Assembly: GCF_000685295.1 (NCBI RefSeq)
Contig: NZ_ARYL01000005.1
Coordinates: forward strand, 1 to 64,000
Direction: 5' to 3'
DNA length: 64,000 bases
Source: Hyphomonas oceanitis SCH89
Lineage (GTDB): Bacteria; Pseudomonadota; Alphaproteobacteria; Caulobacterales; Hyphomonadaceae
In this document: positions 1 through 64,000 of the stretch, piece by piece
Layout: each line of letters starts with the position of its first letter
Position numbering within the stretch: position 1 is the first letter of the stretch
Program-made: the position numbers and the translations under genes
The notes under the pieces: model-generated
What the model was told of the DNA's origin: nothing
What the model saw: the letters and a program-made list of their open reading frames with translations, nothing else
Databases searched by the model: none

Positions 1-2
1 CC

Positions 3-314
3 ACAAGGGCGGGAAGACCGGACGGTTACAATCGCACTCATACGCAAGCGGTTGGATTGGATATTGGTATGTATCGAGGGTCTGCACGAGAATCTAAGAC
101 CGATCGCGACCCACAATTACGCCCAGTGATTCTTGTCGGGATCAACGCGAAGAAGCATGCCGACTATAATTTGTTCCTTCAGGAACTTCTCGCAAAGGTT
201 AAAATACCTAAGCTCGAACTTAGGCGTTTCGAGAATTTGCACGAAGGACGTAAGCCGGTGTGGGTGTATCCGCCTGACTGTAAGCCGGATTTCGAGTTAG
301 TAGGATCAGATTAA
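3..314 (+). CDS. C-terminal part of an unrecognised protein, cut by the window edge
   Basis: The reading frame is open to the left edge and ends with TAA at 312-314, giving at least 103 residues. A TTG at 57 and an ATG at 69 could start a shorter protein, but the frame continues upstream without a stop, so a 3' fragment of a longer gene is more likely. The visible part has a stretch ILVGINAKKHADYNLFLQEL and a basic, Pro-rich tail. I recognise no family. It belongs to the accessory, lower-GC part of the window. Confidence 0.45.
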   Translation, partial: TRAGRPDGYNRTHTQAVGLDIGMYRGSARESKTDRDPQLRPVILVGINAKKHADYNLFLQELLAKVKIPKLELRRFENLHEGRKPVWVYPPDCKPDFELVGSD

Positions 315-595
315 GACTGAAAGATCTAGCGCTTAACTTCCGAAGGTAGCAGTCCATCGTGCTTGTTCATTGTCGCGAATGCAGAGCCCAAACGGAAGTG
401 GTGGGAGGGCAGACATTTGGACACTAGCCGCGACCGTCTTTCTTCAATCCGGTCGTTCCAGAATAACAATACGAAGAGGGAGTAAGGGCCAATGACGGCC
501 ACTTGACCTCAATTTCTTATGACTGGTTTTGCGCCCATCGCAGCCGATCGACGCCACTTCGTCGTCCGGCGGGAATTCGCCATTTCTAGCCATTC
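315..595. other. Intergenic stretch without recognisable gene
   Basis: About 280 bp between two stop codons (rightward gene ending at 314, leftward gene ending at 596). I see no good coding frame, tRNA, or hairpin followed by a T-run. Confidence 0.4.
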
Positions 596-1450
596 CTACC
601 ATGTACGCCATTCGTCGATTTCATTCGCGAGAGATTCTTGCCGCGCCACAAATGCGATCTCTTCAAGGGCCGCGCAAATATCTTCGCGCTCCTCGGTTTC
701 AATTACGCCGCCTGCCTCGTCATCAGCGCGGTTGAACCATTCGACAAGTGTACGCAATACCTTGCGGACATCTGTCTTTTTCGGTTTTGGGCCCAGCTCT
801 TGAAGAGTCTCGCACGCGCGGTGGATCGCCATGCGTGCCTCGCGCGTAAATTGCTCGGAGGGGTATGGCGGCGACGTGGTCCATCTCTCGAATGGCGTCT
901 CGCTTCGTAACTTTTCCCAGGTGAGGCCGCGAAGCCTGTTCTTCATTCGCGTCTCTTGCGCCGCACGTTGCGCGGCTGCTCGTGCGCGCACTTGCTCCCG
1001 TTCAGCCTCCAACGCACCGCGATCATTCACCCAGCGCCATTCTCCTTCCGGAGCCATGCTTGCGCCATCCATCGAGGAGATGACAGAGCCCGGCAGAAAA
1101 TTGAAAATCTTCTCTGCCAGCCCGATTTCGTCTGCAGATACCTCAAGCGCGCCAAGCAATACCGGTTCGTCGATCTCGGAAAGCTTCCATTCTTCGATGT
1201 TGATGCCCCAAACTGCCGGCCTGCCAGTGTCCAGAAATCGGCGCACGTGCAAAATTCCGCATACTGAAACATCACTCAGTGTGGGCGCCGCATTCCATAT
1301 TCCACCTTGTACCGCCACAACGACGAACTGGTGATTGGACGCAAGTACCTTGAACGCGGCAAATCGATCTGTGGCGGGGGGGGCGAATTCAGAAAACGGC
1401 CGTGTCCTGAAACTGAATACGCTTCCGTCAATGGGAACAGGGTTTTTCAT
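596..1450 (-). CDS. Hypothetical protein, 284 aa
   Basis: A 284-residue protein starting at an ATG with a purine-rich GGAGAGAG ribosome-binding sequence upstream. I do not recognise the family. The N-terminal half (to about residue 145) is mixed alpha/beta, with a VVVAVQGGIWN stretch. Residues 150-175 form a strongly charged Glu/Arg/Ala-rich segment likely to be helical. The C-terminal part is acidic and rich in helix formers (EWFNRADDEAGG...). There is no signal peptide and no membrane segment, so it should be cytosolic. It stands alone between intergenic stretches of about 250-280 bp. Calling it a real gene rests on length and on the start signal. Confidence 0.6.
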   Translation of the reverse strand: MKNPVPIDGSVFSFRTRPFSEFAPPATDRFAAFKVLASNHQFVVVAVQGGIWNAAPTLSDVSVCGILHVRRFLDTGRPAVWGINIEEWKLSEIDEPVLLGALEVSADEIGLAEKIFNFLPGSVISSMDGASMAPEGEWRWVNDRGALEAEREQVRARAAAQRAAQETRMKNRLRGLTWEKLRSETPFERWTTSPPYPSEQFTREARMAIHRACETLQELGPKPKKTDVRKVLRTLVEWFNRADDEAGGVIETEEREDICAALEEIAFVARQESLANEIDEWRTW

Positions 1451-1701
1451 ATGCTCTCTCTCCGCACACAGTCTCAGCCGATAGCACCGGAATGAAAAAA
1501 AGCAGAACGCGCCCGCAATGGCAATGTCGCCTTTGGGCCAAGAACGCCAGATCGCTGTGGCCTGGACGTGCGGCAGGCACTCGCCAGAAACGACCGCATA
1601 GACCGTTTGCGTGAAAGGCCGCTTAAGACCGGGTTTGGGTCGCCGGGATGATCCGCACTATCTGTGAATTAGTCATCTACAAAATCAAACATGGTCTGGA
1701 A

Positions 1702-2901
1702 CTATCGGCGCTGACGCGGAAACAACTCATCTGGATTGCAAGCCAAGCGGTGATCGCGCGGGATTTGAAACAAGTAGCAGATGTCAGATGACCCCCGCAC
1801 ATCTGACAATTCTACCCCTTCGGGAACCAGAATAGGAAATTTCCTGAAAACTGTATCTCGCAGACTATCCAGATCTCCGATTGGAAGCATGGTGTTGCTT
1901 TGGGTGAGGATTGCCATCACGGGCGGCTCGTGCCCAGTCGACCATTCGGGCGAGGTGTTGACATAGCGGTCGTAGATGGCCCCAAAAAGGTTGTCATCTG
2001 GCAGCAAAAGCTTGCCCTCTGCCTGCAATTGTCTCAATCCAAACCAGCCCTGTAACACGGGCGCCTTGGTCAGACGCAAAGTAGACTCAATCGTATCGGG
2101 GTTTAGCTCCGCAAGCTCCCTGTTGGTGCCCAAGAAATAGGAGTTCTCAGGTGACAAGCTGGCATATTCATCGGCAGATAACTTTGAGAACACTTTATCA
2201 GAAGTGATCCGCTCGGCTGCAAGCTGACCGTCCCTGAGCTGAATTCTAGTGCCAAGGTATTGATATGCGTCAGAAGCATCCAATGCGACTGGATTTCGAT
2301 GTGTGTAGGGATTTTTGTCAAGGAAGGAGTAAGCTCCGCTCGCAACAACCTCGTCAGGTTTAGAAGACGGTTGTTCACCGAAAAACTGCCACGGGACACA
2401 GGCATCGGGTGGCTTGCTACAGCTCGTATATCTAGACTCATCGAATCCAATGACAGGGGCATACTCTATCCTCGATGGCGGCATTCCTGTAACGCCAACC
2501 GATTCTCTCCCTCCGCTGGTTGCTCCCAGGACAATGACACGTTGCACAAGGTCAATTCGGCCTTCTATTTGAAAGATGAGCGGTTCATCATTGGAAAGCA
2601 CCAAAGTGATGGGCTCCCCTACGTCCTCTATATGAACCTTGAAGAGCCCGAAATGGACAGGTCGGTCGACTTTATATGGCCTGCTTTCATTAGGGCCTGG
2701 CGCATCATCGGGCATGACAACGATATTTGTGTGTTGAGCCCGGCCCAACGCTTTGATGATAACCAGCCGCTCTTGCGGCGCTGTTACCGGCGTACGACAA
2801 ACAGGCATTGGCCCTGATTGATCGAACCTACACGCATAAGCCTGGCCGCACATCAACGCGGCTAACAGCCCTATCGTTGCCGCTCTCACCACAGCTTGCA
2901 T
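1702..2901 (-). CDS. Secreted or periplasmic hypothetical protein, 399 aa
   Basis: I place the start at the ATG at 2901, which has GGGGAGA seven bases upstream; a longer frame reaches 2934. The N-terminus is a clear Sec signal peptide (MQAVVRAATIGLLAALMCG then AYA|C), so the mature protein is exported. The Cys after AYA might also be a non-canonical lipobox. The mature part has paired cysteines near both ends (CRFD, PVCRTP, CSKPPDAC, DICYLF, LACNP), which suggests disulfides. Near the C-terminus is a conserved-looking stretch PIGDLDSLRDTVFRKFP. I do not recognise the family. It stands alone, with about 480 bp without genes upstream. Confidence 0.6.
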   Translation of the reverse strand: MQAVVRAATIGLLAALMCGQAYACRFDQSGPMPVCRTPVTAPQERLVIIKALGRAQHTNIVVMPDDAPGPNESRPYKVDRPVHFGLFKVHIEDVGEPITLVLSNDEPLIFQIEGRIDLVQRVIVLGATSGGRESVGVTGMPPSRIEYAPVIGFDESRYTSCSKPPDACVPWQFFGEQPSSKPDEVVASGAYSFLDKNPYTHRNPVALDASDAYQYLGTRIQLRDGQLAAERITSDKVFSKLSADEYASLSPENSYFLGTNRELAELNPDTIESTLRLTKAPVLQGWFGLRQLQAEGKLLLPDDNLFGAIYDRYVNTSPEWSTGHEPPVMAILTQSNTMLPIGDLDSLRDTVFRKFPILVPEGVELSDVRGSSDICYLFQIPRDHRLACNPDELFPRQRR

Positions 2902-3383
2902 CAAAGTTCTCCCCGATAGGTTTTGTGCGCACAAAAATGCGACCGGATCGTAAAATATTCGAGACTAAGTCCTCAATATTTCTAACCAGGGTCAGTGACC
3001 GCTAATTATTACGGAAAACAAGCGACTTGAGAACTGCAATCCCGAGACCGGTTCACGGGCCGTGAACATCCCAGTTTCTCCATGACCGATATTCGCCTCG
3101 ACAATTACGACCGGCGGGTAAGGGCCAACTCCGGTCGGTCAATGCACAATCTCCAATGTCTTTTGCGCGATTGTGTTGAAAAAGTCGGTGCCAATCGGGC
3201 CGAATTCTGATTCACTTTTCTTCTAGTCATTGAGCATGGCGCGTGAGCCATGATGGGTCTTAGTCCAGAAAGGGTCAGACTCTCGAAATGAATGAAGGAA
3301 CCAAAGGGCCCAGGTCAGAAGCGCGAAACTTGAAGAGCCAAACACTTGGAAATGAAGGTCAGACGCTCGCTTCAGAACTCGCG
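2902..3383. other. Gene-poor intergenic region
   Basis: About 480 bp with no convincing gene. It should contain the promoter of the secreted-protein gene at its left end. Around 3275-3370 a short phrase GGTCAGAC recurs, each time followed by a CTCG-containing stretch. A rightward frame at 3288-3506 overlaps the small-protein gene on the other strand and has no ribosome-binding site, so I do not count it as a gene. Confidence 0.35.
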
Positions 3384-3863
3384 TCAACTGCCGTGCAGCG
3401 CGCGGTAGTCGCGCAAGATACTGGCGATAAGGAGATAGGCCTCCTCATTCTCACTGGGACAGACTTGGGTCGTGGCGACCGTGAGCTTACGATAGATGCC
3501 TCGTGATGAAATTGCTACCATCGTTGGAAGAGTCGCCAGTAATTCTCTGTTCCTGTCGCCAAGCGCATCGATACGTTCGTCGAGTTTGTCCATCTCTTGT
3601 TTCTCGGCGAGCTGATTACCCTCTTCGTAAGAAAGCTTTGTCCAATTGCGAGCCTTGAATAGTTGTGTCTCGATCTGCTGCCAACGCATGATCAAGCGCT
3701 CTCGCTCAGAATGGTCAGCGAGCCAAGCCTCACACGCGAGGGCAACTTGATCTGCACCAAAATCGACGAACAATGGTACTGCGCTCGCTCCAAGGACCGA
3801 CCTACGCGTAGGCCCTTCTTTGCCAGCACTTTCTTTCGCCATTCCATCAGGGCGTCGATACAT
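3384..3863 (-). CDS. Small island protein A1, paralogue of the gene at 20518
   Basis: A 159-residue protein of unknown family. It aligns over most of its length with the 158-residue protein at 20518-20994. Shared features, in order, are: an EAWL/EWL..HS motif; RWQ.IE / RWQKLE; a central LDERIDAL..RNRELL / SDRLDELYELNRKLL helix; a Gly-X-X-KL element; and a C-terminal P.EN.E..LLI.SIL.D block. The N-terminal 25 residues are unrelated and basic. It is transcribed away from an XRE regulator gene that starts 87 bp upstream, the same arrangement as its paralogue. The function is unknown. The repeated pairing with an XRE regulator suggests regulated expression and perhaps a role tied to the island (inference). 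Confidence 0.65.
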   Translation of the reverse strand: MYRRPDGMAKESAGKEGPTRRSVLGASAVPLFVDFGADQVALACEAWLADHSERERLIMRWQQIETQLFKARNWTKLSYEEGNQLAEKQEMDKLDERIDALGDRNRELLATLPTMVAISSRGIYRKLTVATTQVCPSENEEAYLLIASILRDYRALHGS

Positions 3864-3950
3864 TGTTCAGACCTTTGAGTATGTATTGAGCGGTAATGTA
3901 TCACATGCACCACGGTAGGTGCAACAAAATAGCGCATATGAGTGAAAATA

Positions 3951-4187
3951 ATGCTTACACCGGGTCAGATCCGCGCTGCGCGGGCACTTTTGGATTGGAG
4001 CCAGCAAGAATTGGCAGATGAGAGCGGCGTGTCGCTAGCTACAATAAGGCGGATTGAAAGTGATCGCGGACCTGACCGCAGCACTAGTCCAATCCGTGAG
4101 GCGATCCGGAGGGCGTTCGAAAATGGCGGCGTCCTCTTCACACCAGAGGACAACAAAGGCGGCGCTGGCGTAAGAATGAAACGGTAG
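3951..4187 (+). CDS. XRE-family HTH transcriptional regulator
   Basis: A 78-residue protein that is almost entirely one helix-turn-helix domain: LTPGQIRAARALLDWSQQEL, then SGVSLATIRRIES as turn and recognition helix, and a short basic tail. I chose the ATG at 3951; an in-frame GTG at 3942 is also possible, and neither has a strong ribosome-binding site. The gene is divergent from the 159-aa small-protein gene, leaving about 90 bp for overlapping promoters. By family analogy it should bind that intergenic region and regulate one or both genes. The pair mirrors the XRE/small-protein pair at 20.2-21.0 kb, although the two XRE proteins are not close relatives. Confidence 0.8.
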   Translation: MLTPGQIRAARALLDWSQQELADESGVSLATIRRIESDRGPDRSTSPIREAIRRAFENGGVLFTPEDNKGGAGVRMKR

Positions 4188-4343
4188 GGAAAATTGGTCA
4201 CCAGAACTACGCGTCCGATTGAAGGCGATGACGGCTCTGTATTGCACGTTCTGAGAAAGCCCTCGACGTTTTAAACACATCCTTTGATGGCTTTGACGGG
4301 TCCACCAAGTCTGCGGTGGGGGTCGCGTGTCTAGGTTAGATGT

Positions 4344-4585
4344 GAAGGGACGTGGGTGTCTCACCCCAGGCATCTAAACGATCCGTGTGAATTGGAACCA
4401 ATGACTTGATCTGACAACCATCCCGAAATAGAGTCTCCTATGGGTCGAAAGACCCGAAAGCGCGATATGCGCTCGACCGGCAAATCAGAGGCTCTTGTCC
4501 TCTGAAATCATTGCCATTTCGGACTTGATGTTTCGTCCTTACACGCATCGCTTAGATGCCTGGGGTGTGACATCCACTCTCCTTC
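4344..4585. repeat. Long imperfect inverted repeat enclosing three hairpins
   Basis: Bases 4344-4389 and the reverse complement of 4540-4585 pair without gaps at about 39 of 46 positions. The core TTAGATGCCTGGGGTG is identical in the two arms. The enclosed ~150 bp contains three more self-complementary elements: GGGTC-GAAA-GACCC at 4442-4455 (a GNRA tetraloop), AGCGC-GATAT-GCGCT just after it, and TCAGAGG-CTCTTGT-CCTCTGA at about 4486-4506. I find no target-site duplication and no open reading frame of note inside. It could be a MITE-like element, a structured RNA, or a recombination site. Confidence 0.6.
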
Positions 4586-5426
4586 TTTCAACTTCTCTTT
4601 TGAGGGGCGTCGGAAGGGAAAGAGTGATCGTTTCAGCGTTCGATTTGGGAAAACATCTCTTCCTTTTGAGGAGTCTGCTCTCTGAAGGCAGCGGTCCGAA
4701 AATAGTGCTGAACACCATCTCCGGCCCTTGAGAACAGGCCAACCTAGACCCAGACTTCTGCTTCCTCTCTGTCCTGAACGCTTCTTCTGGATGTGCAGTA
4801 TTTAGTGCTCTGACAGAGAAGCATCAGGAGTTCACCTTTTGCGCGCAAAGCCAAAACCGAAAACGACGTTCACCTCAACGCCGGAAGAATATCCCTTCAA
4901 GTGAGCCCCCGCAGAAGGCGGTCTCGTCGTTCGCCACCGCGCAGGCAAAAAGCCGGCCTAATATCTGCAGGCACCGATCAAGTGGAAACCCATTCGCCGT
5001 GCACTGTAACCTGTGGACGAGCCCGAAAGCCCTGTCTCAGAATCTGCACTCCGCTTCCACGATCACACCGCAACCGACTGAATGTCTGTCACCTTCCAAG
5101 CTCATTTTCCTCCCGTGGAGCGCTTCATTTTCACACAGTTCGGTTTCCACGATAATGCATCCCTTACACCCGCAGGAAGTGCAACGGTCGGAGGGGATCA
5201 GAAGCGAGCCAACATCTACGATCGACCGACTTCCAGACCTTCTTTTGCAATCTGGCATGCGGCGCAGACTCGTCAGGAACCGCCATTAAGTGAGTATGGA
5301 GTGTAAGCGCATATCCGGCGTCGGATTCAATCGGTCATCGCAAGAATATGATTTTTTGAGAATTGCTAAAGTAGACAGCTTGAATTCCCGCTTCCCGTCA
5401 TACCTCAACGCAAAAATCCTAGTCCG
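4586..5426. other. Gene-free stretch between the inverted repeat and the defence-like module
   Basis: About 840 bp with only short frames on either strand, none with a good start signal or a recognisable product. One leftward frame at 5037-5258 encodes a Cys-rich 73-mer but has no ribosome-binding site, so I leave it out. The base composition is lower in GC than in the core genome. It may be the remains of inactivated genes. Confidence 0.4.
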
Positions 5427-6422
5427 TCATGGAAGCGGCAAGTGTTCATGTATCATGCCAATCACGACTTTCTGGTCACTCTCCAGCACGGGTGGATGGA
5501 AGTGAATTCGGTTGCGATGCGGTTCGAGTTTCACGTGCCATTCGCAGTACAATCGGCGAGTACCCACGAACGCCTCTCGGGCTTGGCGGCTCGCCAAATG
5601 ATTCCGCACGTTTGGATTTTCGGGAGCGGCGTCTATACCAAATCCAGTAAACCTATCACGAACCACTTGGTTATTTGGTCGCTCGTTGGCGTTCAGCGGC
5701 TCCCCCTCATTCGGTCTTAATGAGGGCGGCGGCCAAGTGAAGGCCCACTCCCCCCAGTCGTCTAATGTCGAAAGCGCCCTCTGCACACTACTCTTGGATG
5801 CAATGTACCCTCCTCCAAGTTGGCCAGCATGTTGAAGGGTGCCCTCCACGAAATATAATCGGGGATAAGCATGAGACGCGTGCCTAATCAGGCTCTCCAA
5901 ACTATCGCCGTGAAATACGATCATTTCCCGCCAAAATCGTGTCCTGTTCGTTTCATCGGCAACAAAGTGCACGCGGGTGGTCCCGAACCCGGTTTTTGTC
6001 TCCGCAACCACGCTTTCCCCAAAAGTGAAGCACGCTGCAGACTGGCCTGCCAGCATACAGCAGTGCGCCCAAGTCACGTCCGGATTATCTAAACCAGGTA
6101 CGCCGCCTATGGAGATCATAGAATCGTCAATTCCATCCGGCCAATCAGGTGCATCTGCATAGCGGCGCGCCGTTGCAAGCCACGCTGTGAGTTCTTGCAA
6201 TAGTTCACGGCGCAAGTGCACGGGAGATTGACTCCCAAATAGATCCCAAATGCTGAGCGTGCCATGCATCGCACGCGTCTGAAAGTCGTCGCCGATCACT
6301 ACGTCCTCCCCGCGGGAGCGAGACACATCGACAAAGCTTAGAGCTTGATCCAATAGTTTTTCGATCTGATCTGCGGTTAAGGTTGCAAAATCCCAGTCGG
6401 CACCATTGATCACGAACATCAC
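5427..6422 (-). CDS. Unknown third protein of a DUF262/DUF3696 module, 331 aa
   Basis: I do not recognise the fold. The start is either the GTG at 6422, two bases after the ATPase stop codon, or the ATG at 6419, so it is translationally coupled to the ATPase. The N-terminus (FVINGADWDFATLTADQIEKLLDQAL) looks helical. The middle holds a Cys/His patch (WAHCCMLAGQSAACFTFGES) and several Trp-rich stretches. The C-terminus has the phrase CEWHVKLEPHRNRIHFHPP followed by VVIGMIHEHLPLP. From memory, similar endings occur in other partners of defence ATPases (low certainty). There is no signal peptide or membrane segment. It could be an effector or an adaptor for the ATPase; which one cannot be decided from sequence. 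Confidence 0.7.
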   Translation of the reverse strand: MMFVINGADWDFATLTADQIEKLLDQALSFVDVSRSRGEDVVIGDDFQTRAMHGTLSIWDLFGSQSPVHLRRELLQELTAWLATARRYADAPDWPDGIDDSMISIGGVPGLDNPDVTWAHCCMLAGQSAACFTFGESVVAETKTGFGTTRVHFVADETNRTRFWREMIVFHGDSLESLIRHASHAYPRLYFVEGTLQHAGQLGGGYIASKSSVQRALSTLDDWGEWAFTWPPPSLRPNEGEPLNANERPNNQVVRDRFTGFGIDAAPENPNVRNHLASRQAREAFVGTRRLYCEWHVKLEPHRNRIHFHPPVLESDQKVVIGMIHEHLPLP

Positions 6423-6424
6423 GC

Positions 6425-7537
6425 TTAACGCTTTCTCCGTCGGATCCGGCCGAGTGACGAAACATCAATCTGGTACTGATCAAAGAAACCTTTGGGCCAG
6501 TCTGACACACTGCCAGTGTCACTGACGGATAGCGTATCGGAGACTGCCTGCCCTGCTGCCTCCGTCTCGCCGCCGAACCAGTGCAGTAAAGCAGAGTCGG
6601 AAGGCAGATAACAGTGTTCCGCTATGGCCCTGCGGATGCCGTTGACGACGTGGTCCGAATGCGTCTCGACCACGATTTGGACACCACGTCCTGCGAGCCA
6701 AGCAAGAAACACGCCCATTCTGGATTGGCCGGCAGGATGCAGGTGAGCTTCGGGATTCTCAACTAGCATAAGCCCCCCTGTTTCGGCGATTAGGCCTGCA
6801 AGTACGATTGGAAGCGCATAAGTGATACCGAAACCCATATTCGTCGAGCGCACCCAAGTGGAACCTGGTGTCCTAAATTTCAATTCGGCGACCGTCGCAC
6901 CAACGGCACGCTCGCCAGTGACTTCGATGGGGCGGGCTATCTCGCTGAGCCATTGCTCCACTTCGTACTTGAGCAGCCGGGGAGAGGCATCTTGATTCAG
7001 CGGATGCGCCCGATCGACATTGTCGATAGGGCGATCACCCAAGACGCTCAGTACGTGCGCGCAATACTCTCCACGCGCGCCCACAACGAGTTCCGCTTCT
7101 GGAACGGGCGATGTGGCAGTAAACCCTCTCGGCCCAAGTCGCTCGGCGCTCAGATATGTAAATGCGCGAGGCGCGCCTGAGAACGGTTTGAGAGAGCAAG
7201 CCGGATGCTCACTAATATCTAAGTAGAAAGCCTCTTCGTATGGAACTGCAAATTGCCATTTCGAAGCTTCTGTCCCATGCTCACAAAAGGATATTTCGAT
7301 CGGACTGGTACTCTGCCAGTTCAGCACATCTTCCGCAGTTCCAAGCTCAAGCCCAAACGGTCCGTTCAGTCGGAGAGAAGCTGACTTCGCTGTAGAGGCT
7401 TCAGCAACGAGCAAAACAGCCTGCAGCAGCGACGTTTTGCCGGATCCGTTCAAGCCTGTGAGCACCGTGAGCGGAGCCAGATCGAAATGCTCATCCGCGA
7501 AGCGTTTAAAGCCCTTTATATTTGCCGAGACGATCAC
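6425..7537 (-). CDS. SMC/Rad50-like AAA ATPase with a DUF3696-type C-terminus
   Basis: A 370-residue ABC-type ATPase of the AAA_15/AAA_21 (OLD- and RecF-like) group. Visible motifs: IKGFKRFADEHF at the N-terminus; Walker A GLNGSGKTSLLQ at about residues 28-39; a Walker B/signature region LMLVENPEAHLHPAGQSRMG at about 245-265; a switch His in ETHSDHVVNGIRRAI; and a C-terminal WPKGFFDQY typical of DUF3696. There is no long coiled coil. The start is GTG at 7537, overlapping the stop of the DUF262 gene as GTGA, so the two are coupled. ATPases of this group are common sensors or motors in antiphage systems (family knowledge). A role here with the DUF262 protein is inference. Confidence 0.85.
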   Translation of the reverse strand: MIVSANIKGFKRFADEHFDLAPLTVLTGLNGSGKTSLLQAVLLVAEASTAKSASLRLNGPFGLELGTAEDVLNWQSTSPIEISFCEHGTEASKWQFAVPYEEAFYLDISEHPACSLKPFSGAPRAFTYLSAERLGPRGFTATSPVPEAELVVGARGEYCAHVLSVLGDRPIDNVDRAHPLNQDASPRLLKYEVEQWLSEIARPIEVTGERAVGATVAELKFRTPGSTWVRSTNMGFGITYALPIVLAGLIAETGGLMLVENPEAHLHPAGQSRMGVFLAWLAGRGVQIVVETHSDHVVNGIRRAIAEHCYLPSDSALLHWFGGETEAAGQAVSDTLSVSDTGSVSDWPKGFFDQYQIDVSSLGRIRRRKR

Positions 7538-8715
7538 TTCAGGATATCCGCCAAGATGGCCCGAGTGCGCTCAAGCCGATAGGAAACCTTGTTTGTGTCG
7601 CCCGTGCCGACGGTAACCGCCTTCAGGTAATCAGGCTCCAAGAAGGCATTTCGAAACGCGCTTACGATCGCATCGCTGTGAGGCAACATTTTATCCAAAC
7701 TGTGATCAGCCAGCGCATTAGCTTGCGCCTCGAAAACGGCGCGGTTGATCGGGCCGCGACGTTCAGCCCCAATTGGCCAGCGCCTAAACGCAGCCGTACC
7801 GAGAATGCCATGCGCCGCTTCCATCGCTCGATGGAAATCTGCCTCTAGCGTGGAGAGCACTTCGTCTGAAATTGACGACTGTTTCGCGGTCCGATCAATT
7901 CTTTTGGTGAAGTTCATCAGAAAGGCGTCAAGACTTCGAAATTCACGGTACTCTTCCATCGAACAGGTCCGGAATGCGCAGAATCGAAGCACCAATTCAC
8001 GATTTGCCATGCGCGCCGAGTCTCGCTCAACATCACCGTTAGACAACCTTCTCCAGTACTGGCGCTCTGTAGCGGCATCAAACACTTCAGCTTCGGCCAG
8101 ACGGGCGATGAAAGTCCGGGAACGTTGCCCGCTCATTGCATGCCGGATCTCCTGCGGCGAGAGCGGGCTGCCAAGAGTGTTAACGCGATTGAAGATATCG
8201 TATTTCACTTCGTCAGGTGTTTGCGGCTCGATGATGTGCACAACGATCTGTGTGCTCCGGAATCGCCTGACCGCTGACGGATCCAGCTGGCTATATGTCA
8301 AATTGTGCAGATCCGAGAGATATTCCAGATCATCACTCGACAGAGGGTGCTTGTCGCCCATGAAAAGTGCAATTGTTGAAAGACGCTGCACTCCGTCGAC
8401 TACCTGATAGGCGCCGCTCTCTGACTGATCGAAATAGAATGCCGGCAAAGGAATTCCGAGTAGGATAGACTCAACCAGACGCGTTCGTTGCCGAGCCTTC
8501 CAAACATAAGCGCGCTGAAAGTCCGGTGAGAGATCGATATCGCCATCCGAGATCTGATCGACGACTTCGCGTAGCGTAAAAGATTTGGTAGTTATCCGAA
8601 TCTTTCCAGGATCCCACGGCTTGATCCCGCCGGTATGACTGCTGAGGTCTTCGCTGTTGTCGAGGCCGTCGATGTCTTCTTCGGGGGACATATTCCTAAC
8701 AACATCTTCGTTCAT
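7534..8715 (-). CDS. DUF262 (GmrSD N-terminal-like) domain protein
   Basis: A 393-residue protein, first gene of a three-gene leftward operon. The DUF262 domain covers roughly residues 45-200: FTLREVVDQISDGDIDLSPD, FQRAYVWKARQRTRLVESIL, GIPLPAFYFD, then YQVVDGVQRLSTI. The family motif is usually DGQQR; here it reads DGVQR. DUF262 has a ParB/sulfiredoxin-like fold and, in GmrS-like proteins, is tied to nucleotide hydrolysis and restriction of modified phage DNA (family knowledge). The rest is helical, and there is no HNH-type DUF1524 nuclease domain as in full GmrSD, so the nuclease or effector would have to come from elsewhere. A purine-rich GGAAGCGG precedes the ATG. Confidence 0.85.
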   Translation of the reverse strand: MNEDVVRNMSPEEDIDGLDNSEDLSSHTGGIKPWDPGKIRITTKSFTLREVVDQISDGDIDLSPDFQRAYVWKARQRTRLVESILLGIPLPAFYFDQSESGAYQVVDGVQRLSTIALFMGDKHPLSSDDLEYLSDLHNLTYSQLDPSAVRRFRSTQIVVHIIEPQTPDEVKYDIFNRVNTLGSPLSPQEIRHAMSGQRSRTFIARLAEAEVFDAATERQYWRRLSNGDVERDSARMANRELVLRFCAFRTCSMEEYREFRSLDAFLMNFTKRIDRTAKQSSISDEVLSTLEADFHRAMEAAHGILGTAAFRRWPIGAERRGPINRAVFEAQANALADHSLDKMLPHSDAIVSAFRNAFLEPDYLKAVTVGTGDTNKVSYRLERTRAILADILK

Positions 8716-8844
8716 CGTGCCGCTTCCGTTTTCGGACCTAAGATCACTACTTGCTGCGTGTCGGAATCGCGCGTGGCTCTTCCGCTAGATGAAACAGTTC
8801 GCTACCAATATCAACCGATCACTTGTTTGCAATGAAAGAGCCTC

Positions 8845-9084
8845 GCCCTGCAGCGTCTCGGGTTTGCCGGAGACGAGATGACGCCGCACGGCTTTCGCGC
8901 CAGCGCTTCGACCTTTCTCAATGAAAGCGGTCTCTGGAATCCCGACGCCATCGAGGCTGAACTTGCGCATGTGGATACAAAGAGCGCCAGGTCCATCTAC
9001 AACCGCGCGAAGTACTGGAGCGAGAGCGTCGAGATGATGAACTGGTGGAGCGAGCACGTTGTCCGAAACACGAATGCGAGGTGA
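8845..9084 (+). pseudogene. C-terminal stump of a P4-type tyrosine integrase
   Basis: The frame reads ALQRLGFAGDEMTPHGFRAS, followed by a typical ...NPDAIEAELAH..., ...IYNRAKYW... and ...MMNWWSE tail. This is the C-terminal catalytic end of P4-like integrases, including the HGFR arginine, the AELAH histidine region and the Tyr of IYNRAKY. Everything upstream of about 8845, including the Arm-binding and core-binding domains, is missing, and the DUF262 operon starts about 130 bp away on the other strand. It is therefore a relic of an earlier mobile element, not a working recombinase. It ends in a hairpin shared with the facing DUF736 gene. Confidence 0.8.
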
Positions 9085-9107
9085 CGGCTCCTCTGGGAGC
9101 CGTCACC
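9080..9107. terminator. Perfect 12-bp hairpin between converging genes
   Basis: GGTGACGGCTCC-TCTG-GGAGCCGTCACC lies between the integrase stump (rightward) and the DUF736 stop codon (leftward). The stem is perfect, but there is no T-run on either side, so it is a weak or bidirectional terminator, or an mRNA 3'-end protector. Confidence 0.5.
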
Positions 9108-9114
9108 AGTGCGA

Positions 9115-9438
9115 TCAGTCCCTGGGGTTCCAGAGGAGCACGTAGCGCCCCTTCTTGCCCTTCACAGGCGCCAGGTTCGCATAGACCTTGCGCGGCCCGA
9201 TATTCGGATCGGCGAGCGTCAGCGATACATAGTCCTTGCCGCTGGATTTTGCCTTGACGATCCACCCGCCGCCGATCTCGGTCTGAATCTCGCCTGCGAA
9301 GATGCGATAGTCGGGCTGGGTATCGACTGTCTTGTCCGCGTTCTTCTCGATCCGGATGGGCGCGGTTAGGTTCATCATCGCGAGGGCGCCTTCGAAGCCG
9401 GTTCTGGTTTCGCTGACGTAGCCGAGTGCGTTTGCCAT
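9115..9438 (-). CDS. DUF736 family protein of conjugative elements
   Basis: A 107-residue protein beginning MANALGYVSETRTGFEGALA and containing PIRIEKNADK, PDYRIFAGE.QTEIGGGW and YVSLTLADPNIGPRKVYANL, the full-length DUF736 pattern. The ATG at 9438 has AAGGAAA upstream; the frame runs further but the upstream part is not DUF736-like. DUF736 genes are typically found on plasmids and integrative conjugative elements of alphaproteobacteria. The molecular role is unknown. Together with the ardA gene upstream on the same strand, it marks a remnant of a conjugative element. Confidence 0.9.
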   Translation of the reverse strand: MANALGYVSETRTGFEGALAMMNLTAPIRIEKNADKTVDTQPDYRIFAGEIQTEIGGGWIVKAKSSGKDYVSLTLADPNIGPRKVYANLAPVKGKKGRYVLLWNPRD

Positions 9439-9743
9439 GGGATGTTTTCCTTTTCGTTTGCGTGGCTGCCGAACGGGACCCGATTGTCCCTGTCGACGCC
9501 TGACCAGAAGGACGGCGCGGAGCGGCCCTGAACCCGAAAGGGGCAGAGCGAAGCGGCGCACCGGCAAGGCACAAGCGCATTTGGATCGCGATGAATGCGC
9601 GGAACGCGCAGAGGACATTCGTGGGGACGGCCGGTTTCAGGGCCGGGCTGCGCCGTCCAGGTCAAAAGGCAAGAGACAGGGACAGGACGGGCCAAAAGGC
9701 CGCCCGACGAAAGGGAACGCAAGGCAACCCAAGGCAATCCCCG
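9439..9743. other. DUF736-ardA intergenic stretch
   Basis: About 305 bp, GC-rich and without a convincing gene. Several overlapping frames are shadows. It probably carries the leader of the DUF736 gene. Confidence 0.4.
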
Positions 9744-10295
9744 TCACCGATTCCAGAACACGTGCACTTCATCGAAGCCAAGCGTGACGGTGAACACATC
9801 GCCATTCAGTTCCAAGTCGCGGCCCATCGACTCCCAATCGACATAGTATTGCAGCGCGTCCGGAATCTCCGGACCGGTCTCACGCGTGATCTCTTCGGCA
9901 AAGTCTGCAAGGGAGCGGTATTCGCCCGCATGATTGTCGAACGCGGCGCGGGCCTCGTCCAGGCTGTTCCCGAAATGGCCATAGAGCCCGGCCCCAAGGC
10001 GTCCCTGCTGCTCTATGAAATCGGCCAGCGCGCACACCGTGTCGAAACTCGCCCATTCCGAAATCGTGCATCCCTCGAACCCCTCATAGTCGTGAATCGC
10101 GTGCTCTTCGGCATCGGGCTCCGGCGAGGCGGCGAGCATCGCGCGCACCTCCTTCCAGACCTCGTCCGGCTCGGTCGCATCGATCCATCGGCCATGCAGT
10201 CGCCCGCCATTATAGGCAGCAAGGCATGCCACATAGATCCGGGGGCGTTCTGCCCGGCAAGGCAATGCCGGTGCGGGTGTCGTGCTGGTCTCCAT
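9744..10295 (-). CDS. ardA: Antirestriction protein ArdA
   Basis: A 183-residue, strongly acidic protein. It starts (after a short leader) with RPRIYVACLAAYNGGRLHGRW, the canonical ArdA opening, followed by D/E-rich segments such as DAEEHAIHDYEGF and a central LADFIEQQGRLGAGLYGHFG. ArdA mimics the shape and charge of B-form DNA and blocks type I restriction enzymes when a conjugative element enters a new host (family knowledge). It lies upstream of DUF736 in the same orientation, consistent with the leading region of a conjugative element. A GGAGGAAG sequence sits just ahead of the ATG. It is an odd neighbour for a resident restriction-like system and probably has a separate origin. Confidence 0.92.
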   Translation of the reverse strand: METSTTPAPALPCRAERPRIYVACLAAYNGGRLHGRWIDATEPDEVWKEVRAMLAASPEPDAEEHAIHDYEGFEGCTISEWASFDTVCALADFIEQQGRLGAGLYGHFGNSLDEARAAFDNHAGEYRSLADFAEEITRETGPEIPDALQYYVDWESMGRDLELNGDVFTVTLGFDEVHVFWNR

Positions 10296-10821
10296 GTCTT
10301 CCTCCTTCCCGCCCTGTTGCTTTTCCCGGGAAGACGGGATGGGGCGGCGGAAGACGCGTCAGCCAGCGCGCACAAGGACTGGCTGCAAGGGGGAACAGGT
10401 AGGACGCCTCACAGAAACAGACGGCCCTCCAAACCCGCCCCCTTGCAGCTAGGCCGCGCGCTGGAATACGCGCCGTCCGCCCCGGACCGGCTTTCCGGAA
10501 ACGCACCCTGATGCCTTCACACGATCCTGTCGGCGTTCCCATCGCGCCTACGACCCCCTCTGCCCCGCAGCGAGGAAGCGCAGGCGCGGCGATTAGCCGG
10601 CGAGCCCCCGCAGCGCGCCGCACCGCGGCGTGACCGGAGACGAGCCGGGCCGGAGGCGGTGCTCATATCAGGCAGGCGTGCGTGATCGCCGGACGGAAGG
10701 TCGGTGCCTCGCTCGACTGCCGGCCGAAGGTGTGCCGGGCACAGTCCGGCAGCAGCAAGGCGATGTGAGCAAAGCCTCCGAACAGCCCCCTCTCCAGAGG
10801 GGCGTTCGCGCAAAACCGAAA
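10296..10821. other. GC-rich gene-free stretch upstream of ardA
   Basis: About 525 bp between ardA and vsr with no recognisable product on either strand. It is unusually GC-rich and full of short palindromes. One rightward frame ends around 10766 with VIAGRKVGASLDCRPKVC, which might be the tail of a decayed gene. The inverted repeat at 10382-10449 is listed separately. Confidence 0.4.
10382..10449. repeat. Perfect 12-bp inverted repeat upstream of ardA
   Basis: GCTGCAAGGGGG at 10382-10393 and its exact reverse complement CCCCCTTGCAGC at 10438-10449, separated by 44 bases, lie 90-150 bp upstream of the ardA start. It could be an operator pair, part of a transfer origin, or the fold of a single-stranded-DNA promoter, a type known ahead of ardA-like genes in plasmid leading regions. 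Confidence 0.5.
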
Positions 10822-11247
10822 TCACGCGGAGTGCTCGTCGCGTATCCATCGCTCAACGTTCAAGATTGTTGCGTCGATATCAGCCTTTATATCGCATTCC
10901 CAGACAATTCGAACCCTCCAGCCAAGCGCCTCCAACGCAGCAATGTTGCGCCCGTCACGCTCAACATTCTTCGCAAATTTGTCCATCCAGAACTCGGCCC
11001 GCGTCGATGGCGTGGAAGCATATCTGCAGCCGGGATGGCGATGCCAGAAGCAGCCATGCACAAAGACGACTGCATTCCAGCGCGGCAGCACGATGTCCGG
11101 TCGGCCGGGCAGCTTCTTGTCGTGCAACCGGTAACGCAGTCCTCGGGCGAAGAGTCCCTTTCGCAAGTCGAGTTCGGGTCTCGTGTCCTTTCCCCCGATT
11201 CCGGCCATCATTCGGGACCGGACCATTGAAGAAACTACATCAACCAA
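10822..11247 (-). CDS. vsr: Very short patch repair endonuclease Vsr
   Basis: A 141-residue protein with the Vsr pattern: MVRSRMMAGIGGKDTRPELD at the N-terminus, GLRYRLHDKKLPGRPDIVLP with the metal-binding Asp, VVFVHGCFWHRHPGC with the conserved His and Zn-associated Cys/His, and the C-terminal WECDIK. Vsr nicks next to T:G mismatches produced when 5-methylcytosine deaminates and is nearly always linked to a C5-methyltransferase gene, as here. The start region faces the methyltransferase gene divergently. With the ATG at 11247, GGTGGAA is a plausible ribosome-binding sequence. Confidence 0.92.
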   Translation of the reverse strand: MVDVVSSMVRSRMMAGIGGKDTRPELDLRKGLFARGLRYRLHDKKLPGRPDIVLPRWNAVVFVHGCFWHRHPGCRYASTPSTRAEFWMDKFAKNVERDGRNIAALEALGWRVRIVWECDIKADIDATILNVERWIRDEHSA

Positions 11248-11314
11248 CGAATTTCCACCCTGGCGCGAGGCGCCGAATTGTATAGACTCCCCAAAACGCT
11301 GGAGACCGCCAAAC

Positions 11315-12904
11315 TTGCCTGACCCATATCATGTCATCGACCTGTTTGCAGGACCGGGAGGGCTCGCTGAAGGGTTCTGCGCAGCACGTGCGGAAGATGG
11401 AACGCGTCGTTTCAACATCGCGCTGTCTATCGAAAAGGATCCTGCTGCTCACAAAACGCTCCTGCTGAGGGCCTTTCTTCGCCAGTTCTCGGGTAGCTTT
11501 CCAGACGAATACTACACCTGGCTGAACGGCGGTAGCGGTCAGCCAGATTGGCAGACGCTCTATCCAGATGAATGGTTGAGTGCCACTGAGGAAGCGCAGT
11601 GTCTCGAACTCGGCAAGAAGGCGGCAGATCGTGCCATCGACGCGCGGCTTGATACCATTGTCGCGCAGGCAGCCGACCGGTGTATCGTCATCGGCGGACC
11701 CCCATGCCAAGCATACTCCTTGGCAGGCCGATCCCGGAACAGCGGCAACAAGGACTACAAGCCGGAAAAAGACCAACGACACTTCCTGTATCGGGAGTAC
11801 ATCAGGATACTCGAGCGCGTGAATCCAGCTCTGTTCGTGATGGAGAACGTAAAGGGTATCGTATCGTCTAATATCAACGGCAAGACGATTGCCTCGCAGA
11901 TTCTCGATGACCTTCGTAATGCAGGTTCGAAGGGTGTCGGCTATCGATTGGTGTCGTTAGGGACCAGAGACAGCCTTTTCAACGAGTCCGAAGAACTCTC
12001 GATGAGAGATTTCCTTGTACGTGCCGAAGAGTGGGGGCTGCCTCAAGCAAGACACCGTGTGATCATTATCGGCATCCGAAACGATCTATGGGAAGCGAAC
12101 GCCGATGTCGGGCTTGCACAGCATATGCCCGCCATATCACGGGATGTTCTCAAGGGACTTCCCCACCTGAGGTCGGGCCTAAGCAAGGAAACCGACAATC
12201 TCGAGAACTGGCGCGCGGCTGTCGAAGCCGCATATGTAGCGATACTGCGAGAGACTCGGAAATCCGACACGAAGGTCCACGACAAGGCCGCCGACCGACT
12301 TGACGCCTTCCGTACCAGGAATGCCGCACTCGACCGGATCGAGCAGGGCGTACCGGGCGTTTCGTCCCGGTGTCCTGACACTCTGGCGCAATGGATACTC
12401 GATCCCAAGCTCCGGCGCACCTATAACCACGAGGCCAGAACACACATACGGTCCGATCTCGGTCGGTATCTCTTTGCGTCGGTTTTCGCACTGGTTCACA
12501 AGCGCTCCCCCAAAGCGGGCGAGTTCCCGAAATCACTTTCACCGAAGCACGAGAACTGGAATTCCGGAGACTTTTCCGACAGGTTTCGCGTACAGGTCTG
12601 GTCACGGCCTTCCACGACAGTCACGAGCCATATATCCAAGGACGGGCACTATTTCATACATCCGGATCCGCTTCAGTGCAGAAGCCTGACGGTTCGTGAG
12701 GCAGCAAGACTCCAGACGTTTCCCGACAATTACGTATTCCTCGGAAACCGGACTCAGCAATATGTGCAGGTCGGGAATGCTGTCCCCCCGTTCCTCGCCC
12801 GAAACATAGCGGATGTCGTCTGGCGCCTCCTGGCTAGCGGCAACAGCGTTCGCCGAAGCGGGCGCGACCTGTTTGTTTCAGAGGCCGGAAGCGAGGCGGC
12901 GTGA
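11315..12904 (+). CDS. DNA (cytosine-5) methyltransferase
   Basis: A C5-methyltransferase of about 529 residues with all main motifs: I (HVIDLFAGPGGLAEGF), IV with the catalytic Cys (GGPPCQAYSLAGRSR), VI (VMENVKGIV), VIII (QARHRVIIIG), IX (VREAARLQTFPDNY) and X (QVGNAVPPFLA). The target recognition region lies between VIII and IX. An upstream GTG at 11183 would overlap vsr by 65 bp. I prefer the TTG at 11315, because GGAG lies 10 bases ahead and it places motif I close to the N-terminus as usual. The 3' end overlaps the converging AIPR gene by 27 bp. It likely protects host DNA for the neighbouring Z1/DUF4420 system (inference). The target sequence is unknown. Confidence 0.92.
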   Translation: MPDPYHVIDLFAGPGGLAEGFCAARAEDGTRRFNIALSIEKDPAAHKTLLLRAFLRQFSGSFPDEYYTWLNGGSGQPDWQTLYPDEWLSATEEAQCLELGKKAADRAIDARLDTIVAQAADRCIVIGGPPCQAYSLAGRSRNSGNKDYKPEKDQRHFLYREYIRILERVNPALFVMENVKGIVSSNINGKTIASQILDDLRNAGSKGVGYRLVSLGTRDSLFNESEELSMRDFLVRAEEWGLPQARHRVIIIGIRNDLWEANADVGLAQHMPAISRDVLKGLPHLRSGLSKETDNLENWRAAVEAAYVAILRETRKSDTKVHDKAADRLDAFRTRNAALDRIEQGVPGVSSRCPDTLAQWILDPKLRRTYNHEARTHIRSDLGRYLFASVFALVHKRSPKAGEFPKSLSPKHENWNSGDFSDRFRVQVWSRPSTTVTSHISKDGHYFIHPDPLQCRSLTVREAARLQTFPDNYVFLGNRTQQYVQVGNAVPPFLARNIADVVWRLLASGNSVRRSGRDLFVSEAGSEAA

Positions 12905-14713
12905 CGTCGCAAGAGGCTTCGACCAGCCCTGTGAAGACTTGCGAACGCTTTCGCGCGCCTGAGGCAGATGTTCAAGAATGGATATCCAGCACTCTGCCTT
13001 CTTTGCCCATTCGCTGACGTTGGATAGGCCACGCCCCGAACTCGTCAGTTTCCGATTGACCGTCTCCGACAGGCTGGCAAGGACCACCGTCAGCGAATCG
13101 GGAATCTGCTGTTTCTGCCACAGCGCAGCGGTGTCTAGCGTCAGGACCTCAGCATCAAGGGCACGAGATAGAAGCGCATTTGCATAGTTCACGATGTTTG
13201 CGCGGTAGCCGCCCTCATACCAGGACTGTGCAGAGACAATACGCTCACTGGATTTGAAGATGATTGCCCTGATCACGGCCTGCCGGAAATAGTCCTCGTC
13301 GAACCGGTCAGCGTGTTCCTTCCATTCCTCGCCGATGCGGACAGCATAGCGGGCGAAGTTCTTCTGGGCACCGAGATTCACGCGAACCGGGTCATCGTCC
13401 CAGATATTGTCGTACTTTGCGAGATCGGTCTTGCGCAGTAGCTGACTCTTCGGATTCTGCTGCAGGAATACGCGTTTGCCCCGTGCATCGAGTCGCGTCT
13501 GTTCCTCAGCATATTGCCCTCGAACGCGCTCGTAGTACCATCTGGTTTCCGTCTGCTGTCCGGCAGGCGCCGGAGCCCAGAGTCTTCTCGAAAATGATTC
13601 CATTCGGATGTGAAAAGGGTGATTGGCGAAGAAGTCTGCCGCGTTGACCGTGTTCTGGGTATTCGCATATTGCGAAATTTTCGGCACGACTTCCTCGAAT
13701 CTTGCCTCGTCGATCACAGTCAACTTCATCTGGACGAAGACCTTGGAAAGATCGGCACGATCTTTCCTGCGGGCGTGAAACAAGGACGCCGTCGTCTGTC
13801 CACCGTTCACGATCTGCAGGTCCTTTATTGTCCTGACCCGGCTCGTTCCACCATCCGAAACCACATCCAGGGCGGAAGCGGTCGCGGTGATTCCGTTGTT
13901 GTAGGCGAAGAACATGCCCGGATCCCCGAGGATAGTGTCGCGAATACCGCGGTTGGCCTTGTTGGTCGCCTGGAGAAAGGCACGGACATTCTGTTCGAGC
14001 AATCTCGCCCCGTATCGCGCATACAAATCCGCCAGTACCGACCCTGGCAGCGCAAGCAGATAGGACTTGTAGATATCGCTTTCCAGATGCGCAGGCAGAC
14101 AGGGAATTGCGCCTGCGGTGAAGGACTCGAAGTCGATTTCGATGGCTTCCTTCTGATTCCGAGACGTCCTGAGCCGGTGAAGGCGGCTCATGTCCCAGAT
14201 ATGAAGCGCGACTGGAATCGCGTCATCGTGCATCGACAGATCGATCGTGTCGAACCGGTCACTCAACTGGCGTTCCGAAAGCACGTAGAGCCTGACCCGT
14301 CCGAACTGGCGTCCGCGCTCGTGAATGGCCCGTGACACAGCATAGACTTCCGAAGTCTCTTCCAGTGAGCGATGAAGTTCGCCCGACAGGGACCGCGAAA
14401 AGAAGGCTGTCAGGCGCTTCACGAAAGCCGTGACTTCAGTCCGCGTCAACGTCTCAAGGACCGGTCTCTGGTTGAAGTCGGCGATGAATAGATCCAGCCC
14501 GTCGTCCGAATTGAACCCGAAACCATCTATCTGGACCCCACGCACATTCGGAGAAATACAGGTCTGCAGTTCCTCGATCTCGTCGCATTGCTCGAGCTCC
14601 CGGCCAAAAGCATTCAGGAACTCGATCTTCTCGAAATCCTTGTTCGCCATAGCGGAGGCGAGAACTTCCTGACGAAATTCCTCGAACGTGTCTTCTATTG
14701 TCGTATCCGTCAT
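12878..14713 (-). CDS. AIPR (abortive infection phage resistance) family protein
   Basis: A 611-residue protein matching the AIPR family, with the hallmark stretch FFAYNNGITATASAL at about residues 270-285, preceded by LPGSVLADLYARYGARLLEQNVRAFL and followed by LQIVNGGQTTASLFHARRK. An acidic N-terminal section (EEFRQEVLASAMANKDFEKI) precedes it. The founding AIPR members come from lactococcal abortive infection systems; the mechanism is not settled. It starts at an ATG that overlaps the stop of the DUF4420 gene as ATGA, so it is the last gene of the four-gene operon. Confidence 0.88.
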   Translation of the reverse strand: MTDTTIEDTFEEFRQEVLASAMANKDFEKIEFLNAFGRELEQCDEIEELQTCISPNVRGVQIDGFGFNSDDGLDLFIADFNQRPVLETLTRTEVTAFVKRLTAFFSRSLSGELHRSLEETSEVYAVSRAIHERGRQFGRVRLYVLSERQLSDRFDTIDLSMHDDAIPVALHIWDMSRLHRLRTSRNQKEAIEIDFESFTAGAIPCLPAHLESDIYKSYLLALPGSVLADLYARYGARLLEQNVRAFLQATNKANRGIRDTILGDPGMFFAYNNGITATASALDVVSDGGTSRVRTIKDLQIVNGGQTTASLFHARRKDRADLSKVFVQMKLTVIDEARFEEVVPKISQYANTQNTVNAADFFANHPFHIRMESFSRRLWAPAPAGQQTETRWYYERVRGQYAEEQTRLDARGKRVFLQQNPKSQLLRKTDLAKYDNIWDDDPVRVNLGAQKNFARYAVRIGEEWKEHADRFDEDYFRQAVIRAIIFKSSERIVSAQSWYEGGYRANIVNYANALLSRALDAEVLTLDTAALWQKQQIPDSLTVVLASLSETVNRKLTSSGRGLSNVSEWAKKAECWISILEHLPQARESVRKSSQGWSKPLATSRRLASGL

Positions 14714-15669
14714 AGGGCTGGTCCCGGTAGTTCTGCGACTCTGAAACCGGACAGCTGAACGAGGTCTAGCGTGTACTGGACGCCAGACACAGCGGTGGGC
14801 AGCTGCCGGGGCGTCAGCACCGGAAATTCTTCCGTGACGCCAAAGAAGTCGATGGCGCCCAGCCTGAACCTCGGCGCATCGTAGTAGGGAAGCTCGATGT
14901 AGCCGGCGGCACCAAGCCGGTCCTCGAACAGATCCAGGACGTCTGCGGGGAGGATCGATTTCAACGCCGTCACCACCTCGTTGAGTGAATGTCCAAGCTT
15001 TGGCTCTCCCTCTTCTACAAGCTGCACAGCAGCGAGGAACACGGGAACATCATCGACCTGAAGCTGGAACTCGGAGGAAATCCGGACCTTTGCTCCGCCC
15101 GATCCGCCCCACGACTTCACTTCTATCAACTGGTCCGCGAACCTGAAGTCCTGAGCAGCTCGCAAGGGCCCCACCCAGCCCGTCAGGGCGTCGGCTGCCG
15201 ATCGGCCGTTGTCCGAAATAAGAAGCCCAAGAATCTCGAGCTCGGCGACAAGCCCGCGAATGCCATCTGTCGACAACAGACGTCGACCATCTCGCGCCAG
15301 GAAACGTTGCCATCGGTCTAGCCGTGATAGAAAGGACAGGACTGCCTGACGTTCCTCGGTGAGGTCTTCGATGCAGGCGGCGAGGTCTTCGCAAAGGGTA
15401 GCAAAGAGCTCCTCGTCCTTCGCCTCACGAAGGGCCACGATCAAACCGTACGAACCGGCCCCGGCAAACATGCGATGATCGAGAGTCAGACCCTGGATTT
15501 CGGGCAACCGCATCAGCAGATCCGCATGGTCGAACTTCATCTCCAGCATGAACGCGATATGTCCGTCCGCATGCCGGCCGACTGAGGTCCGGATCGGTGA
15601 CACAGAAGTTCTCAGCTTCCAGATGTAGTCAGCGCTGGGTGGCTGCAGCTGGCTCCAGAGACCCCTCAT
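14710..15669 (-). CDS. DUF4420 (PD-(D/E)XK motif) putative nuclease
   Basis: About 319 residues from the ATG at 15669, which overlaps the Z1 stop codon as ATGA. The longer open frame upstream lies inside the Z1 gene and is not credible. The C-terminal half carries the PD-(D/E)XK-type core: LVAELEILGLLI, then FRFADQLIEVKSWGGSG with the E-x-K pair. The N-terminal half includes MLEMKFDHADLLMRLPEIQG. DUF4420 proteins accompany Z1 and GHKL ATPases in restriction-like operons and are the probable DNA-cutting component (family knowledge plus inference). Confidence 0.85.
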   Translation of the reverse strand: MRGLWSQLQPPSADYIWKLRTSVSPIRTSVGRHADGHIAFMLEMKFDHADLLMRLPEIQGLTLDHRMFAGAGSYGLIVALREAKDEELFATLCEDLAACIEDLTEERQAVLSFLSRLDRWQRFLARDGRRLLSTDGIRGLVAELEILGLLISDNGRSAADALTGWVGPLRAAQDFRFADQLIEVKSWGGSGGAKVRISSEFQLQVDDVPVFLAAVQLVEEGEPKLGHSLNEVVTALKSILPADVLDLFEDRLGAAGYIELPYYDAPRFRLGAIDFFGVTEEFPVLTPRQLPTAVSGVQYTLDLVQLSGFRVAELPGPAL

Positions 15670-18455
15670 GTCAAATCCTCGGGGTCGTTCATTACATCGT
15701 CGCGATCGTAGTCGTCCTCGTCGTCTGCCGAGTCGAAGCGCTCGCTTTCCAGCTGGTTCACCATCACGCGGTTGAGAACGTATTCTACCGTCGAAAAGTC
15801 GCCGGTCGCCGGAAAACTCAGCCCGATCGCCGGAGCCCCCGAAAGAAGTGACTTTTCGGCTGACTTTTCCAGAGGATTCCCGAGATCGATCAGGTGAAGC
15901 ATCAGCAATGGCGCGCCCCTGACACTCACATGGCGCGTATCCCTGTCGGTCCACTTGCTTCGCTTGCGGGAAGCGGCAACCTGAAGTGCCGCCTCCATTT
16001 CTATCCTGGACAGACCTGCACTTTCATCGCCCGTGCCGGCAACACGCTGGTTATTCGTCACGAAAAGACCGCCATCGATCTCCTTTAGCTGGTCTTCGCT
16101 CGTGCCTGCCGAACGTGTCTGATGCACCATCTGGAAATCGCCGAGCGAGGTCGAAGGGCTTTCGCCGTCCGCATTTTTCAAGGATACAAATACAATGTCC
16201 CAGACCGGGAAGCGGTCCTTGATCAGGGAAAGATACTTTCGGGCACTCATCACCCTCTCGGCACTTAGGGGGTGCACTTGGAAGTCTGCGAGAAAATCGT
16301 TGACGATATCCGCTGGAATGCCTCGCCAGACCCGGGATGCAGGCCGCTCTCCGCCTTCGATCTTCTGCCCCGCATATTCGACCAGAAGACGGTCATGCAG
16401 ATTCCTGAACAGTTCGATATTCGCTTCGTGTGGCTCGGTCTTGCTCGAAAGAACATAGGTCTCGACAAGCTTGCCGTCATAGCTGACACTAACTGTACGC
16501 GTTTCAGCAGCCCGCATCTTGTTCATCGCGGTGACTGTCAGGCTGTCGGGATGCGATTCCACCATCAGTCCGAACGTGCGAGGCGTTGCATTGGACCGGT
16601 TCATTTCCTTGATGCGATCCCGCAGCTCTTCGGAAGCTTCGGAAATATGCGTGTACCAGCCGATCGAGTCCGCCGCCAGCCAGACGCGACACAGATCCTC
16701 GTAGCCAGGTCGATACCCGAACCATCGCCCCATCTGGAGAAGCGTATCGTACATCTTGGTGTTGCGGTACATGTAGCTGATCGTGAGCCCTTCGATCGTC
16801 AACCCGCGAGACAGGCTCAAGCCACCGATCGCAATCACGTTCAGCGCTTCCCCCCGGTCGGAGAAGTCAGCATAGTTCAGTCCGTCAGGCGACTTGCTGT
16901 TCACCACGGCCGTGATGATCGACCGAATGGCATCGGGGAGCAGCTCTTGTACAGACTTCCAGTCGACTCCGGCATCATCGTATTTTTCGGTTTCGAAGGT
17001 CGATCTGATTGCGGCGAGATGAGCGTTCTTCAGGGCAATGTCGGCGGGCATTCCTGCGCTTGCCAGAATCGCGTTGCGCAACTCCTCGAGATAGACCGTA
17101 ACTTGCCGATCGACTTCGCTCTGTACATCGACAAACCGCGATATGTTGATCAGCATCGAACAGTGCTTGGCACCTTGTCCACGTGCCGTTCGGATGACGC
17201 GAGCCAGAAGGAAGGACCGGATCGACTTCTTCAGCGATGGAGGCAATTCGGCGAACTCGTGCGTCTTTGCATGCTTCAGGGGAATGATCGTCTCGCAGTC
17301 CTCGATGGCACTGATATGCCGCGCTTTCGATTCCTCTTCCAGAAACAGACGCTCTGCGCCGAAATAGTTGCTTGGTGCATCAAGGCAGTGAATGAAGTGC
17401 TCGGGGAACAGATCCTTCCGAGATTCCTCGTCATAGGCTTCGGGGTTTATGAAGATGTTGGCGAAGGGCGTGGCCGTGTAACCGACATAGCAGCTCTTCC
17501 TGAACAGTCCGAGCAGGTTGCGGATGAGCCTGTTCGTGGTTGTCGGTTTGAGCTCGGGCTTGTTCGTGTTGATGGAAGCATTGTCGGCCTCGTCGTCGAT
17601 GAACAGCATCGGAATGTTGGCAATCTGCTTCTGTCCGGGCATGCGATTGAAATCTTCGAGCCACTTGTTCAGCGCCACGAGTGTCGATCGGTTCTTCTTG
17701 ATTACGACGATGACCGGCTTGCTCCAGTCTTCGAGGCCGCCGCGTAGCGAATTGGCGACGGCCTTCTTGAAATCGTCTGCGGTGGACGTCAGAGCGACCG
17801 GGCGCTTGTGATCGGGGTCAACCAGACCCACGCCGATCTTCGAGGTTCCTGTCTGCGCTTTCAACTTCTCCTTTCGGGTCGGGTCACTGACTTCGCCGAC
17901 AAAGCCTTCGTCCACGCGCTCCTGTGTCTGGCGCCGCAGATTGTTGTGGATTCCCGCAACCACGACGATGAACTTGTATCCAGCATCGGCAGCGCGTGCG
18001 ACCAGGCCGAGATAGTTCGCCGTCTTGCCCGACTGGACGTGACCGATGACCAGTCCCCTCCTGTCCCAGCTGCCCTCGACCTCCGGATCCTGAAGGTAAC
18101 CGACAAGTCGCCGCGTCACCATGCCGAGTGAGTCGGCGACGCGCGGAGGCCATCCATCCTGGCGGAGGAATTCGAGGTAGGAATCGGAATACTTCCACTC
18201 GATGGCACGATGCGACAGCCAGTTCGGATCGTGAGCGGCATCCGGCCCGATGAGTGAAACGCCCTCGCCCATGCGATGGGAAATCTGCTCTCTGGCCTGA
18301 AGGACGATAGCCCCGACGTCCACAGTGAACCCCAGAAGATCTGCAAGGCCCTTGGCTGTTGCTTCGAGCTCCTCGACCGTCGGCGGCACCAGCTGGCTTC
18401 CGAACCGCCCGACAAGCGTTCTCAACACTTGTTGTGCTTCTGCATCATGGTTCAT
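15666..18455 (-). CDS. Z1 domain helicase-like ATPase
   Basis: A 929-residue protein of the Z1 group of superfamily II-like ATPases. Visible: Walker A in VIGHVQSGKTANYLGL (about residues 137-152), VVVAGIHNNLRRQTQERVDE, a DExD-type Walker B MLFIDDEADNAS (about 285-296), motif III-like VGYTATPFANIFINP, and later IAIGGLSLSRGLTIEGLTISYMYRNTKMYDTLLQMGRWFGYRPGY, the Z1 signature. It is the usual motor subunit in operons with a GHKL ATPase, DUF4420 nuclease and AIPR protein. It lies 14 bp after the GHKL gene on the same strand and overlaps DUF4420. Confidence 0.93.
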   Translation of the reverse strand: MNHDAEAQQVLRTLVGRFGSQLVPPTVEELEATAKGLADLLGFTVDVGAIVLQAREQISHRMGEGVSLIGPDAAHDPNWLSHRAIEWKYSDSYLEFLRQDGWPPRVADSLGMVTRRLVGYLQDPEVEGSWDRRGLVIGHVQSGKTANYLGLVARAADAGYKFIVVVAGIHNNLRRQTQERVDEGFVGEVSDPTRKEKLKAQTGTSKIGVGLVDPDHKRPVALTSTADDFKKAVANSLRGGLEDWSKPVIVVIKKNRSTLVALNKWLEDFNRMPGQKQIANIPMLFIDDEADNASINTNKPELKPTTTNRLIRNLLGLFRKSCYVGYTATPFANIFINPEAYDEESRKDLFPEHFIHCLDAPSNYFGAERLFLEEESKARHISAIEDCETIIPLKHAKTHEFAELPPSLKKSIRSFLLARVIRTARGQGAKHCSMLINISRFVDVQSEVDRQVTVYLEELRNAILASAGMPADIALKNAHLAAIRSTFETEKYDDAGVDWKSVQELLPDAIRSIITAVVNSKSPDGLNYADFSDRGEALNVIAIGGLSLSRGLTIEGLTISYMYRNTKMYDTLLQMGRWFGYRPGYEDLCRVWLAADSIGWYTHISEASEELRDRIKEMNRSNATPRTFGLMVESHPDSLTVTAMNKMRAAETRTVSVSYDGKLVETYVLSSKTEPHEANIELFRNLHDRLLVEYAGQKIEGGERPASRVWRGIPADIVNDFLADFQVHPLSAERVMSARKYLSLIKDRFPVWDIVFVSLKNADGESPSTSLGDFQMVHQTRSAGTSEDQLKEIDGGLFVTNNQRVAGTGDESAGLSRIEMEAALQVAASRKRSKWTDRDTRHVSVRGAPLLMLHLIDLGNPLEKSAEKSLLSGAPAIGLSFPATGDFSTVEYVLNRVMVNQLESERFDSADDEDDYDRDDVMNDPEDLT

Positions 18456-18469
18456 GATCGAACTCCAAG

Positions 18470-20035
18470 TCAGGTCGCATACAACTCAAGAGAGACGGCA
18501 TCGATCACTTCGATACTTCGGCCCGCGAGTCCAGTCGACAGGACAAGTCTTGCGAAGTCTCGCGGCTCCATATCACCATCGGGATCGAGAACCGATTTCA
18601 GTCCGGCGATCGTCTCGCGAAGCTCGTCGGGGTTGTCACGCGCCAGCGTTACACGCTTCGGATCGTCGGCGAAGTCCGCATAGATGGCGTCGACGGGAAA
18701 GGCGGCGCCCAGCGCCAACAGCGCTGTTCGTACAGGTGCCTCGCTGTTGGGCCCTGCGCTTTCGATGGCTGCTCGCAACAGCGGGTGATCGAAATCGGGG
18801 GCATAGGAGATCATGCCGTCGCGACCCACTGTGCGGGTCCAGACGGGAGAGGCGCCTGGCTGAAGGATACGCTCGCCTCGTCCCTGGTGCACCCGCACGC
18901 TCCGTCCCGCGATTCGCTCGATGATTCTCTTGAACCTCGCGCGGACAGCAGGCGGCGGATGGGCTCGGGATTTCTTGATGTCGATCGTCCAAAGCGCATC
19001 GAGTGTTGATGGAAAGTCGATCCGGACGCGTGCAAGTTTCGTCGCTTCACCTCGCGGAATCATCCGGAACCAGTCGCCCCAAGCCATCAATCGCCCGTTC
19101 CTGTAGACGTAGGCTCCCTGGTTCGAGAGAAATTCGCTCCGGTCCTTGTAGTACCGCCAGGTTTGTGGCGACAGTTTAGAGTGATGAGGAAGGATGTAGG
19201 GCCGGATCTCGATCGTCTCACCATCGATGGACATCCTTTCAACGGGCAGTTCCTGCGTGGCGGTCTGCCCCCTGCAGAACGGGTCGAATGATTCCACGAC
19301 AATCCCGTTCACGCGGAACTTGAGCTTTCTCCGATCGACCGTGTCCCCCTCGATGAAGCGATGAAAGACCAAGGACAGGTGTCGTTGAAGAACGACAAGC
19401 TTGCCGCTGAGCAGATCCGAACGCGCTTGGCCTTCTGTTTCCTCGGCCAGGCGATCCAGCTTCTCGAGGAGAACCATTGTCCCGTGATCACCCAGCGTTT
19501 CGAGCCATGGAAGGCTTTCGATGTCCTCGGGTTCGGGCAAGGACAGGATCCAGTCGTCATGCTCGGCAAGCGCGTCGAGGTCCCATATCGCGGCGCTTGT
19601 GGCTCCACCCTTTCGGGATACGACTGTAAGTCGGCGACCCTGTGAAAAGGATGCGGTCTTCAGGCCCAAGCCGAACCTTCCAAGATCCCCGGCGCTACGT
19701 GCCTCTGTCGGACTCGTCGAACCCGGGCGCATCGCTGCGATCAGCTCGTCTTCGGTCATCCCGTGGCCGTCGTCGACAACTGCCAGCGCAAGTGGCTCCG
19801 CATCCACAGCACACCAGATGTCCACCTTGGTCGCGTTGGCCGAGATACTGTTGTCGATGATATCGGCAATCGCGGTCTCGAGCGAATATCCGAGATCCCT
19901 GAGAGATTCGATCAGCGAGGCGGCACGAGGTGGAAGTTTTCTCTGTCTGATGGAGTTCGCCAGTTCAAAAGAATTTGAATTCGCTGCATCCAAATCTGCT
20001 TTGCAAAATGGTTCAACCTTGAATCGCGAATGCAC
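18470..20035 (-). CDS. GHKL (MORC/MutL-like) ATP-binding protein
   Basis: A 521-residue protein whose first 250 residues form a GHKL ATPase: N-box LETAIADIIDNSISANATKV, in which the position equivalent to MutL catalytic Glu is Asp; G1 box VVDDGHGMTEDELIAAM; and G2 box DLGRFGLGLKTASFSQG. The downstream S5-like and C-terminal parts match prokaryotic MORC-like proteins. Comparative genomics (Iyer, Abhiman and Aravind, 2008) placed such proteins in restriction-modification-like operons with Z1 or other helicases and nucleases. It is the first gene of the operon. The frame starts at 20035; a later Met is possible. Its promoter should lie in the 174 bp downstream of the XRE gene. Confidence 0.88.
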   Translation of the reverse strand: MHSRFKVEPFCKADLDAANSNSFELANSIRQRKLPPRAASLIESLRDLGYSLETAIADIIDNSISANATKVDIWCAVDAEPLALAVVDDGHGMTEDELIAAMRPGSTSPTEARSAGDLGRFGLGLKTASFSQGRRLTVVSRKGGATSAAIWDLDALAEHDDWILSLPEPEDIESLPWLETLGDHGTMVLLEKLDRLAEETEGQARSDLLSGKLVVLQRHLSLVFHRFIEGDTVDRRKLKFRVNGIVVESFDPFCRGQTATQELPVERMSIDGETIEIRPYILPHHSKLSPQTWRYYKDRSEFLSNQGAYVYRNGRLMAWGDWFRMIPRGEATKLARVRIDFPSTLDALWTIDIKKSRAHPPPAVRARFKRIIERIAGRSVRVHQGRGERILQPGASPVWTRTVGRDGMISYAPDFDHPLLRAAIESAGPNSEAPVRTALLALGAAFPVDAIYADFADDPKRVTLARDNPDELRETIAGLKSVLDPDGDMEPRDFARLVLSTGLAGRSIEVIDAVSLELYAT

Positions 20036-20209
20036 CGCGAGTCGGAATGCTTCAATTGACCGTCAGTCAGCTTTGCTAAACCCATGCGAAAGCAAAATCG
20101 CGCCTCCCTTGAGCGCCGTCTCCAGAAAGACCTCTCTGTTGGCCGACCATTCTACAAAACAGGGGCTATTACCGCATCCGCGATACGCACGGATGCAAGA
20201 ATGAAATCG

Positions 20210-20419
20210 TCAATCCGGCATCACCAAGTCGACGTGCGAAACCCCAAGCGCCCGCGCCAGTTCATAGAGAGTCACTACCGTCGGATTGCGTCTACCCTGC
20301 TCCAATCCACTCAAATACTGCTGACTGAATCCTGAGCGTGCTTCGACCTCCTCCTGCGTGAGGTGTTTTTCACGACGAATGCGCGCAAAATTACGGCCTA
20401 CCAGCTTTCGCATATCCAT
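20210..20419 (-). CDS. XRE-family HTH regulator next to the Z1 operon
   Basis: A 69-residue single-domain XRE protein: RKLVGRNFARIRREKHLTQE, SGFSQQYLSGLEQGRRNPTVVTLYELARALGV. It is short but complete for this class (SinR/C.AhdI-like size). It is transcribed in the same direction as, and 174 bp upstream of, the GHKL-Z1-DUF4420-AIPR operon, and divergently from the small-protein gene at 20518. This placement suits a controller protein timing expression of a restriction-like system (inference by analogy with C proteins). A perfect TACTATAGTA palindrome and an AT-rich stretch lie in the divergent intergenic region. Confidence 0.85.
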   Translation of the reverse strand: MDMRKLVGRNFARIRREKHLTQEEVEARSGFSQQYLSGLEQGRRNPTVVTLYELARALGVSHVDLVMPD

Positions 20420-20517
20420 GCTGGCAGATTAACGCTTACATATTTTAGTGTTATGTACTATAGTATGTATTCGGTTGGAGTTTCGCTTTTTGGTTGGCCA
20501 TCGTCAGGAGATGCCAC

Positions 20518-20994
20518 ATGCTCAGCAAGTTGCAATTTCGCTCCATAGCGAAACATACTTCTCCCGTGCGGTCCGACTTTAGCAAGTCCCATCCCGACCT
20601 AGCAGCCAAAGTCTGTGCCGAGTGGCTGGACCGACATTCCGATCAAAGAAAACTCGCGGAGCGTTGGCAAAAACTTGAATCCTTTTTGATGCGCGAGCAC
20701 AATTTGTTTCAACTCAGCAAGCAGGAACTTGCGGACTATGTTGAGGCTGCTCCCTTGGACGTGATCAGTGATCGCCTTGATGAGCTATACGAATTAAACA
20801 GGAAACTGCTCGGCAGGATATCAAAGTCAGACGCAACGACTACGCATGGGCTCTCGAGCAAGCTGCTCGTTGCCTTGGCGCTCGTTCACCCCGATGAGAA
20901 CAAGGAAGTCCACTTGCTCATTCGAAGCATTTTGTGTGACATCGAGCCGGACGCGCCAACGATCTACGCTGGCATCCTCAACCCACCAAAGTGA
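20518..20994 (+). CDS. Small island protein A2, paralogue of the gene at 3384
   Basis: A 158-residue protein of unknown family. The ATG at 20518 has CAGGAG seven bases upstream, which favours it over the GTG/ATG-like codon at 20494. Regions shared with the 159-aa protein at 3384-3863 are listed there. Notable here are EWLDRHSDQRKLAERWQKLE, LDELYELNRKLL and VHPDENKEVHLLIRSILCD. It is predicted soluble, helical and charged. It is divergent from an XRE gene, as is its paralogue. The function is unknown; its recurrence at both flanks of the defence cluster is the main clue. Confidence 0.7.
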   Translation: MLSKLQFRSIAKHTSPVRSDFSKSHPDLAAKVCAEWLDRHSDQRKLAERWQKLESFLMREHNLFQLSKQELADYVEAAPLDVISDRLDELYELNRKLLGRISKSDATTTHGLSSKLLVALALVHPDENKEVHLLIRSILCDIEPDAPTIYAGILNPPK

Positions 20995-21261
20995 GGTAGC
21001 CTCGAAGACTTCAGCCTCAAAAGAGGACCTTTTGAGAGCGCTCCTCTTTCGGTGCAGGAACGCCAAGGCGGAATCGCGTACATATCCAGCCTTTTTTGTC
21101 CCGCTTTCGAAGCTTCCTTGACGGCAGGCACCCTAAAAGCCGACCCCAGAACATTATGCAGATCACACCATTCGGCACGGACATGGTGCGGGCACAAAAA
21201 ATAAGTGACCGCACGATCACTCACAATTATTACCTAATGCAATGTTATTATTGAGAAAAAA
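20995..21261. other. Intergenic stretch before the tRNA-Thr fragment
   Basis: About 270 bp, becoming AT-rich towards the right (ATTATTACCTAATGCAATG...). I see no gene. It probably includes the end of one mobile segment. Confidence 0.4.
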
Positions 21262-21306
21262 TGGTGCCGCTAAGGTGACTTGAACACCTGACCCCCGCAT
21301 TACGAA
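21262..21306 (-). other. Orphan 3' half of tRNA-Thr(CGU), probable attachment-site scar
   Basis: Read on the minus strand this is TTCGTAA (an anticodon loop with CGU), the 3' side of an anticodon stem, a variable region, a perfect T-arm AGGTG-TTCAAGT-CACCT, and an acceptor strand ending AGCGGCACCA. The sequence 5' of the anticodon loop cannot form the anticodon stem or any D-arm, so the tRNA is cut exactly at the anticodon loop, as happens when a tyrosine recombinase duplicates the tRNA 3' end. It lies 23 bp from the stop codon of the integrase gene. Confidence 0.75.
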
Positions 21307-21328
21307 CAGACACTTAGCTGTCCCAATT

Positions 21329-22543
21329 TCAGCGTTTCAGCACCAACGGCCCCAACCACCCATCAATCGCCTCCGCCACATCCCGCTTCAGATCTGCATA
21401 CTCCGCCCGGATATAGTGCTTGCGCGCCACGCTCGCCGTCTGGCCATGGTTATGCCAGATATCGAGCCAGCGTTCGTCCACGCCAGCATCAATGAGATGT
21501 GTCTTCATCGTGCGGCGCAGGTCACGTGGATTCCAGTCCGGTAATTTGAGCTGCTTGTTCAGACGCTTCGCGCCACGTGAAATGGCTGCCATGGTGAGTG
21601 GTTCCTCCGGGTCGCGAGGATTGGACAGGAGATATGGCGAGCGCGGGTGAGCGAGCTCAAGACACCGTGCGACGAGTGGGGCAGCGGTCCTGGTAATCGG
21701 CAGCTGATGCGACCTGCCGTTCTTTGTCTCCGGCAAAAGCAGCCAGCCATCGCGCCAGTTCGCAGCGAGACTCATTGTGACCTCCGTCACGCGCAGGCCG
21801 CCCATGGCGATCATCAGTTTCAGGACGCGGTGTGTGGGATGGTTCTCGTCCAGCGTATGCCAGAGCGCTTTCAGTTCGTCGTTGGAGAGAAACCGGTCGC
21901 CCGGTTTGTTCTTGGGTGTCGTTGGCAGCTGCTCGGCGATATTATAGGTAATGCCATAGTCCCGCGCGCCACCGCGATAATCGTAACGGTTCTTCACCGC
22001 CCATTTCCAGGCCGTGACAATGTAAGAGCGAAGATGCGGTGCATAGTTCGGACTCCGGGCATAGCTCTCTGCCATCCAGGCCTGCAGGTCCTGGATCGTA
22101 ACGTCCCCGGCGCGCGGCATGCCGCCGTGGCGGGCGACCAGAAAGGGCAGGAGAGCATACTTCCCGTCAATCAGCGTACCCTTGACGCGCCCATAGGATG
22201 TCACACCGCGCGCCTGCATGTCGGCGACATAGTCGTGAAAGAAATTGGCAGCGGATGCGGACACAGCATCGGCCACTTCCTCGGCCCGCGCGGCCGGCGT
22301 CGGCGCCAGCGCGCGCATTTCCCGGAACTCTCCGGCGCGCGCTCTCGCTTCTCTCAGGCCGATCTCGGGATAGGCACCAATGCGGACCCGCACCGTCTTG
22401 CCGCCAAGCTTCCGCACAGCCGAAAAAGTCTTCGCACCGGTCCTGGCCACACGCACTTTTAGGCAGGATTCGATCGTGTCGGAATAGTCTCCCGGGTCGG
22501 TCACAGCCGAAAGCCAGGTGTCCGTAAGGCGCAGTTTTGCCAT
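21329..22543 (-). CDS. int: Tyrosine recombinase/integrase of a genomic island
   Basis: About 404 residues from the ATG at 22543, which has GGAG about 13 bases upstream; a frame to 22567 also exists. It has an N-terminal Arm-binding DUF4102-like domain (KLGGKTVRVRIGAYPEIGLREARARAGE), a core-binding domain (about residues 105-195), and a catalytic domain with MAMGGLRVTEVTMSL (first Arg), WNPRDLRRTMKTHL (second Arg), IWHNHGQTASVARKHYI (His and nucleophilic Tyr). It is full length, so it may be active. Its 5' end points to the tRNA-Arg(CCU) gene 100 bp away, the usual layout when that tRNA is the integration target. Confidence 0.92.
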   Translation of the reverse strand: MAKLRLTDTWLSAVTDPGDYSDTIESCLKVRVARTGAKTFSAVRKLGGKTVRVRIGAYPEIGLREARARAGEFREMRALAPTPAARAEEVADAVSASAANFFHDYVADMQARGVTSYGRVKGTLIDGKYALLPFLVARHGGMPRAGDVTIQDLQAWMAESYARSPNYAPHLRSYIVTAWKWAVKNRYDYRGGARDYGITYNIAEQLPTTPKNKPGDRFLSNDELKALWHTLDENHPTHRVLKLMIAMGGLRVTEVTMSLAANWRDGWLLLPETKNGRSHQLPITRTAAPLVARCLELAHPRSPYLLSNPRDPEEPLTMAAISRGAKRLNKQLKLPDWNPRDLRRTMKTHLIDAGVDERWLDIWHNHGQTASVARKHYIRAEYADLKRDVAEAIDGWLGPLVLKR

Positions 22544-22642
22544 GAGTTTTTGATCTCCGGTTACCATATGGTTACCACGGAGCCATTTGTGAGCAAAGTC
22601 TAACTTTTGCCCATTTATAATACATTGTTTTAATTGTTTTTT

Positions 22643-22719
22643 TGGTGATCCCGGCGCGATTCGAACGCGCGACCTACAGATTAGGAATCTGTTGCTCTAT
22701 CCTGCTGAGCTACGGGACC
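22643..22719 (-). tRNA. tRNA-Arg(CCU)
   Basis: Complete cloverleaf on the minus strand: acceptor GGTCCCG/CGGGATC with one G-T pair, D-arm with GCTCAG..GGATAGAGC, anticodon loop TTCCTAA (anticodon CCU), T-arm GCGCG-TTCGAAT-CGCGC, and an encoded CCA. The 3' end faces the integrase gene and is the probable attB of the island. I could not find a second copy of its 3' end inside the window. Confidence 0.96.
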
Positions 22720-22850
22720 ACACGGGGTAGGCTATACGGCATGCCGGTGCGGGATTGAAGCCTGTCATGGGTGGTTTTCGCGGGGCCTCCGCGTGTTAAG
22801 ACAGGGTGTTCGTGGGGTATTCAAGGGTTGTTCAGGGGAGTTTGCGGGGC

Positions 22851-23615
22851 GTGACCGGGGTATGGCGGGGCCTTTTCGGGGCGCTTCTGGTGCTGGCGGC
22901 CTGTAAGGGGCCCGATCCGCTGGCCGGCACGCAGCCCGGTGAGCATGGCCGCGTGGTGCGCGTCATCGATGGCGACGCGCTGGTACTGGACACAGGGCAG
23001 AGCGTTCGGCTGATCGGGATCGAGGCGCCGGCCGGGCCCTACAAGGACCGGAAGGGGGCGCCCTTCCATACCGAGTCCAAGCGGATGCTGGAGGACATGG
23101 CGCTGGGACGCGAGGTGCAACTCTTCTATGCCGGGCTGACGCGGGACCGGTATGACAGGGCGCTGGCGCATGTGATGACGACCGACGCGCTGGGGCCGGA
23201 CCTTTGGCTGAACCGGGAGATGGTGGCGCGCGGCGGGGCGCGGGTGCGGGTGTATCCGGATACGGCCGGGGCGAACGGTTTGCTGCTGGCGCCGGAGGCC
23301 AAGGCCCGTGAGGCGAAACTGGGCCTCTGGAAGACGAAGGCCTATCGCATTCCCGTGGCGAGTGACCTGCCGGAGCCGTTCGAGAAGTTCCAGCTGGTGG
23401 AGGGCGTGACGGGCGAGCGCCTCAGCACCGATGAGCAGGGCGCCTCGTGCGAGCTGGCGCTCGCGGAGTCGGCGCTGACGCTGGAAATCCAGACCTCGGC
23501 GGCGGCGCTGTGCCAGACGCCAATGGGCACGGCGGTGCGGGCACGAGGCTATGTTTACAGGGGCAAGCTGGAGATTTCGCATCCGTTGAACCTGGAGACA
23601 CTGCCGCGCGATTAG
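22851..23615 (+). CDS. SNase-like (thermonuclease fold) lipoprotein
   Basis: About 254 residues if started at the GTG at 22851 with AGGGGAG upstream; a longer frame starts at 22806. The N-terminus is a lipoprotein signal with lipobox LVLAAC. Residues 35-150 form an SNase (OB-fold) domain: GRVVRVIDGDALVLDTGQSV, LIGIEAPAGP, RDRYDRALAHVMT and LLAPEAKAREAKLGLW. The usual catalytic Arg/Glu set is only partly visible. A C-terminal domain of about 80 residues is unassigned. It should be anchored in the membrane facing the periplasm. It is the first core gene after the island and tRNA-Arg. Confidence 0.8.
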   Translation: MTGVWRGLFGALLVLAACKGPDPLAGTQPGEHGRVVRVIDGDALVLDTGQSVRLIGIEAPAGPYKDRKGAPFHTESKRMLEDMALGREVQLFYAGLTRDRYDRALAHVMTTDALGPDLWLNREMVARGGARVRVYPDTAGANGLLLAPEAKAREAKLGLWKTKAYRIPVASDLPEPFEKFQLVEGVTGERLSTDEQGASCELALAESALTLEIQTSAAALCQTPMGTAVRARGYVYRGKLEISHPLNLETLPRD

Positions 23616-23684
23616 GGGCGGGCATTCACAAGCGGCTGCGTTTGTCCGATACAAGGACAGTCAAACCACTGGGAGACGACGCGC

Positions 23685-24248
23685 ATGCTGGGCATATATA
23701 TCCTGATCGGACTGGGCGTTATCGTGCTGGTCGCGGTCATCCTGATCTATAACGGACTGGTGCAGAAGCGGCAGATGGTGCGCAATGGCTGGGCCGATGT
23801 GGACGTTCAGCTGAAGCGGCGGGCGGACCTGATCCCGCGCTTGATCGAGACGGTGAGGGGCTATGCCGCGCACGAGAACACGCTGTTCCAGGAAGTGGTG
23901 GCGAAACGCGGCGCGGCGCTGGCGGCGGGCGATGACCCCGTGGCGCGCGGCACGGCCGAGTCGGCCCTGTCGCAACCCGTGGCGCGGCTGGTGGCCGTGG
24001 CTGAGGCCTATCCGGACCTCAAGGCGAACCAGAACTTTCTCGACCTTCAGAAAGAACTGGTCGACACCGAGAACAAGATCGAGATGGCGCGGCGCTTCTT
24101 CAATGGCGCGGTGCGCGAGCTGAACATTGCGGTGGAGAGTTTCCCCGCGAACCTGATGGCGGGACCGTTCGGCTTCCAGCAGAGCCCGTTCTTCGAGATC
24201 GAGACGGCCGACCGGGCGTTGCCGAACGTCAACTTCCGGGGCGCATGA
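23685..24248 (+). CDS. LemA family protein
   Basis: A 187-residue protein with an N-terminal membrane anchor (LGIYILIGLGVIVLVAVILIYNGLV) and the LemA core: NGWADVDVQLKRRADLIPRL, ETVRGYAAHENTLFQEV, AYPDLKANQNFLDLQKELVDTENKIEMARRFFNGAVRELN. It is membrane-attached with helical bundles outside or inside; the function is not established. Its stop overlaps the start of the DUF2207 gene as ATGA. LemA and DUF2207 genes are commonly paired. Confidence 0.93.
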   Translation: MLGIYILIGLGVIVLVAVILIYNGLVQKRQMVRNGWADVDVQLKRRADLIPRLIETVRGYAAHENTLFQEVVAKRGAALAAGDDPVARGTAESALSQPVARLVAVAEAYPDLKANQNFLDLQKELVDTENKIEMARRFFNGAVRELNIAVESFPANLMAGPFGFQQSPFFEIETADRALPNVNFRGA

Positions 24249-25957
24249 TGGGTATACGTCGCTTTCTTCTGGGCCTGATGGCCGCGCTGTTCGTACTAAC
24301 CGCCACGGCGGAGGAGCGGATCAACCGGTTTGATGTGGCGATCAATGTGGAACGCGACGGCGATATCGTGGTCAGCGAGACGCTCGACGTGACGGCGGAG
24401 GGCTACCAGATCCAGCGCGGGATATTCCGTCTGCTGCCGCGCTATTATGAAGATGAAGGCGCCAAGTTGCCCTTCGACTACAAGATATTGAGCGTGACGC
24501 GGGACGGGGTGCGCGAGCCCTATGAGACCTCGACCGACGGCAATGCGATGCAGCTGCGAATCGGGGATGCGAATACCTATCTCGAGAATGGTGAGCATAT
24601 TTACGAGATCCGCTACCGGGTGAAGAATCAGGTGCGTTATTTCGACGACATGGATGAATTCTACTGGAATGCCACAGGCAATTACTGGGACTTCCCGATT
24701 GATGTGGCCGACGTGACAATCACCTTTCCCGAAGGCGTTCAGGTGAAAGAACACGCGTCCTATACGGGTGCGGTGGGCGCCGCACATTCCGACTCTTCCT
24801 ATCGTGACGAAGGCAATGTGCAGCGGTTCACAACGACACGTCCCTTGCAGCCTGGCCAAGGCCTGACCGTCACTGTCGGCATTGAGAAAGGACTGATCGA
24901 CCCGCCTTCGAACGCGGACGAGACGCGGCGCTGGTGGCAACGCAATGGCGCGCTGGCGATCCTGATCGCGTCCCTGCTGGGTGTGTTCTGGTTTTCATGG
25001 CGCAACTTCAATCGCGTCGGGCGCGACCCTGTGAAGGGGCCGGTGTTTCCGCATTATGCGCCACCAGAAGGCTATTCACCGGCCGCCGTGCATTACATCT
25101 ACAATCGGGGCCTTTCGGGACACAAGGCGCTGATCGCCACACTGATGAACCTGGCCGTGAAGGGGCACCTCATCATCGATGCCGGCAAGGACAAGGTTAC
25201 GACACTGACGCGCACCGAAACCCGGCAGAAGTCCGCCACGCTGGCGGCGGAAGACCTGAATCTGGAGGCAGGCCTTTTCGGCGCACAAGCAACGCGGATG
25301 CTGGGCAAGGTGACTGATCCCGCCTTCCTCAAGACCTATACAAAATTCACATCGACGCTTGAGCGCAAATATGGCGACACGTATTTCCGCTGGAATATCG
25401 GCTACACTATCATCGCCATCCTGCTGAGCGGCGGGGCGATCACACTGGCCGTGTTGCAGGCGACGCAATGGTCGTGGTGGCATATGGGCCTGGTCATCGG
25501 CATTATCGCGCTGAATGGCTGGTTCATGTATCTGATGCCGGCGCCGACGAAACTCGGCCAGAATGTGCGCACCGAAATTGAAGGCTTCAAGCTGTATATG
25601 GAGACGGCCGAGAAGCTGCAGCTGAACGCTGTCGAGGTGGGGAGCGAAGCGCCGCCGCCGATGACGGCAGAGCGCTATGAGACCTTCCTGCCCTATGCGA
25701 TTGCGCTGGACGTGGAAAAGCCGTGGACGAAGCATTTCGAGAAACTGATGCCGGAAGCGGCGAAGGCCTATAATCCGGTCTGGACCAATATGGCCGCGAA
25801 CGGGTTCAGCGATGTGGGCCATATGACGAGCGGCATGGTCAGCTCGATCAGCTCGGGCGTTACGAGTTCAATGCCGCAAAGCTCAAGCTCGTCCGGCTCT
25901 GGCGGGGGCGGCTTCTCCGGTGGGGGCGGCGGTGGCGGTGGCGGCGGTGGCTGGTAG
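24245..25957 (+). CDS. DUF2207 domain membrane protein
   Basis: A 570-residue protein with a signal peptide (LLGLMAALFVLTATA), a long extracytoplasmic beta-rich DUF2207 domain (RINRFDVAINVERDGDIVVSETL... to about residue 220), a membrane segment at about 235 (ALAILIASLLGVFWFSW), a domain with HYIYNRGLSGHKALIATLMNLAVKGHL, two more membrane segments around 385-435, and a Gly/Ser-rich tail ending in an 11-Gly run and a final Trp. This tail is typical of the family. The function is unknown. It is translationally coupled to lemA. Confidence 0.92.
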   Translation: MMGIRRFLLGLMAALFVLTATAEERINRFDVAINVERDGDIVVSETLDVTAEGYQIQRGIFRLLPRYYEDEGAKLPFDYKILSVTRDGVREPYETSTDGNAMQLRIGDANTYLENGEHIYEIRYRVKNQVRYFDDMDEFYWNATGNYWDFPIDVADVTITFPEGVQVKEHASYTGAVGAAHSDSSYRDEGNVQRFTTTRPLQPGQGLTVTVGIEKGLIDPPSNADETRRWWQRNGALAILIASLLGVFWFSWRNFNRVGRDPVKGPVFPHYAPPEGYSPAAVHYIYNRGLSGHKALIATLMNLAVKGHLIIDAGKDKVTTLTRTETRQKSATLAAEDLNLEAGLFGAQATRMLGKVTDPAFLKTYTKFTSTLERKYGDTYFRWNIGYTIIAILLSGGAITLAVLQATQWSWWHMGLVIGIIALNGWFMYLMPAPTKLGQNVRTEIEGFKLYMETAEKLQLNAVEVGSEAPPPMTAERYETFLPYAIALDVEKPWTKHFEKLMPEAAKAYNPVWTNMAANGFSDVGHMTSGMVSSISSGVTSSMPQSSSSSGSGGGGFSGGGGGGGGGGGW

Positions 25958-25962
25958 CCGCC

Positions 25963-26850
25963 TCAGACGTTCGGGATAAGGCCTGAGTCTTCCGGATCGC
26001 CAACGATACGCACGAGCGCCTTGCGCAATTTGCCGAGGGCCTGATGCTCGATCTGGCGGACACGTTCCTTTGAGATACCAAGCTCGATGCCGAGCGCTTC
26101 CAGCGTAACGGACTCGTCGCAGAGGCGGCGCTGCAGGATGATATGGGTCTCGCGCTCGTTCAGCGCCTTCAGGGCATCGGCGATCCATTCCTTGCGGCGC
26201 GTGGAATCGTGGTCCGTCATGACCTGGTCTTCCGGAATGGCCGAACCGTCGACAATCAAATCCTGCCATTCGCCATCGCCATCGGCGACCATGGGGGCGT
26301 TCAGCGAGCGGTCGCTGGCCGACAGGCGCGAGGCCATGGATTCAACATCGCGGACCGGGACGCCGAGATGTTCGGAAATCCAGGACGTGTTCTCTTTGGT
26401 CATCACGCCATCGCCCGTGTCGTCGATCTGGGCGCGCAGGCGGCGGAGATTGAAGAAGAGGGATTTCTGGGCCGACGTTGTGCCGGTGCGCACGATGGAC
26501 CAGTTGCGCAGGACATAGTCCTGGATCGAGGAGCGGATCCACCAGCTGGCATAGGTGGAGAAGCGCACTTCGCGCGACGGCTCGAACCGGGCGGCGGCCA
26601 TCATCAGGCCGACATTGCCCTCCGACACAAGGTCGGACATGGGCAGGCCATAGTGACGGAAGCGCGTGGCCATCGAGATGACGAGACGCATATAGGCGGT
26701 GGTGAGTTCGTGGAGGGCGGCTTCATCTTCCTCATCGCGCCAGCGGCGGGCGAGGTCCAGCTCGTGCTGTTGCTCGAGCATGGGCGCCTTCATGGCGGTG
26801 CGGACAAAGGCTCGGTCGGCCGGTCCGTTGGAATCGTATGCGCTCGCCAT
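25963..26850 (-). CDS. rpoH: RNA polymerase sigma-32-type factor (RpoH-like)
   Basis: A 295-residue sigma-70-family protein. Region 2: DLVSEGNVGLMMAAARFEPSREVRFSTYASWWIRSSIQDYVLRNWS. The RpoH box appears as QKSLFFNLRR, which identifies the heat-shock group. Region 4: LNERETHIILQRRLCDESVTLEALGIELGISKERVRQIEHQALGKLRKAL. GGGAGAG precedes the ATG. It would direct RNA polymerase to heat-shock promoters. Many alphaproteobacteria carry more than one rpoH, so this may be one of two. It faces the DUF2207 gene tail to tail with only a few bases between. Confidence 0.92.
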   Translation of the reverse strand: MASAYDSNGPADRAFVRTAMKAPMLEQQHELDLARRWRDEEDEAALHELTTAYMRLVISMATRFRHYGLPMSDLVSEGNVGLMMAAARFEPSREVRFSTYASWWIRSSIQDYVLRNWSIVRTGTTSAQKSLFFNLRRLRAQIDDTGDGVMTKENTSWISEHLGVPVRDVESMASRLSASDRSLNAPMVADGDGEWQDLIVDGSAIPEDQVMTDHDSTRRKEWIADALKALNERETHIILQRRLCDESVTLEALGIELGISKERVRQIEHQALGKLRKALVRIVGDPEDSGLIPNV

Positions 26851-27026
26851 GGTTCAGACTCTCCCGAAATGATCCGGACAATTCCGATACCTTTGCTTTA
26901 CGCATCGGCGCTGCGATCGGATCAGCGGGCCTTGATATTTTCACGGGCGGCGGCCCGCTTGACCCTGACGGGCCGCCGGGCGTAGGCTTCCTATGAGAAC
27001 AATAGCGGAACGAATAATCTCGGCGC

Positions 27027-27512
27027 ATGGCGGACGGACAGAACCTGACGAGTGAAATACCCCTGCCGAATTCGCGGGCGGGCGAGATTGCGCGTGGCAC
27101 GCTGCGCCTTCTGGCGGGGCTCGGCTATTACGGGGTGACGGAGATGACGCTGGCGAACAATCGCCGGGCGGACATTGCCGCCGTAAGCCAGGCGGGCGAG
27201 ATTGCCATTGTGGAGATCAAGTCGTCCGTCGCCGATTTCCGGTCTGATGCCAAATGGCAGGACTATATGCCCTTTTGTGACCGGTTCTATTTTGCCGTGA
27301 TGGCGGATTTTCCGCAGGACCTGATCCCGGAAGACGTGGGCCTGATCGTGGCCGATGGTTTTGGCGGGGCGGTGATCCGCGAGGCGCCGGTGGCCAAGCT
27401 GGCAGGGGCAAGGCGCAAGGCCGTGACGCTGAAATTCGCCCGGCTGGCGGCGTGCCGGTTGCAGATGGTCAATGATGCGGGCTGGACGGACCGCCAAGTC
27501 TCGCTTACCTGA
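27027..27512 (+). CDS. mmcB: MmcB family DNA repair protein
   Basis: A 161-residue protein with the PD-(D/E)XK-like core of MmcB: NNRRADIAAVSQAGEIAIVEIKSSVADFRSDAKWQDY, in which D...E-x-K is visible, and CDRFYFAVMADFPQDLIPEDVGLIVADGFGG. MmcB was described in Caulobacter as a damage-inducible protein involved in repair of crosslinks. It is divergent from rpoH. The next gene starts nine bases after its stop, so the two probably share a transcript. Confidence 0.9.
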   Translation: MADGQNLTSEIPLPNSRAGEIARGTLRLLAGLGYYGVTEMTLANNRRADIAAVSQAGEIAIVEIKSSVADFRSDAKWQDYMPFCDRFYFAVMADFPQDLIPEDVGLIVADGFGGAVIREAPVAKLAGARRKAVTLKFARLAACRLQMVNDAGWTDRQVSLT

Positions 27513-27520
27513 CGCCGCTC

Positions 27521-27967
27521 ATGAGCCACGCCTATCCCCTTGCCCGCAATGTGACCGAAGCCCTGGACCCGGCGGCCCGTGGCGCGCGTACACGCGTCGA
27601 AGCCGAAAAGCTGGCGGGCGGACTGGTCGTGGAATCCCTGCACACCGAATGGATGAGCGTGAGCGAGGAAGAGGCCGCGGCAAAGATGGCCGGGACGGCG
27701 GACGGCCTGACGCATGGCTTCCTGCAGCGCTATGAAGACGACAAGGGCGCGCCGGTTCTGGCGGTGAGCTATTGGCGTCTGGTTGATCCGGCGACGGCGA
27801 AGAAGGCCGCGAAACCGAAAAAGCCTGCGCCGGCGCCAGAGCCAAAGGCCGACGAAACCGACCATACCGATGATCTCTATTTCCGCTCCGGACGGACCAA
27901 GCCCGGTCGCCGGAAGCGCTTTGTCGACCCGAACCAGCTGGACCTGTTCGAGTCGAACGAGGGCTGA
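27521..27967 (+). CDS. Hypothetical protein following mmcB, 148 aa
   Basis: A 148-residue protein with no recognised domain. The N-terminal 85 residues look folded (GLVVESLHTEWMSVSEEEAAAKM, VLAVSYWRLVDPATAKK). Then comes a Lys/Pro/Ala-rich linker, and a C-terminal basic-acidic tail DDLYFRSGRTKPGRRKRFVD ending DLFESNEG. It is probably cotranscribed with mmcB. Confidence 0.7.
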   Translation: MSHAYPLARNVTEALDPAARGARTRVEAEKLAGGLVVESLHTEWMSVSEEEAAAKMAGTADGLTHGFLQRYEDDKGAPVLAVSYWRLVDPATAKKAAKPKKPAPAPEPKADETDHTDDLYFRSGRTKPGRRKRFVDPNQLDLFESNEG

Positions 27968-28042
27968 CATTCCCGCCTGCACGTGCGGCGCCCGGTGAGG
28001 CGCTGTGGGGTGGGGGCTGGATTTTCAGGATGTGAGCGGGGG

Positions 28043-28420
28043 TCAGGTGTCCGGGATGGGGGCTTCAGTTTTCGCAAAGCGCCGTCTCCCCAGCGTATGC
28101 TGGGGCCCAGAGAGACCAAGACCCGATCCTGCGGCACTGGATCCCAGCGTGCGCTGGGAAAGCGGGACGAAAGGGGGAAGGGGTTCACTCAACGCGAGCG
28201 CCAGCCTGGCCGAGACGGGCGCTTTGATGACGCCGGGTCGCGGCGCTCGGGGATCGTCGCCGATTGCGCGGATATGGATATTGCCTCGGCGATCGGTGTC
28301 GATCAGCAGGGCGCGGCCCGTTTCGATGCGCCATCGGGTAATGATCCGCAGCTGCCACCAGAGCCAGGGCCAGTAGAGCACCATAACGTGCCGGTAGAGG
28401 GAGATGTATTCAGGCTCCAT
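28043..28420 (-). CDS. Small Trp-rich hypothetical protein with a repeat-derived C-terminus
   Basis: About 125 residues from the ATG at 28420. The first 60 residues look genuine: EYISLYRHVMVLYWPWLWWQ followed by a GNIHIRAIGDDPRAP element, resembling small alphaproteobacterial proteins I have seen with a YWPWLW motif (from memory). The last 50 residues are encoded by the two-hairpin dispersed repeat at 28088-28159, so the original stop was probably lost when the repeat arrived. It has no signal peptide; the aromatic stretch may be a membrane-associated helix. Confidence 0.5.
   Translation of the reverse strand: MEPEYISLYRHVMVLYWPWLWWQLRIITRWRIETGRALLIDTDRRGNIHIRAIGDDPRAPRPGVIKAPVSARLALALSEPLPPFVPLSQRTLGSSAAGSGLGLSGPQHTLGRRRFAKTEAPIPDT
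28088..28159. repeat. Two-hairpin palindromic dispersed repeat
   Basis: CCCCAGC-GTAT-GCTGGGG at 28088-28105 and TCCCAGC-GTGC-GCTGGGA at 28142-28159 are separated by 36 bases. This pair of CCCAGC/GCTGGG hairpins is a common type of interspersed palindromic unit in alphaproteobacterial genomes. The copy overlaps the C-terminal coding part of the small Trp-rich protein gene. Confidence 0.65.
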
Positions 28421-28570
28421 GGCGGGGATTATAGGCCCGTCCCGGCAGGGGGCGGACAAGACGCGCGGGATCGCCCGCAGGGATTGGGCGCAGGGAGGGG
28501 AAAACCGCCCGTCTGCGCCTGCCTCATGGTGAAGGCTTGCGCCGGGCGCCTAATCGGGGTGGGGTGGCGC

Positions 28571-29806
28571 ATGGATATTGCCCCTGCCCCCGCCGATACA
28601 CTGCCCCCTCCCCCACCGAAATATCTCAGCAATCGCGAGCTTTATGTTCTGGCGGGCGCGACGGCGGTGGTGATTGCCAATGCCTATTATATCCACCCGA
28701 TCATCTCGCTGGTGGCGGATGGATTTGGCGTCAGCCATGCGATGATCGGCATGGTGCCAGCCTTCAACCAGATCGCGCTGGCACTGGGCATTCTGTTGCT
28801 GCTGCCGCTGGGCGACTGGTTCAGCAATCGGCGGCTTGTGTCTGTGCTGGTGGCGGCGCAGTGCGCCTCGGTGGGCGTGATGGCCTTTGCGCCGCATTAT
28901 GGCCTGTTCGTGCTGGGCTCGACCGTGCTCGGCTTCTTCACCATCGCGCCCTACCTGCTGCCGGCCTATGTGTCGAAGCGCGTTGCGCCGGGCGACCTGG
29001 GCCGGGCGACGGGCATTATCACGACGGGCATTGTGGGTGGCATTCTTGTGGCGCGCGCGGGGGCGGGCGTGGTGGCGGAATATTTCGGCTGGCGCACGGT
29101 CTATTTCATTGCCGCAAGCCTCATGCTGGCCGTGACCTTCCTGTTGCCGCGCATCATGGAACCGCGTGAGGCGGGCAATGATCGCCAGGCCGGGCAGAAT
29201 TATTGGCGGCTCATCCTCTCGATTGGCGGGATCGTGCGGGACTTCCCGGAAATTCTGCTGTCGGGCGCGATACAGGCGCTCGGCTTTGGCGTGTTCCTCG
29301 CGGTGTGGATGGGGATCGGCCTACACCTGACCAGCCCGGAAATGGGCTATGGCGTGGATGTTGTGGGCTATCTGGCCGTGCTGGGCGTGGTGAACCTCTA
29401 TACGACACCCCGCTTTGGCGCCTGGTCTGACAAGGTGGGGCCACGGCGGGCGCGCGTTGTGCTGGCGGCAACACAGTTACTGGGCGTGTCGATGCTGTTC
29501 TTCGTCGGCAGCAGTCTGTGGCTGTTGATGATCCCGATCGTGATGATGAATGTCGGCGGGCCTGCGCTGGACGTGTGCAACCGGATGACGTTCCTGAACC
29601 GGGCGCCCGACATCCGCACCCGTTTGATGACCGTTTATATCGTCATCATGTTCCTCGGTGGCGGCGCCGGAAGCTGGGCCGGGACGGCGGTGTATGATGC
29701 GGCTGGCTGGCATGGCACGGCGCTGCTGGCGCTCGCCATGTCGGTGACCATGTTCGGTCTTTGCCTGTGGAGCTTCCGATGGAAGGACAAGGAGACCGCC
29801 GCGTGA
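28571..29806 (+). CDS. MFS transporter
   Basis: About 411 residues from the ATG at 28571. A Pro-rich N-terminal leader is followed by about 12 hydrophobic segments. MFS signatures: LGDWFSNRRLVSVLV (loop 2-3), AYVSKRVAPGDLGRATGIITTGIVGGILVAR (TM5 region) and GAWSDKVGPRRARVV (loop 8-9). The pattern suits the DHA1-type efflux group, with the substrate unknown. It overlaps the following kinase gene as GTGA, so the two are coupled. Confidence 0.88.
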   Translation: MDIAPAPADTLPPPPPKYLSNRELYVLAGATAVVIANAYYIHPIISLVADGFGVSHAMIGMVPAFNQIALALGILLLLPLGDWFSNRRLVSVLVAAQCASVGVMAFAPHYGLFVLGSTVLGFFTIAPYLLPAYVSKRVAPGDLGRATGIITTGIVGGILVARAGAGVVAEYFGWRTVYFIAASLMLAVTFLLPRIMEPREAGNDRQAGQNYWRLILSIGGIVRDFPEILLSGAIQALGFGVFLAVWMGIGLHLTSPEMGYGVDVVGYLAVLGVVNLYTTPRFGAWSDKVGPRRARVVLAATQLLGVSMLFFVGSSLWLLMIPIVMMNVGGPALDVCNRMTFLNRAPDIRTRLMTVYIVIMFLGGGAGSWAGTAVYDAAGWHGTALLALAMSVTMFGLCLWSFRWKDKETAA

Positions 29807-30588
29807 CGCCGCTGGCCGAGGCGCTGCTGGCGCTGGCGACTGGCGAAATGGCGCGCGGGGCGCGGGTGATCTTTGTGTCCGGGCCGCAGGGCGTGGGCAA
29901 GTCGACGGCGATGGCGGCGCTGACGGAGGCCATACCGGGATCGGTGGTGCTGGGGCTGGATGACTTCTACCTGACGCGCGGCGAGCGCCTGGCGCTGGCG
30001 CGGGACGTTCACCCCTTGTTTGGAACGCGCGGGCCACCGGGCACGCATGATGTGGCGCTGCTGATGGAGACAATCGCGCTCTTCAAGGCGTCGGGCGCGG
30101 ATGAGCGGATTGCCGTGCCTGCGTTTGACAAGGCGGCCGATGAGCGACGGCCTGAGGCGGAGTGGCCGGTGCTGGCGGGGGCGCCGCGCGTGATTTTCGT
30201 GGAAGGCTGGATGATGGGCGTCGCGGCGGACCTGTCAGCGCCTGCGGGGCCGCCGCTGAATGCGGTGGAGGCGGAGGATGTGGACGGTGCGTGGCGCACG
30301 TATCAGGAGCCGCAGCTCGCCGGGCCCTATCAGCGCCTCTGGAACATGGCCGACGCGTTTCTCTATATCGACGCGCCGGGCTTTGACGTGGTGAAGGACT
30401 GGCGCATGCAGCAGGAGGAGACGACGCGGGGCGTCGCGCCGGGCGGCTTGGCGCCTGAGCGGCAGGCATGGGTTTCCCGCTTCATCCTGCACTACCAGCG
30501 CCTGACGGAACGCCTGCTGGCCGGCGCGCGGCGGCCGGGCCAGTCAGTGGCGGTGGATCGGTTTCGGCAGCCGCAGTTGCGGAACTAG
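29803..30588 (+). CDS. D-glycerate 3-kinase-like P-loop kinase
   Basis: About 261 residues from a GTG at 29803, which overlaps the MFS stop and has AAGGAG eight bases upstream; earlier in-frame starts lie inside the MFS gene. Walker A: VSGPQGVGKSTAMAAL. Next come LGLDDFYLTRGERLALARDVHPLFGTRGPPGTHD, VIFVEGWMMGV, and a C-terminal FILHYQRLTERLL. This is the pattern of the GlyK/Tda10 family, which phosphorylates glycerate or is poorly characterised. It is cytosolic and probably cotranscribed with the transporter. It converges on transketolase, overlapping its 3' end by four bases. Confidence 0.82.
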   Translation: MTPLAEALLALATGEMARGARVIFVSGPQGVGKSTAMAALTEAIPGSVVLGLDDFYLTRGERLALARDVHPLFGTRGPPGTHDVALLMETIALFKASGADERIAVPAFDKAADERRPEAEWPVLAGAPRVIFVEGWMMGVAADLSAPAGPPLNAVEAEDVDGAWRTYQEPQLAGPYQRLWNMADAFLYIDAPGFDVVKDWRMQQEETTRGVAPGGLAPERQAWVSRFILHYQRLTERLLAGARRPGQSVAVDRFRQPQLRN

Positions 30589-32555
30589 ACCCGCGCCTTG
30601 ACGGCTTCTGCGACAGCTTCGGCGGTGATGCCGAAGTGTTTGTAGAGGTCCTTGGCAGGGCCGCTGGCGCCGAAACCGTCCATGCCGACGAAGCCGCCAG
30701 TGTGGCCGATCCAGCGATCCCAGCCGAAGCGGACACCGGCCTCGACGGCCACTTTCGGCGTGTCGCCGCCCAGCGTGTCGGACTGGTATTTCGCGTCCTG
30801 TGCTTCGAAGAGCTCCATGCAGGGCATCGAGACGACGCGCGTTTTCACGCCGTCTTTCGCAAGCTGTTCCTGCGCGGCGAGGGCGATTTCGACTTCCGAG
30901 CCCGTGGCGATGATGACGGCCTGCGCCTTGCCCTTGCAGTCTGACAGGACATAGCCGCCCTTGGCGCAGAGGTTTTCCTCTGTGTGCGTCGTGCGGGCAG
31001 GCTTGAGGCCTTGGCGTGTTAGGGCGAGCGTGGACGGGCCTTCGGCATTCTCCAGCGCGAGTTCCCAGCACTCGGCGGTCTCGACACCGTCCGCCGGGCG
31101 GAAGGCATGCATGTTCGGCATGGCGCGAAGGCTGGCGACATGTTCGACCGGCTGGTGCGTCGGGCCGTCTTCGCCGAGGCCGATGGAGTCATGCGTCATG
31201 ACGTGGATGACGCGTGTGCCCATCAGGGCGCCGAGGCGGATGGCCGGGCGGCTGTAATCAGCGAAGACGAGGAACGTGCCCGAGTAAGGGATGATGCCGC
31301 CGTGCAGCGACATGCCATTCATCGCGGCGGCCATGCCATGCTCGCGCACGCCATAGTGGATGTAGCGACCGCCCCAATTGGTGGGCGTCAGCGCAGGCGT
31401 GTGCGAGGTAAGCGTATTGTTCGAACCGGTGAGATCGGCCGAGCCGCCAATCATTTCCGGCACGAGACCGGTGATGACTTCGAGCGCGTCGCCGCTCCAC
31501 TGGCGGGTGGCTTTCGATTGGCCGCCGTCGACAACGGCCTTCTTGTGCTTGACCAGCGCCTTGCCGAGATTCTTGGGCAGGCGGCCAGCAATCGCAGCGT
31601 TGAACTCGCCCTTTTTCGGGGAGGCTGCGAGGCGTTTCTTCCAGGCAGCGCGATCATCCTTGCTGCGCTGGCCGGCTTTTTTCCAGGCATCTTCGATGGC
31701 GGCAGGCACTTCGAACGGCGCGTGGGGCCATTTCAGGCTTTCACGGATGCCGGCGATTTCGTCGGCGCCATAGGGGCCGCCATGGGCCTTGCCGGTGCCG
31801 GCAAGCTTTGGCGCGCCGAAGCCGATGATCGTCTTGACCGCAAGGAAGACCGGCTTCTTCTGTGTCTGGGCCCATTTGAGGGCGGCGGTGACGTCTTTTT
31901 CGTCATGGCCATCAACCTTGCGCGTGACCCAGCCGGAGGCTTCGAAACGGGCGCACTGGTCTGTATTGTCCGAGAGGCCGACGGCGCCGTCGATGGTGAC
32001 ATGGTTGTCGTCGAAAAGGACGATGAGGCGGTTGAGATTCAGGTGGCCGGCCAGCGTGATGGCTTCCTGGGAGACGCCTTCCATGAGGCAGCCGTCGCCT
32101 GCGATGACATAGGTCTTGTGATCAACAAGGTCGTCGCCGAACCGCGCATTGAGGTGGCGCTCAGCGATGGCCATGCCGACAGCGGTGGCGATGCCCTGGC
32201 CGAGCGGGCCGGTGGTCGTCTCGACGCCTTCGGTGACGAAATTCTCCGGGTGGCCCGGCGTGTTGGAGCCGACCTGGCGGAAATTGCGGATATCGTCGCG
32301 GCTGACCGACTTGTAGCCGGTGAGGTGGAGCAGCGAATAGATGAGCATCGAGCCGTGACCGGCGGAGAGCACGAAGCGGTCACGGTCGGCCCATTTCGGG
32401 TCTGTCGGGTCATATTTCAGGAATTTGCGGAACAGGACCGTCGCCGCATCGGCCATGCCCAGCGGCAGGCCAACGTGGCCAGACTTGGCCGCTTCTACTG
32501 CATCCATCGACAGGGCGCGGACGGCATTTGCCATATCCCGGTTCGTAACAGCCAT
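30585..32555 (-). CDS. tkt: Transketolase
   Basis: About 656 residues from the ATG at 32555, with GGAGATAG upstream. ThDP-binding features: AGDGCLMEGVSQEAITLAGH with DDNHVTIDG; the catalytic Glu in GLGEDGPTHQPVEHVASLRA; and the C-terminal GSEVEIALAAQEQL. It transfers two-carbon units in the pentose phosphate pathway. Oddity: the N-terminal motif reads SGHVGLPLGMADAATVLF rather than the usual GHPGMPMG; the ThDP-contacting His is kept. It is complete and in the core region. Confidence 0.96.
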   Translation of the reverse strand: MAVTNRDMANAVRALSMDAVEAAKSGHVGLPLGMADAATVLFRKFLKYDPTDPKWADRDRFVLSAGHGSMLIYSLLHLTGYKSVSRDDIRNFRQVGSNTPGHPENFVTEGVETTTGPLGQGIATAVGMAIAERHLNARFGDDLVDHKTYVIAGDGCLMEGVSQEAITLAGHLNLNRLIVLFDDNHVTIDGAVGLSDNTDQCARFEASGWVTRKVDGHDEKDVTAALKWAQTQKKPVFLAVKTIIGFGAPKLAGTGKAHGGPYGADEIAGIRESLKWPHAPFEVPAAIEDAWKKAGQRSKDDRAAWKKRLAASPKKGEFNAAIAGRLPKNLGKALVKHKKAVVDGGQSKATRQWSGDALEVITGLVPEMIGGSADLTGSNNTLTSHTPALTPTNWGGRYIHYGVREHGMAAAMNGMSLHGGIIPYSGTFLVFADYSRPAIRLGALMGTRVIHVMTHDSIGLGEDGPTHQPVEHVASLRAMPNMHAFRPADGVETAECWELALENAEGPSTLALTRQGLKPARTTHTEENLCAKGGYVLSDCKGKAQAVIIATGSEVEIALAAQEQLAKDGVKTRVVSMPCMELFEAQDAKYQSDTLGGDTPKVAVEAGVRFGWDRWIGHTGGFVGMDGFGASGPAKDLYKHFGITAEAVAEAVKARV

Positions 32556-32657
32556 TCTGCTATCTCCAAAAAAATCTTCGCGTGTCGTAGGCCAGACTCC
32601 CGCCCCAACGTCAAGCCGCTTGGCGGATGGCAGCAATGCCGTTACTTCATTGAGGAA

Positions 32658-32960
32658 ATGAGTGACCTTGACCCATCTGCCCGCCGCCTTGATGCGGCCC
32701 TGAAGCGCCTTGAGGGCGCGCTCGACTCGCTCATGTCGCGAACGGGCGACCCGGCCGTGACCCGCGCAGAGCTGGCGGCGCTGGTGGAAGACCGTGCCCG
32801 CATGGCCGAAGAGCTGGATGCGTCACTCGCCCGGGAGGAGGAATTGCAGTCCCTCGCCGACGAGGCCAGCGAGGCGCTCGGCGCCGCCATAGAAGAGGTG
32901 CGTGCGGCGCTGGGCAATGGCGATTTGGCCGGCGGAACACCCGAAGAAAGCCCGGAATAG
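32658..32960 (+). CDS. DUF4164-like coiled-coil protein upstream of zapA
   Basis: A 100-residue helical protein: DPSARRLDAALKRLEGALDSL, LAALVEDRARMAEELDASLAREEELQSLADEASEALGAAIEEV. The heptad spacing of Leu/Ala predicts a coiled coil across nearly the full length. It ends with a stop adjacent to the zapA ATG (zero spacing), so the two genes are coupled. This order is common in alphaproteobacteria, and a role beside ZapA in division is plausible but not shown. GAGGAA precedes the ATG at 32658. Confidence 0.85.
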   Translation: MSDLDPSARRLDAALKRLEGALDSLMSRTGDPAVTRAELAALVEDRARMAEELDASLAREEELQSLADEASEALGAAIEEVRAALGNGDLAGGTPEESPE

Positions 32961-33269
32961 ATGGCAAAAGCGGACATTTCCCTGCGCGGCAAGGCCTATG
33001 CCATCGCCTGCGCGCCCGGCCAGGAAACCCGCATCCAGATGCTGGCAGAGCAGCTGAACGCGCGGGTGAACCAGATTGCCGGGGCGGTGGGCGACATTGG
33101 CGAGGAGCGCCTGTTGCTGATCACGGCGCTCGCCCTGCTCGACGAGCTGGACGCCTCGCGCCGGGCTGTGCCGGGCAATGCGGCGGCTGAAGCCAAGGTG
33201 GCCAAGGCACTGAGCGATGCCGCCGCGCGGATCGAGGCACTGGCGGCGCGGGTTGAAGGCAGCCACTGA
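32961..33269 (+). CDS. zapA: Cell division protein ZapA
   Basis: A 102-residue protein with the ZapA pattern: ISLRGKAYAIACAPGQETRIQMLAEQLNARVNQIA in the globular N-terminal part, GEERLLLITALALLDEL in the helix, and an Ala-rich coiled-coil C-terminus. ZapA crosslinks FtsZ filaments at the Z-ring. I see no 6S RNA-like hairpin in the 88 bp before the next gene, although 6S often follows zapA. Confidence 0.92.
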   Translation: MAKADISLRGKAYAIACAPGQETRIQMLAEQLNARVNQIAGAVGDIGEERLLLITALALLDELDASRRAVPGNAAAEAKVAKALSDAAARIEALAARVEGSH

Positions 33270-33357
33270 AAAGCAGACCCCGCGACCCTTTGCGCATGGC
33301 CGAGCAGGCCCCAAGCGCCCATATTGAGGGCTGACACAGCCGGAAAGGCAGACCCAG

Positions 33358-33570
33358 ATGCAAACCTTCCTGTCGATTGCCTTCTATGTTGGCATTGCCG
33401 CCCTCGTGATCGTGCTGTTCCTTGGTATCGCCAACCTCGCGCGCACGGACGACAATCAGGCGAGCCGTTCGAACAAGCTGATGCGGCTGCGCATATTCGT
33501 GCAGGCCATCGTGATTGCCATTCTCGTGGCGCTCGGCGCGCTGGCCGGTGCCTTCAAGATCGGCTTCTAG
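33358..33570 (+). CDS. Twin transmembrane (HIG1-like) small protein
   Basis: A 70-residue protein with two membrane helices (FLSIAFYVGIAALVIVLFLGI and FVQAIVIAILVALGALAGA) joined by a basic loop RTDDNQASRSNKLMRLRI. This is the alphaproteobacterial twin-TM/HIG1-like type often found next to the cobalamin adenosyltransferase gene, as here (nine bases apart). HIG1 proteins are linked to cytochrome oxidase assembly in other systems; the role here is unproven. Confidence 0.88.
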   Translation: MQTFLSIAFYVGIAALVIVLFLGIANLARTDDNQASRSNKLMRLRIFVQAIVIAILVALGALAGAFKIGF

Positions 33571-33579
33571 GAGGCCATC

Positions 33580-34152
33580 ATGGTCAAGCTCGACAAGATT
33601 TACACCAAGACCGGCGACAAGGGCAAAACGCGCCTGTCGACCGGCGAGCCGCTGGACAAGTGGGATCCGCGCGTCGCGGCCTATGGCACGGTGGACGAGG
33701 TGAATGCGGCGCTCGGCGTGGCCGCGCTGCATGCCGAGGGCGAAACGCTGGCAGCGCTTAGGCGTGTGCAGAATGACCTGTTCGATCTTGGCGCGGACCT
33801 CGCGACACCGGACCGGGGCACGAAGCTGGAATGGACGCCGCTGCGGATTATCGAGTCGCAGGTGAAGCGGCTTGAGAGCGAGATCGACGCGATGAACGTG
33901 AACCTCGCGCCGCTGGACAGTTTCATTCTGCCGGGCGGCAGCCCGCTCGCGGCGCAGCTGCATGTGGCGCGCACGCTCTGCCGGCGCGCGGAACGGATGA
34001 TTGCGGAACTGTTTGCAATGGAAGACGAAGTGGTGAGCCCGGAAGCGCTCGCCTATGCCAACCGCCTGTCGGACTGGCTGTTCGTCATCGGCCGCGTTGC
34101 GAACAATAATGGCGCGGATGATATCAAGTGGGTGCCGGGGGCGAACCGGTAG
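33580..34152 (+). CDS. Cob(I)alamin adenosyltransferase, PduO type
   Basis: A 190-residue protein. The N-terminal YTKTGDKGKTRLSTGEPLDK is the ATP-binding motif and VAAYGTVDEVNAALG the second conserved block. RRAERMIAEL and YANRLSDWLFVIGRVAN complete the family pattern. It transfers adenosyl from ATP to cob(I)alamin to make coenzyme B12. The ATG is preceded by GGAGG. It is likely in an operon with the twin-TM gene. Confidence 0.95.
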   Translation: MVKLDKIYTKTGDKGKTRLSTGEPLDKWDPRVAAYGTVDEVNAALGVAALHAEGETLAALRRVQNDLFDLGADLATPDRGTKLEWTPLRIIESQVKRLESEIDAMNVNLAPLDSFILPGGSPLAAQLHVARTLCRRAERMIAELFAMEDEVVSPEALAYANRLSDWLFVIGRVANNNGADDIKWVPGANR

Positions 34153-34256
34153 CGACCAGTGCCCCTTAGCCCCATTGCTGTCTCACTTTCGTCAGATACC
34201 CAATCCATACTTGCTCACAGAATGCCTAGGGGCCGATAAAGGATCTGTATTAGGAC

Positions 34257-34880
34257 GTGGTAAAGTGGGGCCTGATCATCCTAGCCGCTGTTTCCAGCGT
34301 GCTAATTGTCACTGTGGTGACTATTTCTGCCTCCTATTGGAACCAGGCCAGCAAAACTCTGGAGATATCCGATGCCTTCGAGGGAGCGCCGACGGGATCC
34401 CTATCGACTTCAGAGATTGCGATTTCGATGGTCATCTTCGGGGAAGATTCGCAGGGCGAAAGCTGGCTCTGTCCGACACTCAAACGACGGTTCTCATCTG
34501 ATAGAGCAGGAATGCGGGCGGTAGACCTTCTGGCACGTGAGTTGAACGGCGACTCATATCAAGGTGGGACACTAGGAGCCGCAATCGGGCAGCTCTTCCT
34601 GGCTTGCAAGCTGGAAACGCGTCACGACAAGGATGCAATCGTTAGAGCGCTTTTCAACCAGTTGTATTTCGGCGCAGGTGAGTACGGCATTGATGTCGCC
34701 TCCAACAGCCTGTTCGGAAAGTCGGTTGCATCATTGTCAATTGATCAGGCGATGGCTCTGGCGGCTCTGATACAGTCGCCCAACCTTCGCGATCAACCCG
34801 AAGACTGGAACATACGCAAACACGTCTTGCTGGAGCGATACGCGAACATGCCTGAATCTGTTCTGCGCGCTGATCCGTGA
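34257..34880 (+). CDS. Divergent, possibly degenerate GT51 (PBP1-type transglycosylase) domain protein
   Basis: A 207-residue protein with an N-terminal membrane anchor (LIILAAVSSVLIVTVVTISAS). Residues 125-180 match the end of the family-51 glycosyltransferase domain: AIVRALFNQLYFGAGEYGID, VASNSLFGKSVASLSIDQAM, LAALIQSPN. The catalytic EDxxFxxHxG motif is absent, and the second motif survives only as a loose GGTLGAAIGQ. It probably lacks activity or has another role. The start is GTG with a poor ribosome-binding site, and its codon use is less GC-rich than that of its neighbours, suggesting transfer or decay. Confidence 0.65.
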   Translation: MVKWGLIILAAVSSVLIVTVVTISASYWNQASKTLEISDAFEGAPTGSLSTSEIAISMVIFGEDSQGESWLCPTLKRRFSSDRAGMRAVDLLARELNGDSYQGGTLGAAIGQLFLACKLETRHDKDAIVRALFNQLYFGAGEYGIDVASNSLFGKSVASLSIDQAMALAALIQSPNLRDQPEDWNIRKHVLLERYANMPESVLRADP

Positions 34881-34883
34881 GCC

Positions 34884-35789
34884 TCAACGCCTGTCAGTCT
34901 TGCTGACTTCGCGGGCGAGGGCGATGAAGGCCTTGAGGGCGGCGGAGGGATGGCGCCGGCCGGGATAGTAGAGGCAGAGGTCGCCGGTCGGGAGCGTCCA
35001 GTCGGCCAGCACGCGCTGCATGAGGCCCGCCTCCAGATCATCGTGCACATTCTGCTCCAGGAAGAAGCCGATACCGACGCCTTCGAGAACAGCCGTCCGC
35101 GCGAGGCTGGCTTCATCAAGTGTGATCGGCCCGGTCACATCGATCTGGAAGGCCTGCCCTCTTTTCTCAAAATGCCATGGAAAGAGCGCGCCATTCGGCA
35201 GGCGCACACGGATGCATTTGTGCCGGTAGAGGTCCGGCGGCGTGAGCGGCTTTCCGTGCTGTTCGAAATAGGCCGATGATGCGACCACGGCGTAGCGTTG
35301 CGGGCGCCTGAGCGGCACGGCAATCATGTCGGCGGGGACAAGGTCCGCCCGCCGCAGGCCCAGATCAAACCCATCAGCGACAATGTCGACGATGCGGCCC
35401 TCGGTGACGAGATCCACATGGACATCCGGATAGCGGCGCAGGAATTCCAGCACGAGCGGTGACATGATCTGCCGCGCACCGGCCGCAAACGTGTTGATAC
35501 GGAGTGTGCCCGAGGGCGTCTGCTGCTGCGAACGGACGCCCGCCATGGCGTCCTCAATGTCGCGCAGTGACGGCTCCACCTGCAGGACGAAGGTGCGACC
35601 GGCATCGGTCAGCGAGACACTGCGGGTTGTGCGGTTGAACAGGCGCGAGCCGAGGCGGGATTCCAGCTTGGCGACGGCATTGCTCAGCGACGTCGTCGAC
35701 ATGCCCAGCGCCAGGGCCGCCTTGCGAAAGGATCCCTCGCGCGCAACGGCGACGATGGCTTCAAGCTCGGTGAGGCTGACCCTGTCCAT
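34884..35789 (-). CDS. LysR-family transcriptional regulator
   Basis: A 301-residue LTTR. N-terminal winged helix: [59 protein letters not shown]. It is followed by the periplasmic-binding-like effector domain ([34 protein letters not shown]...). It is divergent from the NTF2-like/SDR genes, with a perfect ATCCCGAT palindrome between them. By family rule it should regulate itself and that pair. Confidence 0.94.
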
Positions 35790-35812
35790 TATCCCGAAAA
35801 TCGCAATTCCTG

Positions 35813-35839
35813 ATCCCGATTTGTCCTAATTATCGGGAT
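35813..35839. promoter_or_regulatory. Putative LysR operator
   Basis: ATCCCGAT at 35813-35820 and its exact inverse ATCGGGAT at 35832-35839 are separated by 11 bases, within the 100-bp gap between the LysR gene and its divergent target. A third copy, ATCCCGA, begins at 35791 on the regulator side. The layout suits the recognition and activation sites of an LTTR. Confidence 0.65.
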
Positions 35840-35889
35840 GGTTGTCCACACCTAAATTGACAGGACCAACCCATACCAAGGAGACAGTG

Positions 35890-36213
35890 ATGAAACTTCC
35901 AGCCCCCGTCCAAGCCTTTTTCGATGCCGACAAGGACCCGCATGGCGCAGCGCCCGTGGACGCCTTCGCGAATGATGCGATTGTCCATGACGAAGCCAAG
36001 ACCCATGTCGGCCGCGCCGCCATAGGAACCTGGTTCCGCCAGGCGAAAGAAGAGAACCAGCACAGCTCGGAGCCGCTCGAACTCTCCGAGGATGGCGGAC
36101 TGACAATCGTACGCGCGGAAGTGACCGGGCAATTCCCCAGCAGCCCGGCCATGCTCACCTTCAAGTTCAAGCTCGATGACGACCAGATCAAGGAACTGGA
36201 GATCACCGTATGA
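35890..36213 (+). CDS. SnoaL/NTF2-like protein
   Basis: A 107-residue protein from the ATG at 35890, with AAGGAG eight bases upstream. [46 protein letters not shown] is the typical NTF2-like opening, and the remainder gives the cone-shaped beta sheet ([19 protein letters not shown]). Such proteins are small cytosolic enzymes or binding proteins; the substrate is unknown. It is the first gene of the LysR-controlled pair and overlaps the SDR frame. Confidence 0.85.
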
Positions 36214-36985
36214 GCGCCTTAACCTTCAGGACAAGCGGGCGCTGATCACGTCCGGCACGCGGGGGGCGGGGGCGGCAACCGTCTCGCTGTTCCGCGCGCT
36301 TGGCGCCCGCGTGGTGACCACGGCGCGGACACGGCCAGACGACATGCCCGAAGACATGTTCGTGGCGGCTGACCTCACCACCGCGCAAGGCTGCGCCGAT
36401 CTTGCGGCGGCGGCGACGGAGCGGCTGGGAGAGATAGACATAGTGGTTCACATGCTGGGCGGCTCGTCGGCGCCTGCAGGGGGCTTCACCGCGCTGGGCG
36501 ATGACGAATGGGACAAGGAGCTTGATCTCAACCTGATGGCGGCGGTACGGCTTGATCGCGCGCTCGTACCCGCAATGGTCGCGCGAAAGCGCGGCGTGGT
36601 GGTGCACGTCACGTCGATCCAGAGCCAGCTACCGCTGCCGGATTCGACGACCGCCTATGCGGCGGCCAAAGCGGCGCTTTCCACCTATAGCAAGAGCCTC
36701 TCCAGGGAAGTCTCGCCGCAGGGCGTGCGCGTCGTGCGGGTGTCGCCGGGCTGGATCGAAACGGAGTCATCCGTGGAACTGACGAAGCGTGTGGCAAGCA
36801 ATGCGGGAACTGACATTGAAGGCGGCAAGCAGCTCATCATGGATGCGCTGGGCGGCATTCCGATCGGGCGGCCCTCGAAGCCCGAGGAGGTTGCAAACCT
36901 CATTGCCTTTCTCGCCTCTGACCGGGCGGCCACCATTACCGGGACCGAATACGTCATCGACGGCGGCACCATACCGACGGCGTAG
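36176..36985 (+). CDS. Short-chain dehydrogenase/reductase
   Basis: An SDR with [25 protein letters not shown] (a cofactor Gly motif written TSGTRGAGA), the active-site Ser region [27 protein letters not shown] (Y-x-x-x-K), and the C-terminal [16 protein letters not shown]. The open frame begins at 36176 inside the preceding gene. The natural start would be the ATG at 36210, but it is one base out of frame: adding one C would give MSALNLQDKR. Either an unusual upstream start is used or there is a single-base deletion. Confidence 0.85.
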
Positions 36986-37024
36986 GGGGCACGGGGCGAT
37001 ATGGGGCGCATCCTGGATGGCATG

Positions 37025-37501
37025 TCAGAATGGCAACCGCGCGTTCTCCTTGACCTCCTTCATGACGAAGAAGGTTCGGGTTTGCCTGACGCCCGGAAGG
37101 GCGATCAGTTTCTGCCCGTGCAGCTTGTTGAAATCCGCCATGTCGCGCACCCGGATTTTCAGCAGATAATCGAAATCCCCCGCAACCAGATTGCAATCGA
37201 GCACTTCCTTCATCTTGAGGATGACCGCCTCGAAGGCGGCGAAGCTTTCCGGCGTAGACCGGTCAAGGACAACGCCGACCATCACAAGCGTTCCGAGGTC
37301 AACCGCCAATGGCGCAACATCCGCCCTGACACCCATGATGCAGCCTTCGTCGAACAGTCTTTGTGTCCGTCTATGGCAGGTGGCGGGACTGACACTCACG
37401 CGCGCCGCAAGTTCTGCATTGGTCAAGCGGCCATCAGTATGGAGCGCGCGCAGGATCTTCGCATCAATCCGGTCCAATGCCCCTTTGAAAGATTCTTCCA
37501 T
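37025..37501 (-). CDS. Lrp/AsnC-family transcriptional regulator
   Basis: A 158-residue protein: DRIDAKILRALHTDGRLTNAELAARVSVSPATCHRRTQRLFDEGCI forms the HTH, followed by the RAM ligand-binding domain (VMVGVVLDRSTPESFAAFEAVILKMKEVLDCNLVAGDFDYLLKIRVRDMADFNKL). It is divergent from the alpha/beta-hydrolase genes and may regulate them. Such regulators bind amino acids or similar ligands. Confidence 0.94.
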   Translation of the reverse strand: MEESFKGALDRIDAKILRALHTDGRLTNAELAARVSVSPATCHRRTQRLFDEGCIMGVRADVAPLAVDLGTLVMVGVVLDRSTPESFAAFEAVILKMKEVLDCNLVAGDFDYLLKIRVRDMADFNKLHGQKLIALPGVRQTRTFFVMKEVKENARLPF

Positions 37502-37642
37502 AAATCACCTAGAGATTTCACTTCATTACCCAGAAATTGTCTCTCTTCTTTTCCATTATGAAAAAATGGCAGTCAACTTAGAGAGCACCTTCCGGGAGGG
37601 TTAAGTTAAAAGGCACGCATCAAATCAACAAGGATAACCGAC

Positions 37643-38437
37643 ATGATCAACACACTCCGTCAAACCGCCGCTGCGGCGTCCGTTATCGGACTTGCAAGCT
37701 GCGCCCATCTTTCCCCGCAAGTCCCGGCTGACCAGGCGGTGCGCAATATCGTGCTCGTGCACGGCGCCTTCGCCGACGGGTCAGGCTGGCATGGCGTCTA
37801 TAACGAATTGACAGCACGCGGCTATCACGTCGCCATCGTGCAAAATCCGCTGACCTCCTTCGAGGATGATGTTGCCGCCACACGGCGGATTCTGGCGCGG
37901 CAGGACGGGCCCAGCATCCTTGTCGGCCATTCCTATGGCGGCTCCGTCATCACCGAGGCTGGAACGGACGAGACCGTGGCGGGTCTTGTCTATGTCTCGG
38001 CGCTGGCGCCTGATGCCGGAGAGACCACGGGCGATCAGTTCGCCGAGATTCCGGCGCCGCCCGAGTTCGTGATAGAGACGGGACCGGACGGGTTCGGTTT
38101 CGTCAACACCGAGCTCTTCAAGCTCGGCTTTGCCGACGATACGACTGAGGGTGACGCGGCCTTCCTGCGGGACTCGCAAGTGCCGATCAACATGGCGATA
38201 TTCGGAACGCCGCTGACTCAGGCCGCTTGGCATGACAAGCCCAGCTGGTTCGTTGTCGCTACGCAAGATAACGCCATCGACCCGCGCTTGCTGAGGCAGC
38301 AGGCTGAGCGCATCGGCGCTGACATTACGGAGATCGAGGGAAGCCATGTCGTGTTTCTCACGCAGCCGCTTGCCGTCTCTGACGTCATTGATCAGGCCGC
38401 GCGCGCGGCGTCGCTGAGCGGTCGCGCCAAGGAATGA
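37643..38437 (+). CDS. Exported alpha/beta hydrolase
   Basis: A 264-residue protein with a signal peptide that looks like a lipoprotein signal (ASVIGLASCAH). Hydrolase features: NIVLVHGAFADGSGWHGVYNEL (oxyanion), PSILVGHSYGGSVITEAG (nucleophile Ser in GHSYGG), VVATQDNAID (acid), and EGSHVVFLTQP (catalytic His). It resembles plant-type esterase/hydroxynitrile-lyase-like hydrolases common in proteobacteria; the substrate is unknown. It overlaps the frame of the next hydrolase gene as ATGA. Confidence 0.9.
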   Translation: MINTLRQTAAAASVIGLASCAHLSPQVPADQAVRNIVLVHGAFADGSGWHGVYNELTARGYHVAIVQNPLTSFEDDVAATRRILARQDGPSILVGHSYGGSVITEAGTDETVAGLVYVSALAPDAGETTGDQFAEIPAPPEFVIETGPDGFGFVNTELFKLGFADDTTEGDAAFLRDSQVPINMAIFGTPLTQAAWHDKPSWFVVATQDNAIDPRLLRQQAERIGADITEIEGSHVVFLTQPLAVSDVIDQAARAASLSGRAKE

Positions 38438-38472
38438 CCGAGCAACGAACAAATCGAAGCATGGAGACAGAC

Positions 38473-39462
38473 ATGTCCGAACCTGAATTGGCTGGTCCGT
38501 CTCACACCGACCGCCGCACCTTCCTCGGTCTCGGTCTCGGCCTCGGCGCAGCGACGCTCGCCGTACTGCCCGCCGCAGCACAATCCGTTTCTCCGCACCC
38601 CCCATTAAACGAAAGACATATGATCATGAGTACCATCACAACCAAAGACGGCGTCGAAATCTTCTACAGGGACTGGGGCCCCAGAGACGGGCAACCCATC
38701 GTCTTCCACCACGGCTGGCCGCTGAGCGGGGATGACTGGGACACCCAGATGCTGTTCTTCGTCAACAAGGGCTATCGCGTCATCGCTCACGACAGGCGCG
38801 GCCACGGACGGTCCGCTCAGGTCTCCGACGGCCACGACATGGACCACTATGCGGCGGATGTTGCAGAAGTCGTCCAGCATCTCGACCTGAAGAATGCTGT
38901 CCATATCGGACACTCAACGGGCGGCGGCGAAGTCGCGCGCTATGTGGCGCGCTACGGCCAGCCTCAGGGGCGCGTTGCGAAAGCCGTTCTTATCGGCGCC
39001 GTCACGCCCACCATGCTGAAGACCGCAGAGAATCCCGGCGGCCTCACCATGGACGTTTTCGACGGCTTCCGCTCCGGACTGGCAGCTAATCGCTCCCAAT
39101 TCTATCTCGATATCGCAAGTGGACCCTTCTACGGCTTCAACCGGCCAAATGCGACGGTCATTGAAGGCGCGATCCGGAACTGGTGGCGCCAGGGCATGAT
39201 GGGGTCTGCGAAGGCGCACTATGATGGCATCAAGGCCTGGTCGGAGACAGATTTCACATCTGACCTCAAGAGTATTAACCTGCCGACACTGGTGATGCAT
39301 GGCGATGATGATCAGGTCGTACCGATCGCCAACACCGCCTTGCTCGCCGTCAAACTCCTCAGGAAAGGCGAATTGAAAGTCTATGAAGGCCTGCCGCACG
39401 GCATGGCGACGACGCAAGCCGATGTCATCAACCCGGACCTACTTGCATTTATCAAGGCCTGA
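38473..39462 (+). CDS. Tat-exported alpha/beta hydrolase (non-haem chloroperoxidase-like)
   Basis: About 329 residues from the ATG at 38473 (GGAGACAGAC just ahead); the open frame begins at 38434. It has a Tat signal DRRTFLGLGLGLGAATLAVL ending AAAQS, then a full chloroperoxidase-type hydrolase: DGVEIFYRDWGPRDGQPIVFHHGWPLSGDDWD, HIGHSTGGGEVARYV (nucleophile Ser), LVMHGDDDQVVPI (Asp) and EGLPHGMATTQ (His). A second ATG at 38627 begins MSTITTKDG, the usual start of the cytosolic form, so the signal seems to have been added in front of it. It follows another hydrolase gene. Confidence 0.9.
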   Translation: MSEPELAGPSHTDRRTFLGLGLGLGAATLAVLPAAAQSVSPHPPLNERHMIMSTITTKDGVEIFYRDWGPRDGQPIVFHHGWPLSGDDWDTQMLFFVNKGYRVIAHDRRGHGRSAQVSDGHDMDHYAADVAEVVQHLDLKNAVHIGHSTGGGEVARYVARYGQPQGRVAKAVLIGAVTPTMLKTAENPGGLTMDVFDGFRSGLAANRSQFYLDIASGPFYGFNRPNATVIEGAIRNWWRQGMMGSAKAHYDGIKAWSETDFTSDLKSINLPTLVMHGDDDQVVPIANTALLAVKLLRKGELKVYEGLPHGMATTQADVINPDLLAFIKA

Positions 39463-39531
39463 GAGCGCAGATTCAAAAGAGTGCCTCAGCAGCGGCCGGC
39501 CCAGAACTTGGGTCGGCCCGTCAGGGCAAGA

Positions 39532-42240
39532 TCAGAAGCGTTCGAGGAGGCGGCGGAGGTATTCGCGTTCGTCTTCGTCGTCGGCGTCATTGTAGCGGCG
39601 GCGGAGTTCGTCGAGGATGTCTTTGGCGCGCTGGCGTTCGCCGACATCGGGAATGTTGACGTTGTCGCCATTGCTGCCACTGCCGCTGGCATTGCGGCCG
39701 AACGGGTCTTTCGCATTGCCGGGATCGCCTTCGCCATTGCGCGCGGCGCGGATAGCATCGAGCGCCTGGGCAAGTTCGCGCGACTGTTCGGAGAGAAGCT
39801 GCGTGGCCTGCTCCTGATTCCGGGCGGCGCTGCGCCCGTTACCGCGATTGAGCGCATCTTCGGCCTGACGCTGGGCGCGGCGGATATCTTCCATTGCGTC
39901 CGGGTCGATACGGCCTGCCAGGGCATCATCGCCCGCCTCGCCGCCCTGCCCCAGACCCTTTTCACGCGCGAGCTTTTCGACCAGTTCGCCGAGACGGGCC
40001 TGACGTTCGGCCAGCGTGCCTTCGGTGATGGGCTTGCCAGGGCCTGAACCGTTTTGCTGATTGTCGGCTGACTGACTATCTCCGCTACCTTCACCCGGCG
40101 TCTCGCCCGGCTGCGACCCATCGCCGGCCTGCTGATCGCCGGAGGGGTCTTCGCCGCCGGGTTGCTGGCCCTGCTGCTGGCCGGGCTCCGTGCCCGGTTG
40201 CTGTCCGGGTCGTTCGCCGCGTTCCTGCGCGAGCGTATCATCATTTAGCTGGCGCTGCTCGCGCAGGATGTCGGACAGGCGCTTCATCGCGTCGGTCAGC
40301 TCCTGCTCTTCGGGCGGAAGGTCTTCGTCATTTTCGGCATTCTCGCCCGGCATGCCAGGCATGCCCTTGCCGCCACCGCCGCCCTTCTGGAATTCCAGGT
40401 TCTGCAGCATGTTGGTGATGTCGGAAAGGAGCTGGCGGGCCTGATCTGTCGCACCGGTTTCGGTGAGATCCTGCAGGGCTTTGAGCATGTCCTCAAAATC
40501 CTGCCCACCCAGGTTTGGCCCACCGGCCGATTGCTGGCCGTCTTCATTCGAGGGCGCATCCTGCATGCCATTGGCAATGGCCTCAGCCATTTTGGCGGCG
40601 AGATAATTGCTGGCCGCGTCCTTGAAGGCCTCCATGCGGCGCTTGATCTCGTCTTCCGAGGCGCCGTCGCGCAGGGCCTGTTCAAGCGCCTTGCGAGCGG
40701 CTTCGAGGCGGCGGAGTGCATCGGCGGAACTGCCATATTCGGATTTCAGCGCGAGAGCCCACAGAAGCGGATCAATCGCGTCGGCCTCTTCCTTGGTGCT
40801 GGCCGCGGCAAGCACGCCGCGCGCGGTGCGAAACGCAAAGAAGGCGCCAAGGTCCGGCATGAATTGCTCGCCCTTATAAGTGACCGCGTCCAGCATGAGC
40901 ACGGCCTTCTGGACATCCGGCGGGGCGGCAGCGAGGCGGTTGGCGGCCTCGGCGTTCAGGGCATCCTGATGCAGGGCGTCTTCGTTTTTCGGCAGTTCGG
41001 CATAGGGCCGCGGCTCGCGCAGGACGGTGACGCGCACTTCCTGCGCCACGCGCGCGATAGGCTCGAGGAAGAGTTTCTCTGGCAGGATGAAGGGAACGCT
41101 GTCGCTCGTGCCTTCCTGACCGGCGCCGTCCGTGGCGACGAGGCGGACATTGACCGGGAGGCCTGCCCAGCGGTGGCGTGTCAGATCGAGCTGGGCGGCG
41201 TCCGTGCTTTCAGTGGGTGTGACGCCGGGCATGGGCACCGGCATGCGGTCTTCAGCGTCTGGCGCCGCGGGGTTGGGGTCGCGCAGCGAAATGGCGAGTT
41301 CGAGGGCGGTGACACCATAGTCGTCGCTGGCGCTCCATGTGAACTCGATGCGGTCCTGCTTGCCGACGGACGGAATGACGACGAATTTGACGGTCGGGGG
41401 ATCATCAGGCGAGGCAAGAAGCCGCCAGGCCGCCCGCTCGCCCCACCAGCGGACGGAGAGACGCGTGTCTTCCATGACCTTGGCTTTGGCCTCAAAGGCG
41501 CCATCGGGCGTCGCGACGAAAGCCTGTTTGTGGGTCTTGCGGCCTTTCATCACGAGTCTGGGCGCAGACGGCGCCTGCGTCCGCAAAGTGACCTCAGAGC
41601 CTTTCGGGATGCGCAGACCATCAAGGCCGGGCTTCAGGAAGATAGGCGCGCGGCCTGTATGCTCAGGCGGCGTGATCCAGGCTTCTACGACCATGTCGTC
41701 AGCGCCCATCAGCGCGCCATAGTCTGGCGCGAAGGCGCGGTAGACACGGCCGGGCGCATCGCTCCAGGCAATAACGGCAATGGCGATAAGGGCTGCCGGC
41801 AGGATTGCCCGCAGGAAATAGGGATCAAGCGCTTTCCATGCCGCACTGAGCGAAGGCGGGTGGAGATTGCCAAGCTCTGAAAGGAGCCGCGCACGATGGT
41901 GGCGCCAGAGCGTCTGGGCGCCGCGCGATGGATCAGCGGGCCGGTCGGCGAGGCTGGTAAGGGGGCGCAGGTCTGACTGGCGGTCGAGGGCTTCAAGCGC
42001 AGCCTGGCGCGTCGGGGCATCATAGCGGCGCAGGCCCCGGAGCAGCAACAGGCCGCCACCGATGAAGAAGACCAGCGTCATCACCGCACCGATTGCCGGC
42101 TGGACACGGTCGAACACGCCCGCCAGCGCCATGGCGATGAAGAGGCAGGTGAACACGAATAGCGGCCAGAAGGCCCGGCCGAGGGCAAACAGCGTCAGTG
42201 TCCGCCACGTGGCGGAAACCTTGGCGTTGATCGCCTTCAT
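39532..42240 (-). CDS. TIGR02302 (DUF4175) family membrane protein
   Basis: About 902 residues from the ATG at 42240, which overlaps the lysA stop as ATGA. Two or three N-terminal membrane segments (FWPLFVFTCLFIAMALAGVF, IGAVMTLVFFIGGGLLLL, ILPAALIAIAVIAWS) are followed by a long extracytoplasmic region. Its C-terminal third is very rich in Gln, Gly and acidic residues (QQPGTEPGQQQGQQPGGEDP) and predicted disordered or coiled. This architecture is the alphaproteobacterial TIGR02302 family, whose function is unknown. It is downstream of lysA, as in related genomes. Confidence 0.92.
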   Translation of the reverse strand: MKAINAKVSATWRTLTLFALGRAFWPLFVFTCLFIAMALAGVFDRVQPAIGAVMTLVFFIGGGLLLLRGLRRYDAPTRQAALEALDRQSDLRPLTSLADRPADPSRGAQTLWRHHRARLLSELGNLHPPSLSAAWKALDPYFLRAILPAALIAIAVIAWSDAPGRVYRAFAPDYGALMGADDMVVEAWITPPEHTGRAPIFLKPGLDGLRIPKGSEVTLRTQAPSAPRLVMKGRKTHKQAFVATPDGAFEAKAKVMEDTRLSVRWWGERAAWRLLASPDDPPTVKFVVIPSVGKQDRIEFTWSASDDYGVTALELAISLRDPNPAAPDAEDRMPVPMPGVTPTESTDAAQLDLTRHRWAGLPVNVRLVATDGAGQEGTSDSVPFILPEKLFLEPIARVAQEVRVTVLREPRPYAELPKNEDALHQDALNAEAANRLAAAPPDVQKAVLMLDAVTYKGEQFMPDLGAFFAFRTARGVLAAASTKEEADAIDPLLWALALKSEYGSSADALRRLEAARKALEQALRDGASEDEIKRRMEAFKDAASNYLAAKMAEAIANGMQDAPSNEDGQQSAGGPNLGGQDFEDMLKALQDLTETGATDQARQLLSDITNMLQNLEFQKGGGGGKGMPGMPGENAENDEDLPPEEQELTDAMKRLSDILREQRQLNDDTLAQERGERPGQQPGTEPGQQQGQQPGGEDPSGDQQAGDGSQPGETPGEGSGDSQSADNQQNGSGPGKPITEGTLAERQARLGELVEKLAREKGLGQGGEAGDDALAGRIDPDAMEDIRRAQRQAEDALNRGNGRSAARNQEQATQLLSEQSRELAQALDAIRAARNGEGDPGNAKDPFGRNASGSGSNGDNVNIPDVGERQRAKDILDELRRRYNDADDEDEREYLRRLLERF

Positions 42241-43511
42241 GCCGTCTGTGTCAGCCAATCGGGTACCTGTTCGAGCTCAATCATTTCGTCAAAGGACGGG
42301 CGCCTGCGCACGATATCAAACCTGTCGCCTGTCACCAGCACTTCAGGCACAAGCGGGCGCGCATTGTAAGCCGAGGACAGGACCGCGCCATAGGCCCCGG
42401 CCGACATGAAAGCGAGCCGGTCACCCGGGGCGACCTTCGGCAGTTCGCGTGCGACGGCGAACTTGTCGGTCGACTCGCAGATCGGGCCGACAACGTCATA
42501 GGTGGCTGTGGGGCCATCGGCGGCGGGTTCTTTCAGGGGCACGATATCGTGATGGGCGTCATAGAGCGCCGGGCGCATGAGATCGTTCATGCCGGCATCA
42601 AGGATGAGGAATGTGCGATCGGGTGCGGGCTTCTCATAAAGCGCAGTGGTGAGCAGGACGCCTGAATTGCCGGCAATGACGCGGCCCGGCTCGAGGATGA
42701 CCTGAACATCCATGCCCAGCATGACTTCAGCAATCATGCTGGCATAGGCCGATGGGGGGGCCGGGGCATCGCCCGCCTTGTAGGGAATGCCGAGACCGCC
42801 GCCGACATCGATGCGGCTGATCTCATGGCCTGCCTCTCGCAGGCGGCGTGTCAGGCCGACAATCTTCTCGAAGGCGGCGCGCATGGGAACAAGATCGCCG
42901 ATCTGGCTGCCGATATGGACGTCGACGGCCACAACCTGGATGCCGGGCAGTGTGGCGGCTTCGGCATAGAGGGCCTCGGCCTCGCTCCACGGGATGCCGA
43001 ACTTGTCGCCCTTCTTCCCGGTGGAAATGTTCGGGTGGCCACCGGCGGCAACATCCGGGTTCACGCGCAGGGCGATCGGCGCCTTGCGGCCAAGGGCACT
43101 TGCCACTTTCGACAGGAGGCGAAGCTCGCCGGCACTCTCGACATTGAACTGGTGGATGCCCTTTTCCAGCGCGAGATCCATTTCCACGGCGGTCTTGCCC
43201 ACACCCGAGAACACAATGCGGTTGGCCGGGATGCCGGCCTTCAGGGCGCGCTGCAATTCGCCGCCGCTGACGACATCCGCGCCGCAGCCTTCGCGTGCGA
43301 GCGTCGAAAGGACCGCAAGGTTGCCATTGGCCTTGACCGAATAGGCAATCAGGCAGTCCTGCCCTTCAAAGGCTTCGGCAATGACGCGGGCATGGCGTGT
43401 CAGCGTCGCGGCAGAATAGACATAGCAGGGCGTGCCAACGGCGTCGGCAATCGCGTCGAGGCTGACGCCTTCGCATTGGAGGCTGCCATCGGAATAGGTG
43501 AAATGATGCAT
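42237..43511 (-). CDS. lysA: Diaminopimelate decarboxylase
   Basis: A 424-residue fold-III PLP enzyme. PLP Lys in DCLIAYSVKANGNLAVL; HIGSQ in AVDVHIGSQIGDL; ILEPGRVIAGNSGVLLT; and the C-terminal CESTDKFAVARELP and MSAGAYGAVLSSAYNARP with the catalytic Cys. It decarboxylates meso-diaminopimelate to lysine, the last step of lysine synthesis. It is third in a leftward run: argH, two lipoprotein genes, lysA, TIGR02302. Confidence 0.97.
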   Translation of the reverse strand: MHHFTYSDGSLQCEGVSLDAIADAVGTPCYVYSAATLTRHARVIAEAFEGQDCLIAYSVKANGNLAVLSTLAREGCGADVVSGGELQRALKAGIPANRIVFSGVGKTAVEMDLALEKGIHQFNVESAGELRLLSKVASALGRKAPIALRVNPDVAAGGHPNISTGKKGDKFGIPWSEAEALYAEAATLPGIQVVAVDVHIGSQIGDLVPMRAAFEKIVGLTRRLREAGHEISRIDVGGGLGIPYKAGDAPAPPSAYASMIAEVMLGMDVQVILEPGRVIAGNSGVLLTTALYEKPAPDRTFLILDAGMNDLMRPALYDAHHDIVPLKEPAADGPTATYDVVGPICESTDKFAVARELPKVAPGDRLAFMSAGAYGAVLSSAYNARPLVPEVLVTGDRFDIVRRRPSFDEMIELEQVPDWLTQTA

Positions 43512-43514
43512 GGT

Positions 43515-43766
43515 CTAGCGCGGTTCCGGTTCGCTGAGGCCGCCATCTTCGACGGGCACGGCCGGGGCAGTATCCGGCACGATGCCGCCCCATTGATTGA
43601 TGCGATCACCGTCCTGTTCGACAGGCTCGACGAGCACGGTGAGGGGCATGACGGGCGACGCAGGGGGCGTCACACGCGGGCCGGGTGCCTGACAGGCGCT
43701 TAGAAGCAGGGCGCCGGCGAGTGTGCCGGCACCTAGCCGGGGAATGCGCACGAAAGTCCTGCGCAT
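43515..43766 (-). CDS. Small lipoprotein upstream of lysA
   Basis: An 83-residue protein with a lipoprotein signal (LGAGTLAGALLLSAC) and a Pro/Asp-rich mature part without recognisable domain (PGPRVTPPASPVMPLTVLVE). The stop is three bases before the lysA start, so it is part of the operon. Confidence 0.75.
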   Translation of the reverse strand: MRRTFVRIPRLGAGTLAGALLLSACQAPGPRVTPPASPVMPLTVLVEPVEQDGDRINQWGGIVPDTAPAVPVEDGGLSEPEPR

Positions 43767-43769
43767 GGA

Positions 43770-44009
43770 TTAGTTCCCGTCGGTGCCGCCGAGCAATTCG
43801 TCGTCGGCATCATCGGTCGTGGCTTCGGAATCGCGCTCGGGCAGCGGTGGCAGGTCGGATTTAGCCGTATCCGGCAGGTCGGCCGCTTCGGTATTCTGGT
43901 TCGGATCGCCCCACAGGGGCGCCGGGCGCTTCAGGTCGCCGGTCAGGCCGCAGGCCGACAGGCTGCTGGCAGCCAGCAGCGCGGCGCAGAGCAAAAGGGG
44001 ACGTTTCAT
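43770..44009 (-). CDS. LptM/YifL-like lipoprotein
   Basis: A 79-residue lipoprotein from the ATG at 44009: MKRPLLLCAALLAASSLSAC then GLTGDLKRPAPLWG, the short motif of the LptM (YifL, LPS-assembly lipoprotein) family. The rest is acidic and disordered. In Escherichia coli LptM helps LptD fold; the same role is inferred here. It lies between argH and lysA, the usual alphaproteobacterial position. Confidence 0.82.
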   Translation of the reverse strand: MKRPLLLCAALLAASSLSACGLTGDLKRPAPLWGDPNQNTEAADLPDTAKSDLPPLPERDSEATTDDADDELLGGTDGN

Positions 44010-44014
44010 TCGGG

Positions 44015-45418
44015 TTACTCCAGTCGCAATCTCTGTTTCCACTGTGCCACTTGTTCAGCGACGCGAACAGGGCTTGTAGCGCCATAAGATGTCCGAGATG
44101 AGGCGGACGCCTCGACCGTCAGCACATCGAATACGCTTTGCGTGATTCCGGCATTCACGTCCTGCATTTCGGCGAGCGACAGCTCGGCCAGGTCGCAGGA
44201 TTTCGCCTCGGCCTTGGCGACCAGCGTGCCCGTGACATGGTGGGCGTCGCGGAAGGGCAGGCCAAGCTCGCGCACCAGCCAGTCGGCGAGGTCTGTCGCG
44301 GTGGAGAAGCCCTTGGCAGCAGCGGCGCGCATGGCATCCGGCTTGAAGCGGATCGTCTCGATCATGCCGGTCATGGCGCGGACACAGAGGTTGAACGTGT
44401 CGAAGGCCTCGAAAGTGAGGCGCTTGTCGTCCTGCAGGTCCTTGGCATAGGCGAGCGGCAGGGCCTTGATGGCGCCTTGCAGGGCGCTGTAATTCGCGGT
44501 GATGAGCGACGCCTTGGCGCGCACGAGTTCAGCCGCGTCCGGGTTGCGCTTCTGCGGCATGATGGAACTGCCGGTTGACCAGGCATCCGTGAGAGCTGCA
44601 AAGCCGAATTGCGGACTGGTCCAGAGGACGATCTCTTCGGCGAGACGTGAAAGATGCGTGGCGGCGATGGAGAGATCAGCGAGGGCCTCCAGCGCGAAAT
44701 CGCGCGAGGCAACAGCATCGAGGGAGTTGGCCATGGGCCGGGCGAAGCCGAGGGCTTCGGCGGTCATGTCGCGGTCGATGGGAAAGCCGGTGCCGGCAAG
44801 GGCGGCAGCGCCAAGCGGGCTTTCATTGAGGCGCACGGCGCAATCAGCGAGGCGCGAACGATCACGCGAAGCCATCTCGACATAAGCGAGCAGGTGGTGG
44901 CCGAGCGTGACCGGCTGGGCCGTCTGCAAATGGGTAAAGCCGGGCATGATCGTGCCGGCGTTTTCATCGGCGCGTGTGACGAGCGCGGCCTGCAGGCCCG
45001 CCAGCAGCGACCCCGCGCCATCAAGCGCAGTCCGCGTCCAGAGGCGGAAGTCGGTGATGACCTGATCATTGCGCGAACGGGCGGTGTGAAGCCGGCCAGC
45101 CGGCTCGCCAATCAGCTCCTTCAGACGCGCCTCGACATTCATGTGAATGTCTTCAAGCGCCCGGCGGAATGGGAATGTGCCGTCGCGCAGTTCGGCGAGC
45201 ACGCTGTCGAGGCCGCCCTGGATGGCCTCGTTGTCGGCTTCGGTAATGATGCCCATTTCGGCCAGCATGTCGGCATGGGCGCGGGATCCGGCGATGTCCT
45301 CGGCGGCCATGCGGCGGTCAATATCCAGTGAAGAATTGATCTCTTCCATGATTTCGGACGGGGTCGCGGCAAAGCGTCCCCCCCACATTGTCTGGCCTTT
45401 GCCCTGGTTCATTGCCAT
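44015..45418 (-). CDS. argH: Argininosuccinate lyase
   Basis: A 467-residue member of the fumarase/aspartase superfamily: [61 protein letters not shown] and the signature [19 protein letters not shown]. It splits argininosuccinate to arginine and fumarate, the last arginine step. The start ATG at 45418 lies just upstream of, and divergent from, the tlpA-like gene. Confidence 0.97.
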
Positions 45419-45450
45419 ATCCTTTATTCGACGCGAGGAGACCGTTCCCG

Positions 45451-46041
45451 ATGACCCGCCTAGCCTTTATCGGCCTCTTCTTGGTCGCCCTTGGTGCAAT
45501 TGTCTATGTGCTGTTCAGCGCAGCAGGCGGAAAGCCGCCCTCCAACGCGTTCGAACGCTATGCCACAGGCGATATGGCGAAGCTGAGTTTTGCCTCTTCG
45601 GGCGAAGCTGCGCCGACAGCCAACATGTTTGCTGCCGATGGCACACCCGTCACACTTTACGCCTGGAAAGGCAAGACCGTGCTGGTGAACTATTGGGCCA
45701 CATGGTGTTCGCCCTGCGAGCGCGAAATGCCGTCGCTTGGCGCCCTGCAGACGGCGCGCGGGGGCGACGCATTCGAGATCGTGGCGGTCAGCGTCGATTC
45801 CAGTGAGGACAAGGACTATGCCGCTCAGCGCCTCGGCGAACTTGGCGCCGCCAATATCTCCTTCCATATTGCCCCCCCGGAAAACTACGAAATCGTGTAT
45901 GATTCCGGCGTGCAGGGCTTTCCGACCAGTGTGATCTACGGCCCGGACGGCAAGGAAATCGCCCGGCTGGCCGGGGATGCCGACTGGTCATCCATCGAAG
46001 CGGTGAACTTTATCGACGCTATCCTAGCGAAGGTCGGATAG
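45451..46041 (+). CDS. TlpA-family thiol:disulfide oxidoreductase
   Basis: About 196 residues from the ATG at 45451, with an N-terminal membrane anchor ([20 protein letters not shown]) and a thioredoxin fold containing [19 protein letters not shown] (CxxC). It also has [21 protein letters not shown] with the cis-Pro. It is membrane-anchored and faces the periplasm, where it would reduce disulfides, for example in cytochrome c maturation. It overlaps the 3' end of the next, converging gene by 18 bp. Confidence 0.92.
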
Positions 46042-46827
46042 TTCGAGCTTCACACGGCTGACTTGCGCGGCGATCTCGTTGACCGGCGCCGGGATGCTTT
46101 CCGCCAGCGGTCCCTCGGATGGCCACATGCGCACCAGCAGTTCCAGTTCCATCACAACGGCCTCGGCTTCCGGCTTGTCGATACGCTTGGCGATATCACG
46201 GGCCGTTACGGCAAAGCCATAGGCGTCCTGATATTCGCCCGCCTCAACGATGTCGCCATTGACGACGCCGACTTTGTATTCGGCAATGCAGGTGTCCATC
46301 AGGAAGTCGATCTGGCCGACGGGATCTGCGTTCGCGTTTTGCTGAAGGAGCGCGATATTTGCCTCGGCGGCGTCGAGTTCGGGCGCGATCTCTTCGGCTG
46401 ACTTGCCGGCGGCAAGGTCGGCGGAGACCTTCTCGAAGATCGCCGCATCAAAGCCGAGCGCATCGATACCTGCGCGCTCAGCTGCGTGCGTTTCGGATAC
46501 CGGGTGAAGCAGGTGGCGAGAGGCCTGATCCGGCGCGCCCGCGCGGAAGAGGGCGAGCCCCGCCGCGACATGGCCTGACATGAAGGCGATACGCTTGTCG
46601 ACCGGCAGGGTCTGCATGTCCGCCATGCCAGCCATGGCGCCATTCTCCGTGCCGCCTTCGCCGCCCTCGCCCGCCATTGCGGCAGGCGCAGGCGCCGGGG
46701 CCGGGGCCGCAACGGGCGCTTCAGCCCGGACGGGCTCGTTGCGGTCACCGCAGGCCGTCAGGCTCGTCGTGCCCAGCAAGGCGGCGCCAAGGCCAAGGCT
46801 GGCCCAGCGTTTCGGAGTGTAGGTCAT
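46024..46827 (-). CDS. Hypothetical lipoprotein with Ala/Pro-rich linker
   Basis: A 267-residue protein with a lipoprotein signal (LGAALLGTTSLTAC), a linker of alternating Pro/Ala, and then a helical domain (FMSGHVAAGLALFRAGAPDQASRHLLHPVSETHAAERAG) that may bind ions or small molecules through its His residues. I do not recognise the family. It is periplasmic and membrane-anchored. Confidence 0.78.
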   Translation of the reverse strand: MTYTPKRWASLGLGAALLGTTSLTACGDRNEPVRAEAPVAAPAPAPAPAAMAGEGGEGGTENGAMAGMADMQTLPVDKRIAFMSGHVAAGLALFRAGAPDQASRHLLHPVSETHAAERAGIDALGFDAAIFEKVSADLAAGKSAEEIAPELDAAEANIALLQQNANADPVGQIDFLMDTCIAEYKVGVVNGDIVEAGEYQDAYGFAVTARDIAKRIDKPEAEAVVMELELLVRMWPSEGPLAESIPAPVNEIAAQVSRVKLELSDLR

Positions 46828-46926
46828 TGTCGCAGCTCCCGGAGTTTCGATTGCGCCCCGAACCTACGCCCGATACGCTGGCATCTGCAAGTCATTCTCA
46901 AACACTAATCGCAGTCCGGACAATCC

Positions 46927-47604
46927 ATGTTCCTTACCATCGCCAACCTGCTCGGCCCGCGCGACGTGGCCCGCGTCCAGAAGAAAGCCGATGCCCTGGA
47001 TTGGGTGGACGGTGCCCGCACGGCAGGCGGGCGCGCGCGCGTGGTGAAGCGTAACCTGCAGGCCAATTTGCGAAGCGGGCCGGGCGAAGGCCTGCACACA
47101 TTCCTGATGGACGCGATTACAGCCCATCCTGTGCTGAAGGCGGCGGCCCAGCCTGCGCGCTTCTCACGCCTGATGCTGAGCCGCACAGGGCCCGGCAGCC
47201 ATTATGGCCCACATGTCGACAATGCCCATGTTGGTACGGGCGAAGAGCGCGTGCGGACCGACCTCTCCTTCACGCTCTTCCTCAGCGACCCGGCCAGCTA
47301 TGATGGCGGCGAGCTGGTAGTGGAATCGCAGAGCGGCGCGCATGCGGCCAAGCCGGCAGCGGGCGACCTCGTACTCTATGCCTCAGGCGACATCCATGAA
47401 GTGCGGCCCGTGACACACGGCGAGCGGCTGGCTTGTGTGGGATGGATCGCGAGCGCAGTGCGCGACCCTCAGGCGCGCGCAGCCCTGTTCGAGCTGGAGA
47501 ATTTGCGCGCGGCGCTGGGCACGAAGCTGGCGGCCGATGAGCCGGAGCACCTGGCGCTGGAGAAAGTCATCTCCAATCTGGTCAGGCGCTGGGCGGAGGA
47601 CTAG
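46927..47604 (+). CDS. Fe(II)/2-oxoglutarate-dependent PKHD-type hydroxylase
   Basis: A 225-residue protein of the PiuC/YbiX family. Fe ligands: HVD in GSHYGPHVDNAHVG and His in SGDIHEVRPVTHGERLACVGW, with the 2-oxoglutarate Arg nearby (GER). The start MFLTIANLLGPRDVARV is typical. It is often iron-responsive and near TonB receptors, but none is adjacent here. It overlaps the 3' end of the SNase gene by four bases. Confidence 0.93.
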   Translation: MFLTIANLLGPRDVARVQKKADALDWVDGARTAGGRARVVKRNLQANLRSGPGEGLHTFLMDAITAHPVLKAAAQPARFSRLMLSRTGPGSHYGPHVDNAHVGTGEERVRTDLSFTLFLSDPASYDGGELVVESQSGAHAAKPAAGDLVLYASGDIHEVRPVTHGERLACVGWIASAVRDPQARAALFELENLRAALGTKLAADEPEHLALEKVISNLVRRWAED

Positions 47605-48083
47605 CCGACGAAGGCAACAGGCACGCGGGCCTGCGCAGCGCACCAGTCAGGCTTGCGCTCGCCGCCATCATAATCCCAGGCCTTGTGCGTGCCTTCGGAG
47701 ATGAGCGTGGTTGCCACGTCCTTGCCCGCAACCTGCAGATCGACAACGAGGCGGCCATAGCGGTCAGGTCCGTAGGACTTGGCGATCTTGGCTGACTTGT
47801 CGCGGGTCAGCTCGACAGCGGCTTCCTTGGCTTCATAGCCCTTGATGCGCTCGAGCTCGCACTTGGCGCCGCCGCGCTGTTTCATACTGCCGGTTTCGGG
47901 TGAGTCGACGCCGTGGAGGCGGAACTTTGTACCATCGGGCAGACGGCCACTGTCGCCATCCGACCAGTAGACCGGAGCGGGATCGCCTGTCGCGGCCTGC
48001 GCAGCGAGCGCCACGGCCCCCGCGCCTGATGCCAGAACCAGCGCCGCTGTCAGCCACGGCGGAGCTTTGAATATGTGAGCCAT
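47601..48083 (-). CDS. Secreted thermonuclease-family protein
   Basis: About 160 residues from the ATG at 48083 with GAGGAGG upstream. It has a signal peptide (WLTAALVLASGAGAVALAAQAA) and an SNase domain: YWSDGDSGRLPDGTKFRLHGVDSPETG, SYGPDRYGRLVVDLQVAG, LISEGTHKAWDY. The catalytic Arg/Glu set is partly conserved. It is the second SNase-fold protein in this window. It is probably a periplasmic nuclease. Confidence 0.88.
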   Translation of the reverse strand: MAHIFKAPPWLTAALVLASGAGAVALAAQAATGDPAPVYWSDGDSGRLPDGTKFRLHGVDSPETGSMKQRGGAKCELERIKGYEAKEAAVELTRDKSAKIAKSYGPDRYGRLVVDLQVAGKDVATTLISEGTHKAWDYDGGERKPDWCAAQARVPVAFVG

Positions 48084-48211
48084 TCTAGCCTCCTCGAAAG
48101 GAGGCAAAACTGGGGCGCAGGGGTTAATCCCGGATTAAGGTCTGCGGCAGAAGGCGGGGATTGCTCTGTAATTCACCCGCGCCTATTGATCTTCCAAAGG
48201 GGTCGATTGTG

Positions 48212-48835
48212 ATGGATGGCGTAAATTATTCCCTGATCCTGCTGGCCGCATTGATGGTCATGGCGAGCCCGGGCCCCGCAACACTGGCCATTGCAGGCGC
48301 CTCCATGGCATCAGGGCGCCGTCAGGGACTCGCGACAGCCCTGGGCGTCACGACCGGCTCGGTAATGTGGTCAGTGCTGGCGGCCTATGGCCTTGGCGCC
48401 GTGATGGTGTCGAACGCCTGGGTGTTCGGTATCCTGAAATATCTCGGCGCCGCCTATCTGCTGTTTCTGGCGTTCAAGTCGGCCATATCGGCCACCCGCC
48501 CGCACAAGACAGAGATTGTGGGAATCGCGCAGGCGTCTTTCAGAGCAGCCTACGCCAAGGGGCTCGCCCTCCATTTGACCAACCCGAAGGCGATTCTGTT
48601 TTTCGGGTCGCTCTACTCGATCGGCATTCCAGTCGGCACGCCGTTCCAGAGCCTGTTCACGATCATCGCCCTGCTTGGACTGATGGCCGCGTGCATTTTC
48701 CTTGGCTATGGAATCGTGTTTTCCAGCCCGGCGATTGTTCGCGGTTATACGCGGATGCGGCGCTGGTTCGACGGCGTGTTTGCCGTGTTTTTCGGCGCGG
48801 CTGCCCTCAAGATACTATCGACGCCCGTTAAATAG
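48212..48835 (+). CDS. LysE/RhtB-family exporter
   Basis: About 207 residues from the ATG at 48212 with AAAGGGG upstream, and six membrane segments. MASPGPATLAIAGASMASGRRQGLATALGVTTGS is the family opening, and FRAAYAKGLALHLTNPKAILFFGSLYSIGI the central signature. It exports amino acids or their derivatives; the substrate is unknown. Confidence 0.93.
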   Translation: MDGVNYSLILLAALMVMASPGPATLAIAGASMASGRRQGLATALGVTTGSVMWSVLAAYGLGAVMVSNAWVFGILKYLGAAYLLFLAFKSAISATRPHKTEIVGIAQASFRAAYAKGLALHLTNPKAILFFGSLYSIGIPVGTPFQSLFTIIALLGLMAACIFLGYGIVFSSPAIVRGYTRMRRWFDGVFAVFFGAAALKILSTPVK

Positions 48836-48847
48836 GGCGGCGCTGGC

Positions 48848-49726
<879 letters not shown>

Positions 49727-49851
49727 CTCGATACCATCCTGAATGTGCAAGTTTTGCTACACCTAGCCATATCCTTTTTGTGCACTGCGTCAAAGACCAC
49801 GCTTCAGTACCGGAAGGCACCGTCGACAAGGGGCAGAGGCGCCCGAACATA

Positions 49852-49880
49852 AAAAGCCCGGCGCGAGGGCCGGGCTTTTC
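49852..49880 (-). terminator. Rho-independent terminator of the etfBA operon
   Basis: AAAAAGCCCGGC-GCGAG-GGCCGGGCTTTT forms a strong GC stem with flanking A and T tracts, 26 bp past the etfA stop. It can act in both directions. Confidence 0.88.
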
Positions 49881-49905
49881 AAACGTTTGGGAGGAAACGC
49901 TATGA

Positions 49906-50835
49906 CTAGAGCGCCTCGGTCAGTTCCGGAACGGCGTTGAAGAGGTCTGCCACGAGGCCGTAATCGGCAACCTGGAAGATCGGCGCTTCTTCGTCCTTGT
50001 TGATCGCGACGATGATCTTGGAATCCTTCATGCCGGCAAGGTGCTGGATGGCACCCGAAATGCCGATGGCAATGTAGAGTTCCGGCGCAACGATCTTGCC
50101 GGTCTGGCCGACCTGGTAATCGTTGGGCGCATAGCCAGCATCCACAGCAGCGCGCGAGGCACCAACAGCCGCGCCGAGCTTGTCAGCGAGTGGCACGATC
50201 AGGCGGTTGAACTCATCAGCCGAGCCGAGGGCACGGCCGCCGGAGACGACGCGCTTGGCGCCGGTCAGCTCAGGACGGTCGGACTTGACCATCTCTTCGG
50301 ACACGAATTCGGACTTGAACGGGCCTTCTGGCGCCGCAACGTCTTCAACCGAAGCCGAACCTTCATTGCCAGCCGCTTCAAAAGCCGTACCGCGCACGGT
50401 GATGACTTTCTTCGCGTCGGAGGATTTGACGGTCATGATGGCGTTGCCGGCATAGATCGGACGCGTGAAGGTCGACGAGTCGACCACATCGATGATCTCG
50501 GACAGCTGCATGACATCGAGCCTGGCGGCGATGCGCGGCGCGATATTCTTGCCGGTTGTCGAGGCCGCGATGAAGACAGCGTCATAGTTGGCCATCAGAG
50601 GCACAACCAGGGCTTCCATGGATTCACCGGTCTGCTTGCGAAGGCTTTCGCCTTCAGCCTTCAGGACCTTGCGGACACCGGAGACCTTCGCCGCCGCTGG
50701 GACGACCTCGGCAGCGTGTTCGCCAGCCACGAGGAGATCCACGTCGCCGCCAAATTTCGCAGCGGCCGTGACGACCTTGTGCGTGGCATCCGACAGGGCG
50801 CCGTGGTGATGTTCAGCAATTACGAGGACGGCCAT
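49906..50835 (-). CDS. etfA: Electron transfer flavoprotein alpha subunit
   Basis: A 309-residue protein with the FAD-binding C-terminal half: [96 protein letters not shown]. It accepts electrons from acyl-CoA dehydrogenases and passes them to ETF-quinone oxidoreductase. Its ATG lies at the etfB stop, so the two are coupled. Confidence 0.97.
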
Positions 50836-51581
50836 TACACAGCTCCTGCGGTTTTGAGTTTGGAGACGAGCGTCGCAACGTCTTCGACCTTCTCACCGGC
50901 CTGGCGCACAGGCGGCTCGGTGACGGTGACGACAGTGAGGCGCGGCGAAATGTCGACGCCGTACTCTTCCGGCGTTTTCTCGACGATCTCTTTCTTCTTC
51001 GCCTTCATGATGTTCGGCAGCGACGCATAGCGCGGCTCGTTGAGGCGAAGGTCAACCGTGACAATGGCCGGCAACGTGAGCGAGACAGTCTGCAGACCGC
51101 CATCGACTTCGCGTGTGACTTTCAGCTTATCGCCGTCTTTCTCCAGCTTGAACGCGAACGTGCCCTGCGGCCAGTCCAGCAGCGCGGCCAGCATCTGGCC
51201 GGTCTGGTTGCTATCGTCATCGATGGCTTGCTTGCCAAGGATCACGAGGTCAGGGCTTTCGTCGGCGACGACCTTGGCGAGCAGTTTGGCAACGCCAAGT
51301 GGCTCAACGGTCGCGTCGGTCTTGATCAGGATGCCGCGGTCAGCGCCCATGGCGAGCGCTGTGCGCAGGGTTTCCTGGGCCTGTTGCGGGCCGACGGAGA
51401 CAACCACGATCTCGGTGACCGTGCCGGCTTCCTTCATGCGCACGGCCTCTTCGACGGAAATCTCGTCGAACGGGTTCATGGACATCTTGACGTTGGCGAG
51501 GTCGACTCCGGTTTTGTCCGGCTTGACGCGGACCTTCACGTTATAATCGATCACGCGTTTGACGGGCACGAGGACCTTCAT
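50835..51581 (-). CDS. etfB: Electron transfer flavoprotein beta subunit
   Basis: A 248-residue protein: [50 protein letters not shown] and the AMP-binding [32 protein letters not shown]. It forms the heterodimer with EtfA. First gene of etfBA. A LiuR-like palindrome lies about 75 bp upstream of its start. Confidence 0.97.
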
Positions 51582-51657
51582 GCGGTGCTCCCTTTTGGTT
51601 TAGAGACGTTTGACATATGGCGGCGTGAGTAGACGTCCACCGCAAAAGACGCAAGGT

Positions 51658-51671
51658 TTACGTTGACGTAA
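51658..51671. promoter_or_regulatory. Putative LiuR-type operator upstream of etfBA
   Basis: TTACGTTGACGTAA is palindromic except for the two central bases. It closely resembles the LiuR (MerR-family) motif, whose regulons in proteobacteria include etfBA and branched-chain amino-acid catabolism (from memory of comparative studies). It lies about 75 bp upstream of the etfB ATG. Confidence 0.55.
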
Positions 51672-51788
51672 CGGTCAATTTGGCGCGGTTTTCATTTTGT
51701 AATGTTTGCGTTTCGTGTATCACGTGTGTTCGTTCATTGGCGCACCTCGGCGCGCCCCAACCTCCAAGCTCTGAAAGGAGACCAAGCC

Positions 51789-51887
51789 ATGATCAGCCCC
51801 CGTCTCCACATCCAGCTTTCAGGTTCAGATGAACATTCTCCACGTGCTGGCGCGCCGCGCCAGACGGGTTTGGCCCTTTTCCGGTAA
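51789..51887 (+). CDS. Possible 32-aa small peptide with strong ribosome-binding site
   Basis: ATG at 51789 with AAAGGAG eight bases upstream, the best ribosome-binding site in this gap, giving a 32-residue peptide (MISPRLHIQLSGSDEHSPRA...). Its end overlaps the start of a second frame at 51829 in another phase. It may be a leader peptide or the first half of a frame-shifted gene. No family is recognised. Confidence 0.4.
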   Translation: MISPRLHIQLSGSDEHSPRAGAPRQTGLALFR

Positions 51888-51996
51888 ACCAAAGGTCCCT
51901 TCAGATACCCAATCCGACAAAAGGCGCGCGCATGCGATCCTTCACACGATACTGCCGCCACATCTCCTGAAGGATGTCGGCGCGGATGACGGCTAG
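51829..51996 (+). CDS. Possible 55-aa small basic protein
   Basis: The frame MNILHVLARRARRVWPFSGK... ends LHTILPPHLLKDVGADDG, with the amphipathic, basic composition of small regulatory proteins. It starts inside the 32-aa frame above, which could give translational coupling, and its stop overlaps the converging gene's end by four bases. Missed by ordinary size cut-offs. Evidence is composition only. Confidence 0.45.
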   Translation: MNILHVLARRARRVWPFSGKPKVPSDTQSDKRRAHAILHTILPPHLLKDVGADDG

Positions 51997-52826
51997 CTGT
52001 CTGCGCCCCTGGCCATCAGGGCGGCGAGGTCCTTGCCCGGTGCGGCGCCCTTCAGGAAGCCGAGCGTGCCGGGGCCGAGGAGTTCCTCCCCTGCCCTGAC
52101 CAGCGCGCCATAGGCCGTGTTGGCGAGGGCTGAGCCCATGCTGACGCGCTTGACGCCAAGCGCTTCAAGCTCCGCCATCGGCACGAAACGGCTACGCGGG
52201 CCCATCAGCACATTGAGGGGCCGGTCGACGGCGCCCAGCACGGTCCTGATATCGTCCATGGTCTTGAGGCCCGGCGCGTAGAGCACATGGGCGCCCGCCT
52301 CCTGATAGGCCTGAAGGCGGGCAATCACGTCTGACAGGTCCGGCACGCCGGTGAAGAAATTCTCGGCGCGGGCGGTGACGAGGAAGGGGAACGGCAAGGC
52401 ATTGGCGGCCTCGACGGCGGCGCGCACGCGGTCTGCCGCCTCGGCAATGCCGTATTGCGGCCGGGCGCTGTCGCCCGTGAAATCCTCGATCGAGCCGCCG
52501 ACGAGGCCGGCCTCGGCGCCAAGGCGGATCGTCTCGGCGCAGGTTTCGGGACTGTGGCCGAAGCCGTTCTCTAGGTCTGCCGTCAGCGGCAGCGGCGTTG
52601 CCGGGGCAAGCGCGCGGATATGGGCGAGCTTCAGGTCGCCGGTGATCTGGTAGTCGGCGACGCCCGTGCTGGCGGCAAAGCCGGCGCTGGTGGAGGCGAG
52701 GGCCTTGAAGCCAAGCCCGGCAAGCACGCGGGCCGAACCGACATCCCAGGGATTGGGCAGCACGAACATGCCCGGATTGTCGTGCAGCGCCTTGAAGGCG
52801 AAAGCCTTGTCCTTTTGCGTGGTCAT
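51993..52826 (-). CDS. Isocitrate lyase/PEP mutase family enzyme
   Basis: About 277 residues from the ATG at 52826, with GGAGGGA upstream. It has FVLPNPWDVGSARVLAGLGFKALASTSAGFAAS (TIM-barrel start), LPLTADLENGFGHSPETCAETIRLGAEAGLVGGSIEDFTGD (metal-binding region) and VLYAPGLKTMDDIRTVLGAV. It belongs to the ICL/PEPM superfamily; the catalytic loop K-R-C-G-H is not evident, so it is not a true isocitrate lyase. The substrate is an unknown 2-oxo or hydroxy acid. Confidence 0.9.
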   Translation of the reverse strand: MTTQKDKAFAFKALHDNPGMFVLPNPWDVGSARVLAGLGFKALASTSAGFAASTGVADYQITGDLKLAHIRALAPATPLPLTADLENGFGHSPETCAETIRLGAEAGLVGGSIEDFTGDSARPQYGIAEAADRVRAAVEAANALPFPFLVTARAENFFTGVPDLSDVIARLQAYQEAGAHVLYAPGLKTMDDIRTVLGAVDRPLNVLMGPRSRFVPMAELEALGVKRVSMGSALANTAYGALVRAGEELLGPGTLGFLKGAAPGKDLAALMARGADS

Positions 52827-52919
52827 CTCTGTGTCCCTCCGTTTGCGTACCAGTCTGGTCGCATGGGCGCGCAAGGACAAGCCACCCGATCCCTGCGCAT
52901 GGCAGGGCTACCGAAACGC

Positions 52920-54173
52920 TTAGGCGGGCGGCTCGTTATTGGCCGCCAGTACTTCACCGGCGAGATAGAGCGAGCCACAGATCAGGATACGGTCGGCGTC
53001 TGTTGCGGCCGCGGCACTGACGGCCGCATTGAGGTCAGCGCAGGCGGTGACATTCAGGCCTGCCGTGCGCGCCGCATCGGCAAGGTCGTGCGGCTCGGCG
53101 CCGCGATGGCCGGGGGCATTGGGCAGGGTGAAAACGTCCGGCTTCAGGTGGCGGAAGGGCAGGAAGAAGCCGGTCGCATCCTTCGAGGCGAGCATGGCCG
53201 TCACCAGCACCGTTCGCCCCGGCAGGGTTTTCAGATGGTGCGCAATCGCCCGCGCCGCATGCGGATTATGCCCGCCATCGAGCCAGACTTCCGCTTCAGG
53301 CGCCAGTGCCGTCACCGGACCCGGCTTCAGCCGCTGCATGCGGGCGGGCCACGTGGCGGTGCGCGCACCTTCGAAGATGGCGTCCTGGCTGATGCGGGTG
53401 GAGGCGCCGAAGAGTTGCATGGCCATGGCGGCGAGCGCCGCATTGCCGCGTTGGTGTTCGCCGATCAGGGAAATGTCGTCCGGCATGGCATCTATGAAGT
53501 GCGCCTTCAGCCGGTAGAGCGGGGCGCCGAGACGGGCCGCCTCGTTGGCGATCACCTCGTCGCATACCTTGCGCTGGATGGCCGTCACAACCGGCCGACC
53601 CGGGCGGATGATGCCCGCCTTCTCGCCCGCGATCTTGCGGATATCGGAGCCGAGGAAGGCCTTGTGGTCGAAATCAATCGGCGTGATCACGCAGAGCGCG
53701 GGCTTGGCGATCACATTGGTCGCGTCATAGCGCCCGCCAAGGCCGACCTCGAGAATGAGGAGGTCTGCGGGCACTTCGCTGAAGGCCAGCAGGGCGGCGG
53801 CCGTGGTTGCTTCGAAATGCGTGATCTGGAGGCCCTGAACGGCCTCGAAGGTGCGGTCGAGCCAGGCGATCAGGCGCGCATCGTCGACAATCTCACCCGC
53901 CAGCCGGATGCGCTCATTGAAGCGCACGAGGTGCGGTGAGGTAAAGACATGAACCGTAAGGCCAGCCGCCTCGGCCATGGCGCGCATGAAGGCGGAGGTC
54001 GAGCCCTTGCCGTTCGTGCCTGCCACATGAATGACCGGCGGCAGCCTGTCCTGCGGACGGCCGAGCGCATCGAGCGCGGCCTCGACCCGCCCGAGCGACA
54101 GCTCGATGGTTTCAGGATAGAGCCCTTCGAAACGCGCCAGCGCTGCGGCAAGGGCCGCATTGTTTCCGATCAA
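52920..54173 (-). CDS. folC: Bifunctional folylpolyglutamate/dihydrofolate synthase
   Basis: A 417-residue Mur-ligase-like protein: VIHVAGTNGKGSTSAFMRAM (P-loop), FTSPHLVRFNERIRLAG, LLILEVGLGGRYDATNVI and VWLDGGHNPHAARAIAHHL. It adds glutamate to folate precursors. The start overlaps the accD stop as ATGA, so folC is the last gene of the trp-accD-folC run, a conserved alphaproteobacterial order. Confidence 0.96.
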   Translation of the reverse strand: MIGNNAALAAALARFEGLYPETIELSLGRVEAALDALGRPQDRLPPVIHVAGTNGKGSTSAFMRAMAEAAGLTVHVFTSPHLVRFNERIRLAGEIVDDARLIAWLDRTFEAVQGLQITHFEATTAAALLAFSEVPADLLILEVGLGGRYDATNVIAKPALCVITPIDFDHKAFLGSDIRKIAGEKAGIIRPGRPVVTAIQRKVCDEVIANEAARLGAPLYRLKAHFIDAMPDDISLIGEHQRGNAALAAMAMQLFGASTRISQDAIFEGARTATWPARMQRLKPGPVTALAPEAEVWLDGGHNPHAARAIAHHLKTLPGRTVLVTAMLASKDATGFFLPFRHLKPDVFTLPNAPGHRGAEPHDLADAARTAGLNVTACADLNAAVSAAAATDADRILICGSLYLAGEVLAANNEPPA

Positions 54174-55150
54174 GCAGTCTTGCCTTTGGTCTCCGCGGCC
54201 TTGGGCACATGGGTCTTGGGCTGGCTGAGCGCCGTGATGCGCGCATCATCGCGGCGGCGGGAATTGGGCAGGAGATGCGACAGGATACGCGTCAGTGTCG
54301 CCTTCATCTCGCGGCGGTCGACAACGATATCGACCTGGCCCTTTTCGCGCAGGAATTCCGAGCGCTGGAAGCCCTTGGGCAGGCTTTCGCGAATGGTCTG
54401 TTCGATCACGCGCGGGCCGGAGAAGGCAATCATCGCGCCCGGCTCGGCCAAATGAATGTCGCCGAGCATGGCATAGGAGGCCGAGACACCGCCGGATGTC
54501 GGATCGGTCAGCACAACGATATAAGGCAGTTTGGCTTCAGCCAGTTCGTTCACGGCCAGCGTTGTGCGCGGCATCTGCATCAGGCTGAGCGTGCCTTCCT
54601 GCATGCGTGCGCCGCCGGAAGCCGTGCAAACCACAAAGGCCGCCTTGCGGGCGAGGGCCATTTGCGCAGCGGTGACGAAGGCCTCGCCCGCCGCCATGCC
54701 GAGCGATCCGCCCATGAAGTCAAAATCCTGCACCAGCAACACGGTGGGCACGCCGCCGATCTTGCCATAGGCCGCAACCATGCAGTCATCCTGCAAAAGA
54801 GGCGCGCCGCCATTCTCGGTTTCGCGCTTCTCGCGCGCGGCGATCTTGGCCTTGGCCGCCTTGATGCGGGCCGGATAGGGCTTGTCGTCCTTGAATTTCA
54901 GCGGGTCGGACGGAACAGGCGGCAGCAGGATCGGCTCCCAGCGCTCTTCATCGAACAGAAGGCGGCAGCGCGTGCGCGGACTGATGCGCATGTGTGCGCC
55001 GGCGGGCGTGACCCACCAGTTCTCTTCAAGGTCCGTCTTGTAGACAAGTTCACCGGACGCAGGACATTTGACCCAAAGGTCATCCGGCGTCTCTTTCTTG
55101 GCGAGCATGGTCTTCAGGCCAGGGGGAGTGACCTTCGTGATCCAGTTCAT
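54170..55150 (-). CDS. accD: Acetyl-CoA carboxylase carboxyltransferase beta subunit
   Basis: A 326-residue protein with the carboxyltransferase crotonase-like core: LVQDFDFMGGSLGMAAGEAF, CTASGGARMQEGTLSLMQMPRT, LPYIVVLTDPTSGGVSASYAMLGD and FSGPRVIEQTIRESLPKGFQRSEFL. The N-terminal zinc ribbon is eroded: the region reads WVKCPASGELVYKTDLEENWWVTPAGAHMR, keeping one of the usual four Cys. It forms malonyl-CoA with AccA. Operon position between trpA and folC. Confidence 0.96.
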   Translation of the reverse strand: MNWITKVTPPGLKTMLAKKETPDDLWVKCPASGELVYKTDLEENWWVTPAGAHMRISPRTRCRLLFDEERWEPILLPPVPSDPLKFKDDKPYPARIKAAKAKIAAREKRETENGGAPLLQDDCMVAAYGKIGGVPTVLLVQDFDFMGGSLGMAAGEAFVTAAQMALARKAAFVVCTASGGARMQEGTLSLMQMPRTTLAVNELAEAKLPYIVVLTDPTSGGVSASYAMLGDIHLAEPGAMIAFSGPRVIEQTIRESLPKGFQRSEFLREKGQVDIVVDRREMKATLTRILSHLLPNSRRRDDARITALSQPKTHVPKAAETKGKTA

Positions 55151-55180
55151 GCCTTAACTCCTTAAAGACCGTAACAGCCT

Positions 55181-56008
55181 CTACGCTTTAACCACCGCAG
55201 CGATCGCTGCGCTCAGTTCCCCTGCCAATGCGCCCATTCCCCGCGGCGCTTTTGAATAATCACCCGATTCGTGGGCTGACTGAGCATGCTCCACGAAAGC
55301 GGAGCCTACGACAACCCCATCGGCGATTTTAGCCATTTCTGCAGCCTGTACACCATTTTTCACACCAAAACCAACGCAGACGGGCAATCCTGATACGCGT
55401 CGCACCATCTCGACGTTCCCGGCGATGGACTCAGGATCAGCCGATCCGGCGCCTGTAACACCGTTAACGGCGACAAAATAAACGAAGCCAGAAGCGCCAT
55501 CGGCCACTTTAGCCATGCGGGCTTCATGCGTGGTTGGCGTGGCGAGGCGGATGACGGAGAGGTCGTGCTTGGCATATTCGGCGCGCAGCTCTGCGTCTTC
55601 TTCCGGCGGAAGGTCAACGAGGATCGTGCCATCAATGCCAGCCGCATGGGCCGCTTCGGCAAAGGCCGCATAGCCCAGCGAATGCACGGGATTGGCATAG
55701 CCCATCAGGATGACAGGCGTTTCCTGATCGGTTTCGCGGAAGCGCGCGACGAGCGAGATCACGTCGATCAGCTTGGTATGATTGGCGAGCGCACGCAGGC
55801 CGGCCCGCTGAATGGACGGGCCGTCCGCCATGGGATCAGTGAAGGGCGCGCCGATCTCGATAATGTCGGCGCCATTGTCCCGCAGGGCCTGCATGGAGGC
55901 AAAGCTGCCTTCAAGGTCCGGGTCGCCCGCCATGAGGTAAGCAACCAATGCTGCGCGTTTCTCCGCTTTAACCTTGTCAAAGCGTGCCGTAATTCGGGAA
56001 GTGGGCAT
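55181..56008 (-). CDS. trpA: Tryptophan synthase alpha chain
   Basis: About 275 residues from the ATG at 56008, which overlaps the cutA stop by one base (TGATG). Catalytic Glu in DIIEIGAPFTDPMADGPSIQRAG and Asp in VDLPPEEDAELR; GFVYFVAVNGVTGA and VCVGFGVKNG complete the phosphate-binding face. It cleaves indole-3-glycerol phosphate and channels indole to TrpB. Confidence 0.97.
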   Translation of the reverse strand: MPTSRITARFDKVKAEKRAALVAYLMAGDPDLEGSFASMQALRDNGADIIEIGAPFTDPMADGPSIQRAGLRALANHTKLIDVISLVARFRETDQETPVILMGYANPVHSLGYAAFAEAAHAAGIDGTILVDLPPEEDAELRAEYAKHDLSVIRLATPTTHEARMAKVADGASGFVYFVAVNGVTGAGSADPESIAGNVEMVRRVSGLPVCVGFGVKNGVQAAEMAKIADGVVVGSAFVEHAQSAHESGDYSKAPRGMGALAGELSAAIAAVVKA

Positions 56009-56325
56009 CAGGAATCCGTATTTTCGTTGACCCAGGCCTCGTAAGGCGCGGAGACATGGGCGCAAGGCAGCGCGACAATGGCGGGCACCTCATAGGGGTG
56101 GATCTCGTTCACCAGCGCTTCGATCTCGGTCCAGTGTGCCTCGGGCGCCTTCATCCACAGAACGAACTCGAAAGCATGCTCGACCACGCCTTTCCAGCGA
56201 TAGGTGGAGGTGACCGGCCCTTCGAGATTGGCGCAGGCCGACAGGCGGCGCTCGACAGCGGCGTCAGCAATTTCCTCGGCGACACGGCGCGACGGGCAGG
56301 TAACGCGGATGAGGAGAATGGTCAT
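56008..56325 (-). CDS. cutA: Divalent-cation tolerance protein CutA
   Basis: A 105-residue protein: ERRLSACANLEGPVTSTYRWKGVVEHAFEFVLWMKAPEAHW, with HPYEVPAIVALPC at the C-terminus. It forms a trimer like PII proteins. It is wedged between the DUF2158 gene and trpA, with overlapping codons on both sides, so it is cotranscribed with the trp genes. Confidence 0.94.
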   Translation of the reverse strand: MTILLIRVTCPSRRVAEEIADAAVERRLSACANLEGPVTSTYRWKGVVEHAFEFVLWMKAPEAHWTEIEALVNEIHPYEVPAIVALPCAHVSAPYEAWVNENTDS

Positions 56326-56573
56326 TCACTATCTCCTGAACGCTTATCTTTTTCCAAGATGAAGGCGATCCTTCGGGCAAGTTCGTGATCACTCATTTGC
56401 TCAATTTCGGCTTCCTGCAATTGATCGGCCTTGAAAGGTTTTTGCTTCAATTCGTCTTTTACGAACCAGTGACAAGTCACAACGTCGTCCTCAACACTGA
56501 AGACGGTCATCTGAGGTCCACCCGACCTCAACCGCACAAGCAGCCCAACGGAGAATGTTTCGCCGCTGCTCAA
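56322..56573 (-). CDS. YodC-like (DUF2158) small protein
   Basis: An 83-residue protein: [20 protein letters not shown] then [17 protein letters not shown], the DUF2158 pattern, plus a helical C-terminal extension ([21 protein letters not shown]). It overlaps trpB as ATGA and cutA by four bases. The function is unknown. Its place inside the trpB-trpA interval is unusual. Confidence 0.88.
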
Positions 56574-57787
56574 ATCTCAAACCCCAGAGCCTTCGCGACG
56601 CTGAACACATCCTTGTCGCCGCGGCCGCAGAGATTCATGATCAGGAGGCCGTCCTTGTCCATTGTATCGAGGACGTCGCCAAGGCGCGCAATCGCGTGCG
56701 CGGGCTCCAGCGCCGGAATGATGCCCTCAAGCTGGGTACAAAGCCGGAATGCAGCCAGCGCCTCATCGTCAGTGCATGAAAGATACTCAGCCCGGCCCGT
56801 ATCGCGCAGGAAGGCATGTTCCGGCCCGATGCCCGGATAGTCTAGGCCAGCGCTGATCGAGTGCGCATCGACGATCTGGCCGTCATCGGTTTGCAGCAAA
56901 TAGGTGCGGTTGCCATGCAGGATGCCGGGCTTGCCGCCATTCAGCGCCGCCGCATGCTCACCCGTCTCGATGCCATGTCCCGCCGCCTCGACGCCGATCA
57001 GGCGCACGCCCTCATCATTGATGAACGGGTGGAACAGGCCGATGGCGTTGGAGCCGCCACCGATACAGGCCATCACGGCATCCGGCAGACGGCCCTCGCG
57101 CTCAAGGATCTGCTGGCGGGCTTCGATGCCGATAATGCTCTGGAAGTCGCGCACCATCTCAGGATACGGGTGCGGGCCAGCGGCCGTGCCGATGCAGTAG
57201 AACGTGTCGTCCACGTTGGTCACCCAGTCGCGCAGGGCTTCGTTCATCGCATCCTTCAGCGTACCCGTGCCGGAAGACACCGGCACGATCTCGGCGCCCA
57301 GAAGGCGCATGCGGAAAACGTTCGGCTTCTGGCGCTCGACGTCGGTCTCGCCCATGAAGACCACGCATTTCAGGCCAAAACGCGCGCAGATCGTCGCCGT
57401 CGCAACGCCATGCTGGCCGGCGCCCGTCTCGGCGATGATGCGTGTCTTGCCCATGCGCATGGCCAGCAGGACCTGACCAAGGCAGTTATTGATCTTGTGC
57501 GCGCCGGTATGGTTCAGCTCATCGCGTTTGAAATAGATCTTGGCCTTGCCGAAGTGCTCGGTCATGCGCTCGGCAAAATAGAGCGGGGACGGGCGGCCGA
57601 CATAATGGGCCCACATGTCGTCCATCTGCGCCTTGAAGGCGGGGTCCAGCTTGGCCGCCCGGTATTCCTTCTCAAGGTCCAGGATCAGCGGCATCAGCGT
57701 TTCGGCGACATAGCGTCCGCCGAACTCACCAAACCGGCCGTTTGCGTCCGGCCATTTGTCCCAGGTATTGCGCAGGTCCATCGTCAT
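56570..57787 (-). CDS. trpB: Tryptophan synthase beta chain
   Basis: A 405-residue PLP enzyme: [37 protein letters not shown] (PLP Lys), [19 protein letters not shown] and [15 protein letters not shown]. It condenses indole with serine to tryptophan. It lies 37 bp after trpF. Confidence 0.97.
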
Positions 57788-57824
57788 GCCTTTGTTTCCT
57801 GTCCCGAAGACGCGCCAGGCGCGC

Positions 57825-58454
57825 TCAGGGCTGCTTCGCGGCGCGGATAAAGGCCCGCACCAGCTCTCTGTCCTTTAACCCTCGTACCCGCTCGACGCCA
57901 GAGGAGACATCAACTGCGGGCGCTCCTGTCGCGGCAATAGCTGAGGCGACATTGTCCGGCGTCAAGCCGCCCGCGAGCATCCAGGGCGCCGCAGGCTGCC
58001 ATCCGTCGAGGATTGCCCAGTCGAACACCTGCCCATGACCGCCGGAATAGGCCGCATCCTTTGGCGGCTTGGCATCGATCAGCAGCTTGTCCGCGCTCAC
58101 GAACGTATTGGCGGTGTCCAGGTCGGCGCGCGTGGCAACGCCCAGCGCTTTCCAGACTTCGCGCCCGGTACGCGCCTTGATCTCGGCCAGCCGCTCTGGC
58201 GTCTCGGCGCCATGCAGCTGCAGCACCGGGAAGCCGAGCGCAACAATCACGTCCACCTCGGCATCGGTCGGATCGACCATCAGCGCCACGGGCCGCGCCT
58301 TGCCGACCTGTAGCAAGAGGCTCGCCGCCGCTTCCGGCGTCACGCGGCGCGGGCTGCCCGGGACGAAATTGAAGCCAATCCAGTCGGCCCCCTCACGCGC
58401 CGCAAAGCGCACGAGGTCCGGATCGATAAGGCCGCATATCTTCACGTGGGTCAT
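57825..58454 (-). CDS. trpF: Phosphoribosylanthranilate isomerase
   Basis: A 209-residue TIM-barrel protein: [33 protein letters not shown] with the catalytic Cys, [25 protein letters not shown] (active-site Asp) and [14 protein letters not shown]. First gene of the trpF-trpB-DUF2158-cutA-trpA-accD-folC run. Confidence 0.96.
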
Positions 58455-58502
58455 GACATGCCCGTTACGCCAGCACCGGGCCTACGTCCACACTTCGGGC
58501 CC

Positions 58503-60185
58503 TCAGGCGCGGGGCGCGCGGGCCAGTCCCATGGTGGCCGGGCCGGAGACATTTACGGCCTGAGCCAATGGCTGCTCGCCATCGGGGCGCGCGATCATGG
58601 CCTTGAGACGCTCAAGCTGGTCATGCGCCAGAGGACTGAACGCATTCACGGACGACGGCATGGACGGGCGCCCGAAATAATAGCCCTGCGCCGTCAGGCA
58701 CCCGATGTCGCGCAACTGGAACGCCATGTCGCTGGTCTCAACACCCTCGGCTGTCACTTCCACATCCATGCTGGCTGCGAGCGACACCAGCGCCTCGACG
58801 ATCTTCCGGCTGGTCGGGTTGTGCGTCATGGTCGCAATGAAGGACTGGTCGATCTTGATCTTGTTGATCGGCAGTTTGCGCAGGTGCGTAAGGCTGGAAT
58901 AGCCCGTGCCGAAATCGTCAAGCGCCAGCGAGAAGCCCGCACGCCGCAGCTGCGCCAGGACAAGACCGGCCGCCTCGATATCATTGATCAGGGCGCTTTC
59001 GGTGATTTCCAGCTCCAGCCGCTCTGCGGGAAAACCAACGGCCTGGATAATCTTGACCACATGCGCGCAGAGATCGCGATTGAGCAGGGACGCGGAAATA
59101 TTGATGGCAAGATAGTGCTGCCCGGCCTGGTGCATCGGGTCCGAGCAGGCTTCGCGGATCAGCGCCATCGTCATTTGCTGGATCAGGCCCGTATCCTCGG
59201 CAATTGGAATGAAGGCATCCGGCATGATCATGCCGAGATCAGGGTGCAGCCACCGCGCCAGAACCTCGAAACCTTCGACACGCCCGTCCGACAGGCGCAC
59301 AAGCGGCTGGTAATATGCGCGGATCTCGCCATTGGTCAGCGCGCGCTGCAGGTCGTGCTCGAGGCGTTTGCGCGCCGCCAGCTGATCGCTCATTTCGTGC
59401 CGGAAGTGACAGAACGTCCCCCTGCCCGACCCCTTGGCCCTGTAGAGGGCGAGATCGGCGCGGCGCATGAGTTCATCACCTGACAGCGCAGCATCCGGCG
59501 CACAGGTGGCGATACCGATGCTTGCTCCCACCGTACAGACTATGGCGCCAATCCTGACCGGCTTTTCCATCTCGGCCAGAATGCGTGTGGCAATTGCGGT
59601 GCGCATTTCCAGTGTTTGTGCGCCGCTATAAAGGACAGCGAACTCGTCGCCGCCGAGACGCGCAAATATGGCCGCACCCTGGGACACGTTTCTGAGGCGG
59701 GCCGATAGTTCCCGCAACACGGTATCACCGACGCCATGTCCATGCAGGTCATTGACCGGCTTGAACCGGTCCAGATCGATCATGAACAGGACGCATGATC
59801 CATTGCCGGCCTCGGTGAGGTTCTGCAGGACCCGGTGGAAGGCCCTGCGATTGGGAAGTTCCGTCAACGAATCCGCTAGCGCAAGATCCGACATGGTCTG
59901 CTCGGCAACCACACGCCGGGCGTGTTCCCGTTGCATTTGCCGATAACGCAGCGCCGCAATGATAAGGGCCTGAATCGATAGCGAGATGAAGACCAGCGCG
60001 AACTCATCAATGTTCCAGTGTTCATGCTTGGCAGAAAACGCAGCGAACCGCTCAAACAGATCGTACTGACCGCCGATCATGATGGTCAGGGCACTTCCCG
60101 CGATGAGGAATGCGATGTCATTATGCAACCATGAGGGCAGCATCCTGTCGCTTGCGCGGATCAGATTACCAATAAAACGACGCAT
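58503..60185 (-). CDS. GGDEF-EAL cyclic-di-GMP signalling protein
   Basis: About 560 residues (ATG at 60185; a TTG at 60203 is also possible). Two N-terminal membrane segments (DIAFLIAGSALTIMIGG and ALVFISLSIQALIIAAL) are followed by a GGDEF domain with intact RLGGDEFAVLYSG. The EAL domain reads EVLARW in place of EALLRW, with DDFGTGYSSLTHLRKLPINKIKIDQSFI and AEGVET retained. It may make or break c-di-GMP, or both; the GGDEF site is intact, while the EAL signature varies by one residue. It is membrane-anchored. Confidence 0.94.
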   Translation of the reverse strand: MRRFIGNLIRASDRMLPSWLHNDIAFLIAGSALTIMIGGQYDLFERFAAFSAKHEHWNIDEFALVFISLSIQALIIAALRYRQMQREHARRVVAEQTMSDLALADSLTELPNRRAFHRVLQNLTEAGNGSCVLFMIDLDRFKPVNDLHGHGVGDTVLRELSARLRNVSQGAAIFARLGGDEFAVLYSGAQTLEMRTAIATRILAEMEKPVRIGAIVCTVGASIGIATCAPDAALSGDELMRRADLALYRAKGSGRGTFCHFRHEMSDQLAARKRLEHDLQRALTNGEIRAYYQPLVRLSDGRVEGFEVLARWLHPDLGMIMPDAFIPIAEDTGLIQQMTMALIREACSDPMHQAGQHYLAINISASLLNRDLCAHVVKIIQAVGFPAERLELEITESALINDIEAAGLVLAQLRRAGFSLALDDFGTGYSSLTHLRKLPINKIKIDQSFIATMTHNPTSRKIVEALVSLAASMDVEVTAEGVETSDMAFQLRDIGCLTAQGYYFGRPSMPSSVNAFSPLAHDQLERLKAMIARPDGEQPLAQAVNVSGPATMGLARAPRA

Positions 60186-60496
60186 GCAGTTCAGGCGAAC
60201 CAATCCTTGGTTTCGGGAGAAGCCAAGTTTCTAGGCCGACATGTCTAAATAGTGCTTGTGCCATTCAGCCAAATTGACCGGAAAACAGCGACGTTTCGGG
60301 CTAATTCAGGCGCATTTTTACCGCGAACTGTTGGCTCGAATACAGGTCGGAACGTTAACGCCCTTTAACAAAGTGTGCTGCAATTGCCACAGCAGGATTC
60401 AGCGCACATGCGGGGCTGGAACGCGGCGCTCATGGGAGCCGTTAGCGCACCATGTCCCGAACAGTTCGGGATGCCTAAACCAAAGGATTTCCTCCC
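60186..60496. other. Intergenic region upstream of the outer-membrane protein gene
   Basis: About 310 bp holding the divergent promoters of the GGDEF-EAL and beta-barrel genes. The AT-richer stretch around 60350-60400 is the likely promoter of the latter. A palindrome near the right end is listed separately. Confidence 0.5.
60455..60471. promoter_or_regulatory. Palindrome in the leader of the beta-barrel gene
   Basis: TCCCGAACAGTTCGGGA is an exact palindrome around a central A, 26 bases upstream of the ATG at 60497. It may be a regulator site or a leader hairpin that stabilises a highly expressed mRNA. Confidence 0.4.
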
Positions 60497-61120
60497 ATGA
60501 AAAAGCTTTTGATCATTTCCTCGTCCGCTGCCGCGATTGCCCTTGGCCTTTCCGCCCCCGCCGTCGCTCAGGAAGATACCGGCCTCTATGTGCAGGGCGG
60601 CTATTCCTATGTGAACATCGAGCCTGACGGTGCTGATTCCGGTATCGACACCAACGCCATCACAGGCCGCGTCGGCTACCAGTTCACGCCGATGTTCTCC
60701 CTCGAAGCCGACGTGACGTCCGGCATCGATGATGGTGAGTTCGACTACAATGTCGACGAAGACGACTTCGATCTCGACGACAATGAGGACACGGACCTCA
60801 ATGACGTGATCGCCGCTTCGGGTGACCTCGGCCTGAACTACCTGGTTGGCCTTTACGGTCGCGCCAGCGTGCCACTGACCGAGCGCCTGAATGTCTCGGC
60901 CCGCGCCGGTTATGCCTATATCGACGTTGACGCTTCGGTCATCACACCCGGCGGCACAACGCTCGCCGTGATCGAGGATTCGGCTGATGGCCCTGCCCTC
61001 GGCGCAGGTCTGACCTATGACCTGACCGACAGCTGGCAGCTGCGTGGTGATTACACCTATTATGACTTCGAAGACACCGACACGGGCGCCGCAACGATTG
61101 CGGTTGGCTACAAGTTCTAA
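60497..61120 (+). CDS. Outer-membrane beta-barrel protein
   Basis: A 207-residue protein with a signal peptide (LLIISSSAAAIALGLSAPAVAQ) and alternating beta strands ending in WQLRGDYTYYDFEDT...TIAVGYKF, with the C-terminal Phe typical of barrels (OmpA/OmpW-like, eight strands). An acidic loop (VDEDDFDLDDNEDTDLND) is notable. GGATTTCC precedes the ATG. It is likely highly expressed, with its own promoter and terminator. Confidence 0.92.
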   Translation: MKKLLIISSSAAAIALGLSAPAVAQEDTGLYVQGGYSYVNIEPDGADSGIDTNAITGRVGYQFTPMFSLEADVTSGIDDGEFDYNVDEDDFDLDDNEDTDLNDVIAASGDLGLNYLVGLYGRASVPLTERLNVSARAGYAYIDVDASVITPGGTTLAVIEDSADGPALGAGLTYDLTDSWQLRGDYTYYDFEDTDTGAATIAVGYKF

Positions 61121-61144
61121 GCCTGCCTGATTGCCTGAATGAAT

Positions 61145-61176
61145 GCGCCGGTCTCCGAAAGGAGGCCGGCGTTTTT
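61145..61176 (+). terminator. Rho-independent terminator after the beta-barrel gene
   Basis: GCGCCGGTCTCC-GAAA-GGAGGCCGGCG followed by TTTTT, 25 bp past the stop codon; a GNRA-type loop and strong stem. Confidence 0.9.
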
Positions 61177-61277
61177 CATCATGCCCGTATGGAACCCGCC
61201 TGCAGTCGCACTCATTGGAATGGGGACACCGGAGACTTATCTCTCAATACTGGAACATACAGGAAACGGGAATCGAC

Positions 61278-61541
61278 ATGGCCAATGGCTGGGCGCGGGA
61301 TGGCGCCGTACAGGATCAGATCGACGACAGCATCAAGGATGCCGTGCGCAATGCGCGCGCCAGCATTCCTGCGGGTGCAAGCGCAACCCATTGCGACGAA
61401 TGCGAGGAACCCATTCCCGAAGCGCGCCGCAAGGCGGTTCCGGGTGTGCGTACGTGCGTGAAATGCCAGTCGGAGCGCGACAAGGCCCGCGTCCATTCCG
61501 GCATCAACCGCCGCGGCAGCAAGGACAGCCAGCTGCGTTAG
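61278..61541 (+). CDS. DksA/TraR-family C4 zinc-finger protein
   Basis: An 87-residue protein from the ATG at 61278: the helical N-terminus [20 protein letters not shown], then a C4 zinc finger [28 protein letters not shown]. It is the short TraR/YbiI type that can bind RNA polymerase's secondary channel. It is conserved near msrA and tRNA genes in related bacteria (from memory). AGGAAACGGG lies upstream. Confidence 0.92.
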
Positions 61542-61571
61542 GCCTGTCGATTGTCCGGATGGAAGCCGGGC

Positions 61572-61661
61572 TGGCGGTGAGACAGGGATTCGAACCCTGG
61601 AGACTATTGCTAGCCTACACACTTTCCAGGCGTGCGCCTTCGACCACTCGGCCACCTCACC
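61572..61661 (-). tRNA. tRNA-Ser(GGA)
   Basis: A 90-nt class II tRNA: acceptor GGTGAGG/TCTCACC, anticodon loop CTGGAAA (anticodon GGA), a long variable arm (TAGGCTAGCAATAGTCTC), T-arm CAGGG-TTCGAAT-CCCTG, and an encoded CCA. Confidence 0.96.
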
Positions 61662-61772
61662 ATCGCCTTCGCGAAGCACAGGGCCATAGCGGAACGCATG
61701 GCCGCTCGCAAGACCGTGATTGCCGTTCGCAGCACGCAGCCCCATATTCCTGTCAGCAAAGGAGACCGCACC

Positions 61773-62423
61773 ATGTTGTTCTCAACCAAACCCGCAACCA
61801 TTCCGGATGCCGCGAGCGCCCTTCCCGGCCGCAGCGCCGCCATCCCGACGGCTGCCGAACATTTCGTCTTTCATCGTCCGCTTCAGGGCGAAACGCCCGC
61901 CGGATTTGAAGTCGCCATTTTCGGCCTCGGCTGTTTCTGGGGCGCCGAGCGCAAGTTCTGGCAACAGGATGGCGTCTGGATGACCGCCGCCGGCTATGCC
62001 GGCGGACCGACCCCGAACCCGACCTATGAGGAAGTCTGCAGCGGCCGCACGGGCCATACGGAAGTCGTGCGCGTCGTGTTTGACTCGTCAAAGGTCACCT
62101 ATGGCGAGCTGGTGAAACTTTTCCTCGAAAGTCACGACCCGACCCAGGGTATGCGCCAGGGCGGGGATGTCGGCACGCAATACCGGTCGGCCATTTACAC
62201 GACCAGCGATGCGCAGGAAGACACGGCCCATCAGATGGTCGAGGCCTATCAGGGCGCGCTGGCCCGTTCCGGTCACAGCGCGGGCATTACGACCGAGATC
62301 AAGCCGATCGATAAGTTCTACTATGCCGAGGACTATCACCAGCAATACCTCGCCAAGAATCCGGCAGGCTATTGCGGCATTGGCGGCACGGGCGTGTCCT
62401 GCCCGATCGGGCTCAGCGTCTAG
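61773..62423 (+). CDS. msrA: Peptide methionine sulfoxide reductase A
   Basis: About 216 residues from the ATG at 61773 with AAAGGAG upstream: [14 protein letters not shown] with the catalytic Cys, [43 protein letters not shown] and a resolving Cys near the C-terminus ([12 protein letters not shown]). It repairs oxidised methionine. Frames extending upstream through the tRNA are spurious. Confidence 0.96.
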
Positions 62424-62449
62424 GACATTCCGGGTCTTGCTCCCTGAGC

Positions 62450-62536
62450 GCTCATCCTGAGCGAAGTCGAAGGATGGGCGCGGGCTTCCAGAGATGATCG
62501 TACAGGGCTCGTCCTTCGACTTCGCTCAGGATGAGC
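62450..62536. repeat. Perfect 25-bp inverted repeat, dispersed type
   Basis: Arms at 62450-62474 and 62512-62536 are exact inverses (GCTCATCCTGAGCGAAGTCG plus GAAGG A) separated by 37 bases. The arm sequence, TCCTTCGACTTCGCTCAGGA, is common as a dispersed repeat in alphaproteobacteria. It may end msrA transcription. Confidence 0.75.
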
Positions 62537-62556
62537 CCTTTTCATGTCGGGAGGGT

Positions 62557-63624
62557 CTAGGAGCCGAAATTCATCGAGAAGCGCTTGCGCGTCTCGATCA
62601 TGGTCTGCGCCTTGAACATGGCGTCCGAGGCGGTCTGTGCCTTCTGGATGGCCGGATCGCCTCTCAGGGCCTCAACCACCAGCGACAGCTGGGCGATCGC
62701 CTCCTGAACCGTCTTCTGGTCGAACTGTTTCTCTGCGCGGGCGAGCAGGGCCCGCCCAAGATCCATCCGGGCCTGCAGGACAAGCGCTGAGTCGGATGTC
62801 GTGTCGACCGCTTCGAGGTGCGCGCGGCGCATGGTGATCACCCGGTCGAGCGCGGCCAGGTCGCCCATGGCCTCCGCCACATGCACGCCGGATGCACAGA
62901 AGTCGGCCTCAAGCTCGCTCCGCACAACAGGCGCTACGCCCCCTGCCCCCGCCATCATCCCGTCCAGCGCTTCGGCGAGCAGTTTCATCTTTTCAGGCCT
63001 GAAGGCCTGCGGATTGGCCAGCGCCGGCTGCAGCTTCTTGGCCAGCAGGTAGGCCGCGACCCGCGGCATCTCGCCGTCCAGCGCGTCAAAGCGACCGGGC
63101 AGCGGAATGCTGAAGGCCCGGGCTTCGTCTGCCCGCAGGCCGCCGCCGCGCGACAGGCCCTGAACGACCAGCCCATCCGCTCCCTTGCCGATGCGGCTCG
63201 CCCAGACCAGCATGTCGGCATCCGCCGTCGCGAGGCGCTTGCGGGCCTCAGCCAGAATTTTCTGCTCCGAGCCGCCCGTGATCTGGCCTGTGCTGACAAC
63301 GCGGAAAGGCGCGCCGAAATTGAACTCGGCGAGATGGTCCTGGATGGCCGCTGTCAGCCATTTGCGCGTCCGCCCGGCTCCCGGCCCCGTTGGCCGCGCC
63401 AGAAGGATGCGATAGCCCGGCTCCTTGCTGCGGCGGAAAGCCCGTGCACCGGCTGCGTTGCGCATGCGCGTCACAAGCGCGCGAAGGCCCGAGAACAGGA
63501 GGAAAATCAGCACAAGGCACAGGAGCACGGCCATCGCGAACCCGAACGTCGCGAACTCATGGGCACTGAGCGCATGCGTCTCGACCCAGTCTTCAGCTGC
63601 CGTGAACCAGCCTGTTTCCAGCAT
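62557..63624 (-). CDS. Hypothetical membrane protein, 355 aa
   Basis: About 355 residues from the ATG at 63624 with GAGGTC upstream. One membrane helix at residues 25-45 (FGFAMAVLLCLVLIFLLFSGL), then a cytosolic domain opening with YRILLARPTGPGAGRTRKWLTAAIQDHL and a C-terminal part with TPR-like helices (ARMDLGRALLARAEKQFD, QEAIAQLSLVVEALRGDP). The last part resembles a domain found in proteins that begin by comparing a cell-state value, but I do not assign it. Function unknown. Confidence 0.78.
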   Translation of the reverse strand: MLETGWFTAAEDWVETHALSAHEFATFGFAMAVLLCLVLIFLLFSGLRALVTRMRNAAGARAFRRSKEPGYRILLARPTGPGAGRTRKWLTAAIQDHLAEFNFGAPFRVVSTGQITGGSEQKILAEARKRLATADADMLVWASRIGKGADGLVVQGLSRGGGLRADEARAFSIPLPGRFDALDGEMPRVAAYLLAKKLQPALANPQAFRPEKMKLLAEALDGMMAGAGGVAPVVRSELEADFCASGVHVAEAMGDLAALDRVITMRRAHLEAVDTTSDSALVLQARMDLGRALLARAEKQFDQKTVQEAIAQLSLVVEALRGDPAIQKAQTASDAMFKAQTMIETRKRFSMNFGS

Positions 63625-63745
63625 GGCAATTGACCTCGTTAACGCCAAGGCGATACGAGCCTTGCCCTTCTGTGGCAACAGGTAATCACTGTTAGACCGG
63701 GCGATCCCGCGCTAGCATCGCCATGCGGCATCAATGGGAGGGCAC

Positions 63746-64000
63746 GTGTCAGAATTTGTCACCCGTTTCGCGCCGTCCCCCACGGGGCACCTGCATCTCG
63801 GCCACGCGGCCTCGGCCTTCCATGTCTGGGATGCGGCCCGCGCAGCTGGCGGACGCGTGCTGCTGCGCCTTGAGGATATCGACCAGACCCGCTGCCGCCC
63901 GGCATACGAGGCCTCCATTCTCGCCGACCTGAAATGGCTGGGCCTCGACTGGTCCGGCCCCGTCCGGCGCCAGTCGGACCATTTCGACAACTATGCGAAG
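63746..64000 (+). CDS. gluQ: Glutamyl-Q tRNA(Asp) synthetase, N-terminal part (cut by the window edge)
   Basis: The GTG at 63746 follows GGGAGG. The visible 85 residues read SEFVTRFAPSPTGHLHLGHA, AGGRVLLRLEDIDQTRCRP, ADLKWLGLDWSGPVRRQSDHF: the class I HLGH signature and the GluRS-like D/E-I-D motif. The length before ADLKWLGLDW and the lack of tRNA-binding extension suit the short GluQ paralogue that makes queuosine-modified glutamyl-tRNA(Asp) rather than GltX. It continues beyond 64000. Confidence 0.88.
   Translation, partial: MSEFVTRFAPSPTGHLHLGHAASAFHVWDAARAAGGRVLLRLEDIDQTRCRPAYEASILADLKWLGLDWSGPVRRQSDHFDNYAK

Follow-up and report, generated by a model that had tools for sequence, protein, structure and literature searches.

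The window analysed here, the first 64,000 nucleotides of contig C5 (NZ_ARYL01000005.1) in the 188-contig draft assembly of Hyphomonas oceanitis SCH89 (GCF_000685295.1, genome G000), carries an intact tRNA-Arg(CCU) gene, the tyrosine integrase gene int-Arg and a 45-bp fragment of a tRNA-Thr gene, the Thr core, in immediate succession (Table 1). The fragment, read on the minus strand, comprises the anticodon loop (TTCGTAA), the 3' strand of the anticodon stem, the variable region, the T-arm, the 3' acceptor strand and the CCA end; no tRNA 5' half lies ahead of it and ARAGORN calls no tRNA at 21262-21306. Only 22 bp separate the stop codon of int-Arg from the Thr core, and the cargo genes—Mza-like defence genes, a methyltransferase gene and Nsn-like genes—all lie behind that core. 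An own-genome search with a 161 bp query (E <= 0.001) places the Thr core at three sites: the window, contig C24 and contig C37 (12835-12882). The intact tRNA-Thr(CGT) gene occupies C24:52742-52817, and its identity with the window core extends to 47/47 when two bases past the CCA are included; identity over 45 bases up to the anticodon loop would hardly be due to chance. The C37 core differs from tRNA-Thr at 6 of 45 positions when aligned ungapped, a pattern that one change plus one deletion close to the acceptor end may explain. The native gene on C24 is free of any island, the alignment with genome G028 continuing through the tRNA 3' end (L008 7329-17756).

Table 1. Features at the int-Arg/Thr-core junction and of the cargo behind it, in window coordinates
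Feature	Position	Strand	Basis
NsnA, NsnB, NsnC-like genes	5427..8715	-	PADLOC
C-5 cytosine DNA methyltransferase	11183..12904	+	Pfam DNA_methylase; PADLOC methyltransferase models
Mza-like defence genes (MzaB, C, D, E)	12878..20035	-	PADLOC
Segment A, Thr-type element left end	20061..21261	.	89% identical to DNA directly behind intact tRNA-Thr, G033:C17
Putative integrase arm-type site GTGCCCGCACCATGTCCG, Thr-type element left arm	21178..21195	-	17/18 bases common to C37:12687-12704 near right-hand core
Orphan tRNA-Thr(CGT) 3' half, probable attachment core of the Thr-type element left end	21262..21306	-	45/45 identical to intact tRNA-Thr at G000:C24
int-Arg (tyrosine integrase; enclosing tRNA-Arg island)	21329..22567	-	Pfam Phage_integrase and Arm-DNA-bind_3; homologues at tRNA-Arg(CCU) in 8/10 copies
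Putative Arg-system arm-type site GGCTCCGTGGTAAC	22571..22584	-	Same 14-mer ~128 bp before distal Arg core in G000:C21; also before that of G014:C133
Intact tRNA-Arg(CCU), attL, Arg island left end	22643..22719	-	ARAGORN; distal Arg core at G000:C21:19442-19487

An earlier sequence-only reading had described the fragment as a tRNA-Thr(CGU) 3' half lacking its 5' half and cut at the anticodon loop, and had looked to an intact gene with the same 45 bp elsewhere in the genome, a strongly differing gene being what would speak against it; the C24 gene bears this description out. The two tRNA targets which that reading placed within 1.5 kb do lie inside 1.46 kb, and its distance of about 100 bp between the integrase start and tRNA-Arg(CCU) holds from the next in-frame ATG (22543), becoming 75 bp if translation starts at 22567.

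The tRNA-Arg island and its integrase

Homologues of int-Arg (E <= 1e-100) are found as 10 copies in 8 of the 105 genomes of the family, two of the copies carrying one in-frame stop. Eight of the ten (the window and seven of nine other loci) have an intact tRNA-Arg(CCU) gene just ahead of them, the remaining two being G033:C33, which follows an orphan Arg core, and G014:C106, which begins at a contig edge. At its far boundary the island ends in a distal Arg core that departs from the tRNA-Arg(CCU) 3' end at 2 of 46 bases, so that integrase with catalytic and arm-binding domains, intact tRNA and far-boundary direct repeat are all present, as in a tRNA-targeted tyrosine-recombinase island. Hyphomonas sp. 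BRH_c22 (G014), a metagenome-assembled genome with 9% estimated contamination, holds the whole Arg island on one contig (C133, about 56.4-91.5 kb) with both Arg cores, and the chromosome flanks of this island match C5 and C21 of H. oceanitis. In both genomes the 14-mer GGCTCCGTGGTAAC stands at the left end of the island and again ahead of the distal core. Of four other Arg cores searched, two have it with one mismatch (G033:C63, G004:C30), and within that limit it was not found at the remaining two (G031:C27, G033:C7).

The DNA following int-Arg varies among the ten copies. A Thr core stands there in two of them (G000:C5 and G014:C133), each time 22 bp past the stop codon, and none was found behind the other eight copies scanned. 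The two 22-bp spacers were considered as a sign of common origin by themselves and rejected, 25 of 200 shuffles reaching their similarity score, a score reached by 0 of 200 once the integrase ends are included. A tree of nine of the ten int-Arg copies (G062 omitted) clusters G000:C5, G014:C133 and G033:C33 with G014:C106, at 94% support against the rest and 42-53% within the cluster; G014:C106 has no Thr core. A single ancestral docking event behind int-Arg would be conceivable.

Several further features of these islands were observed in passing. At G033:C33 (L046 4000-5300), integrase-like DNA was seen by eye before the orphan Arg core ahead of int-Arg, which would put two Arg elements one after the other. 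A tRNA-Leu(CAG) gene lies in or near several Arg islands (L064 19906-19992 in G014 C133; L050 2277-2363 in G000 C21; L073, L074 and L077), and some genomes show a second tRNA-Leu call near the distal Arg core.

The Thr-type element and int-Thr

The integrase of the Thr system, int-Thr, is encoded on C37 (11384-12652) by an open 422-aa frame, a longer version of which hits the Pfam models Phage_integrase and Arm-DNA-bind_3. The two ends of the element in H. oceanitis share a direct arm repeat, GTGCyCGCACCATGTCCG, situated about 66 nt after the CCA on the left and about 133 nt before the core on the right; at no more than one mismatch, a scan of the window, C37, C21 and part of C24 returns it solely at these two places. 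G156 and G010 have corresponding arm pairs, whereas G034, with an integrase 37% identical, has a different one; the spacing in all three is like that in H. oceanitis. In all four genomes the best left/right 16-mer match is 15-16 bases, against 13-14 for the best of 40 left-arm shuffles each, shuffles which preserve base composition only.

Homologues of int-Thr amount to 51 copies across 37 of the 105 genomes. Among the 30 of these loci scanned for the Thr core (at most 13 mismatches), 7 have one, always upstream of the integrase, oriented like it and at similar spacing, and none was found at the other 23. The core also stands beside two further close copies (G010:C193, G020:C43); it is absent from G020:C5, a full-length close copy 75% identical to int-Thr. 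The orphan cores given for relatives are minimum numbers. Element left ends directly behind intact tRNA-Thr genes are seen at G156:C9 and G010:C35, and G034 and G131 have the intact gene and the orphan core on one contig, the textbook arrangement. At G033:C17, the DNA behind the intact tRNA-Thr is 89% identical to window 20061-21306, and segment A is followed there by a 2.5-kb segment B, 94% identical to part of C37, which ends inside int-Thr and thus truncates the integrase before the chromosome resumes; no right-hand Thr core was found at this element. G033 has the left portion of a Thr-type element inserted at its native tRNA-Thr gene. In H. oceanitis, segment B and the full int-Thr gene both lie on C37, and the Thr system has its cores on the window and C37, int-Thr and the common arms, on contigs that the assembly leaves unjoined. 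Genes for a TrwC relaxase and a TrwB coupling protein on C37, and for TrwB on C21, make helper mobilisation plausible. Genes of this type, where a full conjugation apparatus is missing, are characteristic of integrative and mobilizable elements.

Two side observations concern the int-Thr family. In G014, integrases 46-47% identical to int-Thr on C88 and C122 (L193, L194) adjoin, by eye, the apparent 3' half of a different tRNA, suggesting a target switch within the family. Contig C10 of G080 (L167-L169) carries three Thr cores and three int-Thr-like genes, likely a tandem array of Thr-type elements.

Probable nesting of the two elements and its possible history

Judged by sequence, two distinct systems are present, each having an integrase, an arm repeat, a tRNA core and a distal core of its own, and the native tRNA-Thr gene is free. 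Since the arms, the homologues and the distal cores assign int-Arg to tRNA-Arg and the Thr core to int-Thr, the 45-bp fragment is very probably where a Thr-type integrative element has its left attachment site. That element, with int-Thr at its far end on C37, would be nested in a larger island which entered tRNA-Arg(CCU) via int-Arg. Of the two proposals made by the sequence-only reading, the abutting of two island boundaries is supported, the Arg left end (tRNA-Arg, arm, int-Arg) being followed by the Thr-type left end (Thr core, arm, segment A), whereas the targeting of tRNA-Thr by the adjacent integrase is not. By sequence order, one element lies within another or its attachment site, as in a composite genomic island, with the gap between C5 and C37 remaining. 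Neither an excised circle nor an emptied dock was seen.

The right flank of the C37 core resembles both the right flank of the Thr core within the Arg island of G014 (C133) and the DNA to the right of the intact tRNA-Thr on G014:C82, and these two flanks resemble each other, 0 of 200 shuffles reaching the score at 30 bp or at 100 bp in each comparison. For the other pairs the shuffles reaching the score at 30 and 100 bp numbered, out of 200, 29 and 10 for C5/C133 (the latter borderline), 23 and 41 for C5/C37 and, with the native flank, 92 and 44 for C24/C133 and 18 and 81 for C24/C37. A stretch about 4.6 kb beyond the C37 core (C37:17478-20998) aligns with the Arg island of G014 at 89% identity and without inversion. 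The first 30 bp or so of C5 and of C37 are multi-copy sequences that differ from each other, and a bridge between the two contigs sought through their ends was not found. Window 10498-8838 is 94-95% identical to the last part of C37 and then, across a gap of some 33 bp, to the first part of C21, a collinearity that makes these two contigs probable, though unproven, neighbours. In G033:C33, int-Arg is joined to segment-A-like DNA without a Thr core, and in G028:C3 a 51-bp int-Arg remnant lies between segment-A-like and segment-B DNA; these joins indicate related associations of int-Arg with Thr-type DNA outside this strain.

Nesting is read from the arms common to both ends, from the unbroken run of segment A into segment B in G033 and from the collinearity with G014; C5 and C37 would carry the two ends of one element copy. 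A Thr core would already have stood behind int-Arg before the present element, and a circle bearing int-Thr would have recombined with it near the anticodon loop, giving int-Arg, the incoming core, the element from segment A to int-Thr, the older and decayed core, and an older Thr-type left end, B. The most economical order in H. oceanitis would then be tRNA-Arg, int-Arg, Thr core, element A, int-Thr, decayed core, left end B, further cargo and Arg core, a composite that might move as one through int-Arg, with an inner element that might leave through int-Thr. The unchanged left core and decayed right core would fit an incoming element bringing its own core to an older, unselected site. Since the strain has a native tRNA-Thr gene that is unoccupied, the inner island may have come in as a passenger.

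In BRH_c22 a Thr core also follows int-Arg, but the DNA beyond it is different, which suggests that this core could be a reusable docking site. Extended to Hyphomonas tRNA-Arg islands in general, the idea would be that a full tRNA-Thr 3' half behind the integrase offers a port at which tRNA-Thr elements dock, swap or stack, hitchhiking even though the host tRNA-Thr is free; this is put forward tentatively, as a possibility that may well fail. If the port is reusable, it would supply a simple, testable rule for island growth and module swapping. Anti-phage cargo would build up by an element tied to one tRNA riding inside an element tied to another, which suggests that the spread of such an element does not depend on its own target alone.

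A variant of the origin, compatible with nesting, is that the Thr-type element struck an unrelated secondary site behind int-Arg, with no earlier Thr core there, and brought its core with it. The lack of a Thr core behind eight of ten int-Arg copies favours it, and it is among the two histories proposed for a composite island in the literature (PMC8978831). However, the C37 right end has a decayed second core followed by G014-like DNA, and one such insertion would not leave two near-full cores, so that the variant is unlikely as a full account, though a minority chance to be taken seriously; secondary-site capture may be how a first Thr-type element arrived. It is rather doubtful that the core is a dead remnant, marking an old insertion with its attachment function lost: decay of the C37 core, and that no circle was seen, would agree with this, but the window core is unchanged, a putative arm site accompanies it and int-Thr has kept its open frame. 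That the assembler switched repeats at the 45-bp core, int-Arg and segment A being no true neighbours, is conceivable in a draft of so many contigs with a repeated core, yet very improbable given the related joins in G014:C133 (int-Arg to Thr core), G033:C33 and G028:C3 (int-Arg to segment-A-like DNA) and the collinearity of the native tRNA-Thr junction with G028. Use of the Thr core by int-Arg, with tRNA-Thr as its true target, has nearness alone in its favour and is made very improbable by arm repeats at both Arg ends, by homologues positioned at tRNA-Arg(CCU) rather than before a Thr core, and by a different, fitting integrase, int-Thr, with matching arms at the Thr cores.

Relation to known composite and stacked elements

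Composite islands are a known kind, to which the nested island of H. oceanitis belongs; less usual are its two different tRNA systems and the near-full tRNA half that serves as inner site. In the library searched, no description of an island of this kind in Hyphomonas turned up. The closest case found in print is CGI48/GI21 of Shewanella putrefaciens CN-32 where, in the portion of the account available (PMC8978831), an island in a tRNA gene likewise holds a second island. Relatives of that inner island insert at a different chromosomal target, which the host still has in intact and available form, and the authors suggest that the composite may have brought the inner island along. The inner island of CGI48/GI21, however, has 9-bp sites, in contrast to the full and near-full tRNA-Thr 3' halves described here. 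Its excision was measured, whereas the present island is described from sequence; and, unlike in that excerpted account, a relative is at hand here with int-Arg and then a Thr core with other DNA behind it.

Tandem accretion of IMEs, ICEs and CIMEs, as reviewed in the part of PMC5704250 that bears on it, is similar in that an incoming element enters the attachment site of a resident one to give stacked elements; these have one common target, whereas two different tRNA targets are involved here. The tripartite ICE of Mesorhizobium, according to the available part of PMC5882170, comprises three dispersed regions with three integrases and an ordered assembly, in contrast to the two nested systems of H. 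oceanitis, but shares with them the presence of several integrases with separate attachment sites on one mobile unit.
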